From Syntrophaceae bacterium (GTDB lineage Bacteria > Desulfobacterota > BSN033 > UBA1163), in contig JACAEX010000084.1 of NCBI GenBank assembly GCA_013388635.1, positions 1 to 64,000 of the forward strand: a DNA stretch of 64,000 bases, written 5' to 3'. The first letter of the stretch is position 1. Every line of letters begins with the position of its first letter. This document shows positions 1 to 64,000 of the stretch, piece by piece. Position numbers and translations under genes: made by a program. Below the pieces are notes generated by a model. The model did no database searches. It had not been told where the DNA came from and saw nothing but the letters and a program-made list of their open reading frames with translations.

Positions 1-1
1 C

Positions 2-82
2 GAAATCAGATTCTGGTGCGAGGGAAAACTGATCGATGTGCAACGCATTAAAAATACCGACCTCAAAGGTGTGCACTTTTAA
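2..82 (+). CDS. 3' end of an open frame, possible transposase tail (partial)
   Basis: The frame is open from the window edge to a TAA at 80-82 and encodes 26 residues ending in KGVHF. The composition (charged, with FWCEGKLIDVQ) resembles the C-terminal tail of DDE integrase-type transposases, but this is recognition by eye only. The stop codon lies inside a 15-bp sequence that is repeated immediately downstream, as is common at insertion-sequence ends. The upstream sequence is needed to identify it. It could equally be the end of an unrelated gene. Confidence 0.3.
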   Translation, partial: EIRFWCEGKLIDVQRIKNTDLKGVHF

Positions 83-105
83 AACTTAAAGTGTGCACTT
101 TTAAA
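69..105. repeat. 15-bp perfect direct repeat
   Basis: GTGTGCACTTTTAAA occurs at 69-83 and again at 91-105, separated by ACTTAAA-type sequence. The first copy contains the stop codon of the upstream frame. It may be the end of an insertion sequence; this is inference. Confidence 0.6.
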
Positions 106-148
106 TTTTAGCTAACAGTCAAATTCTTCTCCAGGAAAAAGAGGGGAA

Positions 149-169
149 GAGGCAACCCTTGCCTTTTTG
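149..169 (+). terminator. Possible intrinsic terminator
   Basis: A short stem AGGCAA / TTGCCT with a 3-nt loop is followed by a T-run (TTTTT). It would end transcription of the upstream frame before ppiD. The stem is only six pairs, so this is tentative. Confidence 0.35.
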
Positions 170-228
170 ATTTCGATGGTTTAATAATAGCTAATCTGAG
201 CCATTCGGTGTCCCTGAAGGAGATCCTT

Positions 229-2130
229 ATGTTGCGTATACTCAGAGAACATGCGACGTCCTGGATGCTTAAAGGTATCCTGCTCCTCGTAGCTGTCACC
301 TTCATCTCATGGGGAGGTTATTCCCTGATCCGTGAGAAGAAAGAGACGTACGCAGCCAGGGTGAACGGGGTCGTCATCGAAATGAGAGACTTCGGTGAGA
401 GCTACCAGAATGTGATGAAACAGTACCGGGACGCCTTAGGTCCATCCTTTTCCGAGAAGATGGCCGAGGAGCTTCGCCTGAAAGAAAAGGTCCTGAATGA
501 CCTGATTTCTCGGGTTCTCATTCTCCAAGAGGCAGCCCGTCTCGGGTTCGATATCTCCAACGAAGAACTGAGAGAGTCCATCGAATCCGTTCCCTCCTTT
601 CAGGTGAACGGCCAATTTGACCGGCGTCTGTACGAAAGGTTTCTCCGCATCAATCGGATGAGCGCAGAGCAGTTCGAGCGGACTCAGCGGGAGGGACTTC
701 TTTTCTTAAAAGTAACGGATCTGATCAGGTTGAACGCCGGGAGGGTTTCCGAAGAAGAGTTGCTGGAGACCTACCTCTTTGAGAACGAACGGATCAACCT
801 CCATTTCCTGAAGATCGCGCCGGAGTCCTTCGGGGCGCAGGTGACTCTAAACGAGATGGAGATCAAGGAATACTTTCAGAAACATCCAGAGGAGTTCCGG
901 ATCCCGACATTTGTTCAGATTCAATATCTCCTCTTCCGCCCATCCGATTTCGAAGGGAAGGTCCAGGTCTCATCCGAGGAGATCAAACGATACTACGATC
1001 TTCATAAAGATCGATTCAGGATACCCAAAAAGGTAAGGGCAAGAGAGATCCTGATCCACGTCAGCCCAGAGGACCCACCGAATCGAGTTGAAGAGAAGAG
1101 GAAGAAGGCAGAGGAGATCCTGGAGAAGCTCAAGAAGACGAAAGATTTCGTCTCACTGGCAAAGCAGTATTCTGAGTCGAAGACCGCCTCCAGAGGAGGA
1201 GAGATGGGATGGATTCAGAGAGGGACTTTGGAGGAATCGGTTGAGAGGGCCCTCTTCTCAATGAAGGCTGGCGAAGTAAGTGGGGTGACCATAGGAAGAA
1301 ATGGTTTCTATATCTTTAAGGTGGACGAGGTGGTCGAGGAGAAGGGGAGGTCTCTGGAGGAGGTGAGAGACCAGATCCTTCAGACCCTGAAGAAGGAGAA
1401 GGCGAAGAGCGAGGCCTCCCGCAAGGCAGAGGACGCCTTCTACTCCCTTTTCCGGAGCCGGGACCTGGAGGGATACGCACGGGAGAAGGGAGTTCCGATC
1501 AAGACCACAGCCCTCTTCAAAGAAGGGGATTATATCCCGGAGATAGGAAAGGATCCTGCCTTCTACTCCAGTGCCTTTTCGCTCAAAGTCGGAGAGATCT
1601 CTCCTGTGGTCAACATCCCACCGAACCTCTACATCCTCAAATTGATCGACCGGAAGGAGTCGCGGATTCCGCCTCTGGAAGAGGTGAGAGAGGAGGTTAG
1701 AAAAAAGGTGTTAGGAATGAAATGTGAGGAGAAGGCCCGTCAGGTTGCCGAAGACCTCCTCAATCAGATTCGGTCGGGCAGGAACATGAACGAGGTGGCC
1801 AGGGAGAAGGGGTTCCCCCTCCAGGAGACGGGCTTCTTCACCCGGACAGGTGGATTGGTCCCAAAGATCGGGCTGGTTGGCGATTCCATCGCACTTCTCT
1901 CCTCACTGACAGAAAAAACACCTCTGCCCAAGGAGGTCTTACGAATCAAGGATACCTATTTCGTCGTGAGATTGGCAGCCCTGGAGCCTGCGGATCTCGG
2001 CCAATTCCCGTCGATCAAGAAGAACCTCCAAAAAAGGCTCCTGCTCCAGAAGCAAGAAGAGTCGTTCCAGTACTGGCTTGAGCAACTACGTGCCAAAGCC
2101 AAGATCGAGATCAACAAAGACCTGCTATAA
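229..2130 (+). CDS. ppiD: PpiD/SurA-type periplasmic peptidyl-prolyl isomerase
   Basis: A 633-residue membrane-anchored periplasmic folding chaperone. One N-terminal membrane segment (about residues 11-30, KGILLLVAVTFISWGG) follows a short cytoplasmic start. A SurA_N-like helical region comes next (about 35-200). A parvulin domain follows at about 270-380 (begins VRAREILIHV, includes GGEMGWIQRG), then a degenerate second parvulin-like segment near 460-600. This is the PpiD order, and the length is close to PpiD of enterics (about 620). The ATG at 229 was chosen over the in-frame GTG at 208 because AAGGAG at 217-222 lies six bases before it. The gene stands alone, convergent with ruvB. Its clients are probably outer-membrane or exported proteins (family knowledge). 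Confidence 0.85.
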   Translation: MLRILREHATSWMLKGILLLVAVTFISWGGYSLIREKKETYAARVNGVVIEMRDFGESYQNVMKQYRDALGPSFSEKMAEELRLKEKVLNDLISRVLILQEAARLGFDISNEELRESIESVPSFQVNGQFDRRLYERFLRINRMSAEQFERTQREGLLFLKVTDLIRLNAGRVSEEELLETYLFENERINLHFLKIAPESFGAQVTLNEMEIKEYFQKHPEEFRIPTFVQIQYLLFRPSDFEGKVQVSSEEIKRYYDLHKDRFRIPKKVRAREILIHVSPEDPPNRVEEKRKKAEEILEKLKKTKDFVSLAKQYSESKTASRGGEMGWIQRGTLEESVERALFSMKAGEVSGVTIGRNGFYIFKVDEVVEEKGRSLEEVRDQILQTLKKEKAKSEASRKAEDAFYSLFRSRDLEGYAREKGVPIKTTALFKEGDYIPEIGKDPAFYSSAFSLKVGEISPVVNIPPNLYILKLIDRKESRIPPLEEVREEVRKKVLGMKCEEKARQVAEDLLNQIRSGRNMNEVAREKGFPLQETGFFTRTGGLVPKIGLVGDSIALLSSLTEKTPLPKEVLRIKDTYFVVRLAALEPADLGQFPSIKKNLQKRLLLQKQEESFQYWLEQLRAKAKIEINKDLL

Positions 2131-2246
2131 TCTTTCAGGAACCGAATCCGAGCCCTTCAGCATCCCTGCTCTCCTTGGAACATTGAAGTTGTGAGAATCG
2201 TTCGATTCAGGTGGGAGAGTTACCGAGGCCTTTCCTTCTGAAAAGA

Positions 2247-3299
2247 TCAATGTTTCTTGCGGGTGGGAAGGGTGAGCTGTCTTCCGGATTCGGCATGGGG
2301 GATGCCGAAATGCTGATAGGCCAGCTCCGTCGCCTTTCTCCCGTTCTGCATCCTTGCGACGAAGCCGATCTTAAGCAGAAAAGGTTCGACCATATCGACC
2401 AGGGTGTCGGTTTCCTCCTGTAGGGTCGCCGCAATCGCCTCCAGACCCACCGGCCCTCCTTTATAGTAGCGGATAATGGTTTCGAGGAATCTGCGGTCGA
2501 GGCTGGTCAACCCCATCTCGTCAACCCCTTCCAGTTGGAGCGCCTCATCCGCGATCGTCTTGTCGATCCTTCCCTGGCCCCGGATCTGGGCAAAATCCCT
2601 CACCCTCTTGAGAAGGCGATTCGAAATCCTCGGTGTGCCCCTCGATCTCTTGGCAATCTCCTCTGTCCCCTCCTCGTCGATCGGGACTCCGAGAAGGGCC
2701 GCGGATCGCTTGACCACCTGGCAGAGCTCTTCCACAGAATAGAAATCGAGGTTGCGCAAGATCCCGAACCTCTCCCGAAGGGGAGCGGAGAGGAGCCCAG
2801 CCCTTGTGGTTGCACCCACAAGGGTAAACTGCTCCAGCCGGTACCGATGGCTCCTCGCATGCGCCCCCTTATCGAAGATGAAATCGATGCAGAAGTCCTC
2901 CATCGCAGGATAGAGAAACTCCTCCACCACCTTGGGCAGACGGTGAACCTCATCAATAAAGAGGACGTCTCCCCGTTCCAGATGGGTCAGGATGCTGATC
3001 AGGTCTCCACCCTTCTCGATCGCAGGCCCGGAAGAGGTGACGATGCGAACGCCCATCTCCGTGGCAATGATATGGGCGAGGGTCGTCTTCCCAAGCCCTG
3101 GAGGCGAATGGAAGAGCACGTGATCCAAGGGCTCGCCTCGCTTCTTGGCCGCCTGGATCGCGATCTCCAAGGTCTCCACCACCTGTCTCTGGCCGATATA
3201 TTCGGAGAGCTTTCGAGGCCTCAGATCGAGAAAGTCCTCAGCTTCCTGAGGAGTCCCCTCCTTAACCTCTGGCTCTCTCTCCCCTTCAGACCTTTTCAT
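2247..3299 (-). CDS. ruvB: Holliday junction branch migration ATPase RuvB
   Basis: A 350-residue AAA+ motor that drives Holliday-junction branch migration with RuvA. Walker A is SPPGLGKT (residues 65-72; the usual GPPG starts with S here). Walker B is LFIDEVHR (113-120). Sensor and arginine-finger regions ([19 protein letters not shown]) and the C-terminal winged helix (about 270-340) are all present. The ATG at 3299 gives the family-typical N-terminus. An upstream in-frame start at 3356 would add an atypical hydrophobic leader that overlaps a dispersed repeat. The gene is last in the ruvC-ruvA-ruvB order on the minus strand, separated from ruvA by 136 bp of repeat sequence. Confidence 0.97.
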
Positions 3300-3334
3300 A
3301 TCCTCCCCTGTAGGCAAGCACCCAATGACAAGGA

Positions 3335-3440
3335 TCAAATCCCAAATGAATGCCAATGTTCAAAATCCAAATTCCAAACGAAAATAGTTTCAGCCGTTGA
3401 GAATGGGGGCTTGGAATTTTTTGAAATTTGGGATTTCAAG
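3335..3440. repeat. AT-rich dispersed repeat, family A, between ruvA and ruvB
   Basis: The sequence reads AAATCCCAAATG...CAAAATCCAAATTCC, then GGAATTTTTTGAAATTTGGG. This is an imperfect inverted repeat of the type found in many other intergenic gaps of this window. It splits ruvA from ruvB without coding content. Confidence 0.6.
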
Positions 3441-4068
3441 GGATGGCTCCCTTCTGGCCTCGATACACTTCTTCAAACAGCTCTTCCGGCGTGGCGATAT
3501 TTGGATTTCTCCGGAGCGCCTCACTGACCAATCTCTGTGCCTCGCTCACCTTGTGGCCAAGATCTTTCACCAGGACTTCGATGACCTGCTTCTTAAAATC
3601 GATCGCCTCCCCCTCGACCGGGATTTGATCCTCCCTCATCAGGGCAAATTTACCGACCTTTCCGTGAAGCGTGGCGATGATCTTGTCCGCTGTCCTCTTC
3701 CCGATCCCCTTCAGGCTCTCAAGGGTTTTTGAATCCCTCTCCTCAATCGCCCTGGCGATCTTAGGGATCGGCAGGACAAGGGCTTTGACCGCTGTGGGTG
3801 GGCCGATGTCCTCCACCGTGATAAACTTTTCAAAGAACTCCTTTTCCGGCTCAAAGTTGAAACCGATCAGCAGAGGCTTGGGTTGCCGCTCGGTCTGATG
3901 GTAGTAGATGTAGAGTTTGATGATCTCGCCATCCTCCCCTGCCCTCTTTGAATTGAAGGTCTTTCGCACAACGGCAGGGAGCAGAATTTCATAGCCCACG
4001 CCATTAGACAGAACCACCACCCTATCCTCTTCCTTCTTTAACAGCTTCCCTTCGATATATCGGATCAT
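3436..4068 (-). CDS. ruvA: Holliday junction DNA-binding protein RuvA
   Basis: A 210-residue protein that tetramerises on four-way junctions and recruits RuvB. The OB-fold N-terminal domain starts MIRYIEGKL, the characteristic RuvA opening. This is why the ATG at 4068 was chosen over the upstream frame start at 4116. Helix-hairpin-helix motifs lie near residues 70-130 (includes LKGIGKRTADKII). The C-terminal three-helix RuvB-binding domain is at about 160-205. The length is normal for the family. The gene lies between ruvC and ruvB. Confidence 0.96.
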   Translation of the reverse strand: MIRYIEGKLLKKEEDRVVVLSNGVGYEILLPAVVRKTFNSKRAGEDGEIIKLYIYYHQTERQPKPLLIGFNFEPEKEFFEKFITVEDIGPPTAVKALVLPIPKIARAIEERDSKTLESLKGIGKRTADKIIATLHGKVGKFALMREDQIPVEGEAIDFKKQVIEVLVKDLGHKVSEAQRLVSEALRRNPNIATPEELFEEVYRGQKGAIP

Positions 4069-4077
4069 CTCCTCAAC

Positions 4078-4240
4078 CCTAAAAATCCGAAATTCGAAAC
4101 AAGTCCAAGATGACAAAATTCTAAACGTTCATTTGTCTGGGAAATTAGAGCTCTCAACATTCGTGCTTGTTTAGGATTGATCCCTCCGGGATGCTTCGCC
4201 CGTGCTTCGCATTTCGCATTTTTCTACTTCGTCTTTAAGA
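4078..4240. repeat. AT-rich dispersed repeat, family A, between ruvC and ruvA
   Basis: One arm contains AAATCCGAAATTCGAAACAA and the other TTCGTGCTTGTTTAGGATT, then TGCTTCGCATTTCGCA. It is the same module seen at 11.7, 16.0, 36.9, 52.0, 56.9 and 60.5 kb. It fills the gap between ruvC and ruvA. Confidence 0.65.
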
Positions 4241-4250
4241 AGAGCAGAAG

Positions 4251-4736
4251 TTACCATTTAAAATTCCCATTTCGAGAGAGGCCGGTTAAAGCCAGGGCAA
4301 GGGCATCGCCGGCATGGCTTGAACTGAGAGGGGCCTCGATATTCAGGATCCGTCGGATCGCCCTCTGAATCTGTTCCTTCTCCGCACGACCGCTTCCGGT
4401 TAAGGCGCTCTTGACCTCTGTGGGCCTGATCTCCATCACCGCAATCCTCTCCTCCTCAGCAGCCAGGTAGATGACCCCCCTCACCTCCCCGAGCTGAATG
4501 GCTGCCTTTGGAAACTGTTTCAGAACAAAGACCTCTTCTAAGACGAGAAGATCGGGATTCCATCTCTTGAAAAGCCTCTTCAACTCATCGTAGATCGTCT
4601 TTAGACGGATGGGGATAGGCTGGTTGGCATCTGTTCGAATGGCACCCCAATCACGCGCCTTTCCTCCCCTCGGAAGGGTCTCCACAACCCCAAAACCTGT
4701 CATGGCCAGACCCGGATCGATTCCGATCGCCTTCAT
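4251..4736 (-). CDS. ruvC: Holliday junction resolvase RuvC
   Basis: A 161-residue metal-dependent endonuclease that cuts Holliday junctions symmetrically with RuvAB. The RNase H-like fold is recognisable from GIDPG (Asp7), LVLEEVF (Glu67/68) and the C-terminal SSSHAGDALALAL (His141, Asp144), matching the acidic active site of the family. The length is slightly below the E. coli protein (173). It lies downstream of yebC, but a strong terminator sits between the two, so ruvCAB may have its own promoter in the short gap. Confidence 0.95.
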   Translation of the reverse strand: MKAIGIDPGLAMTGFGVVETLPRGGKARDWGAIRTDANQPIPIRLKTIYDELKRLFKRWNPDLLVLEEVFVLKQFPKAAIQLGEVRGVIYLAAEEERIAVMEIRPTEVKSALTGSGRAEKEQIQRAIRRILNIEAPLSSSHAGDALALALTGLSRNGNFKW

Positions 4737-4772
4737 CCTAAGCTTTCACCCGATTTACTGTGAGATTAGAAA

Positions 4773-4820
4773 TAAAAAAGCCACCCGTGGGAGTCCCCTC
4801 CTCAATGAGGTGGCTTTCAT
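4773..4820 (-). terminator. Intrinsic terminator after yebC
   Basis: On the minus strand AAAGCCACC (4809-4817) pairs with GGTGGCTTT (4777-4785) and is followed by TTTTATT. The nine-pair stem and T-run fit a rho-independent terminator ending yebC transcription before ruvC. Confidence 0.8.
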
Positions 4821-4840
4821 TCTCTTAACACCACAATCGT

Positions 4841-5590
4841 TTAGGCGCTGAGCCGTTCCATCTCCTCATCAGCGATATCGAAATTGGCATAAACCTTCTG
4901 GACATCATCCGAATCCTCAAGCCCCTCCATCAATTTGAGCATCTGCTCCGCCTCTTTCCCTGTCAGACGGACCGTGCTTTGAGGAACCATGGTCACCTCA
5001 GCATAGGAATATTTGAAGCCAGCGGCCTCGATCGCCTTCTTCACATCTTCAAATGCAGCCACGTCGGTCGTCACCTCAAACTCTCTGCCCGTATCTTTCA
5101 CATCGAGGGCCCCTGCGTCCAGTGCCACCTCGATCAAACGATCCTCATCAACGCCGCTCTTATCGATGAGGATCAGCCCCTTCTTTTCAAACATCCACGA
5201 GACACAACCCGATTCCCCCAGGCTTCCATTATGTTTGGAGAAGATGTGCCTGACGTCAGCAACTGTGCGGTTCTTGTTGTCCGTCAACACCTCCAACATC
5301 ATCGCCACCCCGCCAGGACCGTACCCCTCATAGATCAATTCCTCGTAGTTGACGCCTTCCAGCTCCCCGGTCCCCTTTTTGATCGCCCTCTCGATATTCT
5401 CCTTGGGCATGTTTTCAGCCTTGGCTGCGTTGACGGCCGTCCGGAGTCTTGGGTTGGCATTGATGTCTCCACCGCCCAAACGGGCAGCGACCATGATCTC
5501 CTTGATGATCTTGGTGAAGACCTTCCCCCGCTTGGCATCCGCCGCCCCTTTTTTCCTTTTAATCGTGCTCCATTTCGAATGCCCTGACAT
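4841..5590 (-). CDS. yebC: YebC/PmpR-family protein
   Basis: A 249-residue member of the YebC/TACO1 family, starting [14 protein letters not shown] as nearly all members do. Family proteins were long annotated as transcriptional regulators; more recent work links them to translation through difficult proline stretches. Three domains fit the usual layout: N-terminal helical (1-75), then two alpha/beta domains with ENKNRT-like and [16 protein letters not shown] segments. The last of these is highly conserved. Its position next to ruvCAB is common in bacteria. Confidence 0.95.
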
Positions 5591-5620
5591 CGATCTATCC
5601 CGAAGATAGCGGTGTAAGAT

Positions 5621-5695
5621 TGGTGGGCGCTACTGGATTTGAACCAGTGACCTCCTGCGTGTGAAGCAGGCGTTCTCCCCCTGAACTAAGCGCCC
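5621..5695 (-). tRNA. tRNA-Val (anticodon CAC)
   Basis: A cloverleaf reads on the minus strand. The acceptor is GGGCGCT/AGCGCCC, and the anticodon stem CCTGC/GCAGG has loop TTCACAC, giving anticodon CAC (Val, GTG codons). The T-arm contains GGTTCAAATCC. The 3' CCA is encoded (plus-strand TGG at 5621-5623). A good promoter lies just upstream. Confidence 0.95.
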
Positions 5696-5710
5696 TTTCA
5701 AATTAACCCT

Positions 5711-5738
5711 ATTTTATAAGAAATTATTAAATTGTCAA
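5711..5738 (-). promoter_or_regulatory. Sigma-70-type promoter for tRNA-Val(CAC)
   Basis: On the minus strand TTGACA (plus 5733-5738) is followed after 16 bases by TAAAAT (plus 5711-5716), placing the start of transcription close to the tRNA 5' end at 5695. Confidence 0.75.
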
Positions 5739-5851
5739 CCCTTTCTCCGTCCTCCGCATTTCTCGTATTTGGATTGCCTTCAGCTCTGATCTCGGGCTTT
5801 GATGGACCTGGACGGATCAGACCCCTAACAATCCCCGTCCTATCGAAGAGA

Positions 5852-5879
5852 TTGACATGGATAACCTTATGGATATAAT
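5852..5879 (+). promoter_or_regulatory. Consensus sigma-70 promoter for acyl-CoA ligase
   Basis: TTGACA (5852-5857), a 16-base spacer and TATAAT (5874-5879) match the consensus exactly. The predicted transcript would start near 5886 and reach the ligase ATG at 5936. Confidence 0.8.
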
Positions 5880-5935
5880 AGGGCTGAGGTTCAGGCATGG
5901 GCTGAGCAATGAGAAGATAAGGCTGAGGTCAGGTG

Positions 5936-7441
5936 ATGAACATCTCCGATCTGCTCATTAAGAGTGCTTCACGTAAGCCAAAGCATCCGGCCATCCGCTT
6001 CCTCGGACGAACGATCACCTACGAAGAGCTAAACCGGCAATCGGATCGTCTCTCCCATGGACTGGTTCGTTCAGGACTCCGGTCTGGAGATGTCTGCGTA
6101 TTGATGATGCCCAACTCCATTGAATGGGCTATCGTCTACTATGCACTGGCCAAGGTCGGGGCTGTGGTCCTGCCCGTGAACTTCCTTTATCGAAAGGGAG
6201 AGCTTGAGCACATCTTCAAGGACTCTGGCGCACGGGCCTTCATCGGCCATAGAGAGTATCTCGATCACCCTCGCCAGGTGATGGAGAACCTTCCAAAGAT
6301 GGATCTGCGCATCGCCCAAGGGGTGACTCCTGGTCAGGGATTTGTGCCTCTTGAGGAACTCTTCATTGACGAAGGGTCGTTTGATCCTTATCCAAGCAAG
6401 GACGATGACACCTGGACGATCATCTACACCAGTGGCACAACCGGCCGTCCCAAAGGGGCTATGCTCACCCACTATAATATGGCGAGCAATGCCATGACCG
6501 TGGCCAACATGCGTTCGACCGATCCCAATGACGTGGTCTTTGGCGTCCTCCCTCTTTTCCACATCTACGGCCAGACAAGCGCTTTCAACTCTTCCATCTA
6601 TCTGGGTTTAACCATACGGCTCTGGCCCCAATTCCAGGCAGAGGAGCTCTTTTCAGCCATCGAGGAGGAAGAGAGCTCGATCCTGATCGCAGTCCCCACC
6701 ATTTTCAACCGTCTGGTGGAGTTAGCCGATCTTCGCCCGCCGAGGCGTTCCGGTCTCCGGTTCTGTGTCTCAGGAGGCGCTTCCCTTCCGGTGGAGGTGT
6801 TGCGCCGATTCCAGGATCGCTTCCATACCACCATTTACGAAGGATACGGACTGACCGAATGCTCGCCGGTCTGTGTGGAAAATCCCTTCGGTCGCCAGAC
6901 CCGGCCGGGATCGATTGGCCTTGCCATTCCAGGTTTTGAAGCCCGTATTGTGAACGACCGGGATGAAGATGTCTCCGTGGGAGCAGTCGGAGAGCTCATC
7001 ATCCGGGGGCCCGGGGTGATGAAAGGATACCTGAATCAGCCCGAGGCCACTGCCGAGACCCTTCGAGGAGGATGGTTACATACAGGCGACCTGGCCCGCG
7101 TGGACGGGGATGGATATATCTACATCGTGGATCGAAAGAAGGAGATGATCATCCGTGGGGGATATAATGTTTACCCGCGGGAGATCGAGGAGATCCTCTA
7201 CACCCATCCGGATGTGGTGGAGGCAGCCGTGCTGGGCGTTCCAGATGCGGATCTGGGAGAGGAGGTGGCAGCTGCCGTGGTCCTTCGCGAAGGAGCCTGT
7301 ACGACACCGGAGGATCTCAAACAGTTTGTCAAAGAACGCGTTGCCCCCTATAAATATCCAAGAAAAATCCGTCTGGTCAAGGAGCTACCCAAAAGCCACA
7401 CCGGCAAGATCCTCAAGCGGGCCATCCATCTCGAAGATTAA
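5936..7441 (+). CDS. AMP-forming acyl-CoA ligase (fatty-acyl-CoA synthetase type)
   Basis: A 501-residue ANL-superfamily enzyme that activates a carboxylate to acyl-AMP and then acyl-CoA. The phosphate-binding motif IIYTSGTTGRPKGAML lies at about residues 162-177. YEGYGLTECSP (A5 region), GWLHTGDLARVDGDGYIYIVDRKKEMI (A7/A8 hinge) and the C-terminal lysine motif KSHTGKILKR are all intact. Start: GTG at 5933 is directly followed by ATG 5936. ATG was preferred because GAGGT at 5925-5929 is spaced correctly. It has its own consensus promoter and is convergent with the TRAP operon. The substrate is not determinable; the family covers medium/long-chain and aryl acids. Confidence 0.88.
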   Translation: MNISDLLIKSASRKPKHPAIRFLGRTITYEELNRQSDRLSHGLVRSGLRSGDVCVLMMPNSIEWAIVYYALAKVGAVVLPVNFLYRKGELEHIFKDSGARAFIGHREYLDHPRQVMENLPKMDLRIAQGVTPGQGFVPLEELFIDEGSFDPYPSKDDDTWTIIYTSGTTGRPKGAMLTHYNMASNAMTVANMRSTDPNDVVFGVLPLFHIYGQTSAFNSSIYLGLTIRLWPQFQAEELFSAIEEEESSILIAVPTIFNRLVELADLRPPRRSGLRFCVSGGASLPVEVLRRFQDRFHTTIYEGYGLTECSPVCVENPFGRQTRPGSIGLAIPGFEARIVNDRDEDVSVGAVGELIIRGPGVMKGYLNQPEATAETLRGGWLHTGDLARVDGDGYIYIVDRKKEMIIRGGYNVYPREIEEILYTHPDVVEAAVLGVPDADLGEEVAAAVVLREGACTTPEDLKQFVKERVAPYKYPRKIRLVKELPKSHTGKILKRAIHLED

Positions 7442-7450
7442 GGCATTCGA

Positions 7451-8770
7451 TTATTTGATCATTCGACCGGGGATCCAAAGGGCCAGATCAGGGATCAGGA
7501 TGACGATGATCAAGCCAATGGCCTGAAGCACCACAAAAGGCATGATCGATTGGTAGATCTCACTCATCGTCGTTCCCTCAGGAGCAATCGCTTTCATATA
7601 GAAGAGATTGAAGCCGAAGGGTGGTGTGAGGTATGCCATCTCCATGTTGACACAGAAAAGGACGCCGAACCAAAGGGGGTCGAAACCCAGGGCCTGGACG
7701 ATCGGAAGAAAAGCAGGGGTGCAGATCATGATGATGCCCGCAGGGTCGAGGATGCAGCCGAGGACAAAGAAGGTCAGCTGCATGGTCGCCAGGATCGCAT
7801 AACGTCCACCCGGGATCTGCATCATCAGACGGGTGAGGAGTTCTCCGGCTCCGGATGCCTGGTAGATCGCAGTAAAACAGTACGCCCCGATCAATATCCA
7901 GATGATCATTCCGCTCAGTCTCGCTGTCCGAAAGACAGATTCTTTGATCAACTCCCAGTTGAGCTTGCGGTAAACGGCTGCTGAGATCACCGCTCCCAAA
8001 ACGCCAAGTGCGGCTGCCTCGGATGGGGTACATACCCCGAAGTAGATCCCGCCAAGAACCAGAACGATGATGATCATCGGAAGACCTACCGCCCTGAGGG
8101 ACGAAACCTTCTCCTGCCAGTTTGCCCTCTCCTCAACAGGGAGGGGTGGACCGAGTCTAGGATTTCTCCAGCATCTGATCGCAATGTAGGTGATAAATAA
8201 TATGGAAAGGACCAGACCCGGCAGTATGCCTCCCATAAATAGCCCGCCGATTGAGACCCCGGTCAACGTGCCGTAAAGGATGAAAATCACGCTGGGAGGG
8301 ATCAGAATGCCAAGCGCTCCTCCAGCAGAGATCGAACCCATCACGATCTTCTTCTCATAATTGCGTTTGAGCATCTGGGGCATGGCGATGATGCCCATCG
8401 AGACGGTCGCCGCACCACTGATCCCTGACATAGCCGCGAAGATGGTGCAGATGATCACTGTCCCGATGGCAAGCCCTCCACCCAATGGCCCAAGCCAGTT
8501 ATGCATCATCGCATATAGGTCCTCAGCCACGCCGGACCTCTCCAGGAGCATTGCCATTAGGATAAATAGAGGAATGGAGATGAGGGTAAACTTACCCATT
8601 GCGGCAAAACCTTGAGAAGAAGCGATCATAAAACCGGAGGGCCCCCAGAGGATCAGACAGCCGATCATTCCCACTCCGCCCAGAACAAAGGCGAGGGGAA
8701 GGCCTAATGCCAGATAGAGAAAAAGGCAGCCAAACAGGATCAGGGTAACGAGCAGCGTACTCTCAATCAA
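7451..8770 (-). CDS. dctM: TRAP transporter large permease (DctM)
   Basis: A 439-residue, 12-13-helix membrane subunit that carries substrate in TRAP uptake driven by Na+ or H+ gradients. Repeated hydrophobic segments and family motifs such as SGSGA-like MSGISGAATVSMG and the GALGILIPPS loop are visible. The open frame extends to 8902, but that would overlap dctQ by about 140 bp. The TTG at 8770 gives the usual N-terminus (IESTLLVTLILFG), follows GGGAGAG, and overlaps the dctQ stop by eight bases, suggesting translational coupling. The operon order is dctP-dctQ-dctM. Confidence 0.88.
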   Translation of the reverse strand: MIESTLLVTLILFGCLFLYLALGLPLAFVLGGVGMIGCLILWGPSGFMIASSQGFAAMGKFTLISIPLFILMAMLLERSGVAEDLYAMMHNWLGPLGGGLAIGTVIICTIFAAMSGISGAATVSMGIIAMPQMLKRNYEKKIVMGSISAGGALGILIPPSVIFILYGTLTGVSIGGLFMGGILPGLVLSILFITYIAIRCWRNPRLGPPLPVEERANWQEKVSSLRAVGLPMIIIVLVLGGIYFGVCTPSEAAALGVLGAVISAAVYRKLNWELIKESVFRTARLSGMIIWILIGAYCFTAIYQASGAGELLTRLMMQIPGGRYAILATMQLTFFVLGCILDPAGIIMICTPAFLPIVQALGFDPLWFGVLFCVNMEMAYLTPPFGFNLFYMKAIAPEGTTMSEIYQSIMPFVVLQAIGLIIVILIPDLALWIPGRMIK

Positions 8771-9266
8771 TTTCTCTCCCTGTAAGCAAGGTGTAAAAAT
8801 TCCGAATATATCCTGCCAACCCCTGAAGCAAGAGGAGGGAGCCGCCGACCGCCAGGGACAATTTGACAGGATAGATCGGGCAGCCAAACGCAGTCGATTC
8901 ACTCTCTCTCGCCATCAGGGATTCCCAACCTCTTATCCAAGCCGTCCAAACCAGGGCGCCGCACCAGAGAAAGAAAATCAGCCAGCTGAACAGGTTCACC
9001 CCTGCTCTTGTCCGGGGTGATAACCGTGAATAAAGTATATCCACATTCACATGCCCCCCTGTAGCCAGAACATAAGCGCCCAACAAAGCAACATAAATTC
9101 CATAAAGGGCCAGGGATATTTCAAAAGCCCAGATCGTGGGTCTGGCAAATATAAACCGGGCAAAGATTTCAAAAAGAATGACTCCTGTGATGATCAAAAT
9201 CAGGAAACTGGTAACCTTGCCCGTCCAGTGGCTGATGCCGTCTATCACGTTGAGCACAATCTTCAT
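8763..9266 (-). CDS. dctQ: TRAP transporter small permease (DctQ)
   Basis: A 167-residue four-helix membrane protein. The helices fall near residues 18-38, 50-70, 92-112 and 135-155. DctQ proteins associate with DctM and are needed for TRAP transport. The motif ETFxR-like FEIFARFIFARPTIWAFE after helix 1 is typical. It lies between the binding-protein gene dctP and dctM. Confidence 0.9.
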   Translation of the reverse strand: MKIVLNVIDGISHWTGKVTSFLILIITGVILFEIFARFIFARPTIWAFEISLALYGIYVALLGAYVLATGGHVNVDILYSRLSPRTRAGVNLFSWLIFFLWCGALVWTAWIRGWESLMARESESTAFGCPIYPVKLSLAVGGSLLLLQGLAGYIRNFYTLLTGREID

Positions 9267-9285
9267 TTTGAACCGCTCAATTAAA

Positions 9286-9308
9286 AAGGGTGGGGGCGGC
9301 CCACCCTT
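9286..9308 (-). terminator. Hairpin between dctP and dctQ
   Basis: AAGGGTGGG and CCCACCCTT form a nine-pair stem with a five-base loop just after the dctP stop, with little T-run. It more likely stabilises the dctP transcript 3' end or partly terminates than stops the operon completely. Confidence 0.6.
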
Positions 9309-9318
9309 ACGGAAGGTT

Positions 9319-10359
9319 TTAGTCGATATATCCCAACTCTTTTAGGAATTCTTTCATCTTGCCTATCCACTCAGCATTGGTAGGGGAAAGAGCAGCTGTC
9401 TCATCCCATATCTTTATCGCTGCCTGCTGTATCACCTTCTGGGCTTCCTTATCGAGCCAGGATACCTGCACTCCATATTTCTTCTTCATCGTTTCAAGTG
9501 CTCTTACCTCTTCCTGGATATATTCATTGCTCCGCCGCCAGCAGCGTTCTCGGAAGGCGAGGTGAACGATTTTCTGGAGGTCTGCCGGCAGCTCGTCCCA
9601 GGCCTTCTTGCTGACCATAATGAGATCGGTGGCGGAGTAAGCGAGGTTTGGCTGGACATAGTATTTGGCAGGCTCGCATAGCTTCATCGTGAGAGCGCCG
9701 GCTGCAGCTCCCCAGTGGGCCGCGTCAATCACGCCTGTCGAAAGGGCAGTATAAATCTCTTCACCCGGGACAAGGACCGGGGAAGCTCCTGCCATCTTCA
9801 GCATATCCGCGATCTTCCCGGAAGACCTCACCTTTAGTCCCTTCAGCTCAGCCAGTGTCCTGACCGGCTTTTTGGAAACCATCGCAGTGGGAAAAATCTT
9901 CTCAGTCCAGTAGACAATCCCCTTGCCGAGATGCTCTTTTCTCAAAGCATCCTCAAAGCCCATGCGGAAGTGGAAGTATTCAGCTTCCCACAACTCCCTG
10001 AATGCCAGCGGGCACTGGCCTGCTACCGCAGACAATGGCACATGGCTTATCCAGTAGGTGCTACCCGTCCCTCCCTGGATCATATTCTTTGCCCAGGCAT
10101 CGAAAAGGTCCTTGGTCGGCACAAAAGTACCTGCTGGATGAACCTCGATCACCAGTTGGCCATCGGTGAGCGCCCGGATATCCTCCTCGATGAACTTCTT
10201 AAAGGGTGCATAAGAGGCGCTTGCCGCCGGCCAGTGTGTTTGAAATCTCCACTTGAAAACCTTTGCCTGAGCCGCTCCTTCCATCGCAAGGAAAGAGGAG
10301 ACCAAGAAGATAACAGATACTACAAAAACCAATCCCCTCAATCTTTTCACCCTGACCAT
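9319..10359 (-). CDS. dctP: TRAP transporter substrate-binding protein (DctP family)
   Basis: A 346-residue periplasmic binding protein. It has an N-terminal signal peptide (MVRVKRLRGLVFVVSVIFL..., cleavage near AAQA-K), then FKWRFQTHWP at the start of the first lobe. VRSSGKIADMLKMAGASPV and STGVIDAAHWG are the substrate-loop and hinge regions typical of the DctP/TAXI-like family, with the conserved arginine in KVRS. The ATG at 10359 was chosen over the longer frame because AAAGGAGG lies seven bases upstream. It resembles subfamilies that bind mono- or keto-carboxylates, but the ligand cannot be called. Confidence 0.9.
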   Translation of the reverse strand: MVRVKRLRGLVFVVSVIFLVSSFLAMEGAAQAKVFKWRFQTHWPAASASYAPFKKFIEEDIRALTDGQLVIEVHPAGTFVPTKDLFDAWAKNMIQGGTGSTYWISHVPLSAVAGQCPLAFRELWEAEYFHFRMGFEDALRKEHLGKGIVYWTEKIFPTAMVSKKPVRTLAELKGLKVRSSGKIADMLKMAGASPVLVPGEEIYTALSTGVIDAAHWGAAAGALTMKLCEPAKYYVQPNLAYSATDLIMVSKKAWDELPADLQKIVHLAFRERCWRRSNEYIQEEVRALETMKKKYGVQVSWLDKEAQKVIQQAAIKIWDETAALSPTNAEWIGKMKEFLKELGYID

Positions 10360-10465
10360 CTTCCATCCTCCTTTCGTCTTCTCCTGCATAACCTTCTTAA
10401 CCTCAAAAATTCCTATGCCTCGATTTTAATCCCCGGTCCGCCCGATCGGATAACAGGTTTCTCAT

Positions 10466-10494
10466 TTCTTAGAAAAATTAAAGAAATTTGTCAA
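10466..10494 (-). promoter_or_regulatory. Possible promoter of the TRAP operon
   Basis: The minus strand reads TTGACA (plus 10489-10494), 17 bases, TAAGAA (plus 10466-10471). The -35 box is perfect but the -10 box is weak. It faces away from the consensus promoter at 10518. Confidence 0.4.
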
Positions 10495-10517
10495 TCTAAA
10501 AATATCGGAAAAAAAGA

Positions 10518-10545
10518 TTGACAACCGTTAGCTTGAGAATATAAT
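10518..10545 (+). promoter_or_regulatory. Consensus sigma-70 promoter for Liv importer A
   Basis: TTGACA (10518-10523), a 16-base spacer and TATAAT (10540-10545) form a full consensus promoter about 90 bp upstream of livM. It is the only strong promoter seen ahead of importer A. Confidence 0.8.
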
Positions 10546-10634
10546 ACTAAACTCGGTTGCACGGAGCTTCCATGAATCCCCCATGCCGCCGCAGCCTGCC
10601 CCTAAAAGTGAGCCAGTAAGAGGGTCGTTCGTCT

Positions 10635-11696
10635 ATGGACATGAAGCGAGACTACTATGAGGATATCGAGCTCTTCAAAAGCACCACCATCCTCATCTGC
10701 TCCATCCTCTTCCTCATCTTCCTTGCCGTCTTACCCTGGCTGATCGAGAAGTATCATCCCTTGGGCATGTCCATCTATATCGTGAATCTGATCACTGTTC
10801 ATGCATTGGTCGCCATTGGTCTCAATATCCTTGTCGGATACACCGGTCAGATCTCCATGGGACATGCGGGTTTCTTTGCGATCGGAGCCTTCACCACCGT
10901 CATATTCGTATTGAATTGGAGTTTCCCTCTTTGGATCGCGCTCCCCATCGCAGGCTTCGTCTCCTCCGGTTTTGGATTTATCTTAGGACTCCCGGCACTC
11001 CGTCTGAAGGGACCCTATCTCGCGATCGCCACGCTCGGTTTCGGGATGACGATCACCACGATCATCAAACATATGGAATTCTTCGGAGGAAGGATGGGGC
11101 TTCAAGCTCCGAAGCTCCATCTCTTCGGGGCTCCGATGAAAGATATCCATTACTATTACATGATCATGGTCATCGCCGTTCTGATGGTGATCGGTGCGAC
11201 GAAGCTGATCAAGACCAGAGTGGGACGCGCCTTCATCGCCATCCGGGATAGCGATATCGCGGCCGAGGCCATGGGGGTCAACCTCACCTATTACAAAACC
11301 CTGGCCTTTGCGGTGAGCGCCTTTTACACCGGGATCGGAGGCGGCCTTTATGCCTTCATCCTGGGATTTATCAACCCTGAGAGCTTCCATCTCATCATGT
11401 CGATCACCTTCCTGGCCATGGTCGTGGTCGGAGGGTTGGGGTCGATCATGGGTTCGATCGCCGGAGCAGCGCTGATGACCTACCTCGATATCAAACTTCA
11501 GGCGATTCAGGATATCCCGGTGATTGGAGCAGCCCTGCTCAACTTTTCACAAAAATATATGTCGGTCGGAGGAATCTCGAATATTGCGGTCATTGTTTAT
11601 GGACTGATCATGATTCTGATTGTGCTTTTCGAACCCTTAGGAATCTTTGGATTCTGGATTCGGACGAAGAAGTACTGGAAGACATGGCCTTTTTAA
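10635..11696 (+). CDS. livM: Liv-type ABC importer permease LivM (system A)
   Basis: A 353-residue inner-membrane permease with a long N-terminal cytoplasmic stretch and about ten hydrophobic segments. The family motif NILVGYTGQISMGHAGFFAIGA (about residues 62-83) and the EAA-like cytoplasmic loop GRAFIAIRDSDIAAEAMGVN near 197 contact the ATPases. It is first in the importer A operon, which is unusual since the binding protein normally leads. The ribosome-binding site is weak. Liv permeases import branched amino acids, but homologues also carry amides, urea, aromatic acids and other organic acids. Confidence 0.92.
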   Translation: MDMKRDYYEDIELFKSTTILICSILFLIFLAVLPWLIEKYHPLGMSIYIVNLITVHALVAIGLNILVGYTGQISMGHAGFFAIGAFTTVIFVLNWSFPLWIALPIAGFVSSGFGFILGLPALRLKGPYLAIATLGFGMTITTIIKHMEFFGGRMGLQAPKLHLFGAPMKDIHYYYMIMVIAVLMVIGATKLIKTRVGRAFIAIRDSDIAAEAMGVNLTYYKTLAFAVSAFYTGIGGGLYAFILGFINPESFHLIMSITFLAMVVVGGLGSIMGSIAGAALMTYLDIKLQAIQDIPVIGAALLNFSQKYMSVGGISNIAVIVYGLIMILIVLFEPLGIFGFWIRTKKYWKTWPF

Positions 11697-12005
11697 AAGT
11701 AAATCCGAAATTCGAAGCACGAAATTCGAAACAAGCACAAATGTCCAAAAGACTAATTTCCAAAACAGAAAACAAATTTAGAATTTTGGTAATTAAGGCT
11801 GCCTCTAAAAATGTCATTCCTGCGAAAGCAGGAATCCAGAAGGTCTTGAAATAACTGGACTCCCGCCCCGTACTTAATACAGGGCGGGAGTGACGGACTG
11901 GGAATTATTAGAGGTTCCCTTATAATTTTGGATGTGTTTCGGATTGGTCCTTGACGGACGCTGCGCCCGATATTCAGATTTCGAATTTCTTATCGGAGAT
12001 AAGCG
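11697..12005. repeat. Family A repeat interrupted by a nested REP-like element
   Basis: This 309-bp gap has no gene. Its left part (AAATCCGAAATTCGAAGCAC...TTAGAATTTTGGTAATTAAGG) and right part (ATAATTTTGGATGTGTTTCGGATT...) are the two arms of family A. Between them lies a palindromic block bordered by GCCTCTAA...TTAGAGG, with a REP-like core at 11813-11894. The gap separates livM from livH, so transcription must read through it. Confidence 0.7.
11813..11894. repeat. REP-like double hairpin (GTCATTCC...GGAATCCAG type)
   Basis: The first hairpin is ATTCCTGC-GAAA-GCAGGAAT. The second is ACTCCCGCCC...GGGCGGGAGT. The ends GTCATTCC and GGAGTGAC mark a REP-like element of the GTCATTCCnGC type, which I know from many proteobacterial genomes. 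It sits inside a family A repeat. Confidence 0.7.
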
Positions 12006-12878
12006 ATGTTTGGTCAACTGATTGTGAGCGGTCTGGCAGTGGGGGCGTGTTACGCCCTTCTGGCCCTTGCCATGGTCATCATCTATAAGACCTCCGAGGT
12101 GCTTAATTTTGCCCAGGGCGAGATGGCCATGGTCAGCACGTTTGTGGCCTTCACCATCCTAGATGCCTATCACGTGCCTTTCCTCTGGGCGGCCAGCTTG
12201 ACGTTTTTATTCGCCATCCTCTTAGGGATCTTCTTTGAAATCGTCTTTTTGAGGCAGGCCAAGGACCCAACGGTATTGGGTTTAATCATCATCACCCTCG
12301 GCTTTGAGATGATCCTGATGGGCTTTGCCGGTTGGAAATGGGGTCCGGATCAGAGGTCTTTTCCCTTTCCGGTCTCCAATGTGGAGACCTACGATATCGG
12401 CGGCCTGTTGATCAGCAAGATCAACTTCTGGACCATCGTCATCTCCGTTGTCCTGATGTTCATCCTCTTTCTCTTTTTCCGCTATACCAAATTGGGAATC
12501 GCCATGAGGGCCACGCAACAGAACCCGTTGGCTGCTCGGGTCATGGGGATCCGGACCAAGTGGATCCTATCCTTTACCTGGGCGATCAGTTCTATAGTCG
12601 GGGCTGCAGCCGGGATGCTGATTGCAGCCCTTGGTGTACTCGACCCTCCCATGATGATGGACCCCCTCTTAAAGGGTTTTGCCTCCGGAGTCTTGGGAGG
12701 GATGACCAGCCTCCCCGGAACAGCGGTCGGAGGCGCCATATTAGGGATCATCGAGAATCTCTTTGGTGGATATATCTCCTTGGCATTCAAATCGGTCGTG
12801 GCTTTTGCCATTATCGTATTGGTGTTATGCATCAAGCCGAGTGGTCTCCTGGCAAAACACTATGTGAAGAAGGTATGA
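12006..12878 (+). CDS. livH: Liv-type ABC importer permease LivH (system A)
   Basis: A 290-residue permease with about eight hydrophobic segments. The N-terminal GLAVGACYALLALAMVIIYKTSEVLNFAQGEMAMV is the LivH signature, with the conserved NFAQGE. GIAMRATQQNPLAARVMGI forms the ATPase-contact loop, and GASGVLGGMTSLPGT-like FASGVLGGMTSLPGTAVGG lies near the end. GGAG at 11994-11997 is correctly spaced from the ATG. It pairs with livM of system A despite the 309-bp repeat-filled gap. Confidence 0.93.
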   Translation: MFGQLIVSGLAVGACYALLALAMVIIYKTSEVLNFAQGEMAMVSTFVAFTILDAYHVPFLWAASLTFLFAILLGIFFEIVFLRQAKDPTVLGLIIITLGFEMILMGFAGWKWGPDQRSFPFPVSNVETYDIGGLLISKINFWTIVISVVLMFILFLFFRYTKLGIAMRATQQNPLAARVMGIRTKWILSFTWAISSIVGAAAGMLIAALGVLDPPMMMDPLLKGFASGVLGGMTSLPGTAVGGAILGIIENLFGGYISLAFKSVVAFAIIVLVLCIKPSGLLAKHYVKKV

Positions 12879-12938
12879 GTTCAGAGCTGTGAGTTATGAG
12901 TCATTGATCAGAATTCTAAGGAAAGGAGGAGATGAAAA

Positions 12939-14129
12939 ATGATAAAAAGAGTTTCAGTTTTTCTGTGCGTGGCGATTTTAAGTACCTTCTTACTGTCCAC
13001 CCAAAGTTCAGCTCAGAAGGTCCGTGGTGTGACAGACACCGAAATCCTGATCGGGCAATGGGGTCCCCAGACAGGACCTGCTGCTCCGTGGGGGGCTGTG
13101 GCCAGGGGGACAGATCTGCTGGTCAAGATCATTAACGAGGAAGGGGGAATTCATGGAAGAAAATTCAAGTACTTCCTTCGTGACGACTCTTATCAGCCGG
13201 CAAAAACCAAGGCCATTGCCAAGGAGTTTGTTGAGCAGATCGGTGTCTTCGCAGTGGTAGGAGGCGTGGGAGTGGCATGCGGGATGACCGCTCGAGACTA
13301 TTTGATGGAAAACAAGGTCCCCTGGTGCGGTCCTGTCACCGGGGTTTACGAATGGATCACCCCGATTCAAAAATACCTCTTCGCCATCTATCCCCTCTAT
13401 GACGACGAGGCCTTTAACCTGACCGGCTACCTCCACGAAAAATTGGGCTACAAAAAGATCGCCATGTTCTACCAGAACGACGACTATGGGAAGCAAGGCG
13501 TGATGGGAGTGGAACGCTACCTCTTGAAGAAGAAGATCAGTCTTGTGGCTAAGGTCTCGGCAGAGGTCACAGACCGTGACCTGAGCACCCATGCGCTCAA
13601 GCTCAAAAATTCTGGAGCAGAGGCAGTGATCATGTGGACCATGCCCACCCACGCTGCGCTGATTTTGGCCGAAACGGCCAAGATCGGGTTTAAGCCTCAA
13701 TGGGCAACCAGCAATACCCTCTCTGATTCGGCTCTGATGATGCAGATCACCAAGGGTCTATGGGCGGGTATGATCAATTCCTTCTTTGGAGAACTGCCCG
13801 ATTCCAATCATCCTCTGATGGTGAAGTATAGAGAATGGCACAAGAAGTTAGCCCCTCAGGAGAGATGGGGAGTCTTCTATTACGCAGGGATCATCTTCGC
13901 AGAACCATTTTTTGAAGGGGTGAGAAGAGCGGGAAGGAATCTGACGCCAGAGACGTGGATTAGCGCCATGGAGACCTTAAAGAACTGGCAGGGGATTGGT
14001 CCTCCCATCAGCTATTCCAAACCCAACCACCCGATGGATCGGCAGGGAGGCAAACACGTCTTTTATGGAAAGGTCAAACCCGATGGGAACATCCAGAGGC
14101 TGACAGACTGGATGCAGATCACGAAATAA
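12939..14129 (+). CDS. Liv-type periplasmic binding protein (system A)
   Basis: A 396-residue type I periplasmic binding protein (Peripla_BP_6). A signal peptide (MIKRVSVFLCVAILSTFLL..., cleavage after SSAQ) leads into RGVTDTEILIGQWGPQTGPAAPWG, the opening strand and ligand loop. The hinge segments FAVVGGVGVACG and KIAMFYQNDDYGKQGV are intact. A strong AAAGGAGGAG precedes the ATG. It is followed by a hairpin and then livG. The ligand is not predictable; the pocket differs from E. coli LivJ, and the context of acyl-CoA enzymes favours an organic acid (inference). Confidence 0.9.
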   Translation: MIKRVSVFLCVAILSTFLLSTQSSAQKVRGVTDTEILIGQWGPQTGPAAPWGAVARGTDLLVKIINEEGGIHGRKFKYFLRDDSYQPAKTKAIAKEFVEQIGVFAVVGGVGVACGMTARDYLMENKVPWCGPVTGVYEWITPIQKYLFAIYPLYDDEAFNLTGYLHEKLGYKKIAMFYQNDDYGKQGVMGVERYLLKKKISLVAKVSAEVTDRDLSTHALKLKNSGAEAVIMWTMPTHAALILAETAKIGFKPQWATSNTLSDSALMMQITKGLWAGMINSFFGELPDSNHPLMVKYREWHKKLAPQERWGVFYYAGIIFAEPFFEGVRRAGRNLTPETWISAMETLKNWQGIGPPISYSKPNHPMDRQGGKHVFYGKVKPDGNIQRLTDWMQITK

Positions 14130-14183
14130 CAAATGATCGCCAAGCGCAGGGGGCGTAGGGTAAGGCAAAACATGATTACAATC

Positions 14184-14203
14184 GGGGAGGCTAAAGCCTC
14201 CCC
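14184..14203 (+). terminator. Hairpin after binding-protein gene (system A)
   Basis: GGGGAGGCT and AGCCTCCCC form a nine-pair stem with a two-base loop, lacking a T-run and immediately preceding the livG ribosome-binding site. It more likely protects the binding-protein mRNA end than terminates. Confidence 0.6.
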
Positions 14204-14218
14204 TCCTCTGAAAGGGAA

Positions 14219-15004
14219 ATGGGTATTATCATCAAAATAGAAAACCTGACGATCTCCTTTGGTGGGATCAGAGCCCTGAACAACGTAAGCTTTGAAGTGG
14301 AGAAGGGCTCCATCTATTCGATCATCGGGCCGAACGGAGCTGGAAAGACGACCATCTTCAACTGCATCACTGGGATCTATCCTCCGGATTCCGGAAAGAT
14401 TATTTACAAAGGGGAAGAGATCACCCATTTTAAACCTTACCAGGTTGCCAAAAAGGGAATTGCACGAACCTTCCAGAACATTGAGCTCTTCTCCCATATG
14501 ACGACCATGGATAACCTGATGTTGGGTCGCCACCTGCACATGAAAACAGGGGTCTGGAGAGGGGCCACCTTCATTTACAAGGGTTCCAAGGCGGCCAGAG
14601 AGGAGATTGCCCATCGAGCGAAAGTGGAAGAGATCATCGACTTCCTCGAATTGCAGGCTGCGAGAAATCAGTTTGTGGTCAACCTTCCTTACGGAACTCG
14701 AAAACTTGTGGAACTTGGCCGCGCCCTGGCCCTGGAGCCAGAGCTCATCCTCTTGGACGAACCCTCCGCTGGAATGAACATGGAGGAGAAAGCGGATCTC
14801 ATGTTCTCGATCCAGGATATCCGGGATGACCTCGGCATCACGGTCATTCTCGTCGAACACGATATGAACTTGATTATGGACATCTCCGATAGAATCCTGG
14901 CCTTGAATTATGGTGAGAGGATAGCAGAGGGATTGCCCGAAGAGATCCAGAAGCATCCTGAAGTTCTGAAGGCGTACCTGGGCGAGGAGGAAAAAGTTGC
15001 CTAG
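14219..15004 (+). CDS. livG: Liv-type ABC ATPase LivG (system A)
   Basis: A 261-residue cytoplasmic ATPase. Walker A is GPNGAGKTT (37-45). The LivG-type degenerate signature LPYGTRKLVELGRALA replaces LSGGQ. Walker B is LILLDEPSAGMN, and the switch histidine lies in VILVEHDMN. The C-terminal tail KHPEVLKAYLGEE is the LivG/LivF family ending. It pairs with LivF to power importer A. Confidence 0.95.
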   Translation: MGIIIKIENLTISFGGIRALNNVSFEVEKGSIYSIIGPNGAGKTTIFNCITGIYPPDSGKIIYKGEEITHFKPYQVAKKGIARTFQNIELFSHMTTMDNLMLGRHLHMKTGVWRGATFIYKGSKAAREEIAHRAKVEEIIDFLELQAARNQFVVNLPYGTRKLVELGRALALEPELILLDEPSAGMNMEEKADLMFSIQDIRDDLGITVILVEHDMNLIMDISDRILALNYGERIAEGLPEEIQKHPEVLKAYLGEEEKVA

Positions 15005-15059
15005 AATCTATGACAATGAACGTTAAACAACGAACGATGACCTGTCTATCGCCTTTTTT

Positions 15060-15108
15060 GTTCATGGTTCATCGTTCACGGTTCATCGTTCATGGTTCAT
15101 TGTACATT
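15060..15108. repeat. Heptamer tandem repeat GTTCANN x7
   Basis: Seven consecutive 7-bp units: GTTCATG, GTTCATC, GTTCACG, GTTCATC, GTTCATG, GTTCATT, GTACATT. A partly complementary stretch (AATGAACGTTAAAC...GAACGATGA, 15016-15040) precedes it, so the transcript between livG and livF could fold into a long hairpin. Confidence 0.8.
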
Positions 15109-15149
15109 ATGGCTTCCTAACCATCACCGAATGACAATAGAGGTCGGGC

Positions 15150-15938
15150 TTGATTATGGCAACTGACGGAATTCTAAAGGTTAAAAACATTGAAACCCTT
15201 TACGGATTGATCATGGCCATCCGGGGGGTCTCCTTAGAGGTTCAGGAGGGACAGATCGTTTGCATCCTCGGAGCCAACGGCGCGGGAAAGACCACGATTC
15301 TGAAGACGATCATGGGGCTTTTAGAGGATCAGCCCGACAAGGGGACCATTGAATTCATGGGAAAGAGGATCGATGGAAAGGATGCAGAGGAGATCGTCCA
15401 TCTGGGGATCTCCTATGTTCCAGAAGGAAGGGAGGTCTTTCCGGAACTGAGCGTGGAGGAGAATTTGAAGATGGGGGCATACACCCGCAAGGATCCGAAA
15501 GGGGTGAAGGAGGATTACAACCGGGTGATCAGCCATTTCCCCATTCTGGCAGAGAGAAAGAGCCAATGGGCGGGGACATTGAGCGGCGGAGAACAGCAGA
15601 TGCTGGCCATCGGCAGGGCCTTAATGGCCAGGCCCAAGCTGTTGATGTTGGATGAACCTTCACTGGGGCTCTCCCCCATCCTCGTCCACGAGATCTTCAG
15701 AATCATCAAGACGATCAATGGAGAAGGGACGACGATTCTGCTCGTCGAGCAGAATGCCAAGATGGCCTTGAAGATATCGGATTACGGTTTTGTACTCGAG
15801 AACGGAAGGATCGTCGCAGCCAATACCCCGAAGATCCTCTTGGAAGACGAGGATGTGAAGGAATTCTATTTGGGCATCCGATCCGAGGAGTCGGTGAAGG
15901 GCTATCAGAGGTGGAAACGGAAGAAGAGATGGCGCTAA
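15150..15938 (+). CDS. livF: Liv-type ABC ATPase LivF (system A)
   Basis: A 262-residue ATPase with Walker A GANGAGKTT, canonical signature LSGGEQQML, Walker B LLMLDEPSLGLSP and switch ILLVEQNAKMA. It heterodimerises with LivG. Start is ambiguous: TTG at 15150 lies five bases after GAGGT (15140-15144), and ATG at 15156 eleven bases after. The extra two residues do not matter. A gap carrying heptamer repeats separates it from livG. The C-terminus carries a short basic extension (WKRKKRWR) beyond the usual family end. Confidence 0.94.
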   Translation: MIMATDGILKVKNIETLYGLIMAIRGVSLEVQEGQIVCILGANGAGKTTILKTIMGLLEDQPDKGTIEFMGKRIDGKDAEEIVHLGISYVPEGREVFPELSVEENLKMGAYTRKDPKGVKEDYNRVISHFPILAERKSQWAGTLSGGEQQMLAIGRALMARPKLLMLDEPSLGLSPILVHEIFRIIKTINGEGTTILLVEQNAKMALKISDYGFVLENGRIVAANTPKILLEDEDVKEFYLGIRSEESVKGYQRWKRKKRWR

Positions 15939-15943
15939 TTTGA

Positions 15944-16032
15944 TTAAGAAATCCGAAATTCTAATGATCAAATTTCCGAAACATTTTTTACTTTTTAATC
16001 TGAATTTCTTTCGGATTTCGAGTTCCCCCACG
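15944..16032. repeat. AT-rich dispersed repeat, family A
   Basis: AAATCCGAAATTCTAATGATC and CTGAATTTCTTTCGGATTTCG form imperfect inverted arms. It lies between the convergent livF and acyl-CoA synthetase genes. Confidence 0.6.
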
Positions 16033-16070
16033 TCCTGCAACCCTATATAGCATTTATCTGCAATAAACCC

Positions 16071-17876
16071 TCAACCGCTCTTATACATGGCTTCAATAAT
16101 ATCCTTGTAGGCCTCGTTGATGAACTTCCGCTTCACTTTCATCGTCGGTGTCACTTCACCATCCTCCTCATAAAGCTTTTTGGGGATGATGGTAAACTTC
16201 TTGACCTGCTCCACCTGGGCAAGGGTCTTGTTCACCCTGTCCACCTCCCTCTGAATCAGCTGCTTGATCTCAGGCGCCTGGGTGAGGCTTGCGTAGGTTC
16301 CGAATTGAATCTTATGATCCTGGGCATACTTGATCACGTTCTCTTCATCGATCGCGATCAATGCCACCAGGTATCTCCTCCGGTCTCCGATGACCACCGC
16401 ATCATTGATATAAGGGCTAAACTTGAGCTGATTCTCTATATTCTGTGGAGCGATATTCTTACCGCCCGCGGTGATGATCAAATCCTTTTTTCGATCGGTG
16501 ATCTTCAGAAAACCGTCCTCATCGAGCTCGCCCACATCTCCTGAATGAAGCCAGCCGTCCTTGAGCGTCTCTGCCGTGGCCTCCGGGTTCTTAAAGTATC
16601 CTTTAAACACCCCTGGACCCCGAACGAGTATCTCACCGTCTGGAGCGATCTTCACCTCCACGCCTGGCAGGGGCTGGCCGACCTTGCCGATTTTAAGGCT
16701 TCCCTTGCGGCTGACCGTGGTCACGCCCGTCCCTTCTGTCTGGCCATATCCTTCGATGAGCGGAAGTCCAATGGCATTAAAGAATTTCAGCACATCCGGT
16801 GAGATGGGTGCAGCTCCGGAGTAGGCAACCCTGACCCGATCAAAGCCCAACCTCTCCTTGAGCTTCCGGAAAACGGCCATGTAAGCAGCCAGGTAAGCCA
16901 ATTTCAGGTAGGGAGGGACAGGTTTGAAATTCAGTGTCAAGCTGGCATACTTCATCCCGATGGCCATACAGATCTTGAAGACCGTCCGTTTAAACCACGT
17001 GGCATCTGACATTCGTATCATAATCCCGGAGGCATACTTTTCCCAAATCCGCGGGACCCCGTAGGTAACGGTCGGAGAAACCTCCTTCATATTCTCCATG
17101 ATCGTATCGGTATTCTCGATGAAATTGACAACCGTGCCGTACCGGATGTTGATCATCACGGTAAAGAGCTGTTCGAAGATGTGGCACAAAGGAAGAAACG
17201 AGAGGGTCTCGTCTCCGTCTCGGATGGGATTGGCCGCCACCATGGCCTCGCTCATGAAGAGGAGATTGCGGTGGGTCAGCATCGCCCCTTTTGGAGGGCC
17301 GGTTGTGCCAGAGGTGTAAATCAGAACGGCGAGGTCATCGGGCTTGACGTCATTGATTCGTTGTTCGAAGAGACCGGGGTTTTTTTCATCGTACTCTTTC
17401 CCCAATCTTAACAGGTCATCAAAACTGATCAACAGCGGGTCTCGATAACGCTTCAACCCCTCCATCTCGATGACGATCACCTTCTCCAGGTGGGGAGTCT
17501 CCTTCCTGAATTTGAGGGTCTTATCGAACTGCTCTTCATTCTCTGCGATGTAGAATCTTGATCCGGAGTTCTGGACAATGTAGCCGCATTGCTCGGGTGC
17601 ATTGGTGGTATAGATCCCCGCGGTCACCCCTCCGGCAGACATCACTCCGAAATCGGAATAGACCCACTCCGGCCGGTTCTCGCTGATGACAGATACGCAC
17701 TCCCCTTTTTTGAGACCCAGGCTGATCAGTCCCATGGCCACCTGCCTCACCTTCTGGCCGTACTCAGCCCAGGTGATGTCACGCCAGATCCCATAGGTCT
17801 TCTCTCGCAGGGCCACCCGCCCGGGATGTTCTCTCACATGTTCCTGAAAATAACCGAGAAGGGTATCATGGCTCAT
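16071..17876 (-). CDS. Long-chain acyl-CoA synthetase (AMP-forming)
   Basis: A 601-residue ANL enzyme of the long-chain (FAA1/AcsL-like) group. LIYTSGTTGPPKGAML is the phosphate loop (about 187-202). FLPLCHIFEQL (substrate region), IEGYGQTEGTG, GWLHSGDVGELDEDGFLKITDRKKDLIITAGGKNIAP and a C-terminal KVKRKF with the catalytic-lysine region follow. The extended C-terminal segment distinguishes it from the 501-residue ligase at 5.9 kb. GAGGAG is well placed before the ATG. It is convergent with importer A and upstream-linked to DUF362, so it probably activates fatty or aryl acids for beta-oxidation. Confidence 0.92.
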   Translation of the reverse strand: MSHDTLLGYFQEHVREHPGRVALREKTYGIWRDITWAEYGQKVRQVAMGLISLGLKKGECVSVISENRPEWVYSDFGVMSAGGVTAGIYTTNAPEQCGYIVQNSGSRFYIAENEEQFDKTLKFRKETPHLEKVIVIEMEGLKRYRDPLLISFDDLLRLGKEYDEKNPGLFEQRINDVKPDDLAVLIYTSGTTGPPKGAMLTHRNLLFMSEAMVAANPIRDGDETLSFLPLCHIFEQLFTVMINIRYGTVVNFIENTDTIMENMKEVSPTVTYGVPRIWEKYASGIMIRMSDATWFKRTVFKICMAIGMKYASLTLNFKPVPPYLKLAYLAAYMAVFRKLKERLGFDRVRVAYSGAAPISPDVLKFFNAIGLPLIEGYGQTEGTGVTTVSRKGSLKIGKVGQPLPGVEVKIAPDGEILVRGPGVFKGYFKNPEATAETLKDGWLHSGDVGELDEDGFLKITDRKKDLIITAGGKNIAPQNIENQLKFSPYINDAVVIGDRRRYLVALIAIDEENVIKYAQDHKIQFGTYASLTQAPEIKQLIQREVDRVNKTLAQVEQVKKFTIIPKKLYEEDGEVTPTMKVKRKFINEAYKDIIEAMYKSG

Positions 17877-17909
17877 CGAACTTCTCCTCTACAATCTCTT
17901 CTTAGCTAC

Positions 17910-17981
17910 CCTGAGTGATTCAGGATCCCTGCCTGCGGCAGGCCGTCCTCCCTAAGAATTATCAGGATCGCTTCACTCAGG
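17910..17981. repeat. Inverted repeat CCTGAGTGA...TCACTCAGG with inner palindrome
   Basis: Arms at 17910-17918 and 17973-17981 are exact inverse complements. They enclose CTGCCTGCGGCAGG, itself palindromic. It lies between DUF362 and the synthetase, both on the minus strand. It could be a REP-type element or a terminator without T-run. Confidence 0.6.
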
Positions 17982-17982
17982 C

Positions 17983-19305
17983 CTAAGCTATCTTGAAAAA
18001 CGACTCCTCGAACTCGGGTCTTCCTTCATATCGTTTCATGAAAAATCCAGCGACCATATCCCTGTTCTCGAAGAAGGCTGGACTGGCCTCAATGCCTGCC
18101 TGCTGGAGGGCTTTCAAGGCCTCTCTTGGATCCGGAGGGCATCCCTTTACAGGGATCATCTCCTGGATATCCGGATTCTCCTTATTGGCTTGATACATGC
18201 ACCTCCCTACCAGTATCGTCTTCTTCTTTCCAGGTGTGGGCCTCATCATCTTGCCGGTCAGGATCTCGACCTCATCCCAGGGCTCTCCCTTCCAGGCACT
18301 GGCAATCGCCATCAGCATCACCGTTGTAAAACCGGAGCAATAGGTGCAGATCGTATGATCGTATCTGCGATAGGAGAGTCCTCTGACCCCAAGCTTCTCA
18401 AGCGGTTTTGGAAGGCTCCCATCCTCCGTATAGGGGAAGGCGTGTTCATGAAAAGAGGCCACGGACTCGATCCTCTCTCCCACCACCGAGACATCGGATA
18501 GGTCCACAGGCCGATTAAAATCCTGAGCCGCATGAACCAGATAGGGGACCTCTGAAGGATCATATCCCAGTACCTTTGCTCCCACCTTATCGGCAGAAAA
18601 GATATCCGAGGACGCGATCAGAATATTGCTCCTCCTGAGCCTCCCTTCAAACGAGGGTCCCCGCTCGGAAGTAAAAATCCCGTCCAAGAGGGTGAAACAG
18701 GGAGGGATCCGGTTTGCCAGTCTGGCGATCATGTAGTTCAGATCCTTTTCCGGATGAGGGTTGTGACATCGTTTCCGGGAGGGGATGTCGAGGAGGCCCT
18801 TTAAGTTCTTTATTCCGAGGCTGACCACGGCCTGGGCATGAGTCTTGAGAACAGGAAGGTTGACCAGGAAATCGCTCTCGAATAGTTCTGTGCTGAAATT
18901 GAGAACGACACCTGAGCCTAAGTCGATCCGCTTGAAAGGTCTCTCGAAGACATTCCCTATCTTTACGCCATAACGCCTTTTCAGGAGATTGTAGCCCAGG
19001 CTCTCAAAGGCATGCGCAGGGGTCTCCCTGTCCGCCGGATCATAGGTCGTCATCCCTTCCGCAATAACGATCTCATCGATCCCCCGCTCTTTGAGAAGGA
19101 CCACCATATCCTCGACCACCCTGGAGGTGGTGATCACCCCCCATTTGGGAAACGGGGTGGTGCGTGTCCAAAAGACCAGGTTCGGTTTGATCAAGACCTT
19201 GGCCCTGCTCGGCAGGTGGTCCAGACCATGGGAGAGATCCACTGCCTTTCGAACCGATTCCAAAGGCTTCTCGTAACGGACAATGGCGACGATCCGCTTC
19301 TCCAC
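17983..19305 (-). CDS. DUF362 domain protein
   Basis: A 440-residue DUF362 protein, a family frequent in anaerobes, with unknown reaction and sometimes fused to ferredoxin domains. The N-terminal half has VLIKPNLV and AQAVVSLGIKNLKGLL, family hallmarks (conserved Lys/Asn and Lys-Asn-Leu-Lys). The C-terminal half carries CTYC (CxxC), GRCMYQAN and VKGCPPDP, whose four cysteines could hold an iron-sulfur cluster (inference). The start is GTG at 19305 with AAAGGGG upstream. The gene is divergent from tetR and 106 bp before the acyl-CoA synthetase on the same strand. Confidence 0.85.
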   Translation of the reverse strand: MEKRIVAIVRYEKPLESVRKAVDLSHGLDHLPSRAKVLIKPNLVFWTRTTPFPKWGVITTSRVVEDMVVLLKERGIDEIVIAEGMTTYDPADRETPAHAFESLGYNLLKRRYGVKIGNVFERPFKRIDLGSGVVLNFSTELFESDFLVNLPVLKTHAQAVVSLGIKNLKGLLDIPSRKRCHNPHPEKDLNYMIARLANRIPPCFTLLDGIFTSERGPSFEGRLRRSNILIASSDIFSADKVGAKVLGYDPSEVPYLVHAAQDFNRPVDLSDVSVVGERIESVASFHEHAFPYTEDGSLPKPLEKLGVRGLSYRRYDHTICTYCSGFTTVMLMAIASAWKGEPWDEVEILTGKMMRPTPGKKKTILVGRCMYQANKENPDIQEMIPVKGCPPDPREALKALQQAGIEASPAFFENRDMVAGFFMKRYEGRPEFEESFFKIA

Positions 19306-19353
19306 ACCAAACCCCTTTCTTCAAACTGGGATCGATACGAATTCTCGTTAAAA

Positions 19354-19382
19354 TTAATAGCCCATGCGACAAAACGTGTCAA
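19354..19382 (-). promoter_or_regulatory. Promoter for DUF362 gene
   Basis: The minus strand reads TTGACA (plus 19377-19382), 17 bases, TATTAA (plus 19354-19359), about 45 bp before the GTG start. Confidence 0.6.
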
Positions 19383-19468
19383 ATAAAATTGTTCCCTTCC
19401 TTTTAATGCCCCACTCTTCCGCGGAAACCTCCCAGAATCGGGCGGGGATGTCGGAGAAAATTTCTTGC

Positions 19469-19498
19469 TTGACAAGTCCGCCGTTAATGGAGTAGATT
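19469..19498 (+). promoter_or_regulatory. Promoter of tetR-acyl-CoA operon
   Basis: TTGACA (19469-19474), 18 bases, TAGATT (19493-19498). The -10 box overlaps the palindrome described next, an arrangement expected for autorepression. Confidence 0.6.
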
Positions 19499-19515
19499 AA
19501 TGGCCGTTCATTAAT
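19496..19515. promoter_or_regulatory. Palindromic TetR operator candidate
   Basis: ATTAATG-N6-CATTAAT is a perfect 7+7 inverted repeat with six-base centre. It lies two bases before the tetR start codon and overlaps the -10 box. TetR-family dimers bind palindromes of this size. Binding is inferred, not shown. Confidence 0.65.
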
Positions 19516-19517
19516 TA

Positions 19518-20159
19518 ATGCTTATCAAGATGGTCAAAGGCAGAGTCAAGCCAGGGTTTCAAAAGGCAAAGATGCTTGAGAAGGCCCGAAAGCTCTTCTG
19601 GGAAAAGGGCTACCGGGCCACAAGCATGCGGGATATTGGATTATCCTATGGTTGTAAGCCAGCCAATATCTATAATTTCTTCTCCGACAAGGAAGAGATC
19701 CTCTTCGAGGTGCTTCGAGAAGAGATGGAACAGATCATTCATCCCATCCAACACCTCGAGGACGATGACCATACCAGTCCCATCGAACAGCTGAAGTTTC
19801 TCATCGAATGCCATCTCAAGGTGACGCTGAGCTATCGAAGGTCTGCCCGACTGCTTTTTGATGTCGCCCTTGACAACCTCTCGGCTGAGAAACGAAAAAG
19901 GATCATAGACCTTCGTGACACCTATGACCGGATTATCCGGAAGGTGATCCGTCGAGGCATTGAGGCCGGCTACTTCCCTGAGGTGGATGTGAAGCTGGCC
20001 GGCTTTATGATCGCCTCGATGATCACCCGAACCAGGATCTGGTTTCATCCGAAAAAAGGGGTCTCGGTCAATGAACTTGCCGATTTCATATTTCAATTTG
20101 CCCTTCATGGTCTCTGGGGAGAAGGGAGAAGAGGGAGGAAATTATGGAAGAGTTTATAA
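19518..20159 (+). CDS. TetR/AcrR-family transcriptional regulator
   Basis: A 213-residue repressor-type regulator. The helix-turn-helix lies at about residues 18-65 (LFWEKGYRATSMRDIG, then ANIYNFFSDKEEIL). The C-terminal helical ligand and dimer domain carries no recognised signature. Its 3' end overlaps the start of the acyl-CoA dehydrogenase by 16 bp, so the two are cotranscribed and probably translationally coupled. By analogy with FadR/PsrA-type TetR proteins it may sense an acyl-CoA (inference). No clear Shine-Dalgarno precedes ATG 19518; ATG 19530 is an alternative. Confidence 0.9.
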   Translation: MLIKMVKGRVKPGFQKAKMLEKARKLFWEKGYRATSMRDIGLSYGCKPANIYNFFSDKEEILFEVLREEMEQIIHPIQHLEDDDHTSPIEQLKFLIECHLKVTLSYRRSARLLFDVALDNLSAEKRKRIIDLRDTYDRIIRKVIRRGIEAGYFPEVDVKLAGFMIASMITRTRIWFHPKKGVSVNELADFIFQFALHGLWGEGRRGRKLWKSL

Positions 20160-21919
20160 GAGGGGGAAGTTTTCTGATCGAATCGATATCTCCGCGGGAG
20201 GTCTTCACCCCGGAGGACTTCAATGAAGAGCAGCGGTTGATCGCAAAGGCAGTGACCGAATTCATCGAGGGGGAGGTTCAGCCGGTCAGCGATGATATTG
20301 AAGAGAAGAAGGAGGGACTCCTCCGGAGCCTCCTCAGGAAGGCAGGGGAGCTCGGCTTCCTCTCCGCCGACATCCCGGAGGAGTACGGAGGCCAGGACCT
20401 CGACAAGGTCAGCTCCCTTCTGATCTGGGAGAAGATGTCCCAGGGAGGGGGCTCCTTCATGGCCTCCTTCGGGGCTCACACCGGTATCGGATCGCTTCCC
20501 ATTGTCTTCTTTGGCAATCCGGATCAGAAGAGACGTTATCTCCCGAAACTCGCCACGGGCGAGATGATCGGCGCCTACGCCCTGACCGAGCCCGAGGCAG
20601 GGTCCGATGCCCTCAATTCGAAGACGACAGCCATCCTCACCCCAGACGGAAAATATTATGTCCTCAACGGCCAGAAGCAGTTCATCACCAATGCCGGGAT
20701 CGCAGACCTCTTCACCACCTATGCCAAGGTGGACGGTGAGAAGTTCACCTCTTTTATTGTCGAGAGGAATTTCGAAGGCGTCTCTCTCGATGAGGAAGAG
20801 AATAAGATGGGGGTAAAGGGATCCTCCACGCGGGGGGTCATCTTCAGCGACGTCAAGGTTCCGGTGGGAAATGTCTTAGGAGAGATCGGAAAGGGCCATG
20901 TCGTGGCTCTGAACGTCCTCAATATGGGCCGTTTCAGTCTGGGCGCAGGCTGCCTGGGAGGAGCTAAAAGGGCCCTCCAGGAGGCGGTCACCTATGCAAA
21001 GAAGAGGGTCCAGTTTGGAAAACCGATCTGTGAGTTCGGGCTGATCAAACATAAGATTGCAGAGATGGCGATCCGAGCCTTTGTCATGGAGAGCATGGTC
21101 TACCGGACAGGGGGTTTGACCGAGCGGATCCTCAGACGCATTGACCGCCATGCCCAAGATGTCGGGATCCAGATGGCCAACGGAATTGAGGAGTATAATA
21201 TTGAGGATTCGATCAATAAAATCTACTGCTCGGAGATGGTGGGTTATGTCGCGGATGAGGCTGTCCAGATCCACGGAGGCTACGGCTATATCCATGAATA
21301 TCCGGTGGAGCGGGGCTACCGGGACGAGCGGATCAACCGGATCTGGGAGGGAACGAATGAGATCAACCGGCTCCTGATCATGGACATGTTGACAAAGCGC
21401 GCGATGAAGAACCGACTCCCCCTCTTCTCAGCCAGCCAGAAGGTGGCGAACGAGCTCCTCACCCTTCGGCCTAAAGTGGAGATGGATGACGGAAAGCTCA
21501 CCCTCCAGCAGGAGATGGTCGAGATGTCAAAAAAGATCGCCCTTCTGGTCTCGGGAGCAGCAGTTCAAAAATATATGATGAAGCTGGCCGATGAGCAGGA
21601 GATCCTCGGTCTCATCAGCAATATGGTGATCGAGGTCTTTGCAATGGAGAGCGCTCTGCTCAGAGCCCTGAAGACGATGGAAGGAGGAGATGAGAGAGCC
21701 GAGCTCCAAAAGGCGATGGTAAAATCTTATGTCAACGACGCCTTTGACCGGATGGAAGGATTTGCCAAGCAGGCCCTGGCCGCGATCGCCGAGGGCGATA
21801 CGCTCCGGACGCAGCTCTCTGCCCTGAAGAAGCTTGCCCGTTTCACGCCGGTGAACACGGTCGCCCTGAGACGTGAGATCGCAGATGCTGTGATCAGGGC
21901 TGGAAGGTATCCCTTTTAG
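20144..21919 (+). CDS. Acyl-CoA dehydrogenase, large (VLCAD-like) type
   Basis: A 591-residue FAD enzyme making trans-2-enoyl-CoA. The N-terminal helical domain (to about 160), beta domain with YALTEPEAGSDA and KQFITNAGIADLF, and FAD-binding C-terminal domain with HGGYGYIHEYPVERGYRD lead to IWEGTNEINR. The glutamate at about 402 matches the catalytic base of the family. A further 180-residue helical extension puts it in the large-subunit class related to VLCAD. GGGAGG is well placed upstream. The paralogue at 35129-36907 is very similar over its whole length. It is the second gene of the TetR-headed operon. Confidence 0.93.
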   Translation: MEEFIRGGSFLIESISPREVFTPEDFNEEQRLIAKAVTEFIEGEVQPVSDDIEEKKEGLLRSLLRKAGELGFLSADIPEEYGGQDLDKVSSLLIWEKMSQGGGSFMASFGAHTGIGSLPIVFFGNPDQKRRYLPKLATGEMIGAYALTEPEAGSDALNSKTTAILTPDGKYYVLNGQKQFITNAGIADLFTTYAKVDGEKFTSFIVERNFEGVSLDEEENKMGVKGSSTRGVIFSDVKVPVGNVLGEIGKGHVVALNVLNMGRFSLGAGCLGGAKRALQEAVTYAKKRVQFGKPICEFGLIKHKIAEMAIRAFVMESMVYRTGGLTERILRRIDRHAQDVGIQMANGIEEYNIEDSINKIYCSEMVGYVADEAVQIHGGYGYIHEYPVERGYRDERINRIWEGTNEINRLLIMDMLTKRAMKNRLPLFSASQKVANELLTLRPKVEMDDGKLTLQQEMVEMSKKIALLVSGAAVQKYMMKLADEQEILGLISNMVIEVFAMESALLRALKTMEGGDERAELQKAMVKSYVNDAFDRMEGFAKQALAAIAEGDTLRTQLSALKKLARFTPVNTVALRREIADAVIRAGRYPF

Positions 21920-21967
21920 GAGGAATGGAATCCTGATGTCAGATGGAAAGACAGGAGAGGAAGACGA

Positions 21968-23458
21968 ATGAGGACTAAGGAGCAGTATTTGGAAGGCTTG
22001 AGGAGGATGCGTCGAAACCTCTATCTCAACGGTCAGAAGATCGCCCGGGACGATGAGATCCAGATGCCGACGATCCATACCATGGGCCTGACCTTCGATT
22101 ATGCCGCCGACCCAAAATATGAAGACCTCTGCACGGCCAAATCTCATCTGACCGGTCAGAAGATCAACCGGTTCTGTCATATCCACCAGAGCAAAGAGGA
22201 TCTTCACAAGAAGCAGGATATGACAAGGGCCCTCTGTCAGATGGCCGGAGGTTGTATCCAGCGGTGCATGGGGATTGACGCAGCCAATGCGATCTATAAC
22301 GTCTCCTATGAGGCCGACAGGCAGAACAATGGAGCCACTCAATACCATCAGAATTTCATCAAATGGCTGGAGAGGTTCCAGAGGGAGGATCTGGTGGGTT
22401 GCTGTGCCCAGACCGACGTCAAAGGCGACAGGATGAAGCGGCCCAGCGAACAGAAGGACCCGGATCTCTATGTCCGTGTGGTGGAGAGAAAGAGCGATGG
22501 GATCGTGGTCCGGGGTTCCAAGGTCCATATCTCAGAAGCCTCCGTAGCAGACGAGATCCTGGTCGTACCGACGCGCGCCCTTCTGCCGGAGGAGAAGGAC
22601 TGGGCTGTTGCATTCGCTGTTCCAGCAGACTGGGAAGGCGTGAAACAGATTGTCAGTGTGCATAATCTAAGAGAGCGAAAATTTTTTAGGAGGGGTTTTG
22701 CTCCTGGGTATACCGATTCTTATGTCATCTTTGACGATTGCTTCGTCCCCTGGGAGAGGGTTTTCCTTTGTGGCGAAACGATTCTTGGCGGGGCGTGTGC
22801 CCTTCTCTTTGCCCTCTTCCACCGCCATAGTTACTCCGGTTGTAAGCCTGCCCTGGGGGATTTGATGCTCGGAACAGTCGCCTTAGCAGCAGAATATAAT
22901 GGCATCGCAAAAGCCTCCCATGTCCGAGATAAACTTGCCGAGATCATCCTTGTCACCGAACTGGGCTATGCCGCAGGGTTTACAGCTTCTGAACTTGGAA
23001 AACCCGAACTCTATGTTCCAGGGATGGGATTTATCCCCTTTGGTCCGGGAAGTTATATTCCCCATTCGATCTATGCCAATGTGGGACGTTGTTTAACCGG
23101 CGAAGCGGTCTATCGTGAAGCCGAGATCTTATGCGACATTGCAGGTGGGATTCCGGCAACCTTTCCTTATGAGGGAGATTTCGTCAACCCGGAGACCAAA
23201 GACCTTCTTTACAAATATATCACCCGAAATCCGGATATTCATCCTGAAGATGCTGCCCAGTTATGGCGTTACATTGGCGATATTCTCTGCTCTTCCAGCG
23301 GAGGAATTCATCTGATGGGTTCGTATCACGGAGGAGGCTCTCCGATCATGGAGTCAATTGCGATCACAACACAGTATGACATCGAGTCGAGAAAGAAGAT
23401 GGTGAAGCGTCTGGCTGGCATTCAGGATCGGAAACCGAATCGAACAATGCCGAAATGA
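21968..23458 (+). CDS. abfD: 4-hydroxybutyryl-CoA dehydratase family enzyme
   Basis: A 496-residue flavin and [4Fe-4S] enzyme of the AbfD group within the HpaB superfamily. Family members convert 4-hydroxybutyryl-CoA to crotonyl-CoA via a ketyl radical and also isomerise vinylacetyl-CoA. Cluster ligands are all present: Cys96 and Cys100 (GCIQRC), His285 and Cys292 (FHRHSYSGCK), spaced as in the clostridial enzyme. Gln98, Tyr289 and Lys293 are also kept. This separates it from HpaB monooxygenases, which lack the cysteines. Length matches AbfD (about 490). It is flanked by acyl-CoA dehydrogenase and thiolase. The true substrate could be another gamma-hydroxy or beta,gamma-unsaturated acyl-CoA. 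Confidence 0.85.
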   Translation: MRTKEQYLEGLRRMRRNLYLNGQKIARDDEIQMPTIHTMGLTFDYAADPKYEDLCTAKSHLTGQKINRFCHIHQSKEDLHKKQDMTRALCQMAGGCIQRCMGIDAANAIYNVSYEADRQNNGATQYHQNFIKWLERFQREDLVGCCAQTDVKGDRMKRPSEQKDPDLYVRVVERKSDGIVVRGSKVHISEASVADEILVVPTRALLPEEKDWAVAFAVPADWEGVKQIVSVHNLRERKFFRRGFAPGYTDSYVIFDDCFVPWERVFLCGETILGGACALLFALFHRHSYSGCKPALGDLMLGTVALAAEYNGIAKASHVRDKLAEIILVTELGYAAGFTASELGKPELYVPGMGFIPFGPGSYIPHSIYANVGRCLTGEAVYREAEILCDIAGGIPATFPYEGDFVNPETKDLLYKYITRNPDIHPEDAAQLWRYIGDILCSSSGGIHLMGSYHGGGSPIMESIAITTQYDIESRKKMVKRLAGIQDRKPNRTMPK

Positions 23459-23486
23459 AAGCACGATAGCAGAGGAGGAGAGAAGG

Positions 23487-24689
23487 ATGAGAGAAGTGGT
23501 GATCGCAGGGTATTTGAGAACTGCCCAATCCAGATCCAGGCCCAATGATCCTGACCGGGACTGGTTTTGCAAGCTGAGATCCGATGAACTTCTGGCCAGG
23601 CTCCTTCCCGAACTGATCAGGAGGACAGGGATCAAGGCTGAGGAGATCAACGATTTCATTGTGGGATCGGCCTACGGCGTAAGCGAGCAATGGACCTACG
23701 GAGGCCGTCTCCCCATCTTTTTAGCCAACCTGCCAGAGAAGATACCGGCAAAATTTGTCGATCAGCAGTGCGGGTCTGCCATGGCTGCCATTCATATCGG
23801 ATTCATGGAGATTACCATGGGCTATGCGGACATCGTCATGGTCGGAGGGATGGAACATATGACCCGGGTTCCCATGGGAGGAGCGCTTCGGGAAAGGGGC
23901 GTGGTCTCTCCGAATCCGCGTCTCTTCACAGATCCCGCTTACAAACACTGGGACATGGTGACCAGTACGAATATGGGGCTGACCGCAGAGAAACTCTTCA
24001 GCCAGACCGGATTTACCAAGGAGGATATGGATCGCTGGGGAGCGCGAGCCCATCAATTGGCCTCCAAGGCTCAAAAGGAGGGGTTCTTCAAAGATGAGAT
24101 CCTTCCGATCGAAGCCGAGCAGGCGGATGGAAAGACCTTAATCGTGGACAGGGATCAGGCCGTCCGGGATGATGTGACAGTGGAGGGAATGAAGGATCTC
24201 AAGCCGGCCTTCAAACCCGATGGGGTGATCACGGCTGGAAATTCCTCCCCTCTGAATGCGGCCGCGACCTCGATGGTCCTGATGTCCAAAGAGACGGCTA
24301 AGAAGAAAGGGATCCAACCCATGGCGACCATCCGCTCCATTGGATTCGCAGGAGTGGATCCTACCATCATGGGCGTGGGACCTGTCCCTGCCAGCCGGAT
24401 GGCCTTAGAGAAGGCGGGTCTGCAGGTCAAGGACATCGATTACTGGGAGATCAACGAGGCCTTCTGTATCGTTGCGCTCAACTGCATCAAGGAGCTGGGC
24501 ATCAATCCTGACCGGGTTAATGTGATGGGAGGTGGGACCGCGATCGGCCATCCCCTTGGAGCCACCGGCATCCGTCTGGTCGGAACCCTGGCTCGAATCT
24601 TGAAAGTCAAGGGTGGACGTTATGGTCTGGCCAATGCCTGTGTGGGAGGAGGACAGGGCGTGGCCACGATCATCGAGAGGGAACCGTAG
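23487..24689 (+). CDS. Thiolase (acetyl-CoA acyltransferase)
   Basis: A 400-residue thiolase cleaving 3-oxoacyl-CoA with CoA. The nucleophile Cys95 is in [10 protein letters not shown]. His355 lies in [14 protein letters not shown] and Cys385 in NACVGGGQG, so the catalytic set is complete. AGGAGG-type sequence precedes the ATG. Sequence around the active site (QQCGS, no CSSG) places it in a different thiolase subgroup from those at 37.1 and 41.9 kb. It would release acetyl-CoA at the end of the AbfD-containing route. Confidence 0.93.
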
Positions 24690-24710
24690 GTTTCAGAACC
24701 GATTTTTCAA

Positions 24711-24739
24711 TTGACCTTTTTCGGCGACAAATTTATAAG
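24711..24739 (+). promoter_or_regulatory. Internal promoter before hydratase/dehydrogenase fusion
   Basis: TTGACC (24711-24716), 17 bases, TATAAG (24734-24739), each five of six to consensus. It lies in the 143-bp gap after the thiolase and could drive the downstream importer B genes independently of TetR. Confidence 0.65.
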
Positions 24740-24832
24740 TTCTTTAAAGGCGCCCTGTCGAAAGATTCCTGGGTGGGGATCTGGGAACGATTCAAAACTC
24801 AAACCAAATCTGATCGTTCGGAGCGAAAATCT

Positions 24833-26962
24833 ATGAAATCAGACTATCGGACCGTAAAGGTCGAGCTTGAGCAAGGAGTGGCCATTTTGACCTTAAACAA
24901 TCCGCCTGTAAACCAGCTCTCCAGGGCCTTTGTGGAGGAGATTCGAGATGCCCTGATGGCCGCTTTTGGAGACGATGCGGTCAAGGCGGTGATCCTCACG
25001 GCAACCGGCAAGAATTTTACTGGAGGCGCAGACATCACCGAGATCCAGAAGATTACTGAAAGAGATTTACTTTTCCAGCGTGTCATGGAAAACAACCGCT
25101 TCCTCAACTCCCTTGAAGAGGGACCAAAACCCGTGATTGTGGCGATGAATGGGACCTGCCTGGGAGGTGGAATGGAGATCGCCATGGCCTCCCACTACCG
25201 CATCGCAGCAACAGGGATACAGGTGGGCCAGCCAGAGGTTCAGGTCGGCCTGATCCCCGGAGCAGGAGGCACACAGAGGCTTCCCCGGCTGGTGGGACTT
25301 CCCGATGCCCTCCAGATGATTGCCACAGGCCAGCCGATATCAGCAGAGGAGGGAAAGGAGAAGGGATGTATCGATGAGGTGGTGCCTTTGGAGAGGCTCT
25401 TGGAGAAGGCCAGACAGGTGGCTCAGCGCTTCATCTCCGGTGAACTGAATCACCGGGATCGGATGACGCGGCTCAGAAAAGATCGCCTCCCGAACATCTT
25501 TATGAAAAAGATGATCATCTCCTATGCCAAGGATGAGGCAGCAAAGAGGGGCAGAGGCTACATTGCGCCTTTCAAGGCGATCGAGGCCATGGAGCGAGGT
25601 CTCTCCGAAGATTTTGAGGCCGACCTCAGGATCGAGGCTGAGCTCTTCTGCGACTGCGCCCTTTCGGATGTGGCCAAAAACCTGATCGGGATCTTCCTCA
25701 ACACCAGGGCCGCAGGCAAGCTCCCCAGGATCAAAGGAGTGGAGCCTCAGAAAATTCGTACGGTGGCCATGCTCGGAGGAGGGGTGATGGGATCGGGCAT
25801 CAGCAACCTGCTCCTCAATAATGGATTCGATATGATCCTCTGGGATATTAATGATGAGGCCATCCAGAAAGGCCTGACGGCTATTCGGAGGACGTTCGAC
25901 TACCCGATCAAGAAGGGAAAAATGACCCAGGAACAACTGGATCGAATGATCAGGGAACATCTGACCACCACCATCTCCCTGAGTGACCTGAAGCAGGTGG
26001 ATCTCGTCATCGAGGCCGTGCTGGAAGACATGGGGATCAAACAGGGGATCTGGAAGCAGCTTCAGGAGATCTGCCGTCCGGAGGTCATCTTTGCGACGAA
26101 TACCTCCGCCCTCCCGATCACAGAAATGGCCTCTGTCCTGAAAGAACCAGGAAGGATGATCGGCCTCCACTTCTTCAATCCTGCGGAGCGGATGCAGCTT
26201 CTGGAGATCATCTGCGGAAAGAGAACATCGGATGTGACCCTGGCGACGAGCGTGGCCTTTGCGAGGGCGATTCGCAAGGTGCCCATTGTGGTGAACGATG
26301 GACCTGGTTTCTATGTGTCAAGGCAGCTCGGGGCCCTGATGGGTGAGTCCACTTACATGGTTGGAGAGGGAACAGAGCCTGCCCTTATTGAAGAGGCAGT
26401 CCTCGATTTTGGAATGCCGATGGGGCCAGCAACCTTGAGTGACCTCACAGGCATCGACATCGGTTACCATGTGGGAAAGAATTTTGAGAGGTCCTTCGGA
26501 GAGCGCTGGAAGGTGTCGCCCATCTACGAGCTGGTTTACCGGACAGGATGCTATGGTCGTAAGACCGGAGCAGGCTGGTACGATTACAGCACTGAGAAAC
26601 CGGTCCCAAATCCCAAGGTTCAGGAGGTGATCAAAAAATATTTAAAGGAGAACCATGTCCAACCCAAAAAGCTTTCCAAAAAGGAGATCATTGACCGCAT
26701 GCTCGCCCGCGCGATCAATGAGGCTGGCTACATGATTGAGGAAGGGATCTGTGACAGGCCTCAGGACATGGACCTGGCCGTGATCTACGGATTGGGATTT
26801 CCTCCTTATCGAGGGGGCATTCTCCGTTATGCAGATGCCTGGGGGGTCAGGAACGTTTATGAGCATCTCCTGAAGCTGGAGAAGGAGCATGGGGTGCGGT
26901 TCAAGCCTGCCTCTTTGATCAAAGAGATGGCTGAATCCGGAAGGACGTTTTATGCAGGTTAA
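24833..26962 (+). CDS. Enoyl-CoA hydratase / 3-hydroxyacyl-CoA dehydrogenase fusion (FadB/FadJ-like)
   Basis: A 709-residue two-step beta-oxidation enzyme. The N-terminal crotonase domain (about 1-190) has the oxyanion-hole region and both catalytic glutamates (CLGGGMEIAM and QPEVQVGLIPGAGGTQRL). The NAD-binding domain begins AMLGGGVMGSGIS near 308, and the catalytic His-Glu pair is in GLHFFNPAERMQLLEI. The C-terminal dehydrogenase repeats carry GYMIEEGI and GLGFPPYRGG. ATG 24833 was taken over the upstream GTG 24773 because the latter adds an uncharacteristic leader. It would turn crotonyl-CoA into acetoacetyl-CoA, linking the dehydratase to the thiolase. Confidence 0.93.
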   Translation: MKSDYRTVKVELEQGVAILTLNNPPVNQLSRAFVEEIRDALMAAFGDDAVKAVILTATGKNFTGGADITEIQKITERDLLFQRVMENNRFLNSLEEGPKPVIVAMNGTCLGGGMEIAMASHYRIAATGIQVGQPEVQVGLIPGAGGTQRLPRLVGLPDALQMIATGQPISAEEGKEKGCIDEVVPLERLLEKARQVAQRFISGELNHRDRMTRLRKDRLPNIFMKKMIISYAKDEAAKRGRGYIAPFKAIEAMERGLSEDFEADLRIEAELFCDCALSDVAKNLIGIFLNTRAAGKLPRIKGVEPQKIRTVAMLGGGVMGSGISNLLLNNGFDMILWDINDEAIQKGLTAIRRTFDYPIKKGKMTQEQLDRMIREHLTTTISLSDLKQVDLVIEAVLEDMGIKQGIWKQLQEICRPEVIFATNTSALPITEMASVLKEPGRMIGLHFFNPAERMQLLEIICGKRTSDVTLATSVAFARAIRKVPIVVNDGPGFYVSRQLGALMGESTYMVGEGTEPALIEEAVLDFGMPMGPATLSDLTGIDIGYHVGKNFERSFGERWKVSPIYELVYRTGCYGRKTGAGWYDYSTEKPVPNPKVQEVIKKYLKENHVQPKKLSKKEIIDRMLARAINEAGYMIEEGICDRPQDMDLAVIYGLGFPPYRGGILRYADAWGVRNVYEHLLKLEKEHGVRFKPASLIKEMAESGRTFYAG

Positions 26963-26969
26963 AACAGGT

Positions 26970-27060
26970 TTCATCCAATGGTTACGGTAACGATGCCCGT
27001 ATCGCTGATAAGAGGCTACGTTGATCGTCTCTTAATTTTTTGAGCCGTAACCTTAACCCA
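26970..27060. repeat. Palindromic repeat family C (copy 1)
   Basis: GGTTACGGTAACGATGCCCG opens the element and GAGCCGTAACCTTAACCC closes it. The same ends occur at 40.8, 54.5 and 60.7 kb. It lies between the fusion enzyme and the importer B binding protein. Confidence 0.7.
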
Positions 27061-27102
27061 TTGACCAGATTTTGAAAGATCTCAAGAAAGGAGGGACTGA
27101 AG

Positions 27103-28410
27103 ATGGAAAAGTTGTGTAAAGGGATTTTGTTAGTCGCAATCGTTTTCTTATTTGCAGCGTCGTCCGCTATCGGACAGGAGATCAAGATCGGCGTGATCGG
27201 CCCGATGCAGTTTGTCCAGGGCCAGGGCCACTGGAATGGGGCGATCATGGGCGCTGAGGAGATCAACGCCAAAGGCGGAATTCAGGTTGCCAACAAAAAG
27301 ATGAAAATCCAGCTTATCAAGGCGGATTCGAACGAATTCATCAACATCACGGATGCGACCAATGCCATGGAGCGGCTTATCACAAGGGATAAGGCAGACT
27401 TCATTCTTGGGGGCTTCCGCACCGAGGCGGTGTTGGCCATGCAGGATATCGCCATGGAGCACAAGAAGATCTTTATCGGTGTTGGCGCGGCCCATGACGA
27501 GCTCTGCAACCGTGTGGCCAAGAACTACAACACCTACAAATATTGGTTCCGCGGTTCCCCTTTCAATTCCACGTTTCTTGTCCGAACGAGCTTCATCCAT
27601 CTGGGCACGGTCGGAGCTATACTGAGACAATTTCTGAACATCCCCAAAGTCAAGGTCGCCATCGTTGCGGAAAAAGCGATGTGGGCAGATCCGATGATCC
27701 CGGCAGCCGAGGCGGTCATCCCCAAGATGGGGATGGAGGTGGTAGGTGTCTGGCGGCCATCAGATAAAGCCACCGATGTGGCCGCCGAACTCTCTGCCAT
27801 TCAGCGCACAGGGGCCCATGTGATTTTCACGATCTTCTCCGCCTCGGTCGGGATTACGTTTGCCAGACAGGCAGGCGAGCTCAAGATCCCGGCGATGCAG
27901 GTGGGCATCAATGTGGAGGCCCAGAAGGATGGTTTCTGGCAGGCCACCCAGGGCATGGGCAATTATGTTTTCACCATGAACACCTATGCCCGCGGGGTCG
28001 AATCGAACGAAAACACAAAGGCCTTTGTGGACACCTATGTGAAAAGATTCGGGGAAACACCGACCTACACAGCGGACACTTACTCCGCCATCGTCTACAC
28101 GCTTGCACCGACGATCGAGATGGCCGGGACCCTCGATCCTGACAAGTTGGTATCCATCCTGGAGGAGCGTGTGTACAAGAGTGCTTCAGGCACAGTAAAA
28201 TATATGAAGGATGCCCAAGGACGACACACCCACGATCTGACATGGGGGCCAGGGTATCTGACCGCCATAGGGGTTCAATGGCAAGACGGCGAGCTAAAGG
28301 GTGTCTGGCCCAACAAATGGAAGGCGACCCCAGAAGCCCCTGAGATCACGTACAAGGGAGTTGTCCCCGTAAAGATACCACCATGGATGATCGAGAAATA
28401 TAAGAAGTAG
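27103..28410 (+). CDS. Liv-type periplasmic binding protein (system B)
   Basis: A 435-residue type I binding protein. The signal peptide (MEKLCKGILLVAIVFLFAASSAIGQ) is followed by EIKIGVIGPMQFVQGQGHWNGAI, the first strand and ligand loop. FILGGFRTEAV and KVAIVAEKAMWADPM are hinge segments. It is longer than LivJ-like proteins and distinct from systems A and C. AAAGGAGGG lies upstream. It precedes livH by only 11 bp and has no following hairpin, unlike the other four binding-protein genes. It is the extracytoplasmic receptor of importer B; its ligand is unknown. Confidence 0.9.
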   Translation: MEKLCKGILLVAIVFLFAASSAIGQEIKIGVIGPMQFVQGQGHWNGAIMGAEEINAKGGIQVANKKMKIQLIKADSNEFINITDATNAMERLITRDKADFILGGFRTEAVLAMQDIAMEHKKIFIGVGAAHDELCNRVAKNYNTYKYWFRGSPFNSTFLVRTSFIHLGTVGAILRQFLNIPKVKVAIVAEKAMWADPMIPAAEAVIPKMGMEVVGVWRPSDKATDVAAELSAIQRTGAHVIFTIFSASVGITFARQAGELKIPAMQVGINVEAQKDGFWQATQGMGNYVFTMNTYARGVESNENTKAFVDTYVKRFGETPTYTADTYSAIVYTLAPTIEMAGTLDPDKLVSILEERVYKSASGTVKYMKDAQGRHTHDLTWGPGYLTAIGVQWQDGELKGVWPNKWKATPEAPEITYKGVVPVKIPPWMIEKYKK

Positions 28411-28421
28411 TTTGAGCTCCT

Positions 28422-29297
28422 ATGGATCTGATTGTCAACATCATCGTGAGCGGTCTGATCAGCGGGAGTATCTTCGCTCTTCTCGCTATCGGCTTCTCCC
28501 TGATCTTTGGGGTGGCCCGCATCGTAAACATTGCGCACACCGCCTTCTATATGGTGGCAGCCTATTGTATCTATTTCGCCACCCACAAGATGAGTCTTCA
28601 CCCCGTGTGGGGCATGGTCGGAGCTGTCGTTCTGGTCACTCTATTGGGCCTGATCTCCTACAAGATCTTCATCAACCCCATCCGTGAGCATGAGGGGGCT
28701 GTGCTGATAGCGACCATCGCCCTGGCTATGGCCTTCCAGGAAATAATGGTTCTCAAATTTACGGGAACCTATCTAAGCGTCCCCTCACTGGTCAAGGGCT
28801 ATTTTGTGATCTTGGGTGTAAAGGTCTTCTATCAACAGCTGCTGACCTTCTGTGTGGCCCTGCTGATCATGGCAGGGCTCTGGATCCTTCTGATGAGGAC
28901 CAAATTAGGCTTGGCCATACGATCCACTGCTCAAGACAGGGAGGTGGCCAACCTGATGGGAATCAACGAGGCTCAAGTGGCCATGATGACCATGGGCATC
29001 TCCGTTGGGTTAGCCGCTTTAACAGGTGCCATCGTCGTGCCCCTCACCACACTTGAACCGCACATGTGGCTGCACCCGCTGATCATGATGATGGCAGTCG
29101 TTGTCCTGGGCGGCCTGGGCAGTCTCAAGGGTAGCTTCCTGGGGGCATACATCCTGGGCTTTGCAGAAGCACTGGTGGTCTTTCTTGCCCCCATGGGCGC
29201 CTTCCTTAAGGGCTCTGTGGCCCTCTCCGTCATGATCCTGGTATTGCTTATACGGCCGGAAGGCCTCTTTGGTGTGTCCTTCGAGGAAGAGAGATAG
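28422..29297 (+). CDS. livH: Liv-type ABC importer permease LivH (system B)
   Basis: A 291-residue permease with about eight hydrophobic segments. GLISGSIFALLAIGFSLIFGVARIVNIAHTAFYMV is the LivH entry motif with NIAH in place of NFAQ. GLAIRSTAQDREVANLMGIN is the ATPase-contact loop, and GGLGSLKGSFLGAYILG the conserved late loop. It ends two bases before the livM start codon. Confidence 0.93.
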   Translation: MDLIVNIIVSGLISGSIFALLAIGFSLIFGVARIVNIAHTAFYMVAAYCIYFATHKMSLHPVWGMVGAVVLVTLLGLISYKIFINPIREHEGAVLIATIALAMAFQEIMVLKFTGTYLSVPSLVKGYFVILGVKVFYQQLLTFCVALLIMAGLWILLMRTKLGLAIRSTAQDREVANLMGINEAQVAMMTMGISVGLAALTGAIVVPLTTLEPHMWLHPLIMMMAVVVLGGLGSLKGSFLGAYILGFAEALVVFLAPMGAFLKGSVALSVMILVLLIRPEGLFGVSFEEER

Positions 29298-29298
29298 A

Positions 29299-30339
29299 AT
29301 GGGCCTTATCCTGTTTTACTTCAGAAAACTCTTCACCGTGCTCAAAAACGAGGTGCTTGTTCTCCCATCCCGTGTCGTCGTCGTCTTCTTTTTTCTCTTT
29401 CTCCTTCTCTTGCCTCTGTTTACGAAAGATCCTTACCTTCTGCGCATCTTCACTCTCACCAGTATCTTTGCCATACTGGCTGCGAGCTGGGATCTTCTCT
29501 CAGGCTTCACCGGCCAGATGAATTTTGGACATGCCCTCTTCTTTGGAGTGGGGGCCTATGCCGCAGCCCTACTCAATCGTCACGCGAACCTTCCTCCATG
29601 GGGCACCATCCCCCTTGGTGCGCTGGCCGCAGTGGTAGCAGGCCTTGTCATAGGGATACCCTGCCTCAGGCTCAGAGGGACGTATCTGGCGCTGACCACC
29701 CTTGCCTTCCCCATCATCCTGATGGGACTGGTCTTTGCGTTTCCAGACCTCACGGGTGGAGAACTGGGCATCTCGGGGATCGCTCGTTTAGCCCGGTCCC
29801 GCGTTGCGGATTACTACATTGCCGTCGTGTTGATGCTCGGCCTCTGTACCATCATGTGGAAGATAACGGACTCCAACACCGGCATTATTTTCCATGCGAT
29901 CCGGGAGGACGAACTAGCGGTCAGGGCCTCCGGTATCAACACGACGCGCTATAAGCTCCTGGCCTTTTGCCTCAGCGGTTTCTTCGCCGGTGTATCCGGA
30001 GGGCTCTATGCCCATTTTATGAGGATCGCGGGCCCCTCGACCCTGGAAGTCTCCTTATCCTTTCAGGTGGTCATCTGGGCCATCTTCGGTGGGATCGTGA
30101 CCATCTATGGCCCGGTGGGCGCGGTCTTCGTCCTTTTTCCCCTGTTAGAGTTTCTTCGCTTTTGGCAGGACTACCGAACCCTGATGTTCGCGGGTGTTGT
30201 CCTCTTGATCCTTCTCTATATGCCAGACGGGCTTTTTCGTTGGTTGCGGGACAAGATAGAGAAGGAGTGTCCCCGGTGCAAAATCAGAAATGTGGCCATG
30301 AGGCATACATGCCGCGTGTGCACGGCACCGCTGGACTAA
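29299..30339 (+). CDS. livM: Liv-type permease LivM (system B) with C-terminal zinc-ribbon-like tail
   Basis: A 346-residue permease. GFTGQMNFGHALFFGVGAYAAALL is the LivM motif, and IIFHAIREDELAVRASGIN the ATPase-contact loop, followed by late helices ending DGLFRWLRDKIEKE. About 22 residues then follow with CPRC and CRVC, i.e. CX2C-X10-CX2C, on the cytoplasmic side. Such a pair of CxxC knuckles is a zinc-ribbon or rubredoxin-like pattern and is not part of ordinary LivM proteins. The ATG at 29299 is used because the upstream frame overlaps livH. The stop is 18 bp before the ligase start, so the tail is not a frameshift artefact. Confidence 0.9.
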   Translation: MGLILFYFRKLFTVLKNEVLVLPSRVVVVFFFLFLLLLPLFTKDPYLLRIFTLTSIFAILAASWDLLSGFTGQMNFGHALFFGVGAYAAALLNRHANLPPWGTIPLGALAAVVAGLVIGIPCLRLRGTYLALTTLAFPIILMGLVFAFPDLTGGELGISGIARLARSRVADYYIAVVLMLGLCTIMWKITDSNTGIIFHAIREDELAVRASGINTTRYKLLAFCLSGFFAGVSGGLYAHFMRIAGPSTLEVSLSFQVVIWAIFGGIVTIYGPVGAVFVLFPLLEFLRFWQDYRTLMFAGVVLLILLYMPDGLFRWLRDKIEKECPRCKIRNVAMRHTCRVCTAPLD

Positions 30340-30357
30340 TCTGGTGAGGGTGAGGAA

Positions 30358-32067
30358 ATGAACGCAAAGGAAGCCTACGCTGCAAAACCCTGGTTGAAGC
30401 ACTATCCCGAGGGTGTCGTTGACACCGTGGACATACCTCTGATCTCTGTGCCTGACCTTTTTGACCAGGTGGCAGAGAAATACGCCGGCAAGACCGCATT
30501 GATCTTCTACGGGAAGAAGATCAGCTATGCCAATCTAAAGGAGCTGATCCACCGCTTCGCTGGAGCTCTGGCCGATTTAGGAGTGAAGAAGGGCGATACC
30601 GTTGCCCTCTATCTTCTGAATTGCCCACAGTATGTGATTGCTTATTTCGCAGCCTTGAAAGTCGGCGCGAAAGTCACCCCGATCAGCCCGGTCTACACCA
30701 GCCATGAAATAAAGCATCAGCTTCAGGACAGCGATGCGACGATTGTGGTCTGTCAGGATATCCTTTACGATAACGTGGAGAAGACCGGCCTGGCCATGAA
30801 GCATGTGATTCTCACCAGCATCGCTGATTACTTACCCATGTTCAAAAAGCTTTTGGGCAAGGGGGCCCTGGGAAAGGTCTATTCCGAGATGAGAATTCCT
30901 ACCCCTGATGAGAGGAAACAGGCTGGCCTCTTACAATTTCAGGAGCTGATCAAGAAGTACCCTCCCCGGCCTCCCCAGGTAGCGATCGACCCGATGAAAG
31001 ACATCGCCGCGCTTCCCTATACAGGAGGCACCACCGGGCTTCCCAAGGCGGCCATCCTCACCCATGCCAATATGGTGGCTTTGCAGGCGCAGGTGAGGAC
31101 ATTCTGGCCCTTCTTCGAAGAGGGCAACGAAGTGGTCATGGCCTTTTTGCCCTTCTTTCACATCTACGGTCAGGTCGTCGTGATGCTTTCGAGCCTCAGC
31201 CAGGGTTTCACCATGGTCCTCTTCACCACCCCTGACATCGATGATATCCTCTCAGCCATGGAAAGATACCAGGCATCCGCATTCTACGGTGTCCCCACCA
31301 TGTTTGAATACCTCAAAGAATATGAAAAGACAGACCGGGTCAATTGGAAACGGCTCAAGTTGATCGCCTGCGGTGCGGATACCCTTCATGAATCAACGGT
31401 GGAGGCATGGGAGAGGAGAACCGGGGCCAAGATCTTCGAGGGCTATGGGATGACCGAGACCACGGCGGTCAGCCATGGCAGCCCGATTCACAGGCCTAAG
31501 AGGGGCTCTTTTGGAGTTCCCCTGCCAGGTGTGAAGGCTGCCATTATCGAACATGAGGGCACAAAATTCTTGCCCCCTGGTGAGATTGGGGAATTAATTC
31601 TTAACGGGCCAAACATCATGCAGGGTTACTGGAAAAGGGAGGAGGAGACTCGGGAGGCATTGATCGACATTGACGGAGAGAAGTGGCTCAGAACGGGAGA
31701 TCTGGTGAGCATGGATGAGGAAGGTTATTTCCACTTCTTTGACCGGAAACGAGACCTGATCAAGTACAAAGGGTATTCGGTCTTCGCCAGACATGTTGAA
31801 GAGGTTCTCTACAAACATCCTCAGATCAAGGCAGCGGGCGTCGTGGGTGTGCCCGATCCAAAGGTCGGTCAGATGATCAAGGCCTATGTGGTCCTCGAAA
31901 GCGAAGCCCGGGGTAAGGTTTCAGAAGAGGAGATCATCAACTTTTGCAAAGAGAATCTCGCCCATTACAAAGTCCCCAAGATCATTGAATTCAGGGGTGA
32001 GCTCCCGAAGACGGACGTGGGAAAGGTTTCGAGAAGGGAGCTGAGAGAAGAAGGGGAAGAGAGATGA
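30358..32067 (+). CDS. AMP-forming acyl-CoA ligase embedded in importer B
   Basis: A 569-residue ANL ligase. Its phosphate loop ALPYTGGTTGLPKAAILTH (about 219-237) has TGG for the usual SGT. FFHIYGQ, FEGYGMTETT, WLRTGDLVSMDEEGYFHFFDRKRDLIKYKGYSV and the C-terminal PKTDVGKVSRREL complete the set. It is sandwiched between livM and livG with gaps of 18 and 1 bp, so it is cotranscribed with the importer. This suggests that the imported solute is a carboxylic acid trapped as its CoA ester on entry (inference from context). Confidence 0.93.
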   Translation: MNAKEAYAAKPWLKHYPEGVVDTVDIPLISVPDLFDQVAEKYAGKTALIFYGKKISYANLKELIHRFAGALADLGVKKGDTVALYLLNCPQYVIAYFAALKVGAKVTPISPVYTSHEIKHQLQDSDATIVVCQDILYDNVEKTGLAMKHVILTSIADYLPMFKKLLGKGALGKVYSEMRIPTPDERKQAGLLQFQELIKKYPPRPPQVAIDPMKDIAALPYTGGTTGLPKAAILTHANMVALQAQVRTFWPFFEEGNEVVMAFLPFFHIYGQVVVMLSSLSQGFTMVLFTTPDIDDILSAMERYQASAFYGVPTMFEYLKEYEKTDRVNWKRLKLIACGADTLHESTVEAWERRTGAKIFEGYGMTETTAVSHGSPIHRPKRGSFGVPLPGVKAAIIEHEGTKFLPPGEIGELILNGPNIMQGYWKREEETREALIDIDGEKWLRTGDLVSMDEEGYFHFFDRKRDLIKYKGYSVFARHVEEVLYKHPQIKAAGVVGVPDPKVGQMIKAYVVLESEARGKVSEEEIINFCKENLAHYKVPKIIEFRGELPKTDVGKVSRRELREEGEER

Positions 32068-32068
32068 G

Positions 32069-32836
32069 ATGACCCCGTCCTTCCTTGAAATCAAAGGGTT
32101 GACCAAAAACTTCGGCGGTCTTCGGGCCGTCAACAACGTCAGCTTTTCCATGGAAAGGGATCAGATCCTGGGTCTGATCGGTCCGAACGGCGCTGGCAAG
32201 ACCACGCTCCTGCGCCTGATAACCGGCATACTGAAGCCCGATGCTGGGAGCATCCGTTTCATGGGAAACGAGATCATAGGCCGAAAGACCTGGGACATCG
32301 TCAACATGGGCATCGCCTGTACCTTTCAGAACATGAGACCTTTCCGACGCCTCCCTATCATCGCCAACGTGATGGTCTCCTGTCTTTCCCCTCGCGCGAT
32401 GAAGAGGGGGGAATGGGTCAAACGTCTGGAGGCGAAGGCGATGGATGCCCTGGAGTTCGCAGGTATCTCGGATATGGCACGGGAAAGGGCCTCCACCCTT
32501 TCACAGGGCGACCTGAAGAGACTCGAAGTCGCCCGGGCCGTGGCCACGGAGCCGGAACTGCTCCTGCTCGACGAGCCCTTCGGAGGGCTGAGCCCTGCAG
32601 AAACCGATCTCATGGCAAAATCGATCAAGCGCTTGCACAAGGGGGGCCGCTTTGGTCGACTGCACAGCGAAGGACCGGCCATGATCATCGTCGAGCACAA
32701 ACTTCAATGGCTGATGAAGATCGTGGATCGGATTGTCGTTCTGAATTTCGGCACGATCATCGCTGATGGAACGCCCGATGAGATCGTGAATAACCCTCGT
32801 GTGATTGAGGCCTACCTCGGCCGAGGAGAGATCTAA
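32069..32836 (+). CDS. livG: Liv-type ABC ATPase LivG (system B)
   Basis: A 255-residue ATPase with Walker A GPNGAGKTT, signature STLSQGDLKRLEVARAV, Walker B LLLLDEPFGGLSP and switch IIVEHKLQWL. A short insertion before the switch strand (RFGRLHSEGP) is absent from systems A and C. It starts one base after the ligase stop codon. Confidence 0.95.
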   Translation: MTPSFLEIKGLTKNFGGLRAVNNVSFSMERDQILGLIGPNGAGKTTLLRLITGILKPDAGSIRFMGNEIIGRKTWDIVNMGIACTFQNMRPFRRLPIIANVMVSCLSPRAMKRGEWVKRLEAKAMDALEFAGISDMARERASTLSQGDLKRLEVARAVATEPELLLLDEPFGGLSPAETDLMAKSIKRLHKGGRFGRLHSEGPAMIIVEHKLQWLMKIVDRIVVLNFGTIIADGTPDEIVNNPRVIEAYLGRGEI

Positions 32837-32839
32837 GAC

Positions 32840-33589
32840 GTGTTGCTCGAAGTCGCCAATCTATCGGTATGGTATGACAAGGCCATGCTCCTCAACCATT
32901 TGAGCATGGGGGTGGAGACAGGCGAGCTGGTCAGCCTCGTGGGTCCGAACGGAGCCGGCAAATCGACGCTGCTCAGAGCGATCACCGGCCTGGTAGCCTG
33001 GGAGAAAGAGATTACTCGGAGGTCAACCCATGGGGATATTGTTCTGGAGGGTACGGTCACCTTTAATGGAGAACGGATCGATCAGATCCCTGCCCATGAA
33101 ATCGTGAAACGGGGTCTGATCCTTTGTCCGGAGAGGCGCAGGCCGTTCCGAGAGATGACGGTGCTCGACAACCTCATGGCCGGCTCCTACCTGTTGAAGG
33201 ACAGGGACGAAATTCAGGATAATCTAAAGAAGGTATATGAACTATTTCCAGTTCTGAAAGACCGATCAAACCAGATCTCCGGGACGCTCTCCGGCGGCGA
33301 GCAGCAGATGCTCGCCATTGGCCGGGCGCTGATGTCGAGACCCAAACTCTTGTGCATTGATGAACCCTCGACCGGCCTGGCCCCTATTTTGCGGTCAGAG
33401 GTCTTTCAGAAGATCGAAGAGATCAGCAAGTTAGGGATCACTGTCCTGCTCGTTGAACAGGATGTGAGCACGGTCTTCAAAATGACCTCCCGCAACTACG
33501 TCCTCTCCTCCGGAAAGATCATCGCCGAGGGAACCGGCGAGCAATTGCTTCAAGACGAGGTCCTCCGGAAGACCTACCTGGGCCTATAG
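32840..33589 (+). CDS. livF: Liv-type ABC ATPase LivF (system B)
   Basis: A 249-residue ATPase starting at GTG three bases after livG. Walker A is GPNGAGKST, the signature LSGGEQQML, Walker B LLCIDEPSTGLAP and the switch VLLVEQDVSTV. An insertion of about 15 residues (WEKEITRRSTHGD) follows the Walker A helix. It is the last gene of the plus-strand catabolic module; no clear terminator was seen immediately after it. Confidence 0.94.
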   Translation: MLLEVANLSVWYDKAMLLNHLSMGVETGELVSLVGPNGAGKSTLLRAITGLVAWEKEITRRSTHGDIVLEGTVTFNGERIDQIPAHEIVKRGLILCPERRRPFREMTVLDNLMAGSYLLKDRDEIQDNLKKVYELFPVLKDRSNQISGTLSGGEQQMLAIGRALMSRPKLLCIDEPSTGLAPILRSEVFQKIEEISKLGITVLLVEQDVSTVFKMTSRNYVLSSGKIIAEGTGEQLLQDEVLRKTYLGL

Positions 33590-33648
33590 CGGATCTGCAT
33601 GACTTCCTTGAAGCTTACCCTATTAGGTCATTGCTGTCCAAGATAGCA

Positions 33649-33690
33649 GAGAAAGGGTAAGCCATGGGTGATCCCATTTCCCATCTCTTT
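33649..33690. repeat. Left copy of repeat flanking DUF4143 gene
   Basis: GCCATGGGTGATCCCAT (33661-33677) in the context GAGAAAGGGTAA...TTTCCCATCTC. The partner at 35069-35085 differs at one base of 17. Confidence 0.6.
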
Positions 33691-33728
33691 GATAAGCGAA
33701 GGTGATTGATTTTGAAAGAGGTCTTTTT

Positions 33729-34985
33729 TCAAACTCCAAAGAAAATAGGGAAAGGCATGGCAATCGTTTTAGGCCCTAAGGGAACGCTTTCACTTCCGGA
33801 GTAAAGAATAATTGAAAAGAGAAGCTTTTCCTTTAAGTCTTCAGCTAAGCGGTTTAAATTTCTTATGACTGATTCATCGATCTGACGTCCCCACTTCACT
33901 TCAATGGCTACCACTTGCCCTGCCTTCTCGATCAGAAAATCTACTTCCTGGCCTGTCTGAGTTCGCCAAAAATAAAGTCTGAATCGGTGATCCAATACCG
34001 GCATGATCTTCAGCAACTCACAAGCCACCCATGTTTCAACCATAGGGCCTGCATGACCCTGCTTCTCCAAAGTCTTCCATTCATTTATTCCCATCAGATA
34101 TGCTGCCATTCCTGTATCATTAAAATAAAGCTTGGGGGTCTTCACCAATCGCTTTCCCAGATGAGTGAAATAAGGCCGTATGAGAGAGATTTGGTAGGTT
34201 ACCTCAAGCAGATTCATATACCGACGCAGGGTTGTAAAGGGCAGGCCTGTTTCTCTGGAGAGGTCGGAGAGGTTAAGAAGCCTTCCTGTTCTTAAAGCGG
34301 CAAGGCTGAGAAGGCGATTAAAATCCGGGAGGTTTTCAATCGATTTAATATTCAGCAGATCTCTTTCCAGATACGTTTGACGGTAAGACGAAAACCACTG
34401 CTCCTTGGTTTCATCAGACTCCATGAGCGCAGGAGGTGGGTATCCTCCCTTTAACACCCTCTCAATAAGAGGGGCTTTATAGTCTTTCAGCGATGTTCCT
34501 GGATATTTTTTTAGCAATTTTTTTGAATCGATGCCGCCAAAAAGGTCTTTTATCATCATGGGCTTTGGTTTCTCGAGAAATTCCGGCCAGCAGAAGGGAT
34601 GAAGGGTGTGAAGAGCGATTCGCCCTGCCAAACTCTCCGAGACGGTTGAAAGAGTCATGAGATTGGCTGACCCTGTCAGAAGATATTGCCCCGGCCTTCG
34701 ATTTTGATCAATGCCTCGTTTCATGGCCCTCAATAAATCAGGCGCCTTCTGAACTTCGTCGATGACCACCGGGGTCGGAAGTCCATTGACAAAACCATCC
34801 GGATCTCGGAGGGCTGCATCGAGAATGATGCGGTCATCGAGCGTAAAGTAGGCCGCATCCCATGAGGTTTTAATCAGCGTTTGGGCTAAGGTTGATTTAC
34901 CCACCTGCCTGGCACCTGTCAAAAGGACTACGGGGAAGTACTTGAGAGATTCAAGGATCGGGCCTTGTAAATATCGCCGTATCAT
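33729..34985 (-). CDS. AAA+ ATPase with DUF4143 domain
   Basis: A 418-residue member of the widespread AAA_14/DUF4143 family. Walker A is LLTGARQVGKSTL (about 21-33) and Walker B TPVVIDEVQKAPDL. The sensor segment YLLTGSANLMTLSTVSESLAGR and the C-terminal DUF4143 domain (about 205-370, with FRLYFWRTQTGQEVDFLIEKAGQVVAIEVKW) follow. That last stretch resembles a PD-(D/E)XK-like fold. Biological role unknown; often mobile or horizontally acquired. It is isolated between two convergent catabolic modules and flanked by imperfect direct repeats. AT-richer sequence than its neighbours supports acquisition. Confidence 0.9.
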   Translation of the reverse strand: MIRRYLQGPILESLKYFPVVLLTGARQVGKSTLAQTLIKTSWDAAYFTLDDRIILDAALRDPDGFVNGLPTPVVIDEVQKAPDLLRAMKRGIDQNRRPGQYLLTGSANLMTLSTVSESLAGRIALHTLHPFCWPEFLEKPKPMMIKDLFGGIDSKKLLKKYPGTSLKDYKAPLIERVLKGGYPPPALMESDETKEQWFSSYRQTYLERDLLNIKSIENLPDFNRLLSLAALRTGRLLNLSDLSRETGLPFTTLRRYMNLLEVTYQISLIRPYFTHLGKRLVKTPKLYFNDTGMAAYLMGINEWKTLEKQGHAGPMVETWVACELLKIMPVLDHRFRLYFWRTQTGQEVDFLIEKAGQVVAIEVKWGRQIDESVIRNLNRLAEDLKEKLLFSIILYSGSESVPLGPKTIAMPFPIFFGV

Positions 34986-35058
34986 GGTTAATATTTAACC
35001 ATCAAATGGCGAATTTTTCAAGGATTATTTTTCGTCTGGAGGGCCTTTAGGCAATGGA

Positions 35059-35095
35059 GAAGGGAAGAGCCATGGGTGACCCCATCTCTCTCCCT
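35059..35095. repeat. Right copy of repeat flanking DUF4143 gene
   Basis: GCCATGGGTGACCCCAT at 35069-35085 within GAGAAGGGAAGA...CTCTCTCCC. It matches the left copy at 33661 in 16 of 17 core bases. Confidence 0.6.
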
Positions 35096-35128
35096 GTCTG
35101 GTTATCGGTGCTTGGTCACTGATTATTC

Positions 35129-36907
35129 TTAAAACGGATACCTTCCCATCTTGATCACGGAATCTGCGATCTCTCGCCTCAGGCCGATCGTATTGACCGG
35201 CGTGAAGCGGGCGAGCTTCTTCACAGCCGACAACTGGGTTCTGAGCGTGTCGCCCTCGGCGATGGCAGCGAGGGCCTGCTTGGCAAAACCCTCCAAGCGG
35301 TCAAAGGCATCGTTGACATAGACCATGACCATGGCCTTCTGAAGACGGGATCTTTCTTCTCCCGATTTTTCCATCGATTTCATCGCCCGAAGCAGCGCGC
35401 TCTCCATGGCGAAGACCTCGATCACCATGTTGCTGATCGCACCTAAGATCTCCTGCTCCTCCGCTAACTTCATCATATATTTTTGAACCGCTGCTCCTGC
35501 CACCAGGAGGCCAATCTTTTTTGACATCTCAACCATCTCCTTCTGCATGGTGAGCCTGCCATCATCTGCCTCTGCTTTGGGCCGGAGGGTGAGGAGCTCA
35601 TTGGCCACCTTCTGCGCTGCACCAAGTAGGGGAAGGCGGTTCTTCATCGCCCGCTTTGTCAACATATCCATGATCAGGAGCCGATTGATCTCATTCGTCC
35701 CCTCCCAGATCCGGTTGATCCGGGAGTCGCGGTATCCCCGCTCGACCGCATAATCATGAATATATCCATATCCCCCGTGGATCTGAACGGCCTCATCCAC
35801 GACATAGTCCAAGGCCTCGGAGGCGTAAATCTTATTGATGGAATCCTCGATCGCATACTCCTCAATTCCCTTTGCCATCAGAATCCCCGAGTCCTCTGCA
35901 TGGGGATCGATCTGCTGGAGAATGCGTTCTGTCAGCCCTGCGGTCCGGTAGACCATGCTCTCCGCCACAAAAGTCCGGATCGCCATCTCCGCAATCTTAT
36001 GTTTGATCAGGCCGTATTCAGCGATCGGCTTGCCGAACTGAACCCTCTGCTTTGCATAAGTCACCGCAGCCTGCAGGGCGCTCTTCGCCCCTCCCAAACA
36101 TCCTCCACCCAATTTGAACCGACCGACGTTGAGGGTGTTGAAGGCGACCACATGCCCCTTGCCGACCTCTCCCAAGACATTCTCCACCGGGACCTTGGCA
36201 TCGGTGAAGATGACGCTTCGGGTCGAGGAACCCTTCACGCCCATCTTATTCTCTTCCTCATCGACCGAGACGCCCTCGAATTTCCGCTCGACGATGAACG
36301 AGGTGAACTTGTCTCCGTCAACCTTGGCGTAGGTCACAAAGAGATCAGCAATGCCGGCATTGGTGATGAACTGCTTCTGGCCGTTCAGAATGTAATACTT
36401 CCCATCCGGACTGAGCGTGGCCGTCGTCTTCGCATTGAGGGCATCCGACCCTGCCTCCGGCTCGGTCAGGGCATAGGCAGCGATCATCTCTCCTGTGGCG
36501 ATCTTGGGAAGGTATCGGCTCTTCTGATCTTTGTTCCCGAAAAAGATGATCGGGAGAGAACCGATTCCAGTCTGAACCCCATAGGTGGCGGTGAAGGAAC
36601 CTCCTGCCTGGGCCATCTTCTCCATCAACAGGATGGAACTGACCTTATCCAGACCCTGACCTCCATAAACCTCCGGGATATCTGCGGAGAGGAAGCCGAG
36701 CTCTCCTGCCTTCCTGAGCAGGCTCGAAAGAAGCCCTTCCTTCTTTTCTTCAATATCCTCGACCACAGGCTCAATCTCGCCCACGACAAATTCGGTCACT
36801 GCCTTTGCCATCAGCCGCTGGTCCTCTGAAAATTCTTCAGGCGTGAAAACCTCCTGAGGAGAGATCGGTTCGATCAGAAACGCCCCGCCCTTTACAAACT
36901 CTTCCAT
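35129..36907 (-). CDS. Acyl-CoA dehydrogenase, large (VLCAD-like) type, paralogue
   Basis: A 592-residue FAD enzyme, alignable end to end with the one at 20144 and nearly identical in long blocks. Examples are the ALTEPEAGSDALN region, HGGYGYIHDYAVERGYRD and IWEGTNEINR with the catalytic glutamate near 402. Differences lie mainly at the surface and in substrate-lining stretches. It is the last gene of the minus-strand catabolic module, following a thiolase, and has a family A repeat in front. Recent duplication within this locus is the simplest explanation, with possible chain-length divergence. Confidence 0.93.
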   Translation of the reverse strand: MEEFVKGGAFLIEPISPQEVFTPEEFSEDQRLMAKAVTEFVVGEIEPVVEDIEEKKEGLLSSLLRKAGELGFLSADIPEVYGGQGLDKVSSILLMEKMAQAGGSFTATYGVQTGIGSLPIIFFGNKDQKSRYLPKIATGEMIAAYALTEPEAGSDALNAKTTATLSPDGKYYILNGQKQFITNAGIADLFVTYAKVDGDKFTSFIVERKFEGVSVDEEENKMGVKGSSTRSVIFTDAKVPVENVLGEVGKGHVVAFNTLNVGRFKLGGGCLGGAKSALQAAVTYAKQRVQFGKPIAEYGLIKHKIAEMAIRTFVAESMVYRTAGLTERILQQIDPHAEDSGILMAKGIEEYAIEDSINKIYASEALDYVVDEAVQIHGGYGYIHDYAVERGYRDSRINRIWEGTNEINRLLIMDMLTKRAMKNRLPLLGAAQKVANELLTLRPKAEADDGRLTMQKEMVEMSKKIGLLVAGAAVQKYMMKLAEEQEILGAISNMVIEVFAMESALLRAMKSMEKSGEERSRLQKAMVMVYVNDAFDRLEGFAKQALAAIAEGDTLRTQLSAVKKLARFTPVNTIGLRREIADSVIKMGRYPF

Positions 36908-36924
36908 CGCAGCCTCCTCTTCTA

Positions 36925-37030
36925 AACAAAAATTCGAAATCCCAATTCAAAACTGCCTTCCTTCGTTTCGGTCATTTGTGCTTTGACAATTCGTGCTTGT
37001 TTTGGATTTCGTGCCTCGGATTTAGTATCT
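36925..37030. repeat. AT-rich dispersed repeat, family A
   Basis: AAATTCGAAATCCCAATTC and TCGTGCTTGTTTTGGATTTC are the two arms, with TTTCGGTCATTTGTGC between. It lies between thiolase and acyl-CoA dehydrogenase of the minus module. Confidence 0.7.
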
Positions 37031-37072
37031 AAAAAAAATCCAAGTTGCCATTTCTTACATCTTCCAATGATC

Positions 37073-38254
37073 TCATTCTGTTCTTTCAAAGATGCCGGCA
37101 GCTCCCATCCCTCCGCCGATGCACATGGTCACCAGTCCATAACGGACGTTCCTCCGCTTCATCTCATAAAGCAGGGTTGTGGTCAACTTGGCACCGGTGC
37201 ATCCCAGGGGATGGCCCATGGCAATGGCTCCTCCGTTCACATTCACAATATCTAAATTCAATCCCAATTCACGGATCACATAGAGGGACTGGGAGGCAAA
37301 GGCCTCGTTCAATTCAATTAGTCCGATCTGATTTAGGGCAAGACCTGCCTTCTTTAAAACCTTGGGAACTGCATAAGCAGGGCCAACCCCCATGATCTCC
37401 GGTGGGACTCCGGCCACTGCAAAACTCCGAAAGATCGCCATCGGCTTGACCTTCAATTGCTCAGCCTTCTCCCTGGACATCAGAACCAGGGCAGCAGCCC
37501 CGTCACTGGTCTGGGATGAATTGCCCGCGGTCACCGTTCCTTTGGCCTTGAACACAGGCTTTAGAGAGGCCATCGCTTCCAAAGAGGCATCAAATCGTAC
37601 CCCTTCATCCGTATCGAAGATGACCTCCTTTACGATGACCGTGCCATCCTCCTTTGTCTCTCTCACCTTTGCAGGAACAGGAAGGATCTCCTCCTTGAAC
37701 CTTCCCTCTTTAATGGCCCTGGCCGCCTTCTGGTGGCTGGAGAGGGCGAACCGATCCTGATCCTCCCGGGAGATTCCAAATCGCTCAGCCACATTTTCTG
37801 CGGTCAGCCCCATGGAGGTATAGGCCTGCGGGTTATGTTCAACCAGATAGGGATTGGGGGAGGGTGTGAGACCCATGATCGGAACCTGACTCATAAACTC
37901 CACGCCTCCCGCGATCATCACATCGACAGATCCGACCATGATCTCATAGGCAGCCGTTGCAATCGCCTGGAGCCCGGAGGAGCAGAACCGGTTCACGGTC
38001 TGTCCTGGAACCGTGTAGGGGAATCCTGCCCTCATGGCCACCACCCTTGCAAGATTCAATCCTTGATCCGATTCAGGAAAGGCACACCCTAAGACGATGT
38101 CGTCCACCTCCTCCAACCTCAGACCCGGAACCCTTGCGGCAGCCTCCTTGATCACCATGGCTCCAATCTCGTCAGGCCGCGTATCCTTCAGGATTCCACG
38201 CGGGGCCTTCCCAATCGCTGTCCTTACTGCCGAAACCACCACTGCTTCTCTCAT
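37073..38254 (-). CDS. Thiolase (acetyl-CoA acyltransferase, FadA-like)
   Basis: A 393-residue thiolase with canonical active site: Cys91 in [11 protein letters not shown], His348 in [16 protein letters not shown], Cys378 in [11 protein letters not shown]. It follows the 3-hydroxyacyl-CoA dehydrogenase gene, the usual fadB-fadA order, and would complete beta-oxidation by releasing acetyl-CoA. A repeat of family B separates it from that gene. Confidence 0.95.
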
Positions 38255-38277
38255 AAAAACCTCCGTTTCCTAAAAGA

Positions 38278-38376
38278 TCATTGCAAATTGCAAAATTAAC
38301 ATTGAAAAATTAGCAATAAAAGATTTTTTTGAAACCATTGTTAATTCTGCACTGCTAATTGATCATTTTGCATTGA
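38278..38376. repeat. Family B repeat (GCAAATTGCAAAATTA type), copy 1
   Basis: ATTGCAAATTGCAAAATTAAC, AAAAATTAGCAATAAAA and GCTAATTGATCATTTTGC form imperfect inverted arms. A second copy lies at 60943-61055 between tRNA genes. Confidence 0.65.
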
Positions 38377-40782
38377 TCAGTTTCTAAGGGGTTTTCCCGT
38401 CTTCAGCGTATACTGGATCCTCTCCTGGGTCTTTGGTTCCCCGCAGAGGCTCAGAAAGGCCTCTCTCTCAAGATCCAGGATATACTGCTCAGTCACCTCG
38501 GTCCCGTCCGGAAGGTTTCCTCCTGTCATGACATAGGCCAACTTCTTTGCCACATGTTCATCGTACTGGCTGATATACCCGCCCTCTCTCATATAGAAGA
38601 GCCCCATCCGAAGAAGGGCGTACCCCTTCTCTCCCATCACCTTAATCCTCTTTTTGGGCCGGGGCGGACGATAGCCTTCCCTGACAAGATCGAGCACGGT
38701 CCTCTTCGCATCGTGGAGGAGGTAGTCTCGGTTGATGGTGATCCTGTCCGTCGGCCTCATAAATCCCATCTTCTGGGCTTCCTTTGCACTCGTTGCCACC
38801 TTTGCCATGGCCACGGTCTCAAAGGCCTGTCGAACAAACGGCAGGAGGTCTGCGTCCACTCCGGCAGGAATCCCCTCGGTACAGCGAAGGACCATCTCCT
38901 TGGTGCCACCTCCCGCAGGGATCAAACCCACCCCCACTTCAACCAGCCCCATATAGGTCTCTGCTGCCGCCCTCATGGAGGCGCAGGAGAGACAGATCTC
39001 ACACCCACCTGCCAGGGTCAGGCCAAATGGGGCAGCCACCACCGGCTTCTCAAAATATTTGATAGCCATCAACGTATCCTGGAAGGCCCTGACCGACAGT
39101 TCAATATCATCCCAGTTCTCGTCCTGGATCTCGAAGAGGATGAGCATCAGGTTGGCCCCTGCCGAAAAGTTCTCCGCCTGGTTCCCGATGACCAGCCCAT
39201 CAAACTTCTCCTCAACCTCTCTCAGGGCGTCCCTCATCATCTGGATGGTATCCGCTCCGATCGTATTCATCTTGGAATGGAATTCGAGACAGGCCACCCC
39301 ATCGCCGAGGTCTATGAGACTGGCCCCGGGATTTGAAAGCACGGTCTTCTGCCTCTCCTTCAGGCTCGGCAAAAGGATAATCTCCGGCTTCTCCTCGATC
39401 TCCTGGTACTGGCCTCTCCTTAGGTCAAAATAGGAGAGACGGCCATCCCTCTTCTCATAAAAAGAGGAGTACCCTTTCTTGAGGAGCTCCTCCACAAGGG
39501 GCGGAATGGACTCTCCCTCCTTCTCCATCCTCTTGACAGAGGACTTCAGGCCGATGGCATCCCATACCTCAAAGGGTCCGAGCTCCCAGCTATATCCCCA
39601 CCTCATCGCCCGATCGACATTGACGATGTCATCCGAAATCTCAGGGATCTTCTCTGCTGAATAGAGAAGGGTCTTTTTCAGGATCTTCCAGGCGAACTGC
39701 CCTCCTCGATCAGGGCTTGAGACAAAGGTCCTGATCCGCTCTCTGACATCGTCGATATTCTTGGCCATCTCCACGGAAGGAAGGTTGACCCTCTCCTGGG
39801 GTCGATAATCGAGCTTCTCGTAATCCAAAACCAGGGTCTCCTCCTTCCCCTCTCCTTTCACCTTCTTATAAAAGCCCTGCTTCGTCTTTCGACCGAGCCA
39901 CTGGTTGTTGACCATCTTCTCGAGAAAAAGCGGAGCCTGAAAATACCCTCTCTCCTTCTCCGGCAGGCTCTCAAGGAGGTTCTTCCGGACATGGGCGGAC
40001 ACATCCAATCCGACGAGGTCAAGCGTGCGGAAGGTGGCGCTCTTCGGCCGTCCCATTGCAGGGCCTGTAATCTGATCCACCTCTTCGATCCGATATCCCT
40101 CCTCGACCATCGTCTTAATCACCGCCGTGATGGAAAAGGACCCGATCCGATTGGCAATGAAACTGGGGGTGTCCTTGGCAAAGACCACCCCTTTTCCGAG
40201 AATCCTCTCTCCCACCTGGGCGATCCTCTCCACGACGCTCTTTGAGGTCGACGGGATCGGGATGATCTCCAAGAGCTTCATATACCTCGGGGGATTGAAG
40301 AAGTGGGTCCCCAGGAACCTCTCCGTGAAGTCTCTCGGAAGGCCTTCGCACATCTTCTGGATCGAGATGCCAGAGGTATTGGAGCTGATCACGGTCCCCT
40401 CTTTCAAGAAGGGGACCAATCTCTTGAAGAGGTCTCTCTTCGTGTTCAGGTCCTCGATGATCGCCTCAATAACCCAATCTGCCTCCGCGACCCAGGAGAG
40501 ATGATCCTCAAAGTTTCCAACGGTGATCAGCTCTGCGTCCTCTTTCAAATAGAGGGAGGCCGGCTTCGATTCTTGAATCCTGTTCTTCCCCGAGATGGCG
40601 AAACGATTTCTCACCTCCGGACTTTCCAATGTCAACCCCTTCTTCTTCTCAGCCTCTGTCATCTCCGAGGGGACGATATCGAGGAGAAAACAGGGAATCC
40701 CCACATTCGCCAGATGGGCAGCAATCGCACTTCCCATCACGCCTGCCCCTAATACCGCTGCTTTTTTGATCTTCTGTTTCAT
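38377..40782 (-). CDS. 3-hydroxyacyl-CoA dehydrogenase / enoyl-CoA hydratase fusion (FadN-like order)
   Basis: An 801-residue fusion with domains in the opposite order to the one at 24.8 kb. The NAD-binding dehydrogenase comes first (AAVLGAGVMGSAIA near 8-21, and THFFNPPRYMKLLEI). A second dehydrogenase segment and a crotonase domain in the C-terminal 350 residues follow (LAGGCEICLS and GLVEVGVGLIPAGGGTKE with both glutamates). This is the FadN architecture of Bacillus and many anaerobes. It works with the thiolase just downstream. A palindromic family C repeat precedes it. Confidence 0.94.
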   Translation of the reverse strand: MKQKIKKAAVLGAGVMGSAIAAHLANVGIPCFLLDIVPSEMTEAEKKKGLTLESPEVRNRFAISGKNRIQESKPASLYLKEDAELITVGNFEDHLSWVAEADWVIEAIIEDLNTKRDLFKRLVPFLKEGTVISSNTSGISIQKMCEGLPRDFTERFLGTHFFNPPRYMKLLEIIPIPSTSKSVVERIAQVGERILGKGVVFAKDTPSFIANRIGSFSITAVIKTMVEEGYRIEEVDQITGPAMGRPKSATFRTLDLVGLDVSAHVRKNLLESLPEKERGYFQAPLFLEKMVNNQWLGRKTKQGFYKKVKGEGKEETLVLDYEKLDYRPQERVNLPSVEMAKNIDDVRERIRTFVSSPDRGGQFAWKILKKTLLYSAEKIPEISDDIVNVDRAMRWGYSWELGPFEVWDAIGLKSSVKRMEKEGESIPPLVEELLKKGYSSFYEKRDGRLSYFDLRRGQYQEIEEKPEIILLPSLKERQKTVLSNPGASLIDLGDGVACLEFHSKMNTIGADTIQMMRDALREVEEKFDGLVIGNQAENFSAGANLMLILFEIQDENWDDIELSVRAFQDTLMAIKYFEKPVVAAPFGLTLAGGCEICLSCASMRAAAETYMGLVEVGVGLIPAGGGTKEMVLRCTEGIPAGVDADLLPFVRQAFETVAMAKVATSAKEAQKMGFMRPTDRITINRDYLLHDAKRTVLDLVREGYRPPRPKKRIKVMGEKGYALLRMGLFYMREGGYISQYDEHVAKKLAYVMTGGNLPDGTEVTEQYILDLEREAFLSLCGEPKTQERIQYTLKTGKPLRN

Positions 40783-40825
40783 TGTTCAACTCCTTCTGTT
40801 TACTTAGAAATAGGTCTCGTCCAAA

Positions 40826-40978
40826 GGCAAAGGTTACGATGCCCATATCGTCCAAAAATCGATAAGGAAATGAGGGGTTGAGGAGACAGGGAGAAAAAGA
40901 TTTTTCTCCTCATCACCTCATCTCGGATGCTCCTCATCAGAACTTACGAAACGGGCCTCGTAGCCGTAACCTCAACCG
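40826..40978. repeat. Palindromic repeat family C (copy 2)
   Basis: The ends are AGGTTACGATGCCCATATCG and ACGGGCCTCGTAGCCGTAACC; the centre has GATAAGG...CTCCTCATC-like sequence. It lies between the hydrolase and the dehydrogenase fusion. Confidence 0.7.
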
Positions 40979-40982
40979 CCCA

Positions 40983-41798
40983 TCAACCATGCTTTCTAAG
41001 AAATGCGTTGATCAGGTTCTGTTTGGAGATCTGTCCTGCGGTGACGAGACGAAATCGGTCTCCACCACCCAATAATCTTCGCCGGATCTCCTGAGGGGAC
41101 AAACCTTGTTCTAACCCTCTTTCTATCTCATCTTTGAGATTCTCCAGATAGTCAATCTTTTGATCAAGGGCCTGGTTGGGCCTATTGATCGGGCCGCTGA
41201 AGGAACAGAACATCGCTTTCAGTGGAAGCGCCGCGACTCTCTTCAACGAGTCGAGGACGCCATAGATATCTTCATCCTCCCTCAAATACCTCAACTCCTC
41301 TCCGATAAAGAGATCCCCGGAGAAGAGCCATCTTTCGTCCGGTTCGTAGAGGCAGAGATGGTCATCCGAATGCCCGGGTGTGGGGATCGGAAGGAAACGG
41401 AATCTTGACGTTCGGATCTCTGAATCGACTGGAGCGGTCTCCGAAGGTTCGGGCGTCCCCCAAACCACCCGGCGATAAAGCCGCATCCACTGAGACGGCG
41501 CTTTCAGATAGGAAGAGGTCTTGGGATGGGCCAGAGGGATCAGGCCGTACTTCTTCGTCACCCAGAAGTTATTCCCGGTATGATCCTCATGGTGATGCGT
41601 GTTGACCACGGCCGAGGGACGAAGCACATCTAAGACTTTCAAGAATCCATCCCGTCCATGAACGAATCCAGTGTCAACGAGCAGGCCATCGACGAAAAAG
41701 GCATAAACCCTAAAAAGAGGAATTCCAAACAATCGGCTCGTCATATGGATGGATGTAATAGGGCCTTCCTCTTTAACACGTATCGAGACTCGATCCAT
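40983..41798 (-). CDS. Metallo-beta-lactamase-fold hydrolase
   Basis: A 271-residue MBL-fold protein. The metal motif is NTHHHEDHTG (HxHxDH type), followed by PTPGHSDDHLCLY, GDLFIG (bridging Asp) and a C-terminal helical region of about 60 residues. Members near acyl-CoA genes often hydrolyse thioesters or lactones, but this cannot be shown here. The frame begins GTG 41801 then ATG 41798; ATG was preferred. It lies between two thiolase-containing parts of the minus module. Confidence 0.88.
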   Translation of the reverse strand: MDRVSIRVKEEGPITSIHMTSRLFGIPLFRVYAFFVDGLLVDTGFVHGRDGFLKVLDVLRPSAVVNTHHHEDHTGNNFWVTKKYGLIPLAHPKTSSYLKAPSQWMRLYRRVVWGTPEPSETAPVDSEIRTSRFRFLPIPTPGHSDDHLCLYEPDERWLFSGDLFIGEELRYLREDEDIYGVLDSLKRVAALPLKAMFCSFSGPINRPNQALDQKIDYLENLKDEIERGLEQGLSPQEIRRRLLGGGDRFRLVTAGQISKQNLINAFLRKHG

Positions 41799-41868
41799 CA
41801 CCCTGTGATCTGGACAGATTTTGTGAAAAACATCACTATATTTACCAATCAGACCGATTTTGTCAATA

Positions 41869-43092
41869 TCATTCGTCTCTCACCTGGACCACTACGCCCT
41901 CTCCCTGGGCTAAGCCCCCGCAAATCGAGGCCACCCCTATTCCTCCGCCCCTTCTCCTCAATTCATAAATCAGGGTCATTAGAATCCTCGCCCCGCTTGC
42001 GCCCACAGGATGGCCGATCGCAATGGCTCCTCCATTGACATTGGTCTTTTCTAAGAGAGACGCCATCTTCTTGGAATCGCCCTCAGCCAATATCTTTGTG
42101 CTGACCAGTGGCATGGCGGCAAATGCTTCGTTGATCTCGATGAGGTCTACTTGATCAAGACTGATCTGTGCCTTCTCCATGGCCCTCTGGATGGTGAAGC
42201 CTGGAATCGCTGCGATCAATCTCGGAGCAGCGGCTGTGGCCACCATGGAGAGGATCTTTGCCAGAGGCTTGAGACCCTTCTCCTTTGCCCTCTTTCGACT
42301 CATGATCAGAATCGCTGAGGCACCGGTATCAAGTCCCGGGGCATTTCCCGCAGTCACGGTCGGGCTTCCATAGACCGTGGGAAGTCTCGAGAGCTTTTCA
42401 AGGGTGGTATCAGGTTTTGGAAATTCATCCCTCTCTAAGATGATGGGAGGGCCCTTCTTCTGAGGAATTTCAACCCGCATCAGCTCTTCTCCCACCTTAA
42501 ACTTCCCCTCAGAAAAAGCCTTCTGATACCTCATCTGGCTCTGATAAGCCCACTCGTCCTGATCCTGCCGTGTGATCCCATACTCAAGGGCCACCTCCCC
42601 GGCATCTACAGAAACAGGGTTGAACCCTTTATAACCCAGCCCATAGAGACCATCCCACAACTCAATATTTCCCAGTCTCGTCCCCCAGCGGACATGAGGA
42701 GGAAGAATAAGGGGCGTGCGGCTCATATTCTCAGCACCCACGCCCAGAGCAACCTCAATCTCTCCGGCCTGAATTGCCCTGCATCCTAATCTCACTGCAG
42801 ATAGAGATGAGCAGCAAGCACGGTCAATTGTGAGGGAGATCGCATTCGGAGGCATCCCAGCCTTCAGGGTGGCTTGCCTGGCCGGGACATCGGTCTCCAG
42901 ACCCACCTCCCCAGGGACCGCCGATCCGTAATAGGTCTCCTCCACCTCCTCGCCACTGACCTTCACCCGGCCAAGGACTTCTCGGATCACCATTGCACCC
43001 AGTTCGATGGAGGGAATATCTTTGAGGGTACCCCCAAACTTCCCAAAAGGTGTTCGAACCGCACTGACCACCACCACATCATCGTCTCTCAT
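41869..43092 (-). CDS. Thiolase family protein
   Basis: A 407-residue thiolase. The nucleophile is Cys93 in DRACCSSLSAV, where CSSG is replaced by CCSS. The histidine is in NGGAIAIGHPVGASGAR, and the C-terminal cysteine in SICGGLAQGEG. ATG 43092 was chosen because it gives the family start ([19 protein letters not shown]) and AGGGGGAG precedes it. The longer frame would begin in a repeat. It lies downstream of importer C and upstream of the MBL hydrolase. The changed residue next to the nucleophile could alter chain-length or direction preference. Confidence 0.92.
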   Translation of the reverse strand: MRDDDVVVVSAVRTPFGKFGGTLKDIPSIELGAMVIREVLGRVKVSGEEVEETYYGSAVPGEVGLETDVPARQATLKAGMPPNAISLTIDRACCSSLSAVRLGCRAIQAGEIEVALGVGAENMSRTPLILPPHVRWGTRLGNIELWDGLYGLGYKGFNPVSVDAGEVALEYGITRQDQDEWAYQSQMRYQKAFSEGKFKVGEELMRVEIPQKKGPPIILERDEFPKPDTTLEKLSRLPTVYGSPTVTAGNAPGLDTGASAILIMSRKRAKEKGLKPLAKILSMVATAAAPRLIAAIPGFTIQRAMEKAQISLDQVDLIEINEAFAAMPLVSTKILAEGDSKKMASLLEKTNVNGGAIAIGHPVGASGARILMTLIYELRRRGGGIGVASICGGLAQGEGVVVQVRDE

Positions 43093-43131
43093 CTCTCCCC
43101 CTTCCATCCTCCTATTGATCAAACATGGATC

Positions 43132-43154
43132 ATTGGTCATCACCCATTGGTCAT
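43132..43154. repeat. Short direct repeat ATTGGTCAT x2
   Basis: ATTGGTCAT at 43132-43140 and 43146-43154, period 14, upstream of the thiolase start. Possibly a regulator site, otherwise chance. Confidence 0.4.
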
Positions 43155-43309
43155 TGACCACTTTCCTATCTCACTCATTGCCTATTCTTCTCCAGTCTCC
43201 GTTCCAATTTACAGGCCAAGGTATCTCTGGCAGGTAGTTCTCGTTAATGGAAGGTCCTGATCAGTCCAGCTTATAGAAGGATGAAAAAATTCCCGGAATA
43301 TATTGCGAA

Positions 43310-44011
43310 CTAAACCAGCAGATATTTCTTCCTCACTTCCTCATTTTCTCTCAATTGCTCTATGCTTCCATGATACCGAATCTGTCCGTTATCGATGATA
43401 TAGCCGCGGTCGCTCAGCCTCAGTGTCGATCTCACATTCTGTTCGGCAATCAGGACGGTCAGGCCGGCTTCTCTTAGTTTCCTTATCTGATCTTCTAAGG
43501 CCCGGACCAGCACAGGGGCTAACCCCTCAAAAGGTTCGTCGAGGAGAAGAAGCTCGGGATTCCCCATCAATGCCCGGGCGATGGCCAACATCTTCTGCTC
43601 ACCGCCGCTCAGGTAACCCCCTTTGCGGGACTCGATGTTTCTCAGCGGAGGGAAAAGCTCATAAACCCTCTCCCTGGTCCAGCCTTCCCCTTCCTTTGAT
43701 TTTCTCTCGGCGATCTCCAAGTTCTCACCAACCGTAAGGTCTGCAAAGATCCTTCGATCATCAGGGATGTAGCCAATGCCCTTTCGTGTAAGTAAATAGG
43801 GCGCTGTCCCTATTATTTCTTCTCCCTTAAATTTGATGCTTCCCTGCTTTGGAGGGGTGATGCCGATGATGCTCTTCATTGTGGTCGTCTTCCCTGCACC
43901 GTTTCGACCCAGAAGACAGACCACTTCTCCTGCGTCCACCTTCAAAGAGACGCCGAACAGGATATGGCTCAAACCATAGAAGGTGTGGATTCCCTCCACC
44001 TCAAGCATCAT
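43310..44011 (-). CDS. livF: Liv-type ABC ATPase LivF (system C)
   Basis: A 233-residue ATPase with Walker A GRNGAGKTT, signature YLSGGEQKML, Walker B LLLLDEPFEGLAP and switch VLIAEQNVRST. It overlaps the end of livG by four bases (ATGA). Two adjacent ATG codons (44011 and 44008) are possible starts after GGAGG. It is the last gene of importer C; 217 bp then separate it from the thiolase. Confidence 0.95.
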   Translation of the reverse strand: MMLEVEGIHTFYGLSHILFGVSLKVDAGEVVCLLGRNGAGKTTTMKSIIGITPPKQGSIKFKGEEIIGTAPYLLTRKGIGYIPDDRRIFADLTVGENLEIAERKSKEGEGWTRERVYELFPPLRNIESRKGGYLSGGEQKMLAIARALMGNPELLLLDEPFEGLAPVLVRALEDQIRKLREAGLTVLIAEQNVRSTLRLSDRGYIIDNGQIRYHGSIEQLRENEEVRKKYLLV

Positions 44012-44742
44012 TCGCCTCCGAGGTATGCCTCCTGGACCTCTTTGTTATTCCTCACTTCCTCCGGGCTTGCCTGAATGATCGTCTGCCCATAGCGCATCAC
44101 CATAATGCTTTGTGCGACAGAAAACACGATATCCATATCGTGCTCGCAGAACAGTATGGTTAATCCCCGAGTCTTCGCCAGGCGTCTGACCAGCTCCATC
44201 GTAGCCGAGGTCTCTTCTGGAGACATCCCCGCAGTCGGCTCATCCAGAATCAGCAGCTCTGGCTCGTTTCCCAGGGCGATCGCAATCTCCAGTATCTTCT
44301 GGTCACCGTGAGAGAGCGAACCCGCGATGCTCTTTTCTTTATTTAATAAACCGACGCTTTCCAGAATCCTTCTCGTCTCCTCGACCGCGATATTCTGAGC
44401 AGGACGGAAAAGATTGGAACTCTTCCTCTGATGGGATAGCACGGCAACCTGGACGTTCCCAAAGACGGTAAGCCGGGGAAAGATATTCACAATCTGGTAG
44501 GATCGGGAAATCCCTCTTTTACAGATTTCGTAAGGCGGCAATTCGCTGATATCCTCCCCCTTAAAAACGATTCTTCCTCTGTCCCGTCTCAACGTGCCCG
44601 TGATGAGATTGAACAAGGTGGTCTTTCCGGCGCCGTTAGGGCCGATCACAGCCACAATCTCCCCCTTCCCCACGGTGAGGTTGGCTCCGTTGACAGCCAT
44701 AAAGCCATCAAACGACTTCATGACCCCTTCCACCTGAAGCAT
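44008..44742 (-). CDS. livG: Liv-type ABC ATPase LivG (system C)
   Basis: A 244-residue ATPase with Walker A GPNGAGKTT, signature GSLSHGDQKILEIAIAL, Walker B LLILDEPTAGMSP and switch ILFCEHDMDIV. The ending EVQEAYLGGE is family-typical. It starts three bases after livM and overlaps livF, so the whole importer C operon is tightly packed. Confidence 0.95.
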   Translation of the reverse strand: MLQVEGVMKSFDGFMAVNGANLTVGKGEIVAVIGPNGAGKTTLFNLITGTLRRDRGRIVFKGEDISELPPYEICKRGISRSYQIVNIFPRLTVFGNVQVAVLSHQRKSSNLFRPAQNIAVEETRRILESVGLLNKEKSIAGSLSHGDQKILEIAIALGNEPELLILDEPTAGMSPEETSATMELVRRLAKTRGLTILFCEHDMDIVFSVAQSIMVMRYGQTIIQASPEEVRNNKEVQEAYLGGE

Positions 44743-44745
44743 CGG

Positions 44746-45711
44746 TCATCTACCCCTTTCCGATAACTCCTTCGATGCAGGCTTCAATAAATCTTGGAAG
44801 AAGCCCATCACGCCCTCGGGCAGAAAAAAGATCACAAGGATCAGGATCACCCCAAGGATCAGGGTCCAATACTCCGTATATTTTCCAACAAAGGTTCTTA
44901 AAGCTACGATCATAGCTGCTCCCAGGATCGGACCGGCAAATGTAAACCATCCTCCCAAGAGACACATAATGAATATCTCGAGTGACAAGACCCAGAAAAG
45001 CATTTCAGCGAAAACCGATCGTTCCAGTACCACAAAAAGCACCCCTGCCACTCCTGCGAAGAATGTGGCAACAACAATTCCACCGAGTTGATAAAGTCGG
45101 ACGTTGATCCCAACAGCCTCACACCGCTGCGCATTGTCTCGAATGGCTTGAAGCGTGCTTCCAAAGGGAGATCTAAAAATCATGTACATCAGAACGAGGC
45201 AGATCAAGAAGACGACCAGAATAAAGTAATAGGAATGATTCAAAGACGAAAGAAAGGAAGGCATGGAAACGCCGTGGATGCCATCGTCTCCGCCGGTAAA
45301 GCTATACCAACGAAAAACAATCGCCCAGATGAGTGACCCCAAAGAGATCTGTAACATCCCGAAATACAGCCGGGTCAGCCTGACACAGAACCAGCCGATG
45401 ATGAGACCTGTGATCGCTGCCACAAGGGGACCGGCAATAAAACCGACCCACAAAGGGAGTTTGGTTTTGGTCAACATCAAGGCGACCGTATAGGCCCCTA
45501 CACCGTAAAAAACAGCGTGATGAAACTGAAACATCCCACCATGGCCAACCACCATGTTGAGACTCATAGCCAATAGAGCGGTCACATAAATCAGGGCAAG
45601 GATGTAAACATAGAATCTTGGAGCAGCTATCGGTAGCAAGAATAAGATGATAAGAATAACCGTTATGGGCACAAACCAGTTTGAACGAATCATCCTCTCA
45701 AACAAATCCAA
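44746..45711 (-). CDS. livM: Liv-type ABC importer permease LivM (system C)
   Basis: A 321-residue permease. MVVGHGGMFQFHHAVFYGVGAYTVAL is the LivM motif in a variant form. FGSTLQAIRDNAQRCEAVGIN is the ATPase-contact loop, and the C-terminal FFLPEGVMGFFQDL is normal, with no zinc-ribbon tail. The start is probably TTG at 45711 following AAAAGGAG, nine bases after the livH stop; ATG at codon 7 is possible. Confidence 0.92.
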   Translation of the reverse strand: MDLFERMIRSNWFVPITVILIILFLLPIAAPRFYVYILALIYVTALLAMSLNMVVGHGGMFQFHHAVFYGVGAYTVALMLTKTKLPLWVGFIAGPLVAAITGLIIGWFCVRLTRLYFGMLQISLGSLIWAIVFRWYSFTGGDDGIHGVSMPSFLSSLNHSYYFILVVFLICLVLMYMIFRSPFGSTLQAIRDNAQRCEAVGINVRLYQLGGIVVATFFAGVAGVLFVVLERSVFAEMLFWVLSLEIFIMCLLGGWFTFAGPILGAAMIVALRTFVGKYTEYWTLILGVILILVIFFLPEGVMGFFQDLLKPASKELSERGR

Positions 45712-45720
45712 TTCTCCTTT

Positions 45721-46602
45721 TTACCAGACGGATTTAAGCAACCCTTTTGGTCGAAGAAGCAATACAATCACGACTGCAATATAAGGAAAAACAATAGCAA
45801 ATTGAGGCCAGAATAATACACCAAACGAGTGAGTTATTCCGAAAATGAGAGACCCTACCAAGGCCCCCCACATGTTACCCAAGCCTCCAATAATGACAAT
45901 AAGAAAAGCCTCGATGATGAGCGTATGATCCATCCCCAACGTAATACTCACCGTGGGGGCAACCAAAGCTCCTCCCACCCCAGCAAGATAACAGCCGATG
46001 ACGAAAGCAATGGCAAAAACCCAACTGACATTGATCCCCAGCACGCCCACCATCTCCCGATCCACAGCAGCCGCACGGGAGATCTTACCTATCTTGGTCT
46101 TAATGGTAAAGAGCCAGAGGGCGATGGCGACCAAGGGCCCGATGAGGATGAGAAATAGGTTATAGCGTGGGAAGGATGCGCCCAACAAAGAGATCGAACC
46201 TTTGAGCAAAGCCGGTGCTGAAACCGACTTATATTCTGCGCCCCAAACAATTTTCACCAGATCTCCAAGGATCAGGGAAATCGCAAAGGTGAACAGAAGC
46301 AGCATCAGGTGCTCTCTCTGATAGAGATGCTGAAACAGAGCCCTCTCCGCAATGAGGCTGACCAATGCTACTAATAGAGGGGCCAGGATCAATGCGATCC
46401 AGAAACCGGTCGATCCGGCAAACATCTTGGTGATGCTGAAGGTGGCGAAAGCCCCGATCATATAAAGCGAACCATGGGCAATGTTCGGGACCCTGAGCAC
46501 TCCCAGAACAAAACTCAATCCAGCGCAGACGATGAACAAGATCATCGATCTGCTAATTCCTACCAGTAGCTGGCAGATCAGTTCTGCTCCACCGAAAGTC
46601 AT
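45721..46602 (-). CDS. livH: Liv-type ABC importer permease LivH (system C)
   Basis: A 293-residue permease. GISRSMILFIVCAGLSFVLGVLRVPNIAHGSLYMIG carries the NIAH entry motif. KIGKISRAAAVDREMVGVLGIN is the ATPase-contact loop, and GGLGNMWGALVGSLIFG the late loop. GGGAG lies seven bases before the ATG. It follows the proximal binding-protein gene after a strong hairpin. Confidence 0.93.
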   Translation of the reverse strand: MTFGGAELICQLLVGISRSMILFIVCAGLSFVLGVLRVPNIAHGSLYMIGAFATFSITKMFAGSTGFWIALILAPLLVALVSLIAERALFQHLYQREHLMLLLFTFAISLILGDLVKIVWGAEYKSVSAPALLKGSISLLGASFPRYNLFLILIGPLVAIALWLFTIKTKIGKISRAAAVDREMVGVLGINVSWVFAIAFVIGCYLAGVGGALVAPTVSITLGMDHTLIIEAFLIVIIGGLGNMWGALVGSLIFGITHSFGVLFWPQFAIVFPYIAVVIVLLLRPKGLLKSVW

Positions 46603-46657
46603 CTCTTCACTCCCGCCGGCTCACCTTTCCGATTCGGACAAAGGACTCTTGACACGA

Positions 46658-46695
46658 CCGGGATCCTCCCTGGATTTGGAAGGGGAGGATCCCGG
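46658..46695 (-). terminator. Hairpin after proximal binding-protein gene (system C)
   Basis: CCGGGATCCTCCC (46658-46670) pairs perfectly with GGGAGGATCCCGG (46683-46695): 13 pairs, 12-base loop, no clear T-run. It probably stabilises the binding-protein mRNA and lowers read-through to livH. Confidence 0.7.
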
Positions 46696-46724
46696 AATAA
46701 ACTTAGTTCAAAAGTAAGGGGCCC

Positions 46725-47957
46725 CTACTGGCCTCGTGCCTTCTTAATCTCCTCAATGCTCGGCATCACATCCTTGGCCGGAATGGTCACAATATCACTC
46801 GCAATGAGGAATGGATATTCCCGTACCTTCTTGGTCACGCCCATAAACATCGGCAACATCGCCTGATGATCAAAGGCCCGCATCTCGATCTCACCGACTG
46901 GACTATCTACTTTCAGCCCGCTTAAGGCATCGATAAACTTCTCTCTGTCCATCTTGCCTGCCTTTTCCAATGCCTTGACGATGAACTGGGCAGCAAGGTA
47001 GCCATAGAGGGCGCCGACTTTGGGTTCTCTTCCGTAAGCATCTTTGAAGGCCTTTACAAAAGCCCTGTTCTTCGGGGTGTCCGGGTAGTAAAAATGGTAA
47101 TTCGATGTCCCGATCACTTTTTCAGGGGCATCCAGACCCAGAGGTGCCAGGGTGCTATGTTCAGTGGCCGTATGGATGAACATCGGAACCTTTTCTGCAA
47201 ATCCGGTCGCCTTGGCTGCCTTCATGGCATTGACCATGCTGGCCCCTCCTGTTGCAAAGATCACGGCATCGGGTTTAGCCGCCGTGATGGCAGTCAGGTA
47301 GGGGGTCAACTCAGGCTCCCCAACCTTCCACCACGACTGCCCGATGAGCTCGACTCCGGGTTTCAGCTTTTTGAGATTTCCCCAGACCCCGTCTGCAAGG
47401 GCATGGCCATACTCATAATCATCGCCAGCAATCCAGTATTTGACGTAGGGTTTTTTAGCTAACCCAGCGGCTGCGGCTTTGCCAATCATCGCGGTATTCT
47501 CCGTAATGGAGAAGATGTAGCGGTGTCCCTTCTCTCCAGTGATTTTTTCGCTTTTTGAAAAGGTGACGATAAAGGGTATCTTCTCCGTCTTACAATACTC
47601 TGAAACCGCCAGCGTCGCCGCGCTGTTAATCGTCCCCATCAAGATGTCAACTTTTTCCATCATGATCAGTTCCTTGGCCATGCTTAAACAGATATCCACC
47701 TTGAACTTATCATCCCTTGTCGTAAATTCTATTTTCCTCTTCAGGACACCCCCTTTCGCATTCACTTCGTCGATGGCCAATTTAAAAGCATCTCGAACAT
47801 CATAGGTATAGGTTGTGGGAGGTCCGGAATAGGTATCGATAATGCCCACCTTAATAGGGCCCTGGGCCTTGACATCTAAAACGGGGTGGACCAAAAACAT
47901 CAAGCCTAAAATGACCGGAAACAATAAGAAATTTCTCCTGTGAATCACTCTTTCCAT
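46725..47957 (-). CDS. Liv-type periplasmic binding protein 1 (system C)
   Basis: A 410-residue type I binding protein. A signal peptide (MERVIHRRNFLLFPVILGLMFL, with cleavage near VKAQ) precedes GPIKVGIIDTYSGPPTTY. It aligns along its whole length with the protein at 48034 and shares long identical blocks such as KPYVKYWIAGDDYEYGHA and ELIGQSWWKVGEPEL. AAAGGAGG lies upstream. The specific ligand is unknown. SYSGP-like first loops occur in binding proteins for organic acids as well as amino acids. Confidence 0.9.
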   Translation of the reverse strand: MERVIHRRNFLLFPVILGLMFLVHPVLDVKAQGPIKVGIIDTYSGPPTTYTYDVRDAFKLAIDEVNAKGGVLKRKIEFTTRDDKFKVDICLSMAKELIMMEKVDILMGTINSAATLAVSEYCKTEKIPFIVTFSKSEKITGEKGHRYIFSITENTAMIGKAAAAGLAKKPYVKYWIAGDDYEYGHALADGVWGNLKKLKPGVELIGQSWWKVGEPELTPYLTAITAAKPDAVIFATGGASMVNAMKAAKATGFAEKVPMFIHTATEHSTLAPLGLDAPEKVIGTSNYHFYYPDTPKNRAFVKAFKDAYGREPKVGALYGYLAAQFIVKALEKAGKMDREKFIDALSGLKVDSPVGEIEMRAFDHQAMLPMFMGVTKKVREYPFLIASDIVTIPAKDVMPSIEEIKKARGQ

Positions 47958-47991
47958 TCTTCCTACCTCCTTTCCCGACGCCTGGGATCAA

Positions 47992-48023
47992 GGAGCAGGG
48001 GCTCCGATCGAAGCCCCTGCTCC
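47992..48023 (-). terminator. Hairpin after distal binding-protein gene (system C)
   Basis: GGAGCAGGGGCT and AGCCCCTGCTCC form 12 perfect pairs with an eight-base loop. The flanks TGGGAT/ATCCCA can extend it. No T-run follows on the minus strand; it is a likely mRNA stabiliser or attenuator. Confidence 0.7.
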
Positions 48024-48033
48024 ATCCCAAAGA

Positions 48034-49263
48034 TTACGATTTTCCTCGAACCTTCTTGATCTCCTCGCAAGTGGGCATGATCTCTTTGCCAGGCACCGTG
48101 ACGATATCCGTCGAAATAATGAAATCATACTGGGGCACTTTTTTGGTCACACCTAAGAACATGGGAAGGACGGCCTGATGGTCGCAAGCTCGCATCTCCA
48201 CTTCGCCCACAGGGCTGTCGACTTTCATCCCTTCCATTGCTTTGATAAACTTCTCTCTATCGATGGCACCTGCCTTGATGAAGGACTTCGCAATGAGATG
48301 GGCCGTGACATAAGCATGGAAAGCCGGAAATCCAGGCGGATTCCCGTAAGCATCCTGGAAAGCCTTGACGAAGGCCCGATTGGCCGGGGTATCGGGATGA
48401 TAAAAATGATAGTCCATCGTCCCCATCACCCCCTCAGGGGCCTCCTTGCCTAACGGTTTGAGAACGGCATGATCGGTGGCGGTGTGAATCCAGATCGGGA
48501 TCCTTTCCGACATGCCGGTCGACTTGATCGCTTTGAGGGCATTGGTCATGCTCGCACCGCCTGTGGCAAAAATAACAGCATCCGGTTTCGCAGACGTGAT
48601 CGCCGTGATATAGGGGATCAGGTCGGGCTCCCCTACCTTCCACCATGACTGCCCGATCAGTTCAACCTTCGGCTTGAGCGCCTTCAAATTCCGCCAGGCC
48701 GCATCCGCGATGGCATGCCCATACTCGTAATCATCACCTGCGATCCAGTATTTCACATAGGGCTTCTTGCTTAAGGCCACGCCCCCTGCCTTGCCAGCCA
48801 TATAGGTATTCTCGCTGGTGCAAAAAACATAACGATGCCCCTTCTCTCCGGTTATCTTTTCGCTCTTCGATATCCAGACGATAAAAGGTATCTTCTCTCC
48901 CTTCACATAATCCGATACGGCCAAGGAGACAGCGCTATTGATCGTCCCTACGAGGAGGTCTACCTTCTCCATCATGACCAGCTCTTTCGCCATACTGAGG
49001 CCGATATCCACCTTGAATTTGTCGTCCCTCGTGGTAAATTCAATCTTGGCTCCCAATACCCCCTTCTTATTGATCTCGTTTAATGCGAGTTTGAAGCCAT
49101 TCAGCGCGTCATTTCCATAAACCGCAGGCGGTCCGCTGTAGGTATCGAGTATGCCAACCTTGATCGTGCGCTGGGCATTCACATGAACCGGCTGTAGGAG
49201 AAGCAATAAAGCCAGAAACGACACAGATAGGATAAGAACTTTCCTGACAATTCCTTTTCTCAT
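48034..49263 (-). CDS. Liv-type periplasmic binding protein 2 (system C)
   Basis: A 409-residue type I binding protein, tandem paralogue of the one at 46725. The signal peptide (MRKGIVRKVLILSVSFLALLLLLQ...) ends near VNAQ. RTIKVGILDTYSGPPAVYGNDA opens the mature protein. Differences near the ligand loops (for example WISKSEK for TFSKSEK, and MGTMDYHF for IGTSNYHF) suggest related but different ligands. ATG 49263 was chosen over the in-frame GTG 49272 because GGAGG is eight bases before it. It is the first gene of the importer C operon, behind a structured leader. Confidence 0.9.
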   Translation of the reverse strand: MRKGIVRKVLILSVSFLALLLLLQPVHVNAQRTIKVGILDTYSGPPAVYGNDALNGFKLALNEINKKGVLGAKIEFTTRDDKFKVDIGLSMAKELVMMEKVDLLVGTINSAVSLAVSDYVKGEKIPFIVWISKSEKITGEKGHRYVFCTSENTYMAGKAGGVALSKKPYVKYWIAGDDYEYGHAIADAAWRNLKALKPKVELIGQSWWKVGEPDLIPYITAITSAKPDAVIFATGGASMTNALKAIKSTGMSERIPIWIHTATDHAVLKPLGKEAPEGVMGTMDYHFYHPDTPANRAFVKAFQDAYGNPPGFPAFHAYVTAHLIAKSFIKAGAIDREKFIKAMEGMKVDSPVGEVEMRACDHQAVLPMFLGVTKKVPQYDFIISTDIVTVPGKEIMPTCEEIKKVRGKS

Positions 49264-49346
49264 GTCTCTCACCTCCAGAGTTATTTGAATTCAACAGGTT
49301 TGAGATTTTTGCCCGATCCCTCCTTTCTACAGTCTTGTTCCGCTTT

Positions 49347-49444
49347 ACCCCGTCACGCAGAAAGCCCCGTGATTTATCACGGGGATGAGTGTTTCATGTC
49401 CGAAGAAGAGCCCAGTGCCCCGCGTCTTAATGCGGGGACGGGGT
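49347..49444 (-). other. Structured leader: closed three-way-junction fold
   Basis: On the minus strand ACCCCGT (plus 49438-49444) pairs with ACGGGGT (plus 49347-49353), closing two hairpins: CCCCGC/GCGGGG (plus 49418-49423 with 49432-49437) and CCCCGTGA/TCACGGGG with TAAA loop (plus 49365-49384). A 33-base linker joins them. It lies between the promoter and the first binding-protein gene. It could be a regulatory RNA or a relic of an IS200/IS605-type element end, which often carries such hairpins. Confidence 0.55.
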
Positions 49445-49458
49445 TTGCAGCTAACTGC

Positions 49459-49487
49459 TTTATATTCTTAAACCAAACAGATGTCAA
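49459..49487 (-). promoter_or_regulatory. Promoter of Liv importer C operon
   Basis: The minus strand reads TTGACA (plus 49482-49487), 17 bases, TATAAA (plus 49459-49464). The -35 box overlaps the last codons of the SDR gene. The predicted leader is about 190 nt. Confidence 0.75.
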
Positions 49488-50290
49488 CTCCCTTTTTTCT
49501 TCCTCATCTCAGCAATCAGATCGATCAACCCGGTCGGGTGGTAGCCCATCATCCCGCCGTCGGCAATGATCGTCGTCCCGTTGATATAGCTGGAATCGTC
49601 GGAGGCTAAAAACAGGGCGACCCTCACAATCTCCTCTGGATTTCCAAGCCTTTTCAGGGGGACCTGCTGGGTCAATCCAGAAAGAAGGATCTCTTTGTTG
49701 AGGATGGGCGTGTTCATACCAGCAGCGATGAACCCGGGGGCGATGGCATTGACCAGGATGTTGTACCTGCTCCATTCATAAGCCAGGATTCGAGTCAACG
49801 TCATCACCCCAGCCTTGCTGACACAGTAGGGTAAGAAACCCTGCTCTCCAAGGATTCCAGCCGTGGAGGAGATATTGATGATCTTTCCGCCGCCCTGCTT
49901 CATCATCTCTTTGCCCACGGCCTGACAGCAGAGAAAGACCCCTTTTAAATTGACATTCATCACCTGATCCCAGCCTTCCTCTTTGATCCTCTCCGCCTCC
50001 AAGATGAAGGGATTCACCCCGGCATTGTTCACTAAAATATCAACCCTTCCAAATACGCCGACCGCCTCATCGACCATCCTGTTGACGTCTTGCAAGGAAG
50101 AGACATCCGCTCCGATTGCCAGTGAGCGCACCCCGAGCCCCTCTATTTCATTGGCCACGGTCTTTGCCTGCTCGATATTTCGACCGTTGATGATCACATC
50201 CGCACCCTCCCTGGCAAACCCAAGAGCAAATTCTTTACCAATCCCCCTCGTCGACCCAGTGATCAGAGCCACCTTGCCTTTCAGTTTCAT
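49484..50290 (-). CDS. Short-chain dehydrogenase/reductase (FabG-like)
   Basis: A 268-residue classical SDR. The cofactor motif is TGSTRGIGKEFA (about 12-23). NNAGV, the catalytic serine in NISSTAG, and YCVSKAG (Tyr and Lys) follow. The ending INGTTIIADGGMMGYHP is family-typical. RN after the second strand (INGRN) suggests NADP preference. GGGAGGG precedes the ATG. It sits upstream of importer C, whose promoter overlaps its 3' end. It is likely a 3-hydroxyacyl or alcohol dehydrogenase; the substrate is unknown. Confidence 0.92.
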   Translation of the reverse strand: MKLKGKVALITGSTRGIGKEFALGFAREGADVIINGRNIEQAKTVANEIEGLGVRSLAIGADVSSLQDVNRMVDEAVGVFGRVDILVNNAGVNPFILEAERIKEEGWDQVMNVNLKGVFLCCQAVGKEMMKQGGGKIINISSTAGILGEQGFLPYCVSKAGVMTLTRILAYEWSRYNILVNAIAPGFIAAGMNTPILNKEILLSGLTQQVPLKRLGNPEEIVRVALFLASDDSSYINGTTIIADGGMMGYHPTGLIDLIAEMRKKKGS

Positions 50291-50308
50291 CGCTGAACCC
50301 TCCCGTGT

Positions 50309-50893
50309 TCAACCCTGTAGGGAACGCAACCATGCGTTCCCTACGTTCTTTCCAATTATCTCCCCGTAATAATCCACGCAATTCTTGTGCGCACAACAAC
50401 CTTTTCTGTTTTCAATATCTAATTCCCATTTCAAGGGATTATTTACAATGTATTCTCTAAGATTGTCGAGCGATCTATCATTTCGTATCACATGATCGTA
50501 GAAGGATTTTTGCCAATGGAATTTTTTATTCCCCGTCATTTCAGCGTTTATTCTTCTCGACGAAAATGTTTTAAATCCTCGTATAATTTCCGACAGGTCA
50601 TGTGTAGGGAACGGTTTCAAACCGTTCCCTACAGTTTTTTCGCTACGAATCACGATTATTCCATGAACGTGATTTGGCACGATAACAAATGAATCCAGTG
50701 AACAATTCAAATAGTGCTTCGGCAAATCAGACCAACAATTCCTGGCTACCTCTCCATAGGTATTCAAAACCATTTCTCCATTTTCTATCTTCCCAAACCA
50801 CTCTTCTCTACTCTTGGTACAAATGGTTACAAAATAATACCCGCTCTGGGAGTAATCATAGCCCTTCAATCTCGTCGATCTTCTCTTTTTCAT
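50309..50893 (-). CDS. REP-associated tyrosine transposase (RAYT, IS200-like Y1)
   Basis: A 194-residue Y1 single-strand transposase. The HUH motif is PNHVHGI (His75, His77) and the likely catalytic tyrosine is Tyr132 in KSFYDHVIRN. The N-terminal GYDYSQSGYYFVTICT is family-typical. Two REP-like palindromes fall inside the coding sequence. One encodes TVGNGLKPFPTHD in the middle of the protein and one the C-terminal VGNAWLRSLQG. RAYT proteins are thought to mobilise REP hairpins. The frame is intact, so it may still be active. It ends 18 bp upstream of the SDR start. Confidence 0.92.
   Translation of the reverse strand: MKKRRSTRLKGYDYSQSGYYFVTICTKSREEWFGKIENGEMVLNTYGEVARNCWSDLPKHYLNCSLDSFVIVPNHVHGIIVIRSEKTVGNGLKPFPTHDLSEIIRGFKTFSSRRINAEMTGNKKFHWQKSFYDHVIRNDRSLDNLREYIVNNPLKWELDIENRKGCCAHKNCVDYYGEIIGKNVGNAWLRSLQG
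50317..50344. repeat. REP palindrome GTAGGGAACGCA...TGCGTTCCCTAC
   Basis: 12-bp perfect arms with a four-base centre (ACCA), covering the 3' end of the transposase gene. Confidence 0.85.
50603..50633. repeat. REP palindrome TGTAGGGAACGGTTT...AAACCGTTCCCTACA
   Basis: 15-bp perfect arms around a single central C, wholly inside the transposase coding sequence. The outer 10 bp match the palindrome at 50317-50344. Confidence 0.88.
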
Positions 50894-51999
50894 CGCTCCA
50901 AAAATTCCTTCAGTCTATTCTCAAACAACCGATTCAAATGTTGGCTGTTTTTCGGTGACCAGCCAAAGACCTTCTCCCAGACCTCTTTGCTTTCCATACA
51001 CAGATAAATAAAAAGGCTCGGGTCCACCTCTCGAAGCCATCCGACCATCTTCTGATACATCTCCACACGAATCTCTCTTAAGTAACGAAATTTGCCATCC
51101 CTCCCCGGAAACAGTTCTCCCAAAAATATCCTGGTCCCTGGAAAACGTTCCTTAACCACCCCTTTCAGTTGAGGCGGGTATCGAAACCCTCCCAGGCTGA
51201 TCCAGGCGATCCTTTTCGGATCGATCCGCTTAAAAACCGAACGGATCGTCTCCTGATAATCTCCCTCCCAGCCGTCATAAAAGATCATCGGATCGAAATG
51301 AAACCCAACGAGGTAACCCGCCTCCTGACACCTTCTTGCGGAATCAACCCTCTCTCGCAAAGGAGCGGTTCCTCTCTCTTCTTCCTCGATCATTTTGGGA
51401 GGGTTGACCGACCAGGAGATGACCGTCCTTCCTCGATGGTTCAAACGGAGAAGATGAGAAACCTCGGCAGACTTGGTCTTCAACTCCAAAATCCCGTTTT
51501 TCTTCTCAGCGAAGAAAGGGACGAGCATCTGAGACACGGGGAAGAATGGCTCCAGGGCTAAGCTATCCGAAAGCTCCCCGGTTCCCAGCCTACGAAATGG
51601 CTGGGGATGGCTCGAGAGAAAGGCCTCTATTTCCTGAAGGAGGTCGTCCCAGTTGGAATACAGAGTGAGAAAGGGATTGTTGAGATATCCCTGGAGCACG
51701 CAGTAGGAGCAATCCATCGGACAATTGGTCATCGCATTGATCACATGGTATCCACAGCAGATATGGTGAGAGGTCCCTGGGCAGGGTTTCAAACGCCGTC
51801 CGTAAAAACGGGTCAGAAGAAGGTTCTTCTTACCAGCTCCAATGGGGTCCTGAAAGGAAGAATAATCTTTGATCAAGGGTCTCTTATCCTGAATCCTTTC
51901 AACCGGGACTTCAGGAAGCCCCTTCAGAACCGCCTGGGTGACCGGGTCGTCTTCAGCCTTAACATCAAGATAGATCTTTTCAATCTGAAAGGGGAACAT
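50890..51999 (-). CDS. SPL-like radical SAM protein
   Basis: A 369-residue protein of the spore photoproduct lyase-like radical SAM group. The cluster motif CPMDCSYC (CX3CX2C) is at residues 93-100, and an upstream GTSHHICCGYHVINAMTN is typical. True SPL has a hydrogen-donor cysteine about 40 residues after the cluster (Cys141 in Bacillus). Here the matching stretch reads RRLGTGELSDSLALE with no cysteine, so it is unlikely to repair spore photoproduct. ATG 51999 was chosen because the upstream frame is repeat-derived. It overlaps the transposase start by four bases on the same strand and follows a ParB-like gene. Confidence 0.85.
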   Translation of the reverse strand: MFPFQIEKIYLDVKAEDDPVTQAVLKGLPEVPVERIQDKRPLIKDYSSFQDPIGAGKKNLLLTRFYGRRLKPCPGTSHHICCGYHVINAMTNCPMDCSYCVLQGYLNNPFLTLYSNWDDLLQEIEAFLSSHPQPFRRLGTGELSDSLALEPFFPVSQMLVPFFAEKKNGILELKTKSAEVSHLLRLNHRGRTVISWSVNPPKMIEEEERGTAPLRERVDSARRCQEAGYLVGFHFDPMIFYDGWEGDYQETIRSVFKRIDPKRIAWISLGGFRYPPQLKGVVKERFPGTRIFLGELFPGRDGKFRYLREIRVEMYQKMVGWLREVDPSLFIYLCMESKEVWEKVFGWSPKNSQHLNRLFENRLKEFLER

Positions 52000-52009
52000 C
52001 CTTCCCTGA

Positions 52010-52137
52010 GCAAAAACCCGAAATCCGAATATCAAAATCCGAAACAAATCCTAAATTCGAATTTTCAAAACTTTATTTGGGTATTTGTATTTAGGTCATT
52101 TGAATTTGTTCCGAATTTCCGATTTCGTGCTTCGAAT
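52010..52137. repeat. AT-rich dispersed repeat, family A
   Basis: CCGAAATCCGAATATCAAAA, CGAATTTTCAAAACTTTATTTGG and TCCGAATTTCCGATTTCGTG form inverted arms. It exactly fills the gap between the SPL-like and ParB-like genes. Confidence 0.75.
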
Positions 52138-53112
52138 TTAAGGATTCTGAAGCATCTCCTGAAACTCCTTCCTCTCCGGCAGGACCGACAGGGACGAAAG
52201 GATCGACCGGTACTCCTCCATCTTCTCGAATTGAAATTCAACCCTCAACCCTTTCCCCTCGAAGAAAGGGACATGACGAATCGAAACCGCAGAGGGCAGA
52301 TCCAGGCGCTTTCTCCTGTTCTCAAAATTCTCTTCTATCTCCCGCATCCTTGGATAGCGAAGACTGAGAAGAAACTTCTTCACGCGCTCCGCCCTCTGAG
52401 ATGGGGTGAGCTCCTTCTCTGCGAGAAGGGTCTCCATTTCAGGCCGATGAAGAATATCCTTCACCTCGATCCGGTCTCTGAGCGAAATCTCCTCCAAAAG
52501 GGTGAGCATCTCTCTCAAACGGTTCTCGCCTAATTTAAGAGAAGCAAGAAGCGGAAGCAGGGCCTTTCGACCTTCGGAACCGAAACTGGACAGGATGCGT
52601 ATATTAAACCGGGAAACCTCCTCTTTCAGGACGTACCTTTTTACCTCATCCTCCATCTCTGCAAGGGATAAGTAGGTTCCCAATATCTTCCCGTGGGGTT
52701 CCAAAGAGAAGAGCGGCAGAAAGGTCCTGGTCACAACGACCGGATCGACTTGAAACTGCTGAACCAATTTCGCCAGAGCGATCGCCTTCTCCACCGTGTT
52801 AAAACCACGGCTGGTCAGATTCTCATGGAGCGAGATGGAAAACAGGTTGAGATCATCCCTCTCTTTCTCCTTCAGTATCCCTGCCTCGATCTCAGGCCTC
52901 CCCAGATCACGAAAAATCGAGACCCTTCTGAAACCGCAAACGATCTGATAGCCGTTTGGCCTCTCTCTCAGAAGAACAGGCTGGATCAATCCCACCTCTT
53001 CGATCGAAGATCGAAGCCTTTTGAGATCAGGCATAAAGTTGACGGAGAAGGTCTCATCCGAAAGATCAATCTGCTCAAGAGGTATCTTTTGAATAGGTCT
53101 CATCAGAACCAT
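52138..53112 (-). CDS. ParB/sulfiredoxin-like N-terminal domain protein
   Basis: A 324-residue protein. An N-terminal ParB-type domain (about 8-100) has IPLEQIDLSD, RLRSSIEEVGLIQPVLLRE and YQIVCGFRRVSIFRDLG. The box II arginines GERRxRA are modified to GFRRVSIF. A helical middle region resembles a ParB DNA-binding helix-turn-helix core. The C-terminal third has no known domain. It is far from any parA or origin, so a partition role is doubtful. Some ParB-fold proteins are CTPases, nucleases or kinases. It is paired with the SPL-like gene. Confidence 0.8.
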   Translation of the reverse strand: MVLMRPIQKIPLEQIDLSDETFSVNFMPDLKRLRSSIEEVGLIQPVLLRERPNGYQIVCGFRRVSIFRDLGRPEIEAGILKEKERDDLNLFSISLHENLTSRGFNTVEKAIALAKLVQQFQVDPVVVTRTFLPLFSLEPHGKILGTYLSLAEMEDEVKRYVLKEEVSRFNIRILSSFGSEGRKALLPLLASLKLGENRLREMLTLLEEISLRDRIEVKDILHRPEMETLLAEKELTPSQRAERVKKFLLSLRYPRMREIEENFENRRKRLDLPSAVSIRHVPFFEGKGLRVEFQFEKMEEYRSILSSLSVLPERKEFQEMLQNP

Positions 53113-53156
53113 CCCATTGTTTTACGCTCTGCGCATAGCGCTAAGCGCTTAGCGTC

Positions 53157-53990
53157 TCATATTTCTATTCCATGCCTCCTCATGATCTCTTGATAATATC
53201 TCCCCTCCATCTCTTTTCCCCTCTTGAGAAAACCCCTGGAGAGGATCTGACACTTCCTCTTCATCTCCTCGAGGACCATCCCCCTCTCCTCCTCCTTGAG
53301 GTGAGGCTCCGAAAGGAGCTTTTCCAGGGCGATCACCCGGTAGCGATCATTTCCCCAGGACCTGCCGGAGAGTTGGTCAGGGTGTCCTCCTCGCTTGACG
53401 ATCAATTTCCGGTTGATGAAGAAGATCGGAAATCGGCTGGAAACCCTCAGCCAGAAGTCATAATCCTCACAGACCGGAAGGGCCTCATCGAAGAGGCCGA
53501 CTTTGGAAAAGAGCGTCTTTCTCATCATCGCAGAGGAGGGGCTGATCGTACAGAGAGGCAGACATTTCTCAAATATCCATCCCGAATATTTGGCATGCTT
53601 GGTCCTCGGGTTGACCCGTCTTCCTTTTCGGATCCAGATCTCGTCGGTGTAGCAAAGGGGATACTGCGGGTTATTGTCCAGAAAGGTCACCTGAATGCTC
53701 AATTTCCCTTTCACCCAGAGATCGTCCGAATCGAGGAAGGCGACATACTTCCCCCTCGCATGAAGGATCCCTCTATTCCTCGCAGCGCTCACTCCCCTGT
53801 TCTCAGGAAGCTGGATGAGTTTCACCCTGCCTCCGTACCGTTTGATCTCCTCGGCCGTCCCATCGGTGGAGCCATCATCCACGACGATCAGCTCAAAATT
53901 CTCAAAATCCTGGCTCAAGACCGAACCCACAGCCTCTTTAAGCAGGGGAAGGCGATTATAGGTGGGGATGATCACAGAAACTTTTGGCAT
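53157..53990 (-). CDS. Family 2 glycosyltransferase
   Basis: A 277-residue GT-A fold transferase. VSVIIPTYNR opens the nucleotide-binding domain. IVVDDGSTDGT follows, and the metal motif is AFLDSDDLW (DxD-like). LPVCEDYDFWLRVS contains the ED acceptor region. A short helical C-terminal part completes it. It uses a nucleotide sugar to build a surface polysaccharide or glycoprotein; donor and acceptor are unknown. No polysaccharide cluster surrounds it here, apart from the CapD-type gene at the far end. Confidence 0.9.
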   Translation of the reverse strand: MPKVSVIIPTYNRLPLLKEAVGSVLSQDFENFELIVVDDGSTDGTAEEIKRYGGRVKLIQLPENRGVSAARNRGILHARGKYVAFLDSDDLWVKGKLSIQVTFLDNNPQYPLCYTDEIWIRKGRRVNPRTKHAKYSGWIFEKCLPLCTISPSSAMMRKTLFSKVGLFDEALPVCEDYDFWLRVSSRFPIFFINRKLIVKRGGHPDQLSGRSWGNDRYRVIALEKLLSEPHLKEEERGMVLEEMKRKCQILSRGFLKRGKEMEGRYYQEIMRRHGIEI

Positions 53991-53997
53991 AACCCAA

Positions 53998-54075
53998 ATT
54001 TCAAATTTAAGATTTCAGATCTCAAATTTTTTTCCAATCTTCAATTTGCAATCTGAAATTTGCGATCTGCAATTT
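53998..54075. repeat. AT-rich inverted repeat (TTTCAAATTT type)
   Basis: AAATTTCAAATTTAAGATTTC, CAGATCTCAAATTT and then AATTTGCAATCTGAAATTTGCGATC form a long imperfect palindrome, a variant of families A and B, between glycosyltransferase and Rho_N genes. Confidence 0.5.
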
Positions 54076-54080
54076 AAGAC

Positions 54081-54422
54081 TCAGGCAGCTCTTCTTGTCA
54101 TCTTCTTTAACCGGCTGATCCGTCTTCTCAGGATCTCGGCCATCCTCCAGTTTCTCTGCTGAACCAGCTCCTCCCTCTTCGCCCTCAGCTCTCTGACCTT
54201 CTGCTTTAACTGCGAAGCGGTCAGGACCACCTTCTCCTTCTTGGCCACAATGGGTTTCTCTCTCTTCGGCTCCGGCTCAGTGATGCCTTTGGCCGCCCGG
54301 ATGGCAGCAATCAGTTCCTCCTTCTTCATTGCATGGACACCATGGACTCCGGGCAATCCCAGGGCCATCTCTCTCAACTCTTTGGCTGTCATCTTCTCCA
54401 AGGGCTTCTCTTTCTTCTCCAT
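54081..54422 (-). CDS. Rho_N (SAP-like) domain protein
   Basis: A 113-residue basic protein. The N-terminal Rho_N/SAP-like fold (MTAKELREMALGLPGVHGVHAMKKEELIAAI, about 10-45) is as found at the start of Rho and in small nucleic-acid-binding proteins. A Lys/Pro/Glu-rich linker and a basic coiled-coil tail (about 70-113, with VRELRAKREELVQQRNWRMAEILRRRISR) follow. The ATG at 54422 was chosen because GGAGG is five bases upstream. Function unknown; nucleic-acid binding is likely. Confidence 0.75.
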   Translation of the reverse strand: MEKKEKPLEKMTAKELREMALGLPGVHGVHAMKKEELIAAIRAAKGITEPEPKREKPIVAKKEKVVLTASQLKQKVRELRAKREELVQQRNWRMAEILRRRISRLKKMTRRAA

Positions 54423-54451
54423 CTTCTCCTCCCTCATCATTAGTTCAAGGG

Positions 54452-54562
54452 CTAAGGTAAGGATGCCCGTCTCGTCATTCGGTTACGTTGCAAGGTTTAA
54501 TCGTCTGACGTAACCCTCTAACCCTAAACCAAACGGGCTTCGTAACCGTAACCCAAAGACCA
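54452..54562. repeat. Palindromic repeat family C (copy 3)
   Basis: The ends are GGCTAAGGTAAGGATGCCCG and ACGGGCTTCGTAACCGTAACCC; internal TTCGGTTACGTTGC and GACGTAACCCTC form a second inverted pair. It lies between GH57 and Rho_N genes. Confidence 0.75.
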
Positions 54563-54573
54563 TTTTTCAATCG

Positions 54574-56709
54574 TCATAATGGCAGGATTCCTAACTCGAT
54601 GCTGACTTGAAATCCTCCTCTAAATTCCAATTCCAGGGGCCAATAAAAGAGGAGGCACGACCCCTGGAAAATCCTCTCAAACCCGCTCTCTGAGAGCGAG
54701 ATGGTCTCTATGGGAAACCGCCATAGATGAGAACTTCTATCCACCTTTAAGACCACGGCCAGGCCATTCCACTCGTCGACCAGACGGACCTCTGAGACAT
54801 CTCTTAACTCCCCCCTGCTCGCCAGCCTTCGATCCTCAAGCCAGTGTCCGGGGATCTCGTAATAACGGTCTGGAGCGTCTCCTGACAGGAGATTGATATT
54901 AAACTCAATCCCGAAGTTCACCCTCTGCCTCCCCGCACCTTCGTAGGTAATTTGATAAGCGGCCTTGAGCAGACTCCGGCCAGGTGAAAGGGTGAACCGC
55001 TTTTCCAGCCTGATCGGAGATCCTTGACCGTCTTTTAGTAACTTTCCAGATCTTGAAAAAAGGACTTCCCGGCCTCTTCCTTTCCTGAGAAGCTCGACTT
55101 CATAGGGCTCCTCAACAAAATCTCCTTCCTCCTGATAGCGGCACCTCCGAAACGATTCGAAATCGGCTGGCTCAGGAAGGAGATGGTCGAGAAAAGAGGC
55201 CCTCCGGTAGGTATCAAAATGGAGGTGTTGATCCAGGTGGCTCTCCTTTGAATCGAAGATTTCATGGATCGTCTTCACCTCGGTTTTGGAAGCCTCCGTC
55301 CGATTTCCAGGATCCTCAAGCAGTTTTTGATGATAACCCTCTCTTCTTCGGGTAAGGGTCGATAGGATATTGAAGGCCTTTGGCCGATGGTCCATCTCCA
55401 GGAGATGACCTCCGCGGCGGCTAAACATCAGAACGGCCTCAGGGTTTTTGAGAATCACCTCCTCATCCCCATCCCCGTTCAGATCGAGCCTCTCCAGCTC
55501 GATCCACTCTCTTCCCTTATGTCTCGCTCGATCATAAATGGTCTCTGCCCTGATCAGATTCTCATAAAGGGCATGCCGAAGATGGGGGAGGTAGAGCCCT
55601 CCAAAGACACCATGCCAGTAGGCATCATTGCACTCGGCCCGGTAGAGGTACGTGAGAATATCCTTCGTCTTTGAGCGACGTCTCCTCTCCACTTTCCTGA
55701 CCTTCTCGCGCAGATGGAGCACCCTTTTATGAAGATCGTTCGATTCAGGGTACTTGGCAAAGAAGTTTCTCCAGAACCCACCTTTGATAAACCTTCTGAT
55801 CGGTTCCCCTTCAGGAGACGCCTTCAATCTTCCGATCACCTTTCCATATTCCACCATCGCCTCTGTGGGGAGGCTCCACTCGTCCATCTCCATATACGAG
55901 GAGCACGGAAGGTAGATCCGACCGAGAGGCCGATGATCGGTTATATAGGTCTCTAAGGACATGGGTTCGATCCAGTCCAGATGGTCTCCGATCGCCCGGA
56001 AGAGACGCTCCAGCCAGCCCTCCTCATAAACAGAGCGGTAAGTACCCGGCCAGATGCCAAATTTTTCCCCATCGTCAGCAAAGATGGCTGCCCGAGATGA
56101 ATCCCTGAGCCTGGAAAGGTATTCCAATGTCTCCTCCGGAGGATGGAACGGAATCATGTACCTCAGGGTCTCACTTCCAGGAAAGACCTTTAGCACATTC
56201 CCTTTATCTTCCGTCAAATAATATCCATATAAGTCCCTCTCCCTTAATCCAGCCTTCTTAAAATGGTAATCATCGATCGTGACATACTCCACACCCGCCT
56301 CGGCCAGATAAGTTGGAAGCTGAGGCTCCCAGACCCTCTCTGCCAGCCACATCCCCTTCGGCGTGACCCCCATCTCCCTTCTGATCACTTGCGTCAGGGC
56401 CCTGATCTGTCCGACCTTATCCTCGTCAGGGATCACCGGCAGGATCGGTTCGTAATAGCCGCCAGTCATCATCTCCAGCTGGCCTCCTCTGACCAGATCC
56501 CTTAGCGTTTCCAAAAATTCTGCGTGTTCTGCTTTGAAGAAATCCCAGAGAACCCCGGAATAGTGGATCGTGATCTTCATGAAGGGGTACTTCTTGAGCA
56601 GTTCGATAAAAGGAAGGTAGGCCTTCTCATAGGCCTTTTCCAGGACGTGAGGGAAATTTCCAACAGGCTGGTGATTATGGACACAGAAGAGAAAGGCGAC
56701 CTTTTCCAT
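54574..56709 (-). CDS. GH57 4-alpha-glucanotransferase / alpha-amylase
   Basis: A 711-residue GH57 enzyme acting on alpha-1,4-glucans. HNHQP (11-15) is motif 1. KGMWLAERVWEP places the nucleophile at Glu124, and FADDGEKFG puts the acid/base at Asp213. Those positions match Glu123 and Asp214 of the Thermococcus litoralis glucanotransferase. The C-terminal 350 residues are beta-rich domains of that enzyme type (DUF1925/DUF1926-like). ATG 56709 gives the family N-terminus (MEKVAFLFCVHNHQP). It is probably cytoplasmic, involved in glycogen or maltodextrin turnover. No glycogen genes are adjacent. Confidence 0.9.
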   Translation of the reverse strand: MEKVAFLFCVHNHQPVGNFPHVLEKAYEKAYLPFIELLKKYPFMKITIHYSGVLWDFFKAEHAEFLETLRDLVRGGQLEMMTGGYYEPILPVIPDEDKVGQIRALTQVIRREMGVTPKGMWLAERVWEPQLPTYLAEAGVEYVTIDDYHFKKAGLRERDLYGYYLTEDKGNVLKVFPGSETLRYMIPFHPPEETLEYLSRLRDSSRAAIFADDGEKFGIWPGTYRSVYEEGWLERLFRAIGDHLDWIEPMSLETYITDHRPLGRIYLPCSSYMEMDEWSLPTEAMVEYGKVIGRLKASPEGEPIRRFIKGGFWRNFFAKYPESNDLHKRVLHLREKVRKVERRRRSKTKDILTYLYRAECNDAYWHGVFGGLYLPHLRHALYENLIRAETIYDRARHKGREWIELERLDLNGDGDEEVILKNPEAVLMFSRRGGHLLEMDHRPKAFNILSTLTRRREGYHQKLLEDPGNRTEASKTEVKTIHEIFDSKESHLDQHLHFDTYRRASFLDHLLPEPADFESFRRCRYQEEGDFVEEPYEVELLRKGRGREVLFSRSGKLLKDGQGSPIRLEKRFTLSPGRSLLKAAYQITYEGAGRQRVNFGIEFNINLLSGDAPDRYYEIPGHWLEDRRLASRGELRDVSEVRLVDEWNGLAVVLKVDRSSHLWRFPIETISLSESGFERIFQGSCLLFYWPLELEFRGGFQVSIELGILPL

Positions 56710-56769
56710 CGCTTCCAATGTATACGATTTTTGAGGGCAATTCAACCCCATCAAATGAATTCATAATGA

Positions 56770-56804
56770 AAAAGGGGTTGGCCTTTCAAGCTAACCCCTT
56801 TTTA
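56770..56804 (-). terminator. Bidirectional terminator between tRNA-Asp and GH57
   Basis: AAAAAGGGGTT and AACCCCTTTTT form a stem of about 11 pairs with A- and T-runs at both edges. On the minus strand it would end the tRNA-Asp transcript. Confidence 0.8.
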
Positions 56805-56809
56805 TGCTT

Positions 56810-56886
56810 TGGCGGGAGCGACGAGGATCGAACTCGCGACCTCCGGCGTGACAGGCCGGCGTTCTAACCAGCTGAACTACGCCCCC
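56810..56886 (-). tRNA. tRNA-Asp (anticodon GTC)
   Basis: Cloverleaf on minus strand: acceptor GGGGGCG with 3' CGCTCCC, anticodon stem CCGGC/GCCGG around CTGTCAC giving GTC, T-arm GAGTTCGATCC. CCA is encoded (plus TGG 56810-56812). Confidence 0.95.
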
Positions 56887-56895
56887 GCCGTTATT

Positions 56896-57060
56896 TAAAA
56901 ACCCTAAATCCTAATTTCGAAATCTGAAATAAACCCTAAATCTGAATGAACAAATTTGCGAAAGGTTCTTCTTATCTCAGTTTTGAATTTTGGTAATTTG
57001 AAATCGTTTCGAATCCCGTCCCCTCTTACGGGGCGGGGATTTCGTGCTTCCAATCTCTGC
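56896..57060. repeat. AT-rich dispersed repeat, family A, with inner GC hairpin
   Basis: Arms are TAATTTCGAAATCTGAAATAA and TTTTGGTAATTTGAAATCG; CCCGTCCCCTCTTACGGGGCGGG is inserted near the right end before ATTTCGTGCTTCC. It lies between the tRNA-Asp and tRNA-Val genes. Confidence 0.65.
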
Positions 57061-57071
57061 TTCTTATTTTA

Positions 57072-57147
57072 TGGTAGGCGGAACAGGGATTGAACCTGTG
57101 ACCTCCGGCTTGTAAGGCCGACGCTCTCCCAACTGAGCTACCCGCCC
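57072..57147 (-). tRNA. tRNA-Val (anticodon TAC)
   Basis: Acceptor GGGCGGG, anticodon stem TCGGC/GCCGG with loop CTTACAA giving TAC, T-arm GGTTCAATCC, encoded CCA (plus TGG 57072-57074). It is the second valine tRNA of the window. Confidence 0.95.
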
Positions 57148-57162
57148 TGATTCGTAAAGCGT

Positions 57163-57192
57163 AATTTACTGTAACCGTACCTTCGATGTCAA
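57163..57192 (-). promoter_or_regulatory. Promoter for tRNA-Val(TAC)/tRNA-Asp
   Basis: The minus strand reads TTGACA (plus 57187-57192), 18 bases, TAAATT (plus 57163-57168), 16 bp before the tRNA 5' end. Confidence 0.55.
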
Positions 57193-57241
57193 GTTGAGCA
57201 TCGTTTCGAATTTCGGATTTCGTGCTTCGGATTTATGATCT

Positions 57242-58492
57242 TCAGGCTACCTCGACCTCTTTCTCATAGAGGAGGATCGGGCTTTCGTGATTGAGAACCA
57301 CCTCTTCGCTGATGATGCATTCACGGACGTTGGATTGCGAAGGGATCTCATACATCACATCGAGCATCGTGTTTTCCATGATCGCCCGTAGCCCCCGGGC
57401 TCCGGACTTTCTTTTGATGGCCTCTTTCGCAATCGCCATCAAGGCCCCCTCGGTAAACCGAAGCTTGACGTTCTCAAATTCGAAGAGCCTCTGATACTGC
57501 TTCACCAGGGCGTTCTTCGGCTTTTTCAAGATATCGATGAGGGCCTCGACACTGAGCTCGTCCAGAGTGGCGATGACCGGGAGCCTGCCGATAAACTCGG
57601 GAATCAATCCGAACTTCAAGAGATCCTCGGGCTGGACCTCTCTCAACAGCTCTCCCATATCCCGCTCCTCCCGGGTCTTGATCTCAGCCCCGAACCCCAT
57701 GGTCTTTCCACCGATGCGTTGCTCAATGATCTTCTCCAGCCCCACAAAAGCCCCTCCGCAGATGAAAAGGATATTGGTGGTGTCGATCTGAATGAACTCT
57801 TGCTGCGGATGCTTGCGACCCCCTTTGGGAGGGACGCTTGCAACCGTCCCCTCAATGATCTTGAGCAGGGCCTGTTGAACCCCTTCGCCCGAGACATCCC
57901 GCGTGATGGAGGGGCTGTCCGATTTCCTCGATATCTTATCGATCTCGTCGATGTAGACAATCCCTTTCTGGGTTCGCTCGATATCATAATCCGCAGCCTG
58001 CAGAAGGCTCAGGATGATATTCTCCACATCCTCTCCTACGTACCCCGCCTCTGTCAGACAGGTCGCATCCGCGATCGTAAAAGGGACATCGAGGATTCGG
58101 GCCAGGGTCTGGGCGAGGAGCGTCTTGCCTGACCCTGTGGGTCCGATCAGGATGATATTCGATTTCTGAAGCTCCACATCCCCTGACATGACCTTCGATT
58201 CGATCCGCTTATAATGATTATGGACTGCTACCGATAGGATCTTCTTCGCATATTCCTGGCCGATCACATACTCATCCAGCTTCGCCTTGATCTCCATGGG
58301 TTTGGGGACGGTAAGCCTCCCCGGGACAAAGCGTTCTTCGGCCTCCTCGGCGATGATCTCATTGCAGAGTTCAATGCATTCGTCGCAGATATAGACCGTC
58401 GGGCCTGCGATCAGTTTCCTCACCTCATCCTGACTCTTTCCGCAGAAAGAACAGTGGAGGACAGTCCCGTAATTTCCGCCGTTCGACTTCAT
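57242..58492 (-). CDS. clpX: ATP-dependent Clp protease ATP-binding subunit ClpX
   Basis: A 416-residue AAA+ unfoldase that feeds ssrA-tagged and other proteins to ClpP. The zinc-binding domain has Cys14, Cys17, Cys36 and Cys39. Walker A is GPTGSGKT (Lys123) and Walker B is IVYIDEID. The ClpP-docking IGF-type loop region reads as GFG (TMGFGAEI). ATG 58492 was preferred over 58498 because GGAG is six bases before it. It follows clpP in the classic tig-clpP-clpX order. Confidence 0.97.
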
Positions 58493-58518
58493 CCTCATCT
58501 CCTTTCTTTCCCTCCCGA

Positions 58519-59118
58519 CTACCCTGGGGTTCGGACAGGGCGCTTGACCACTACCTCGTCGACGATGCCATATTCCTTGGCCTGATGGCCGGTCATATAG
58601 AAATCCCGATCGGTATCGGCCTGGATCCTCTCCAGCGTTTGATTCGTGTGCTTGACCAGGATCTGGTTCAGTTCTTCCCGAAGCCGGAGGATCTCCCTCG
58701 CCTGAATGTCAACGTCCGAGGCCTGCCCCTGAAAACCTCCCATCGGCTGGTGGATGAGGATCCTCGAATGGGGAAGGGCGTATCGCTTTCCCTTTTCACC
58801 TGCCGAAAGAAGGAGAGCAGCGATGCTGGCTGCCTGTCCCATGCAAATGGTGGAGACCTGGGGCCGAATATATTGCATGGTATCGTAAATCGCCAGGCCG
58901 GAGGTGACGATCCCTCCGGGCGAATTGATATAGAGATGGATATCCTTGTCCGGATCTTCCGATTCTAAGAAGAGCATCTGAGCGATCACCAGATTGGCCA
59001 CATCATCATCAATGGCCGTCCCCACGAAGATGATCCTCTCCTTCAGCAGGCGAGAGTAGATATCATAGGCCCGCTCGCCCCTTCCGTCCTTCTCAATCAC
59101 AATGGGTATTAACGGCAT
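58519..59118 (-). CDS. clpP: ATP-dependent Clp protease proteolytic subunit ClpP
   Basis: A 199-residue serine protease forming the tetradecameric chamber. The catalytic triad is Ser98 (GQAASIA), His123 (LIHQPMGG) and Asp172 (DRDFYM). The N-terminal [25 protein letters not shown] is standard, with no propeptide evident. Adjacent ATGs at 59121 and 59118 are possible; the latter is better spaced from GGGAG. It lies between tig and clpX. Confidence 0.97.
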
Positions 59119-59146
59119 CATTTCTCCCTTCTACGGATAATTCCTT

Positions 59147-60433
59147 CTACTGGGGGGCAGAGATATTGGCCTTCTCAAGGAGGAGGTTCAGGGTCTTCTG
59201 GTTGACGAGCCCTGCCTTTAACTCCGGTATTAAACCATTCTTTTCATAATATCGCTTCACCGCATCCAATTTCTGATGGGTCCTTTCCGAAACCTCCTTG
59301 AGTCGGTTCTCCACCTCCTCGTCCGTGACCGTGATCCCCTCCTGGTCTGCGATCTTTTCAAGGATCAGGGATGTTCGAACCTGCTTCATGGCTATCTGAC
59401 GATGATCCTCCTGGAGCTTCTCCTCGGAAAGGCCCAGGCTATCGATCTCGATCCCCTGAGCAGCTAACCTCAGCTTCGTCTCCGAAACCAAGGCCTTGGT
59501 CTGTTCCTCCACCAGACTTTCAGGAACGTCGAACCTGTTCTTCTGAATCAGTTGTTCGATCAATCGGTCTTTCAACTGCTGTTCGAAAGCCGCCTTCTTC
59601 TCCCTCTCGATATCCTCTCTCAGTCTGGTCTTCAGGTCGTCAAGCGAGGAATAATCTCCTAAGTCCTTTGCAAATTCATCATCTAAGGGAGGAAGGATCT
59701 TCTCTTTGATCTCTTTTATTTTAACATGGAATGAGATCGTCTTCCCGGCCCATTTCTTATACCCGTAATCTTCAGGAAAGGAGACCTCTATCTCTTTCTC
59801 TTCCTCTGCTCTTAGCCCGATCAACTTCTCCTCAAAGGCTGGGATGAACCGTTGGCTCCCCACCTCCACCGTAAAATCGCTTGCCTTTCCTTCCTCAAGA
59901 GGCTTGCCGTCCATGGTCGCCTGATAATCCAGGATCACAAAATCTCCAGCCTGGATGGGTCTCCCCTCTGAGACCGTTTTTAAATTGGCGTGGAGGTTTT
60001 GAAGGCCCCTCAACCTCTCCTCCACCTCCTCGTCCTTCACATCCTCCTTCTTCCCCTCAATAGTCAATCCCAGATAGCCCTCCAATTTGATCTCGGGTTT
60101 AACCTCGATGGTAACGGAGTACTGAAACGGTCTCCCATTCACCAGTTCCCCGGGGTCGATCTCAGGGTGGGAGACAGGCTGGAGCTTTGCCTCGGAGATA
60201 GCTGTGGAGTAAGTGTCCTGGATCAGTTTTTTCATCACCTCGCTCTTCACATAATCCTTGAAATATCCCTCCAGGATATTCCTCGGGACCTTTCCCGGCC
60301 GGAATCCCTTGATCTTCGCCTTTTTGCCCAGCTCCTTGTAAAACGAATCGACCTCCTTGATCACCTGATCCTCGGGGATCTGTACGTTGACCTTCTTCTT
60401 AATGGAACTGATATCCTCAATGTTTACATTCAT
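59147..60433 (-). CDS. tig: Trigger factor
   Basis: A 428-residue ribosome-associated chaperone and prolyl isomerase. The N-terminal ribosome-binding domain contains GFRPGKVPRNILE, the conserved GFRxGKxP loop that contacts the ribosome. The FKBP-type domain is at about 150-245 (GDFVILDYQATMDGKPLEEG). The C-terminal helical chaperone arms complete it. ATG 60433 was used; a TTG precedes it. It is the head gene of the tig-clpP-clpX operon. Confidence 0.96.
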   Translation of the reverse strand: MNVNIEDISSIKKKVNVQIPEDQVIKEVDSFYKELGKKAKIKGFRPGKVPRNILEGYFKDYVKSEVMKKLIQDTYSTAISEAKLQPVSHPEIDPGELVNGRPFQYSVTIEVKPEIKLEGYLGLTIEGKKEDVKDEEVEERLRGLQNLHANLKTVSEGRPIQAGDFVILDYQATMDGKPLEEGKASDFTVEVGSQRFIPAFEEKLIGLRAEEEKEIEVSFPEDYGYKKWAGKTISFHVKIKEIKEKILPPLDDEFAKDLGDYSSLDDLKTRLREDIEREKKAAFEQQLKDRLIEQLIQKNRFDVPESLVEEQTKALVSETKLRLAAQGIEIDSLGLSEEKLQEDHRQIAMKQVRTSLILEKIADQEGITVTDEEVENRLKEVSERTHQKLDAVKRYYEKNGLIPELKAGLVNQKTLNLLLEKANISAPQ

Positions 60434-60454
60434 CAAATATCCCTTCTACCGATA

Positions 60455-60612
60455 ATGGAATCCAAAATTCGAATATCGAAACACGGAGCAAACACAAAAT
60501 CCAAATTCCCCAAAAGCAAGAACTTGAAATTCTATGCTTTCGTCACTCAAATCTCTAACTGCCAGAAATAAGTTTCGGATTTCGTGCTTCGAATTTCGTG
60601 TTTCTGCTTTAT
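60455..60612. repeat. AT-rich dispersed repeat, family A, upstream of tig
   Basis: AATCCAAAATTCGAATATCG, TTTCGGATTTCGTGCTTCG and ATTTCGTGTTTCTG form the arms. It separates the tRNA-Leu gene from tig and occupies the expected promoter region. Confidence 0.7.
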
Positions 60613-60616
60613 CACT

Positions 60617-60703
60617 TGGTGCCGAGGGCGGGACTCGAACCCGCACAGTCTCTCGACCACGAGATCCTAAGTCTCGCGCGTATTCCAATTTCGCCACCCC
60701 GGC
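60617..60703 (-). tRNA. tRNA-Leu (anticodon TAG)
   Basis: An 87-nt class II tRNA with long variable arm. Acceptor GCCGGGG/CCTCGGC, anticodon stem CGAGA/TCTCG with loop CTTAGGA giving TAG, T-arm GGGTTCGAGTCCC, encoded CCA (plus TGG 60617-60619). Confidence 0.95.
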
Positions 60704-60721
60704 CCCTAAACAGCAAAAATG

Positions 60722-60835
60722 GTCTCTGGGCTACGGTTGCGAAGCCCGTTTAGTTCAGGGTCCTTCGGTTACGTGAAATTCTTAAGATGAATAACATGAC
60801 CGGATGACGATACGGGCCTCTTTACCCTTACCTTT
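60722..60835. repeat. Palindromic repeat family C (copy 4)
   Basis: GGGCTACGGTTGCGAAGCCCG at the left and GACGATACGGGCCTCTTTACC at the right, with an internal TTCGGTTACGTG. It lies between tRNA-Leu and tRNA-Lys. Confidence 0.7.
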
Positions 60836-60860
60836 CGCACGACACCTTTTTGTAAACTAT

Positions 60861-60936
60861 TGGTGAGCCGTGCAGGAATCGAACCTGCAACCTACTGATT
60901 AAGAGTCAGTTGCTCTACCGATTGAGCTAACGGCTC
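60861..60936 (-). tRNA. tRNA-Lys (anticodon CTT)
   Basis: Acceptor GAGCCGT/ACGGCTC, anticodon stem ACTGA/TCAGT with loop CTCTTAA giving CTT, T-arm GGTTCGATTCC, encoded CCA. Confidence 0.95.
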
Positions 60937-60942
60937 ATGATC

Positions 60943-61055
60943 AAAGATTCATTGCAAAATGAACAATTAGCAATGATCAATTAGCAATTTAGATCCAAAG
61001 AAACCAACCCCAATACTGCTAAATTTGCATTGCTAATTTTGCAATTTGCATTGTT
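60943..61055. repeat. Family B repeat (GCAAATTGCAAAATTA type), copy 2
   Basis: CATTGCAAAATGAACAATTAGC and GCTAATTTTGCAATTTGCAATTG-like arms flank a unique centre. It matches the repeat at 38278. Confidence 0.65.
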
Positions 61056-61063
61056 CCAGGCCG

Positions 61064-61140
<77 letters not shown>

Positions 61141-61142
61141 CT

Positions 61143-61220
61143 TGGGGTGAGTGAAGGGACTCGAACCCTCGCCCACTGGGGCCACAACCCAGTGCTCTAT
61201 CCAACTGAGCTACACTCACC
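61143..61220 (-). tRNA. tRNA-His (anticodon GTG)
   Basis: Acceptor GTGAGTG/CACTCAC with encoded G-1 facing C73, as required for histidyl-tRNA synthetase. Anticodon stem CTGGG/CCCAG with loop TTGTGGC giving GTG. CCA is encoded. Confidence 0.95.
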
Positions 61221-61221
61221 A

Positions 61222-61312
61222 TCAAATAAATTCCAATTAGCTAATTCTAAATAACCAAATTATTTTTGAAATTTCGGTCATTGAAATTTTGGTTATTTTA
61301 ACTAAAAGGGCA
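61222..61312. repeat. AT-rich inverted repeat, family A variant
   Basis: AATAACCAAATTATTTTTGAAATTTCGG and CATTGAAATTTTGGTTATTTT form imperfect arms, between tRNA-His and tRNA-Arg(TCT). Confidence 0.55.
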
Positions 61313-61327
61313 ATGCCTTTTTTCTTC

Positions 61328-61404
61328 TGGCGCGCCTGAGAGGATTCGAACCTCCGACCCACGGATTAGAAGTCCGTAGCTCTATCCAGCTGAGCTACAG
61401 GCGC
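61328..61404 (-). tRNA. tRNA-Arg (anticodon TCT)
   Basis: Acceptor GCGCCTG/CAGGCGC, anticodon stem ACGGA/TCCGT with loop CTTCTAA giving TCT, T-arm GGTTCGAATCC, encoded CCA. It is first in the five-tRNA cluster. Confidence 0.95.
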
Positions 61405-61414
61405 TTAAGTAATT

Positions 61415-61443
61415 ACTATATGACTTTCTCGGTCTTTCGTCAA
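61415..61443 (-). promoter_or_regulatory. Promoter of the five-tRNA cluster
   Basis: The minus strand reads TTGACG (plus 61438-61443), 17 bases, TATAGT (plus 61415-61420), four bases before the predicted start at the tRNA-Arg 5' end. Confidence 0.7.
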
Positions 61444-61632
61444 GGCCAAAACCGCCCTCTCATTCAGTAGCTTACGGCGTTCTCCTTATACATCTCTTTA
61501 TACATATTGTAGCCAGACCTTGCCCGAAGACTTCAGCACTGCCAAAAATTCTGTGGCTCCATACCCGACCACACTGTTCTGACGGCGGTTCCAGTCGCCA
61601 GTACCTTTCTCACTTTCTTAGGAAAACGAGAT
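61444..61632 (-). other. Gap between ArsR gene and tRNA promoter; possible decayed frame
   Basis: No intact gene. On the minus strand one frame reads GTGDWNRRQNSVVGYGATEFLAV-like text until a stop. Another then reads SGYNMYKEMYKENAVSY before TGA, as if a small gene had been frameshifted. Neither matches a family I recognise. Confidence 0.25.
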
Positions 61633-61920
61633 TCACCTTGGTCGGTTGAACCGCTTGCTAATCATACCATAGAGAAGCCTGTTATACTCAAGGTCGGGAT
61701 CATTCCTTAAGGAATAGTAAACCATGCCCTTCCACCGCCGACTGCTAACCAGATTGGTCTGTTCCAAAATTTTGAGATTTCTTGCCACTGTCTTGTAAGG
61801 CAGGCGGAGGGTTCGGGCGAGCTCTGAGATCTCCTTCTCCTGACCTCCGAGAAGCAATCTCAAAAGCTGAACCCGGTGTTCGTTTGCCAGAGCCTTAAAG
61901 ATCTTTACGAGAAAGTCCAT
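61633..61920 (-). CDS. ArsR-type winged-helix regulator
   Basis: A 95-residue winged-helix DNA-binding protein. FKALANEHRVQLLRLLL is the ArsR-family first helix. EISELARTLRLPYKTVARNLKILEQTNLVSSRRWKGMVYYSL covers helix-turn-helix and wing. The metal-binding ELCVCDL motif is missing (ELARTLRL), so it is probably not an arsenic sensor. The target and effector are unknown; no metal-resistance gene is adjacent. Confidence 0.85.
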   Translation of the reverse strand: MDFLVKIFKALANEHRVQLLRLLLGGQEKEISELARTLRLPYKTVARNLKILEQTNLVSSRRWKGMVYYSLRNDPDLEYNRLLYGMISKRFNRPR

Positions 61921-62150
61921 AGAGCTAAATCCTCTTGGCAGTAGATAAGGAGGTTGATCACTTTCCTAAGAAAGCGAGAAAACATCACAAAAAAACATTC
62001 GTACTTCCACAACCAAAATTCAACCCCACAGGAAGAACCCATCCTACATCCACCAAGGGGTCACGGGTTCCATCTCGACGAAACCCATCTGCGCCATCCC
62101 CGAGGGGCGAAACCCGTGGTACCCGGCGGAGGCGGATGGAGCAACGAACC
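61921..62150. other. 230-bp intergenic region with inverted repeats
   Basis: No recognised gene. CACGGGTT (62062-62069) and AACCCGTG (62111-62118) are inverted, with GACGAAACCCATC between. CCAAGGGG and CCCCGAGG add imperfect symmetry. The short plus-strand frame from 61935 has no family resemblance. Confidence 0.4.
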
Positions 62151-62915
62151 TCATATTAACCCCCACAGTTTCGCCCAGATCAAACCCAGATATTCGTAAA
62201 GAGCCCTCTCAGCCTTTTGCAGGCTACCTGCCCAGGGGTAAAAATCACCCGGAGTCATCCTCCGGTCCTCTTTCACCAGATGATCTGTTGGAGCTGGAAT
62301 GGGATTCAGCCCCAATCTTTCGAAAAAGAGGATTGACCGTAGCATATGGGAGGCAGAGGTGACAAGGATAAACCGGTCACGGCCAACGATCTCTCGAATC
62401 AATCGGGCCTGTTCCCCTGTATCTCGTGAGGCTGCCTCGAGAATCAAATCCTCCTTTTTAACTCCCATCGCCAGCGCAGCCTCAGATAAAAGCTCCGCAT
62501 CGCACACCGGATCCAAAACAGCCCCTCCCGAGAGGATGAGTTTGCTTTGAGGAAGTTCACGGTGAAGACGAATCCCTTCCACAAGACGGACGAGGGAGGC
62601 TCCGGAAAGCTGGCTGGTCAGGGGAAGCTGGGGATCAGAGGTATGTCCACCCCCGAGAACCGCGATCCACTTTACATCCTGAATGCCCTCGAGGGTGAGA
62701 AGCGGCGGGTACTTACATTCCAGTGGCCTGAGGATCCTTTCTGAAATCCCATTGTAACTCAGAAGGCAAAGCCATGCGGTGCCGATCAGAACAAGAATCT
62801 TTCCGGCCCTCTGCCTTCGGGTTAGAAAGAGAAAGAATAACCCTGCGATCAGGATTATCAGAATCATCGTCACAGGAAGGAAAAGAGGGCCGACCACCTT
62901 TTTCAACAGGAACAT
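62151..62915 (-). CDS. ElyC/SanA/YdcF-like membrane protein (DUF218)
   Basis: A 254-residue protein. Two N-terminal membrane segments (about 8-32 and 36-58) are followed by a DUF218 domain (AVLGGGHTSD near 85-94, LILSGGAV, TGEQARLI, LVTSASHMLRS). ElyC and relatives act in envelope biogenesis and antibiotic tolerance, with possible roles in lipid-carrier metabolism. The catalytic activity is unknown. GGAGATGGAGAA precedes the ATG. It is adjacent to the CapD-type gene, consistent with cell-surface function. Confidence 0.88.
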   Translation of the reverse strand: MFLLKKVVGPLFLPVTMILIILIAGLFFLFLTRRQRAGKILVLIGTAWLCLLSYNGISERILRPLECKYPPLLTLEGIQDVKWIAVLGGGHTSDPQLPLTSQLSGASLVRLVEGIRLHRELPQSKLILSGGAVLDPVCDAELLSEAALAMGVKKEDLILEAASRDTGEQARLIREIVGRDRFILVTSASHMLRSILFFERLGLNPIPAPTDHLVKEDRRMTPGDFYPWAGSLQKAERALYEYLGLIWAKLWGLI

Positions 62916-62979
62916 TTCTCCATCTCCATCTATGCCACCTTTTGATGATCATGAAAAGCGAGGACTGAACAGTTCGTTT

Positions 62980-64000
62980 TCAGCGGCTATAAGGTTCGTA
63001 TTCAGGAATGATCTCCTTGAGCTTCGATTTGATGCCAGAGGCATCCTGCTCGAGAGAGAGTTTTACCAGCTCCTCGATCTTCTGATTGAGCCAGTTGAGA
63101 TCGCAGTGATTCTGCCCCTTCAGGACAAAGATCTTCTCGTGGAGAGAAGGAACGATCCCCTCTCCTTCGGTGATCAACTCCTCATGGAGCTTCTCGCCCG
63201 GCCTGAGACCGATGAACCTGATCTCAATATCCACATCGGGCTTAAAACCCGAACGACGGATTAGATCCCGGGCCATGTCTACGATCTTGATCGGTGTTCC
63301 CATATCCAAGACAAATATCTCGCCTCCTTCACCCATGGCCCCTGCTTGAAGGATCAACTTACAGGCCTCGGGGACCGTCATAAAATACCGGCTGATCTCA
63401 GGGTGGGTGACGGTGACAGGACCGAACCGTTCGATCTGTCTCTTAAACAGGTGAATCACGCTTCCTTCACTTCCGATCACATTTCCGAATCTGACCGATA
63501 CAAACCTGCAGCCATCGGGTCTGCTGCTGTTTCGCCAGGCATAACAGGAGGTGAACATCTCTGCGACCCGCTTGGTTGCACCCATCACACTGACAGGACG
63601 AACCGCCTTATCTGTGGAAATCATGACGAACCGTTCCACTCCGGATCGGTGGGATGCCTCCACAATGTTCTTTGTCCCGATCACATTGTTGAAAACACCT
63701 TCCCAGGGGTTTAGCTCCACAATCGGCACATGCTTAAAGGCAGCCGCATGGAACACAACCTGGGGTTTAACGGTGTTGAAGAACTTATCGAGAATACCCC
63801 TGTTGTGAACATCACCAAGCACCGGTGTTATGGACAGATTAGAAAATCTGTGGCGAAACTCCATTTCGATATGAAAAAGATTATTTTCGGTCTTATCAAG
63901 AAGGATGAGGTCTCTCGGTTGGAATCCGGCCACCTGGCGGCAGAGTTCTGATCCGATCGAGCCCCCTGCTCCTGAGACGAGGACGACTTTCTTTGTAAGG
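62980..64000 (-). CDS. CapD/FlaA1-type nucleotide-sugar epimerase/dehydratase (5' end missing)
   Basis: The C-terminal 340 residues of a polysaccharide-biosynthesis protein. The frame stays open to the window edge and includes the Rossmann loop VLVSGAGGSIGSEL just before 63940, so the in-frame GTG at 63933 is not the start. HAAAFKHVPIVELNP, MISTDKAVRPVSVMGATKR (YxxxK replaced by MxxxK, as in inverting 4,6-dehydratases of this class) and GMAREVFVLDMG-like GGEIFVLDMGTPIKI identify it. Full-length members often have four N-terminal membrane helices before this domain. It acts on UDP-GlcNAc-type sugars for surface glycans. Confidence 0.9.
   Translation of the reverse strand, partial: LTKKVVLVSGAGGSIGSELCRQVAGFQPRDLILLDKTENNLFHIEMEFRHRFSNLSITPVLGDVHNRGILDKFFNTVKPQVVFHAAAFKHVPIVELNPWEGVFNNVIGTKNIVEASHRSGVERFVMISTDKAVRPVSVMGATKRVAEMFTSCYAWRNSSRPDGCRFVSVRFGNVIGSEGSVIHLFKRQIERFGPVTVTHPEISRYFMTVPEACKLILQAGAMGEGGEIFVLDMGTPIKIVDMARDLIRRSGFKPDVDIEIRFIGLRPGEKLHEELITEGEGIVPSLHEKIFVLKGQNHCDLNWLNQKIEELVKLSLEQDASGIKSKLKEIIPEYEPYSR

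Follow-up and report, generated by a model that had tools for sequence, protein, structure and literature searches.

Small transposase-free elements and IS200/IS605 transposons

Transposons of the IS200/IS605 family, such as the IS608 and ISDra2 types, carry subterminal hairpins at both ends and are transposed as single-stranded DNA by a Y1 enzyme, as described in one report (PMC6006769). The PATEs (palindrome-associated transposable elements) of Haloquadratum walsbyi lack a transposase, have near-terminal palindromes like those of IS605-type transposons and also occur as 52-bp forms that contain only the termini. A short target oligonucleotide marks their 5' border, other small elements invade them, and by definition they have neither terminal inverted repeats nor a target duplication (PMC3119063). 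REP and REPIN sequences are short, dispersed palindromic units with a conserved structure, whose mobility is probably provided in trans by a Y1 transposase, the RAYT (TnpA-REP); terminal inverted repeats on either side of RAYT genes are described as well (PMC3733652). In Borrelia, free-standing IS605-specific stem-loops are transcribed beside cellular genes, at the 3' ends of plasmid lipoprotein genes (PMC2775950). Among the search listings consulted, no description of such elements in the bacterial group considered here turned up.

The locus described here lies in a window of 64,000 nt, which is the whole stretch of DNA analysed (contig JACAEX010000084.1 of a Syntrophaceae bacterium). With a probability of roughly 0.86, the RNA-like fold at this locus is an approximately 100-bp non-autonomous mobile element of the IS200/IS605 type (HUH/Y1), which consists of end hairpins without a gene and was inserted at TTTAC behind an existing promoter. 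What is observed is a dispersed family of copies, one exact empty site, empty syntenic leaders, similarity to the left end of IS200 and a conserved terminal structure.

The element resembles PATEs in being too short for a transposase gene, in its near-terminal palindromes, in the target oligonucleotide at its 5' border, in its core-deleted short copies (a 50-bp form in L007, which retains the outer parts only, compares with the 52-bp PATE forms) and in being invaded by other small elements. It differs in being closed by an 8-bp terminal inverted repeat, which is longer in relatives, in its host, a Thermodesulfobacteriota/Syntrophaceae-type bacterium and not an archaeon, and in its full copies of only about 100 bp. 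Its terminal inverted repeats conflict with the definition of PATEs, and for this reason it is not filed as one. Subterminal hairpins at both ends, a TTTAC border and a left-end module common to the IS200-type elements of three genomes (G004, G040 and G089) are shared with IS200/IS605 transposons, but the element contains no internal tnpA or tnpB, its ends are only about 33 nt apart and terminal inverted repeats are present. Like REP and REPIN sequences, it is a short palindromic unit that is dispersed, conserved in structure and probably mobilised in trans by a Y1 transposase, but it has no GTAG or CGTC tag and stands beside the RAYT genes of its own genome by chance distance only. With the Borrelia stem-loops it shares free-standing IS605-type hairpins transcribed beside a cellular gene; those stem-loops lie at the 3' ends of genes, and here both ends form one complete element within a 5' leader.

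Structure of the element in the importer leader

The element is located within the 5' leader of a minus-strand importer operon. In the direction of transcription, a short-chain dehydrogenase (SDR) gene (49484-50290) is followed by a promoter-like site, the fold (49444 to 49347) and the first binding-protein gene, which starts at about 49263. The features are:

49344-49448, plus strand (left to right end): whole mini-element with its two border pentamers; covariance-model match at 49344-49446, borders checked
49344-49348, plus strand: left border TTTAC, a target-type pentamer
49347-49354, no strand assigned: terminal inverted repeat or closing helix, arm 1
49365-49384, plus strand: left-end hairpin CCCCGTGATTTATCACGGGG with the flanks CAGAAAG and ATGA, resembling an IS200 left end
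49385-49417, no strand assigned: linker of 33 nt separating the two hairpins, poorly conserved from copy to copy
49418-49437, plus strand: right-end hairpin CCCCGC...GCGGGG, GCCCCGCGTCTTAATGCGGGG, similar by eye to the hairpins 3' of tnpA in L156 and L157
49437-49444, no strand assigned: terminal inverted repeat or closing helix, arm 2
49444-49448, plus strand: right border TTTGC, one change from TTTAC
49459-49487, minus strand: promoter-like site TTGACA-N17-TATAAA, older than the insertion, with a similar site in 4 of 4 element-free syntenic leaders
48034-49263, minus strand: gene for the substrate-binding protein of the importer (Pfam Peripla_BP_6), whose leader holds the element

The preliminary description had pointed to a closing helix, two GC-rich hairpins and a 33-nt linker at this place, and all of these are present. 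The 8-bp closing helix (ACCCCGTC/GACGGGGT) pairs 49437-49444 exactly with 49347-49354 and encloses both hairpins (49347-49444). The first is an exact 20-nt hairpin, CCCCGTGAT-AA-ATCACGGGG (49365-49384), for which the chance expectation in the window is 0 matches, and the second, CCCCGC...GCGGGG, is found at about 49418-49437. On the plus strand, the window copy reads TTTAC-CCCGTCACGCAGAAAG-hairpin-ATGAGTG-linker-GCCCCGCG..GCGGGG-ACGGGG-TTTGC.

The transcript strand folds with a minimum free energy of -44.8 kcal/mol; shuffled sequences average -33.1 (z -3.30), and 1 of 200 folds as well. The opposite strand reaches -45.4 (z -3.31, again with 1 of 200 shuffles as good), and the two strands are thus nearly equal. 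In the minimum free energy structure of the transcript strand, part of the linker is mispaired, while the centroid structure shows the closing helix together with the two GC-rich hairpins and, within the linker, a single stem of two pairs. No Rfam family reached its gathering score over the fold stretch.

The position of the fold directly downstream of the dehydrogenase gene would suit a chance pair of GC-rich hairpins, or a terminator of that gene. This explanation is scarcely credible in view of the z score of -3.3, the many homologous copies and the exact empty site described below; moreover, no terminator-like site was called there, and a promoter-like site lies upstream of the hairpins.

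A dispersed family of copies

A nucleotide search of the element's own genome (G000) revealed related copies on other contigs, with full-length ones in L002, L003 and L004, and shortened copies as well. Among 99 relatives, nucleotide matches were obtained in 5 genomes, the own genome counted, and all of them belong to one GTDB-style family. The covariance search with this fold proposed in the preliminary description was run with a model, R1, built from five full copies and comprising 102 positions. R1 yielded 15 matches in the own genome and matched 14 of 17 genomes of the family at E<=0.01, although the E-values are rough, many matches are weak and the weaker ones are looser relatives. At the level of the phylum, 11 of 118 genomes were matched at E<=1e-4 under stricter filters. 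Many of the weaker R1 matches represent looser subfamilies with the same design and different stem sequences. The genes alongside seven full copies differ for each copy. The core pattern occurred in genome contigs only of G008 (JASEHH010000004.1) and G015 (JAGXSW010000060.1), in a search that may not have included the window's own genome, and gave 0 matches in viral contigs.

With a looser pattern, nine stretches with free-standing left-end-type hairpin modules and TTTAC-like borders were retrieved from viral contigs (IMG/VR, L140-L148), four of which are near-identical. At the six distinct stretches that were examined by eye, no transposase gene was recognised beside the modules. On contig C37 of the own genome, one full copy (L002:1501-1604, G000:C37:6830) forms the end of an 81-aa open reading frame without a Pfam match, perhaps a truncated gene. 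On the same contig (L025:3690-3880), IS200-like end hairpins, AGAATGCCACCC..GGATGAAT and GATGCCCC..GGGG, are separated by about 160 bp with no gene between them; this pair is probably another core-deleted element.

Filled and empty sites

An orthologous importer gene with the same dehydrogenase upstream is present in four genomes (G002, G007, G009 and G011), and the element is absent from the importer leader in 4 of 4. A promoter-like site of the TTGAC...TATAA type, with spacers of 17-20 nt, is found in all four of these element-free leaders. Two further loci (L037 and L038) were excluded from the comparison on account of their different upstream genes. In G007, a looser relative of the element occurs elsewhere, following the binding-protein gene at a distance of about 1 kb.

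One site is exact, and other sites are inexact. In G015, the L031 copy is arranged as GTCTGA-GTAAA-element-GTAAA-GGATGG, while the corresponding sequence in G008 reads GTCTGA-GTAAA-GGATGG, and G006 and G010 are likewise empty. GTAAA is TTTAC on the other strand, and a 5-nt repeat thus flanks the insertion. This repeat could be the target plus the right-end border or, equally, a target duplication produced by another type of transposase.

A second filled/empty pair involves a copy (L027:1501-1602, G008:C174) that lies in frame inside an open reading frame for an ArsA-type ATPase, to which it adds 114 nt or 38 codons. The frame encodes 358 aa in G008, with the copy, versus 314 aa in G015, without it, and where they were compared the two are 96% identical; Pfam ArsA matches the G008 frame in two separate stretches. 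This site is less exact because 12-15 extra bases lie outside the TTTAC borders and G015 lacks about six further codons there, and the inferred empty site contains no TTTAC. The in-frame copy is reminiscent of the coding palindromic elements that reportedly occur in Rickettsia.

These comparisons bear on the idea, put forward in the preliminary description, that the fold is a cis-regulatory RNA, i.e. a riboswitch or protein-binding leader that evolved for the branched-chain-type importer. Its position directly behind a promoter-like site and ahead of the first importer gene would suit such a role, but the element is missing from 4 of 4 syntenic leaders, and full-length copies adjoin unrelated genes or, in one case, lie inside a gene.

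Covariation and the nature of the hairpins

Among the five closest full-length copies, which form the window's own subfamily, compensatory changes were found in 0 of 21 pairs and 17 of 105 cells are broken, in a test of low power. In the wider group of 43 distinct rows, 18 of 21 pairs show compensatory changes on both sides and 90.2% of cells pair (91.8% in the closing helix or terminal inverted repeat), counts that lean towards structure because the alignment was fitted to the model. The covariation score of this group exceeds every shuffle and every slide. G-U pairs account for only 23 of about 752 paired cells. The alignment comprises 44 rows less one duplicate (L027 is the same place as L107), and loci with nested insertions were mostly excluded from it.

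Absence of covariation had been named beforehand as an observation that would speak against an RNA. Such absence holds among the close copies and fails in the wider group, whose strong covariation can come from single-stranded DNA hairpins as well as from RNA. Taken alone, the covariation of the wider group would suggest an RNA, and it cuts against a simple dismissal of that possibility. It also fits the recognition of DNA hairpins, and perfect palindromes renewed by mobility make a DNA hairpin at least as good a fit as an RNA. The fold that is better than shuffles and the wide-group covariation would speak for a cis-regulatory RNA, but the five closest copies without compensatory change, the equal folding of both strands, the scarcity of G-U pairs and the lack of an Rfam match argue against it. 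Together with the empty leaders and the unrelated neighbours of other copies, these observations render a regulatory RNA evolved for the importer very improbable. The locus serves as a warning that a strong fold, a promoter context and group-wide covariation can come from DNA-hairpin transposons.

IS200-type ends and borders

One end of the element (TTTAC ... AGAAAG-hairpin-ATGAATGC) corresponds to the left end of IS200 elements, which is located just upstream of tnpA. The left-end module, GAA..hairpin..TGAA, was sought by a position-free scan on both strands of 87 Y1/IS200 loci (274,514 bases). Four occurrences were found at three distinct places (in G004, G040 and G089), each of them preceding an IS200-like tnpA by about 80-130 nt on its coding strand, and the transposase genes beside the module belong to Pfam Y1_Tnp. 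R1 also hits the G089 IS200 element in its left-end region (L156:1933-2017, E 6.4e-7) and, weakly, the same region of the G004 element (E 0.0056). By eye, the hairpins 3' of tnpA in L156 and L157 (ATGCCCC-hairpin-GGGG...TTTAC/TTCAC) resemble the other end of the element.

The target of IS608 is TTAC. Of 56 copies examined in the present family, 44 have TTTAC as their left border and 22 as their right border, fractions that lean upward because the 56 rows were mostly chosen by a model that includes the borders. L193, which is the same place as L086, was excluded from this count.

Because of the left-end module match, the tnpA-side hairpins and the TTTAC borders, the element is read as the fused ends of a gene-less IS200/IS605-type transposon. 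Left-end and right-end hairpins would have been joined with no gene between them, and, by analogy with the established mechanism of IS200/IS605 transposons, a Y1 transposase supplied in trans would act on these hairpins and on the borders (TTTAC) via the single-strand route. The captured end of an IS200/IS605-type element had been considered as an alternative to RNA from the start; the type assignment is supported, but the locus appears to hold a complete mini-element with both hairpins and borders, not a single end. A testable substrate for single-strand transposition in trans is offered by the exact empty site together with the left-end module held in common with IS200-type elements.

Candidate mobilising enzymes

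The element's own genome contains nine Y1 genes that are RAYT-like in length. TnpB (PF07282) was not found in this genome, and on this ground a TnpB guide RNA was rejected as an explanation of the fold. A canonical IS200 tnpA above the curated family cut-off was likewise not detected in it, the best E-value being 3.0e-4. Since only RAYT-like Y1 genes and no IS200 tnpA over the cut-off are present, the element may be mobilised by a RAYT or by an IS200 tnpA that has since been lost.

The preliminary description had asked whether copies sit next to tnpA or tnpB elsewhere. For the left-end module, this is the case upstream of tnpA at the three places mentioned, but no matching copy adjoins the nine Y1 genes of the own genome except that of the window, at a distance of 0.9 kb. 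Over 37 Y1 loci, R1 recovered the window copy and otherwise weak matches only, and no match was obtained in 20 further stretches around Y1 genes of G000, G008 and G015, some of which overlap the earlier loci. These results disfavour a reading of the element as a RAYT flank.

A broader version of this idea holds that the element is a REP/REPIN-type or terminal-inverted-repeat-type repeat moved by a RAYT and not a remnant of an IS200-type transposon. It draws on the nine RAYT-like genes in a genome without an IS200 tnpA over the cut-off, on the terminal inverted repeats, which are also described for RAYT genes (PMC3733652), and on a RAYT-like gene in G008 (L099) that is preceded, at a distance of about 120 nt, by a looser relative of the element. 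Such an origin is nevertheless unlikely: the foot of the hairpin carries no GTAG/GTGG or CGTC tag, copies start with TTTAC-CCCG, and the borders and the left-end module match IS200-type elements. In addition, RAYT loci gave 0 module matches among the 87 Y1/IS200 loci scanned, and the 20 stretches covering further Y1 loci of G000, G008 and G015 were free of R1 matches.

Possible consequences for the importer mRNA

The promoter-like site noted in the preliminary description, TTGACA-N17-TATAAA, was recovered at 49487-49459. It is not listed by a simple promoter scan because the rule of that scan requires T at the last position. Its -35 hexamer overlaps the stop codon of the upstream dehydrogenase gene, and the transcription start predicted from it lies at most about 10 nt from the element. 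According to the preferred reading, a gene-less IS200/IS605-type element would have been inserted at TTTAC just downstream of this existing promoter, so that it would be transcribed as the first part of the importer leader. Given the predicted start, the element would form the beginning of the mRNA and precede the start codon by about 80 nt. Stable stem-loops at the 5' end are able to delay the decay of an mRNA, and a side effect of the element on the importer mRNA is therefore plausible; any such effect would be a by-product of the insertion. The candidate RNA switch would then become a clear case of a mini-transposon turned mRNA leader.

It is also conceivable, in addition to a mobile origin, that this copy was kept since its stable 5'-terminal stem-loop protects or tunes the importer mRNA. 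The closeness of the predicted start to the element, about 10 nt at most, is consistent with such exaptation, as is the retention of every pair of all three helices in the window copy while sister copies have decayed. A precedent may be found in Borrelia, where IS605-type stem-loops linked to lipoprotein genes were argued to be kept at the RNA level (PMC2775950). In no same-genus relative was the insertion shared, however, and retention is indistinguishable from recent insertion, which leaves exaptation fairly unlikely.

Nested hairpins and neighbouring sequences

Single hairpins of about 22-31 nt are nested in several copies of the element, with flanking repeats of 4-7 nt, and often occupy a TTCA adjoining the left-end hairpin or the loop of that hairpin. 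The loci concerned are L028:963-1091, L031:1377-1535, L086, L108, L203, L209, L211 and L212. An abutting repeat of at least 4 nt accompanies 4 of 27 element hairpins versus 5 of 220 control hairpins, an excess that is suggestive only, because one insertion accounts for two of the four. It is a quite doubtful proposition that this bacterial family hosts a hierarchy, in which two-hairpin elements of about 100 bp are invaded by mobile single-strand hairpins of about 16-31 nt and the mRNA of an importer has captured one two-hairpin copy as its 5' end. If true, the nested hairpins would rank with the smallest DNA units known to transpose.

The window also contains a RAYT-like Y1 gene (50309-50893, Pfam Y1_Tnp). 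A GTAG-type palindrome, GTAGGGAACGG..CCGTTCCCTAC, is placed in frame within this open reading frame, and another is present at its 3' end (50316-50345 and 50603-50633). A RAYT also lies upstream of the dehydrogenase gene in G007, and there the corresponding position is taken by another palindrome, GTAGGGGCAATTCATGAATTGCCCCTAC. Further along the window, five tRNA genes are clustered on the minus strand (60620-61404).
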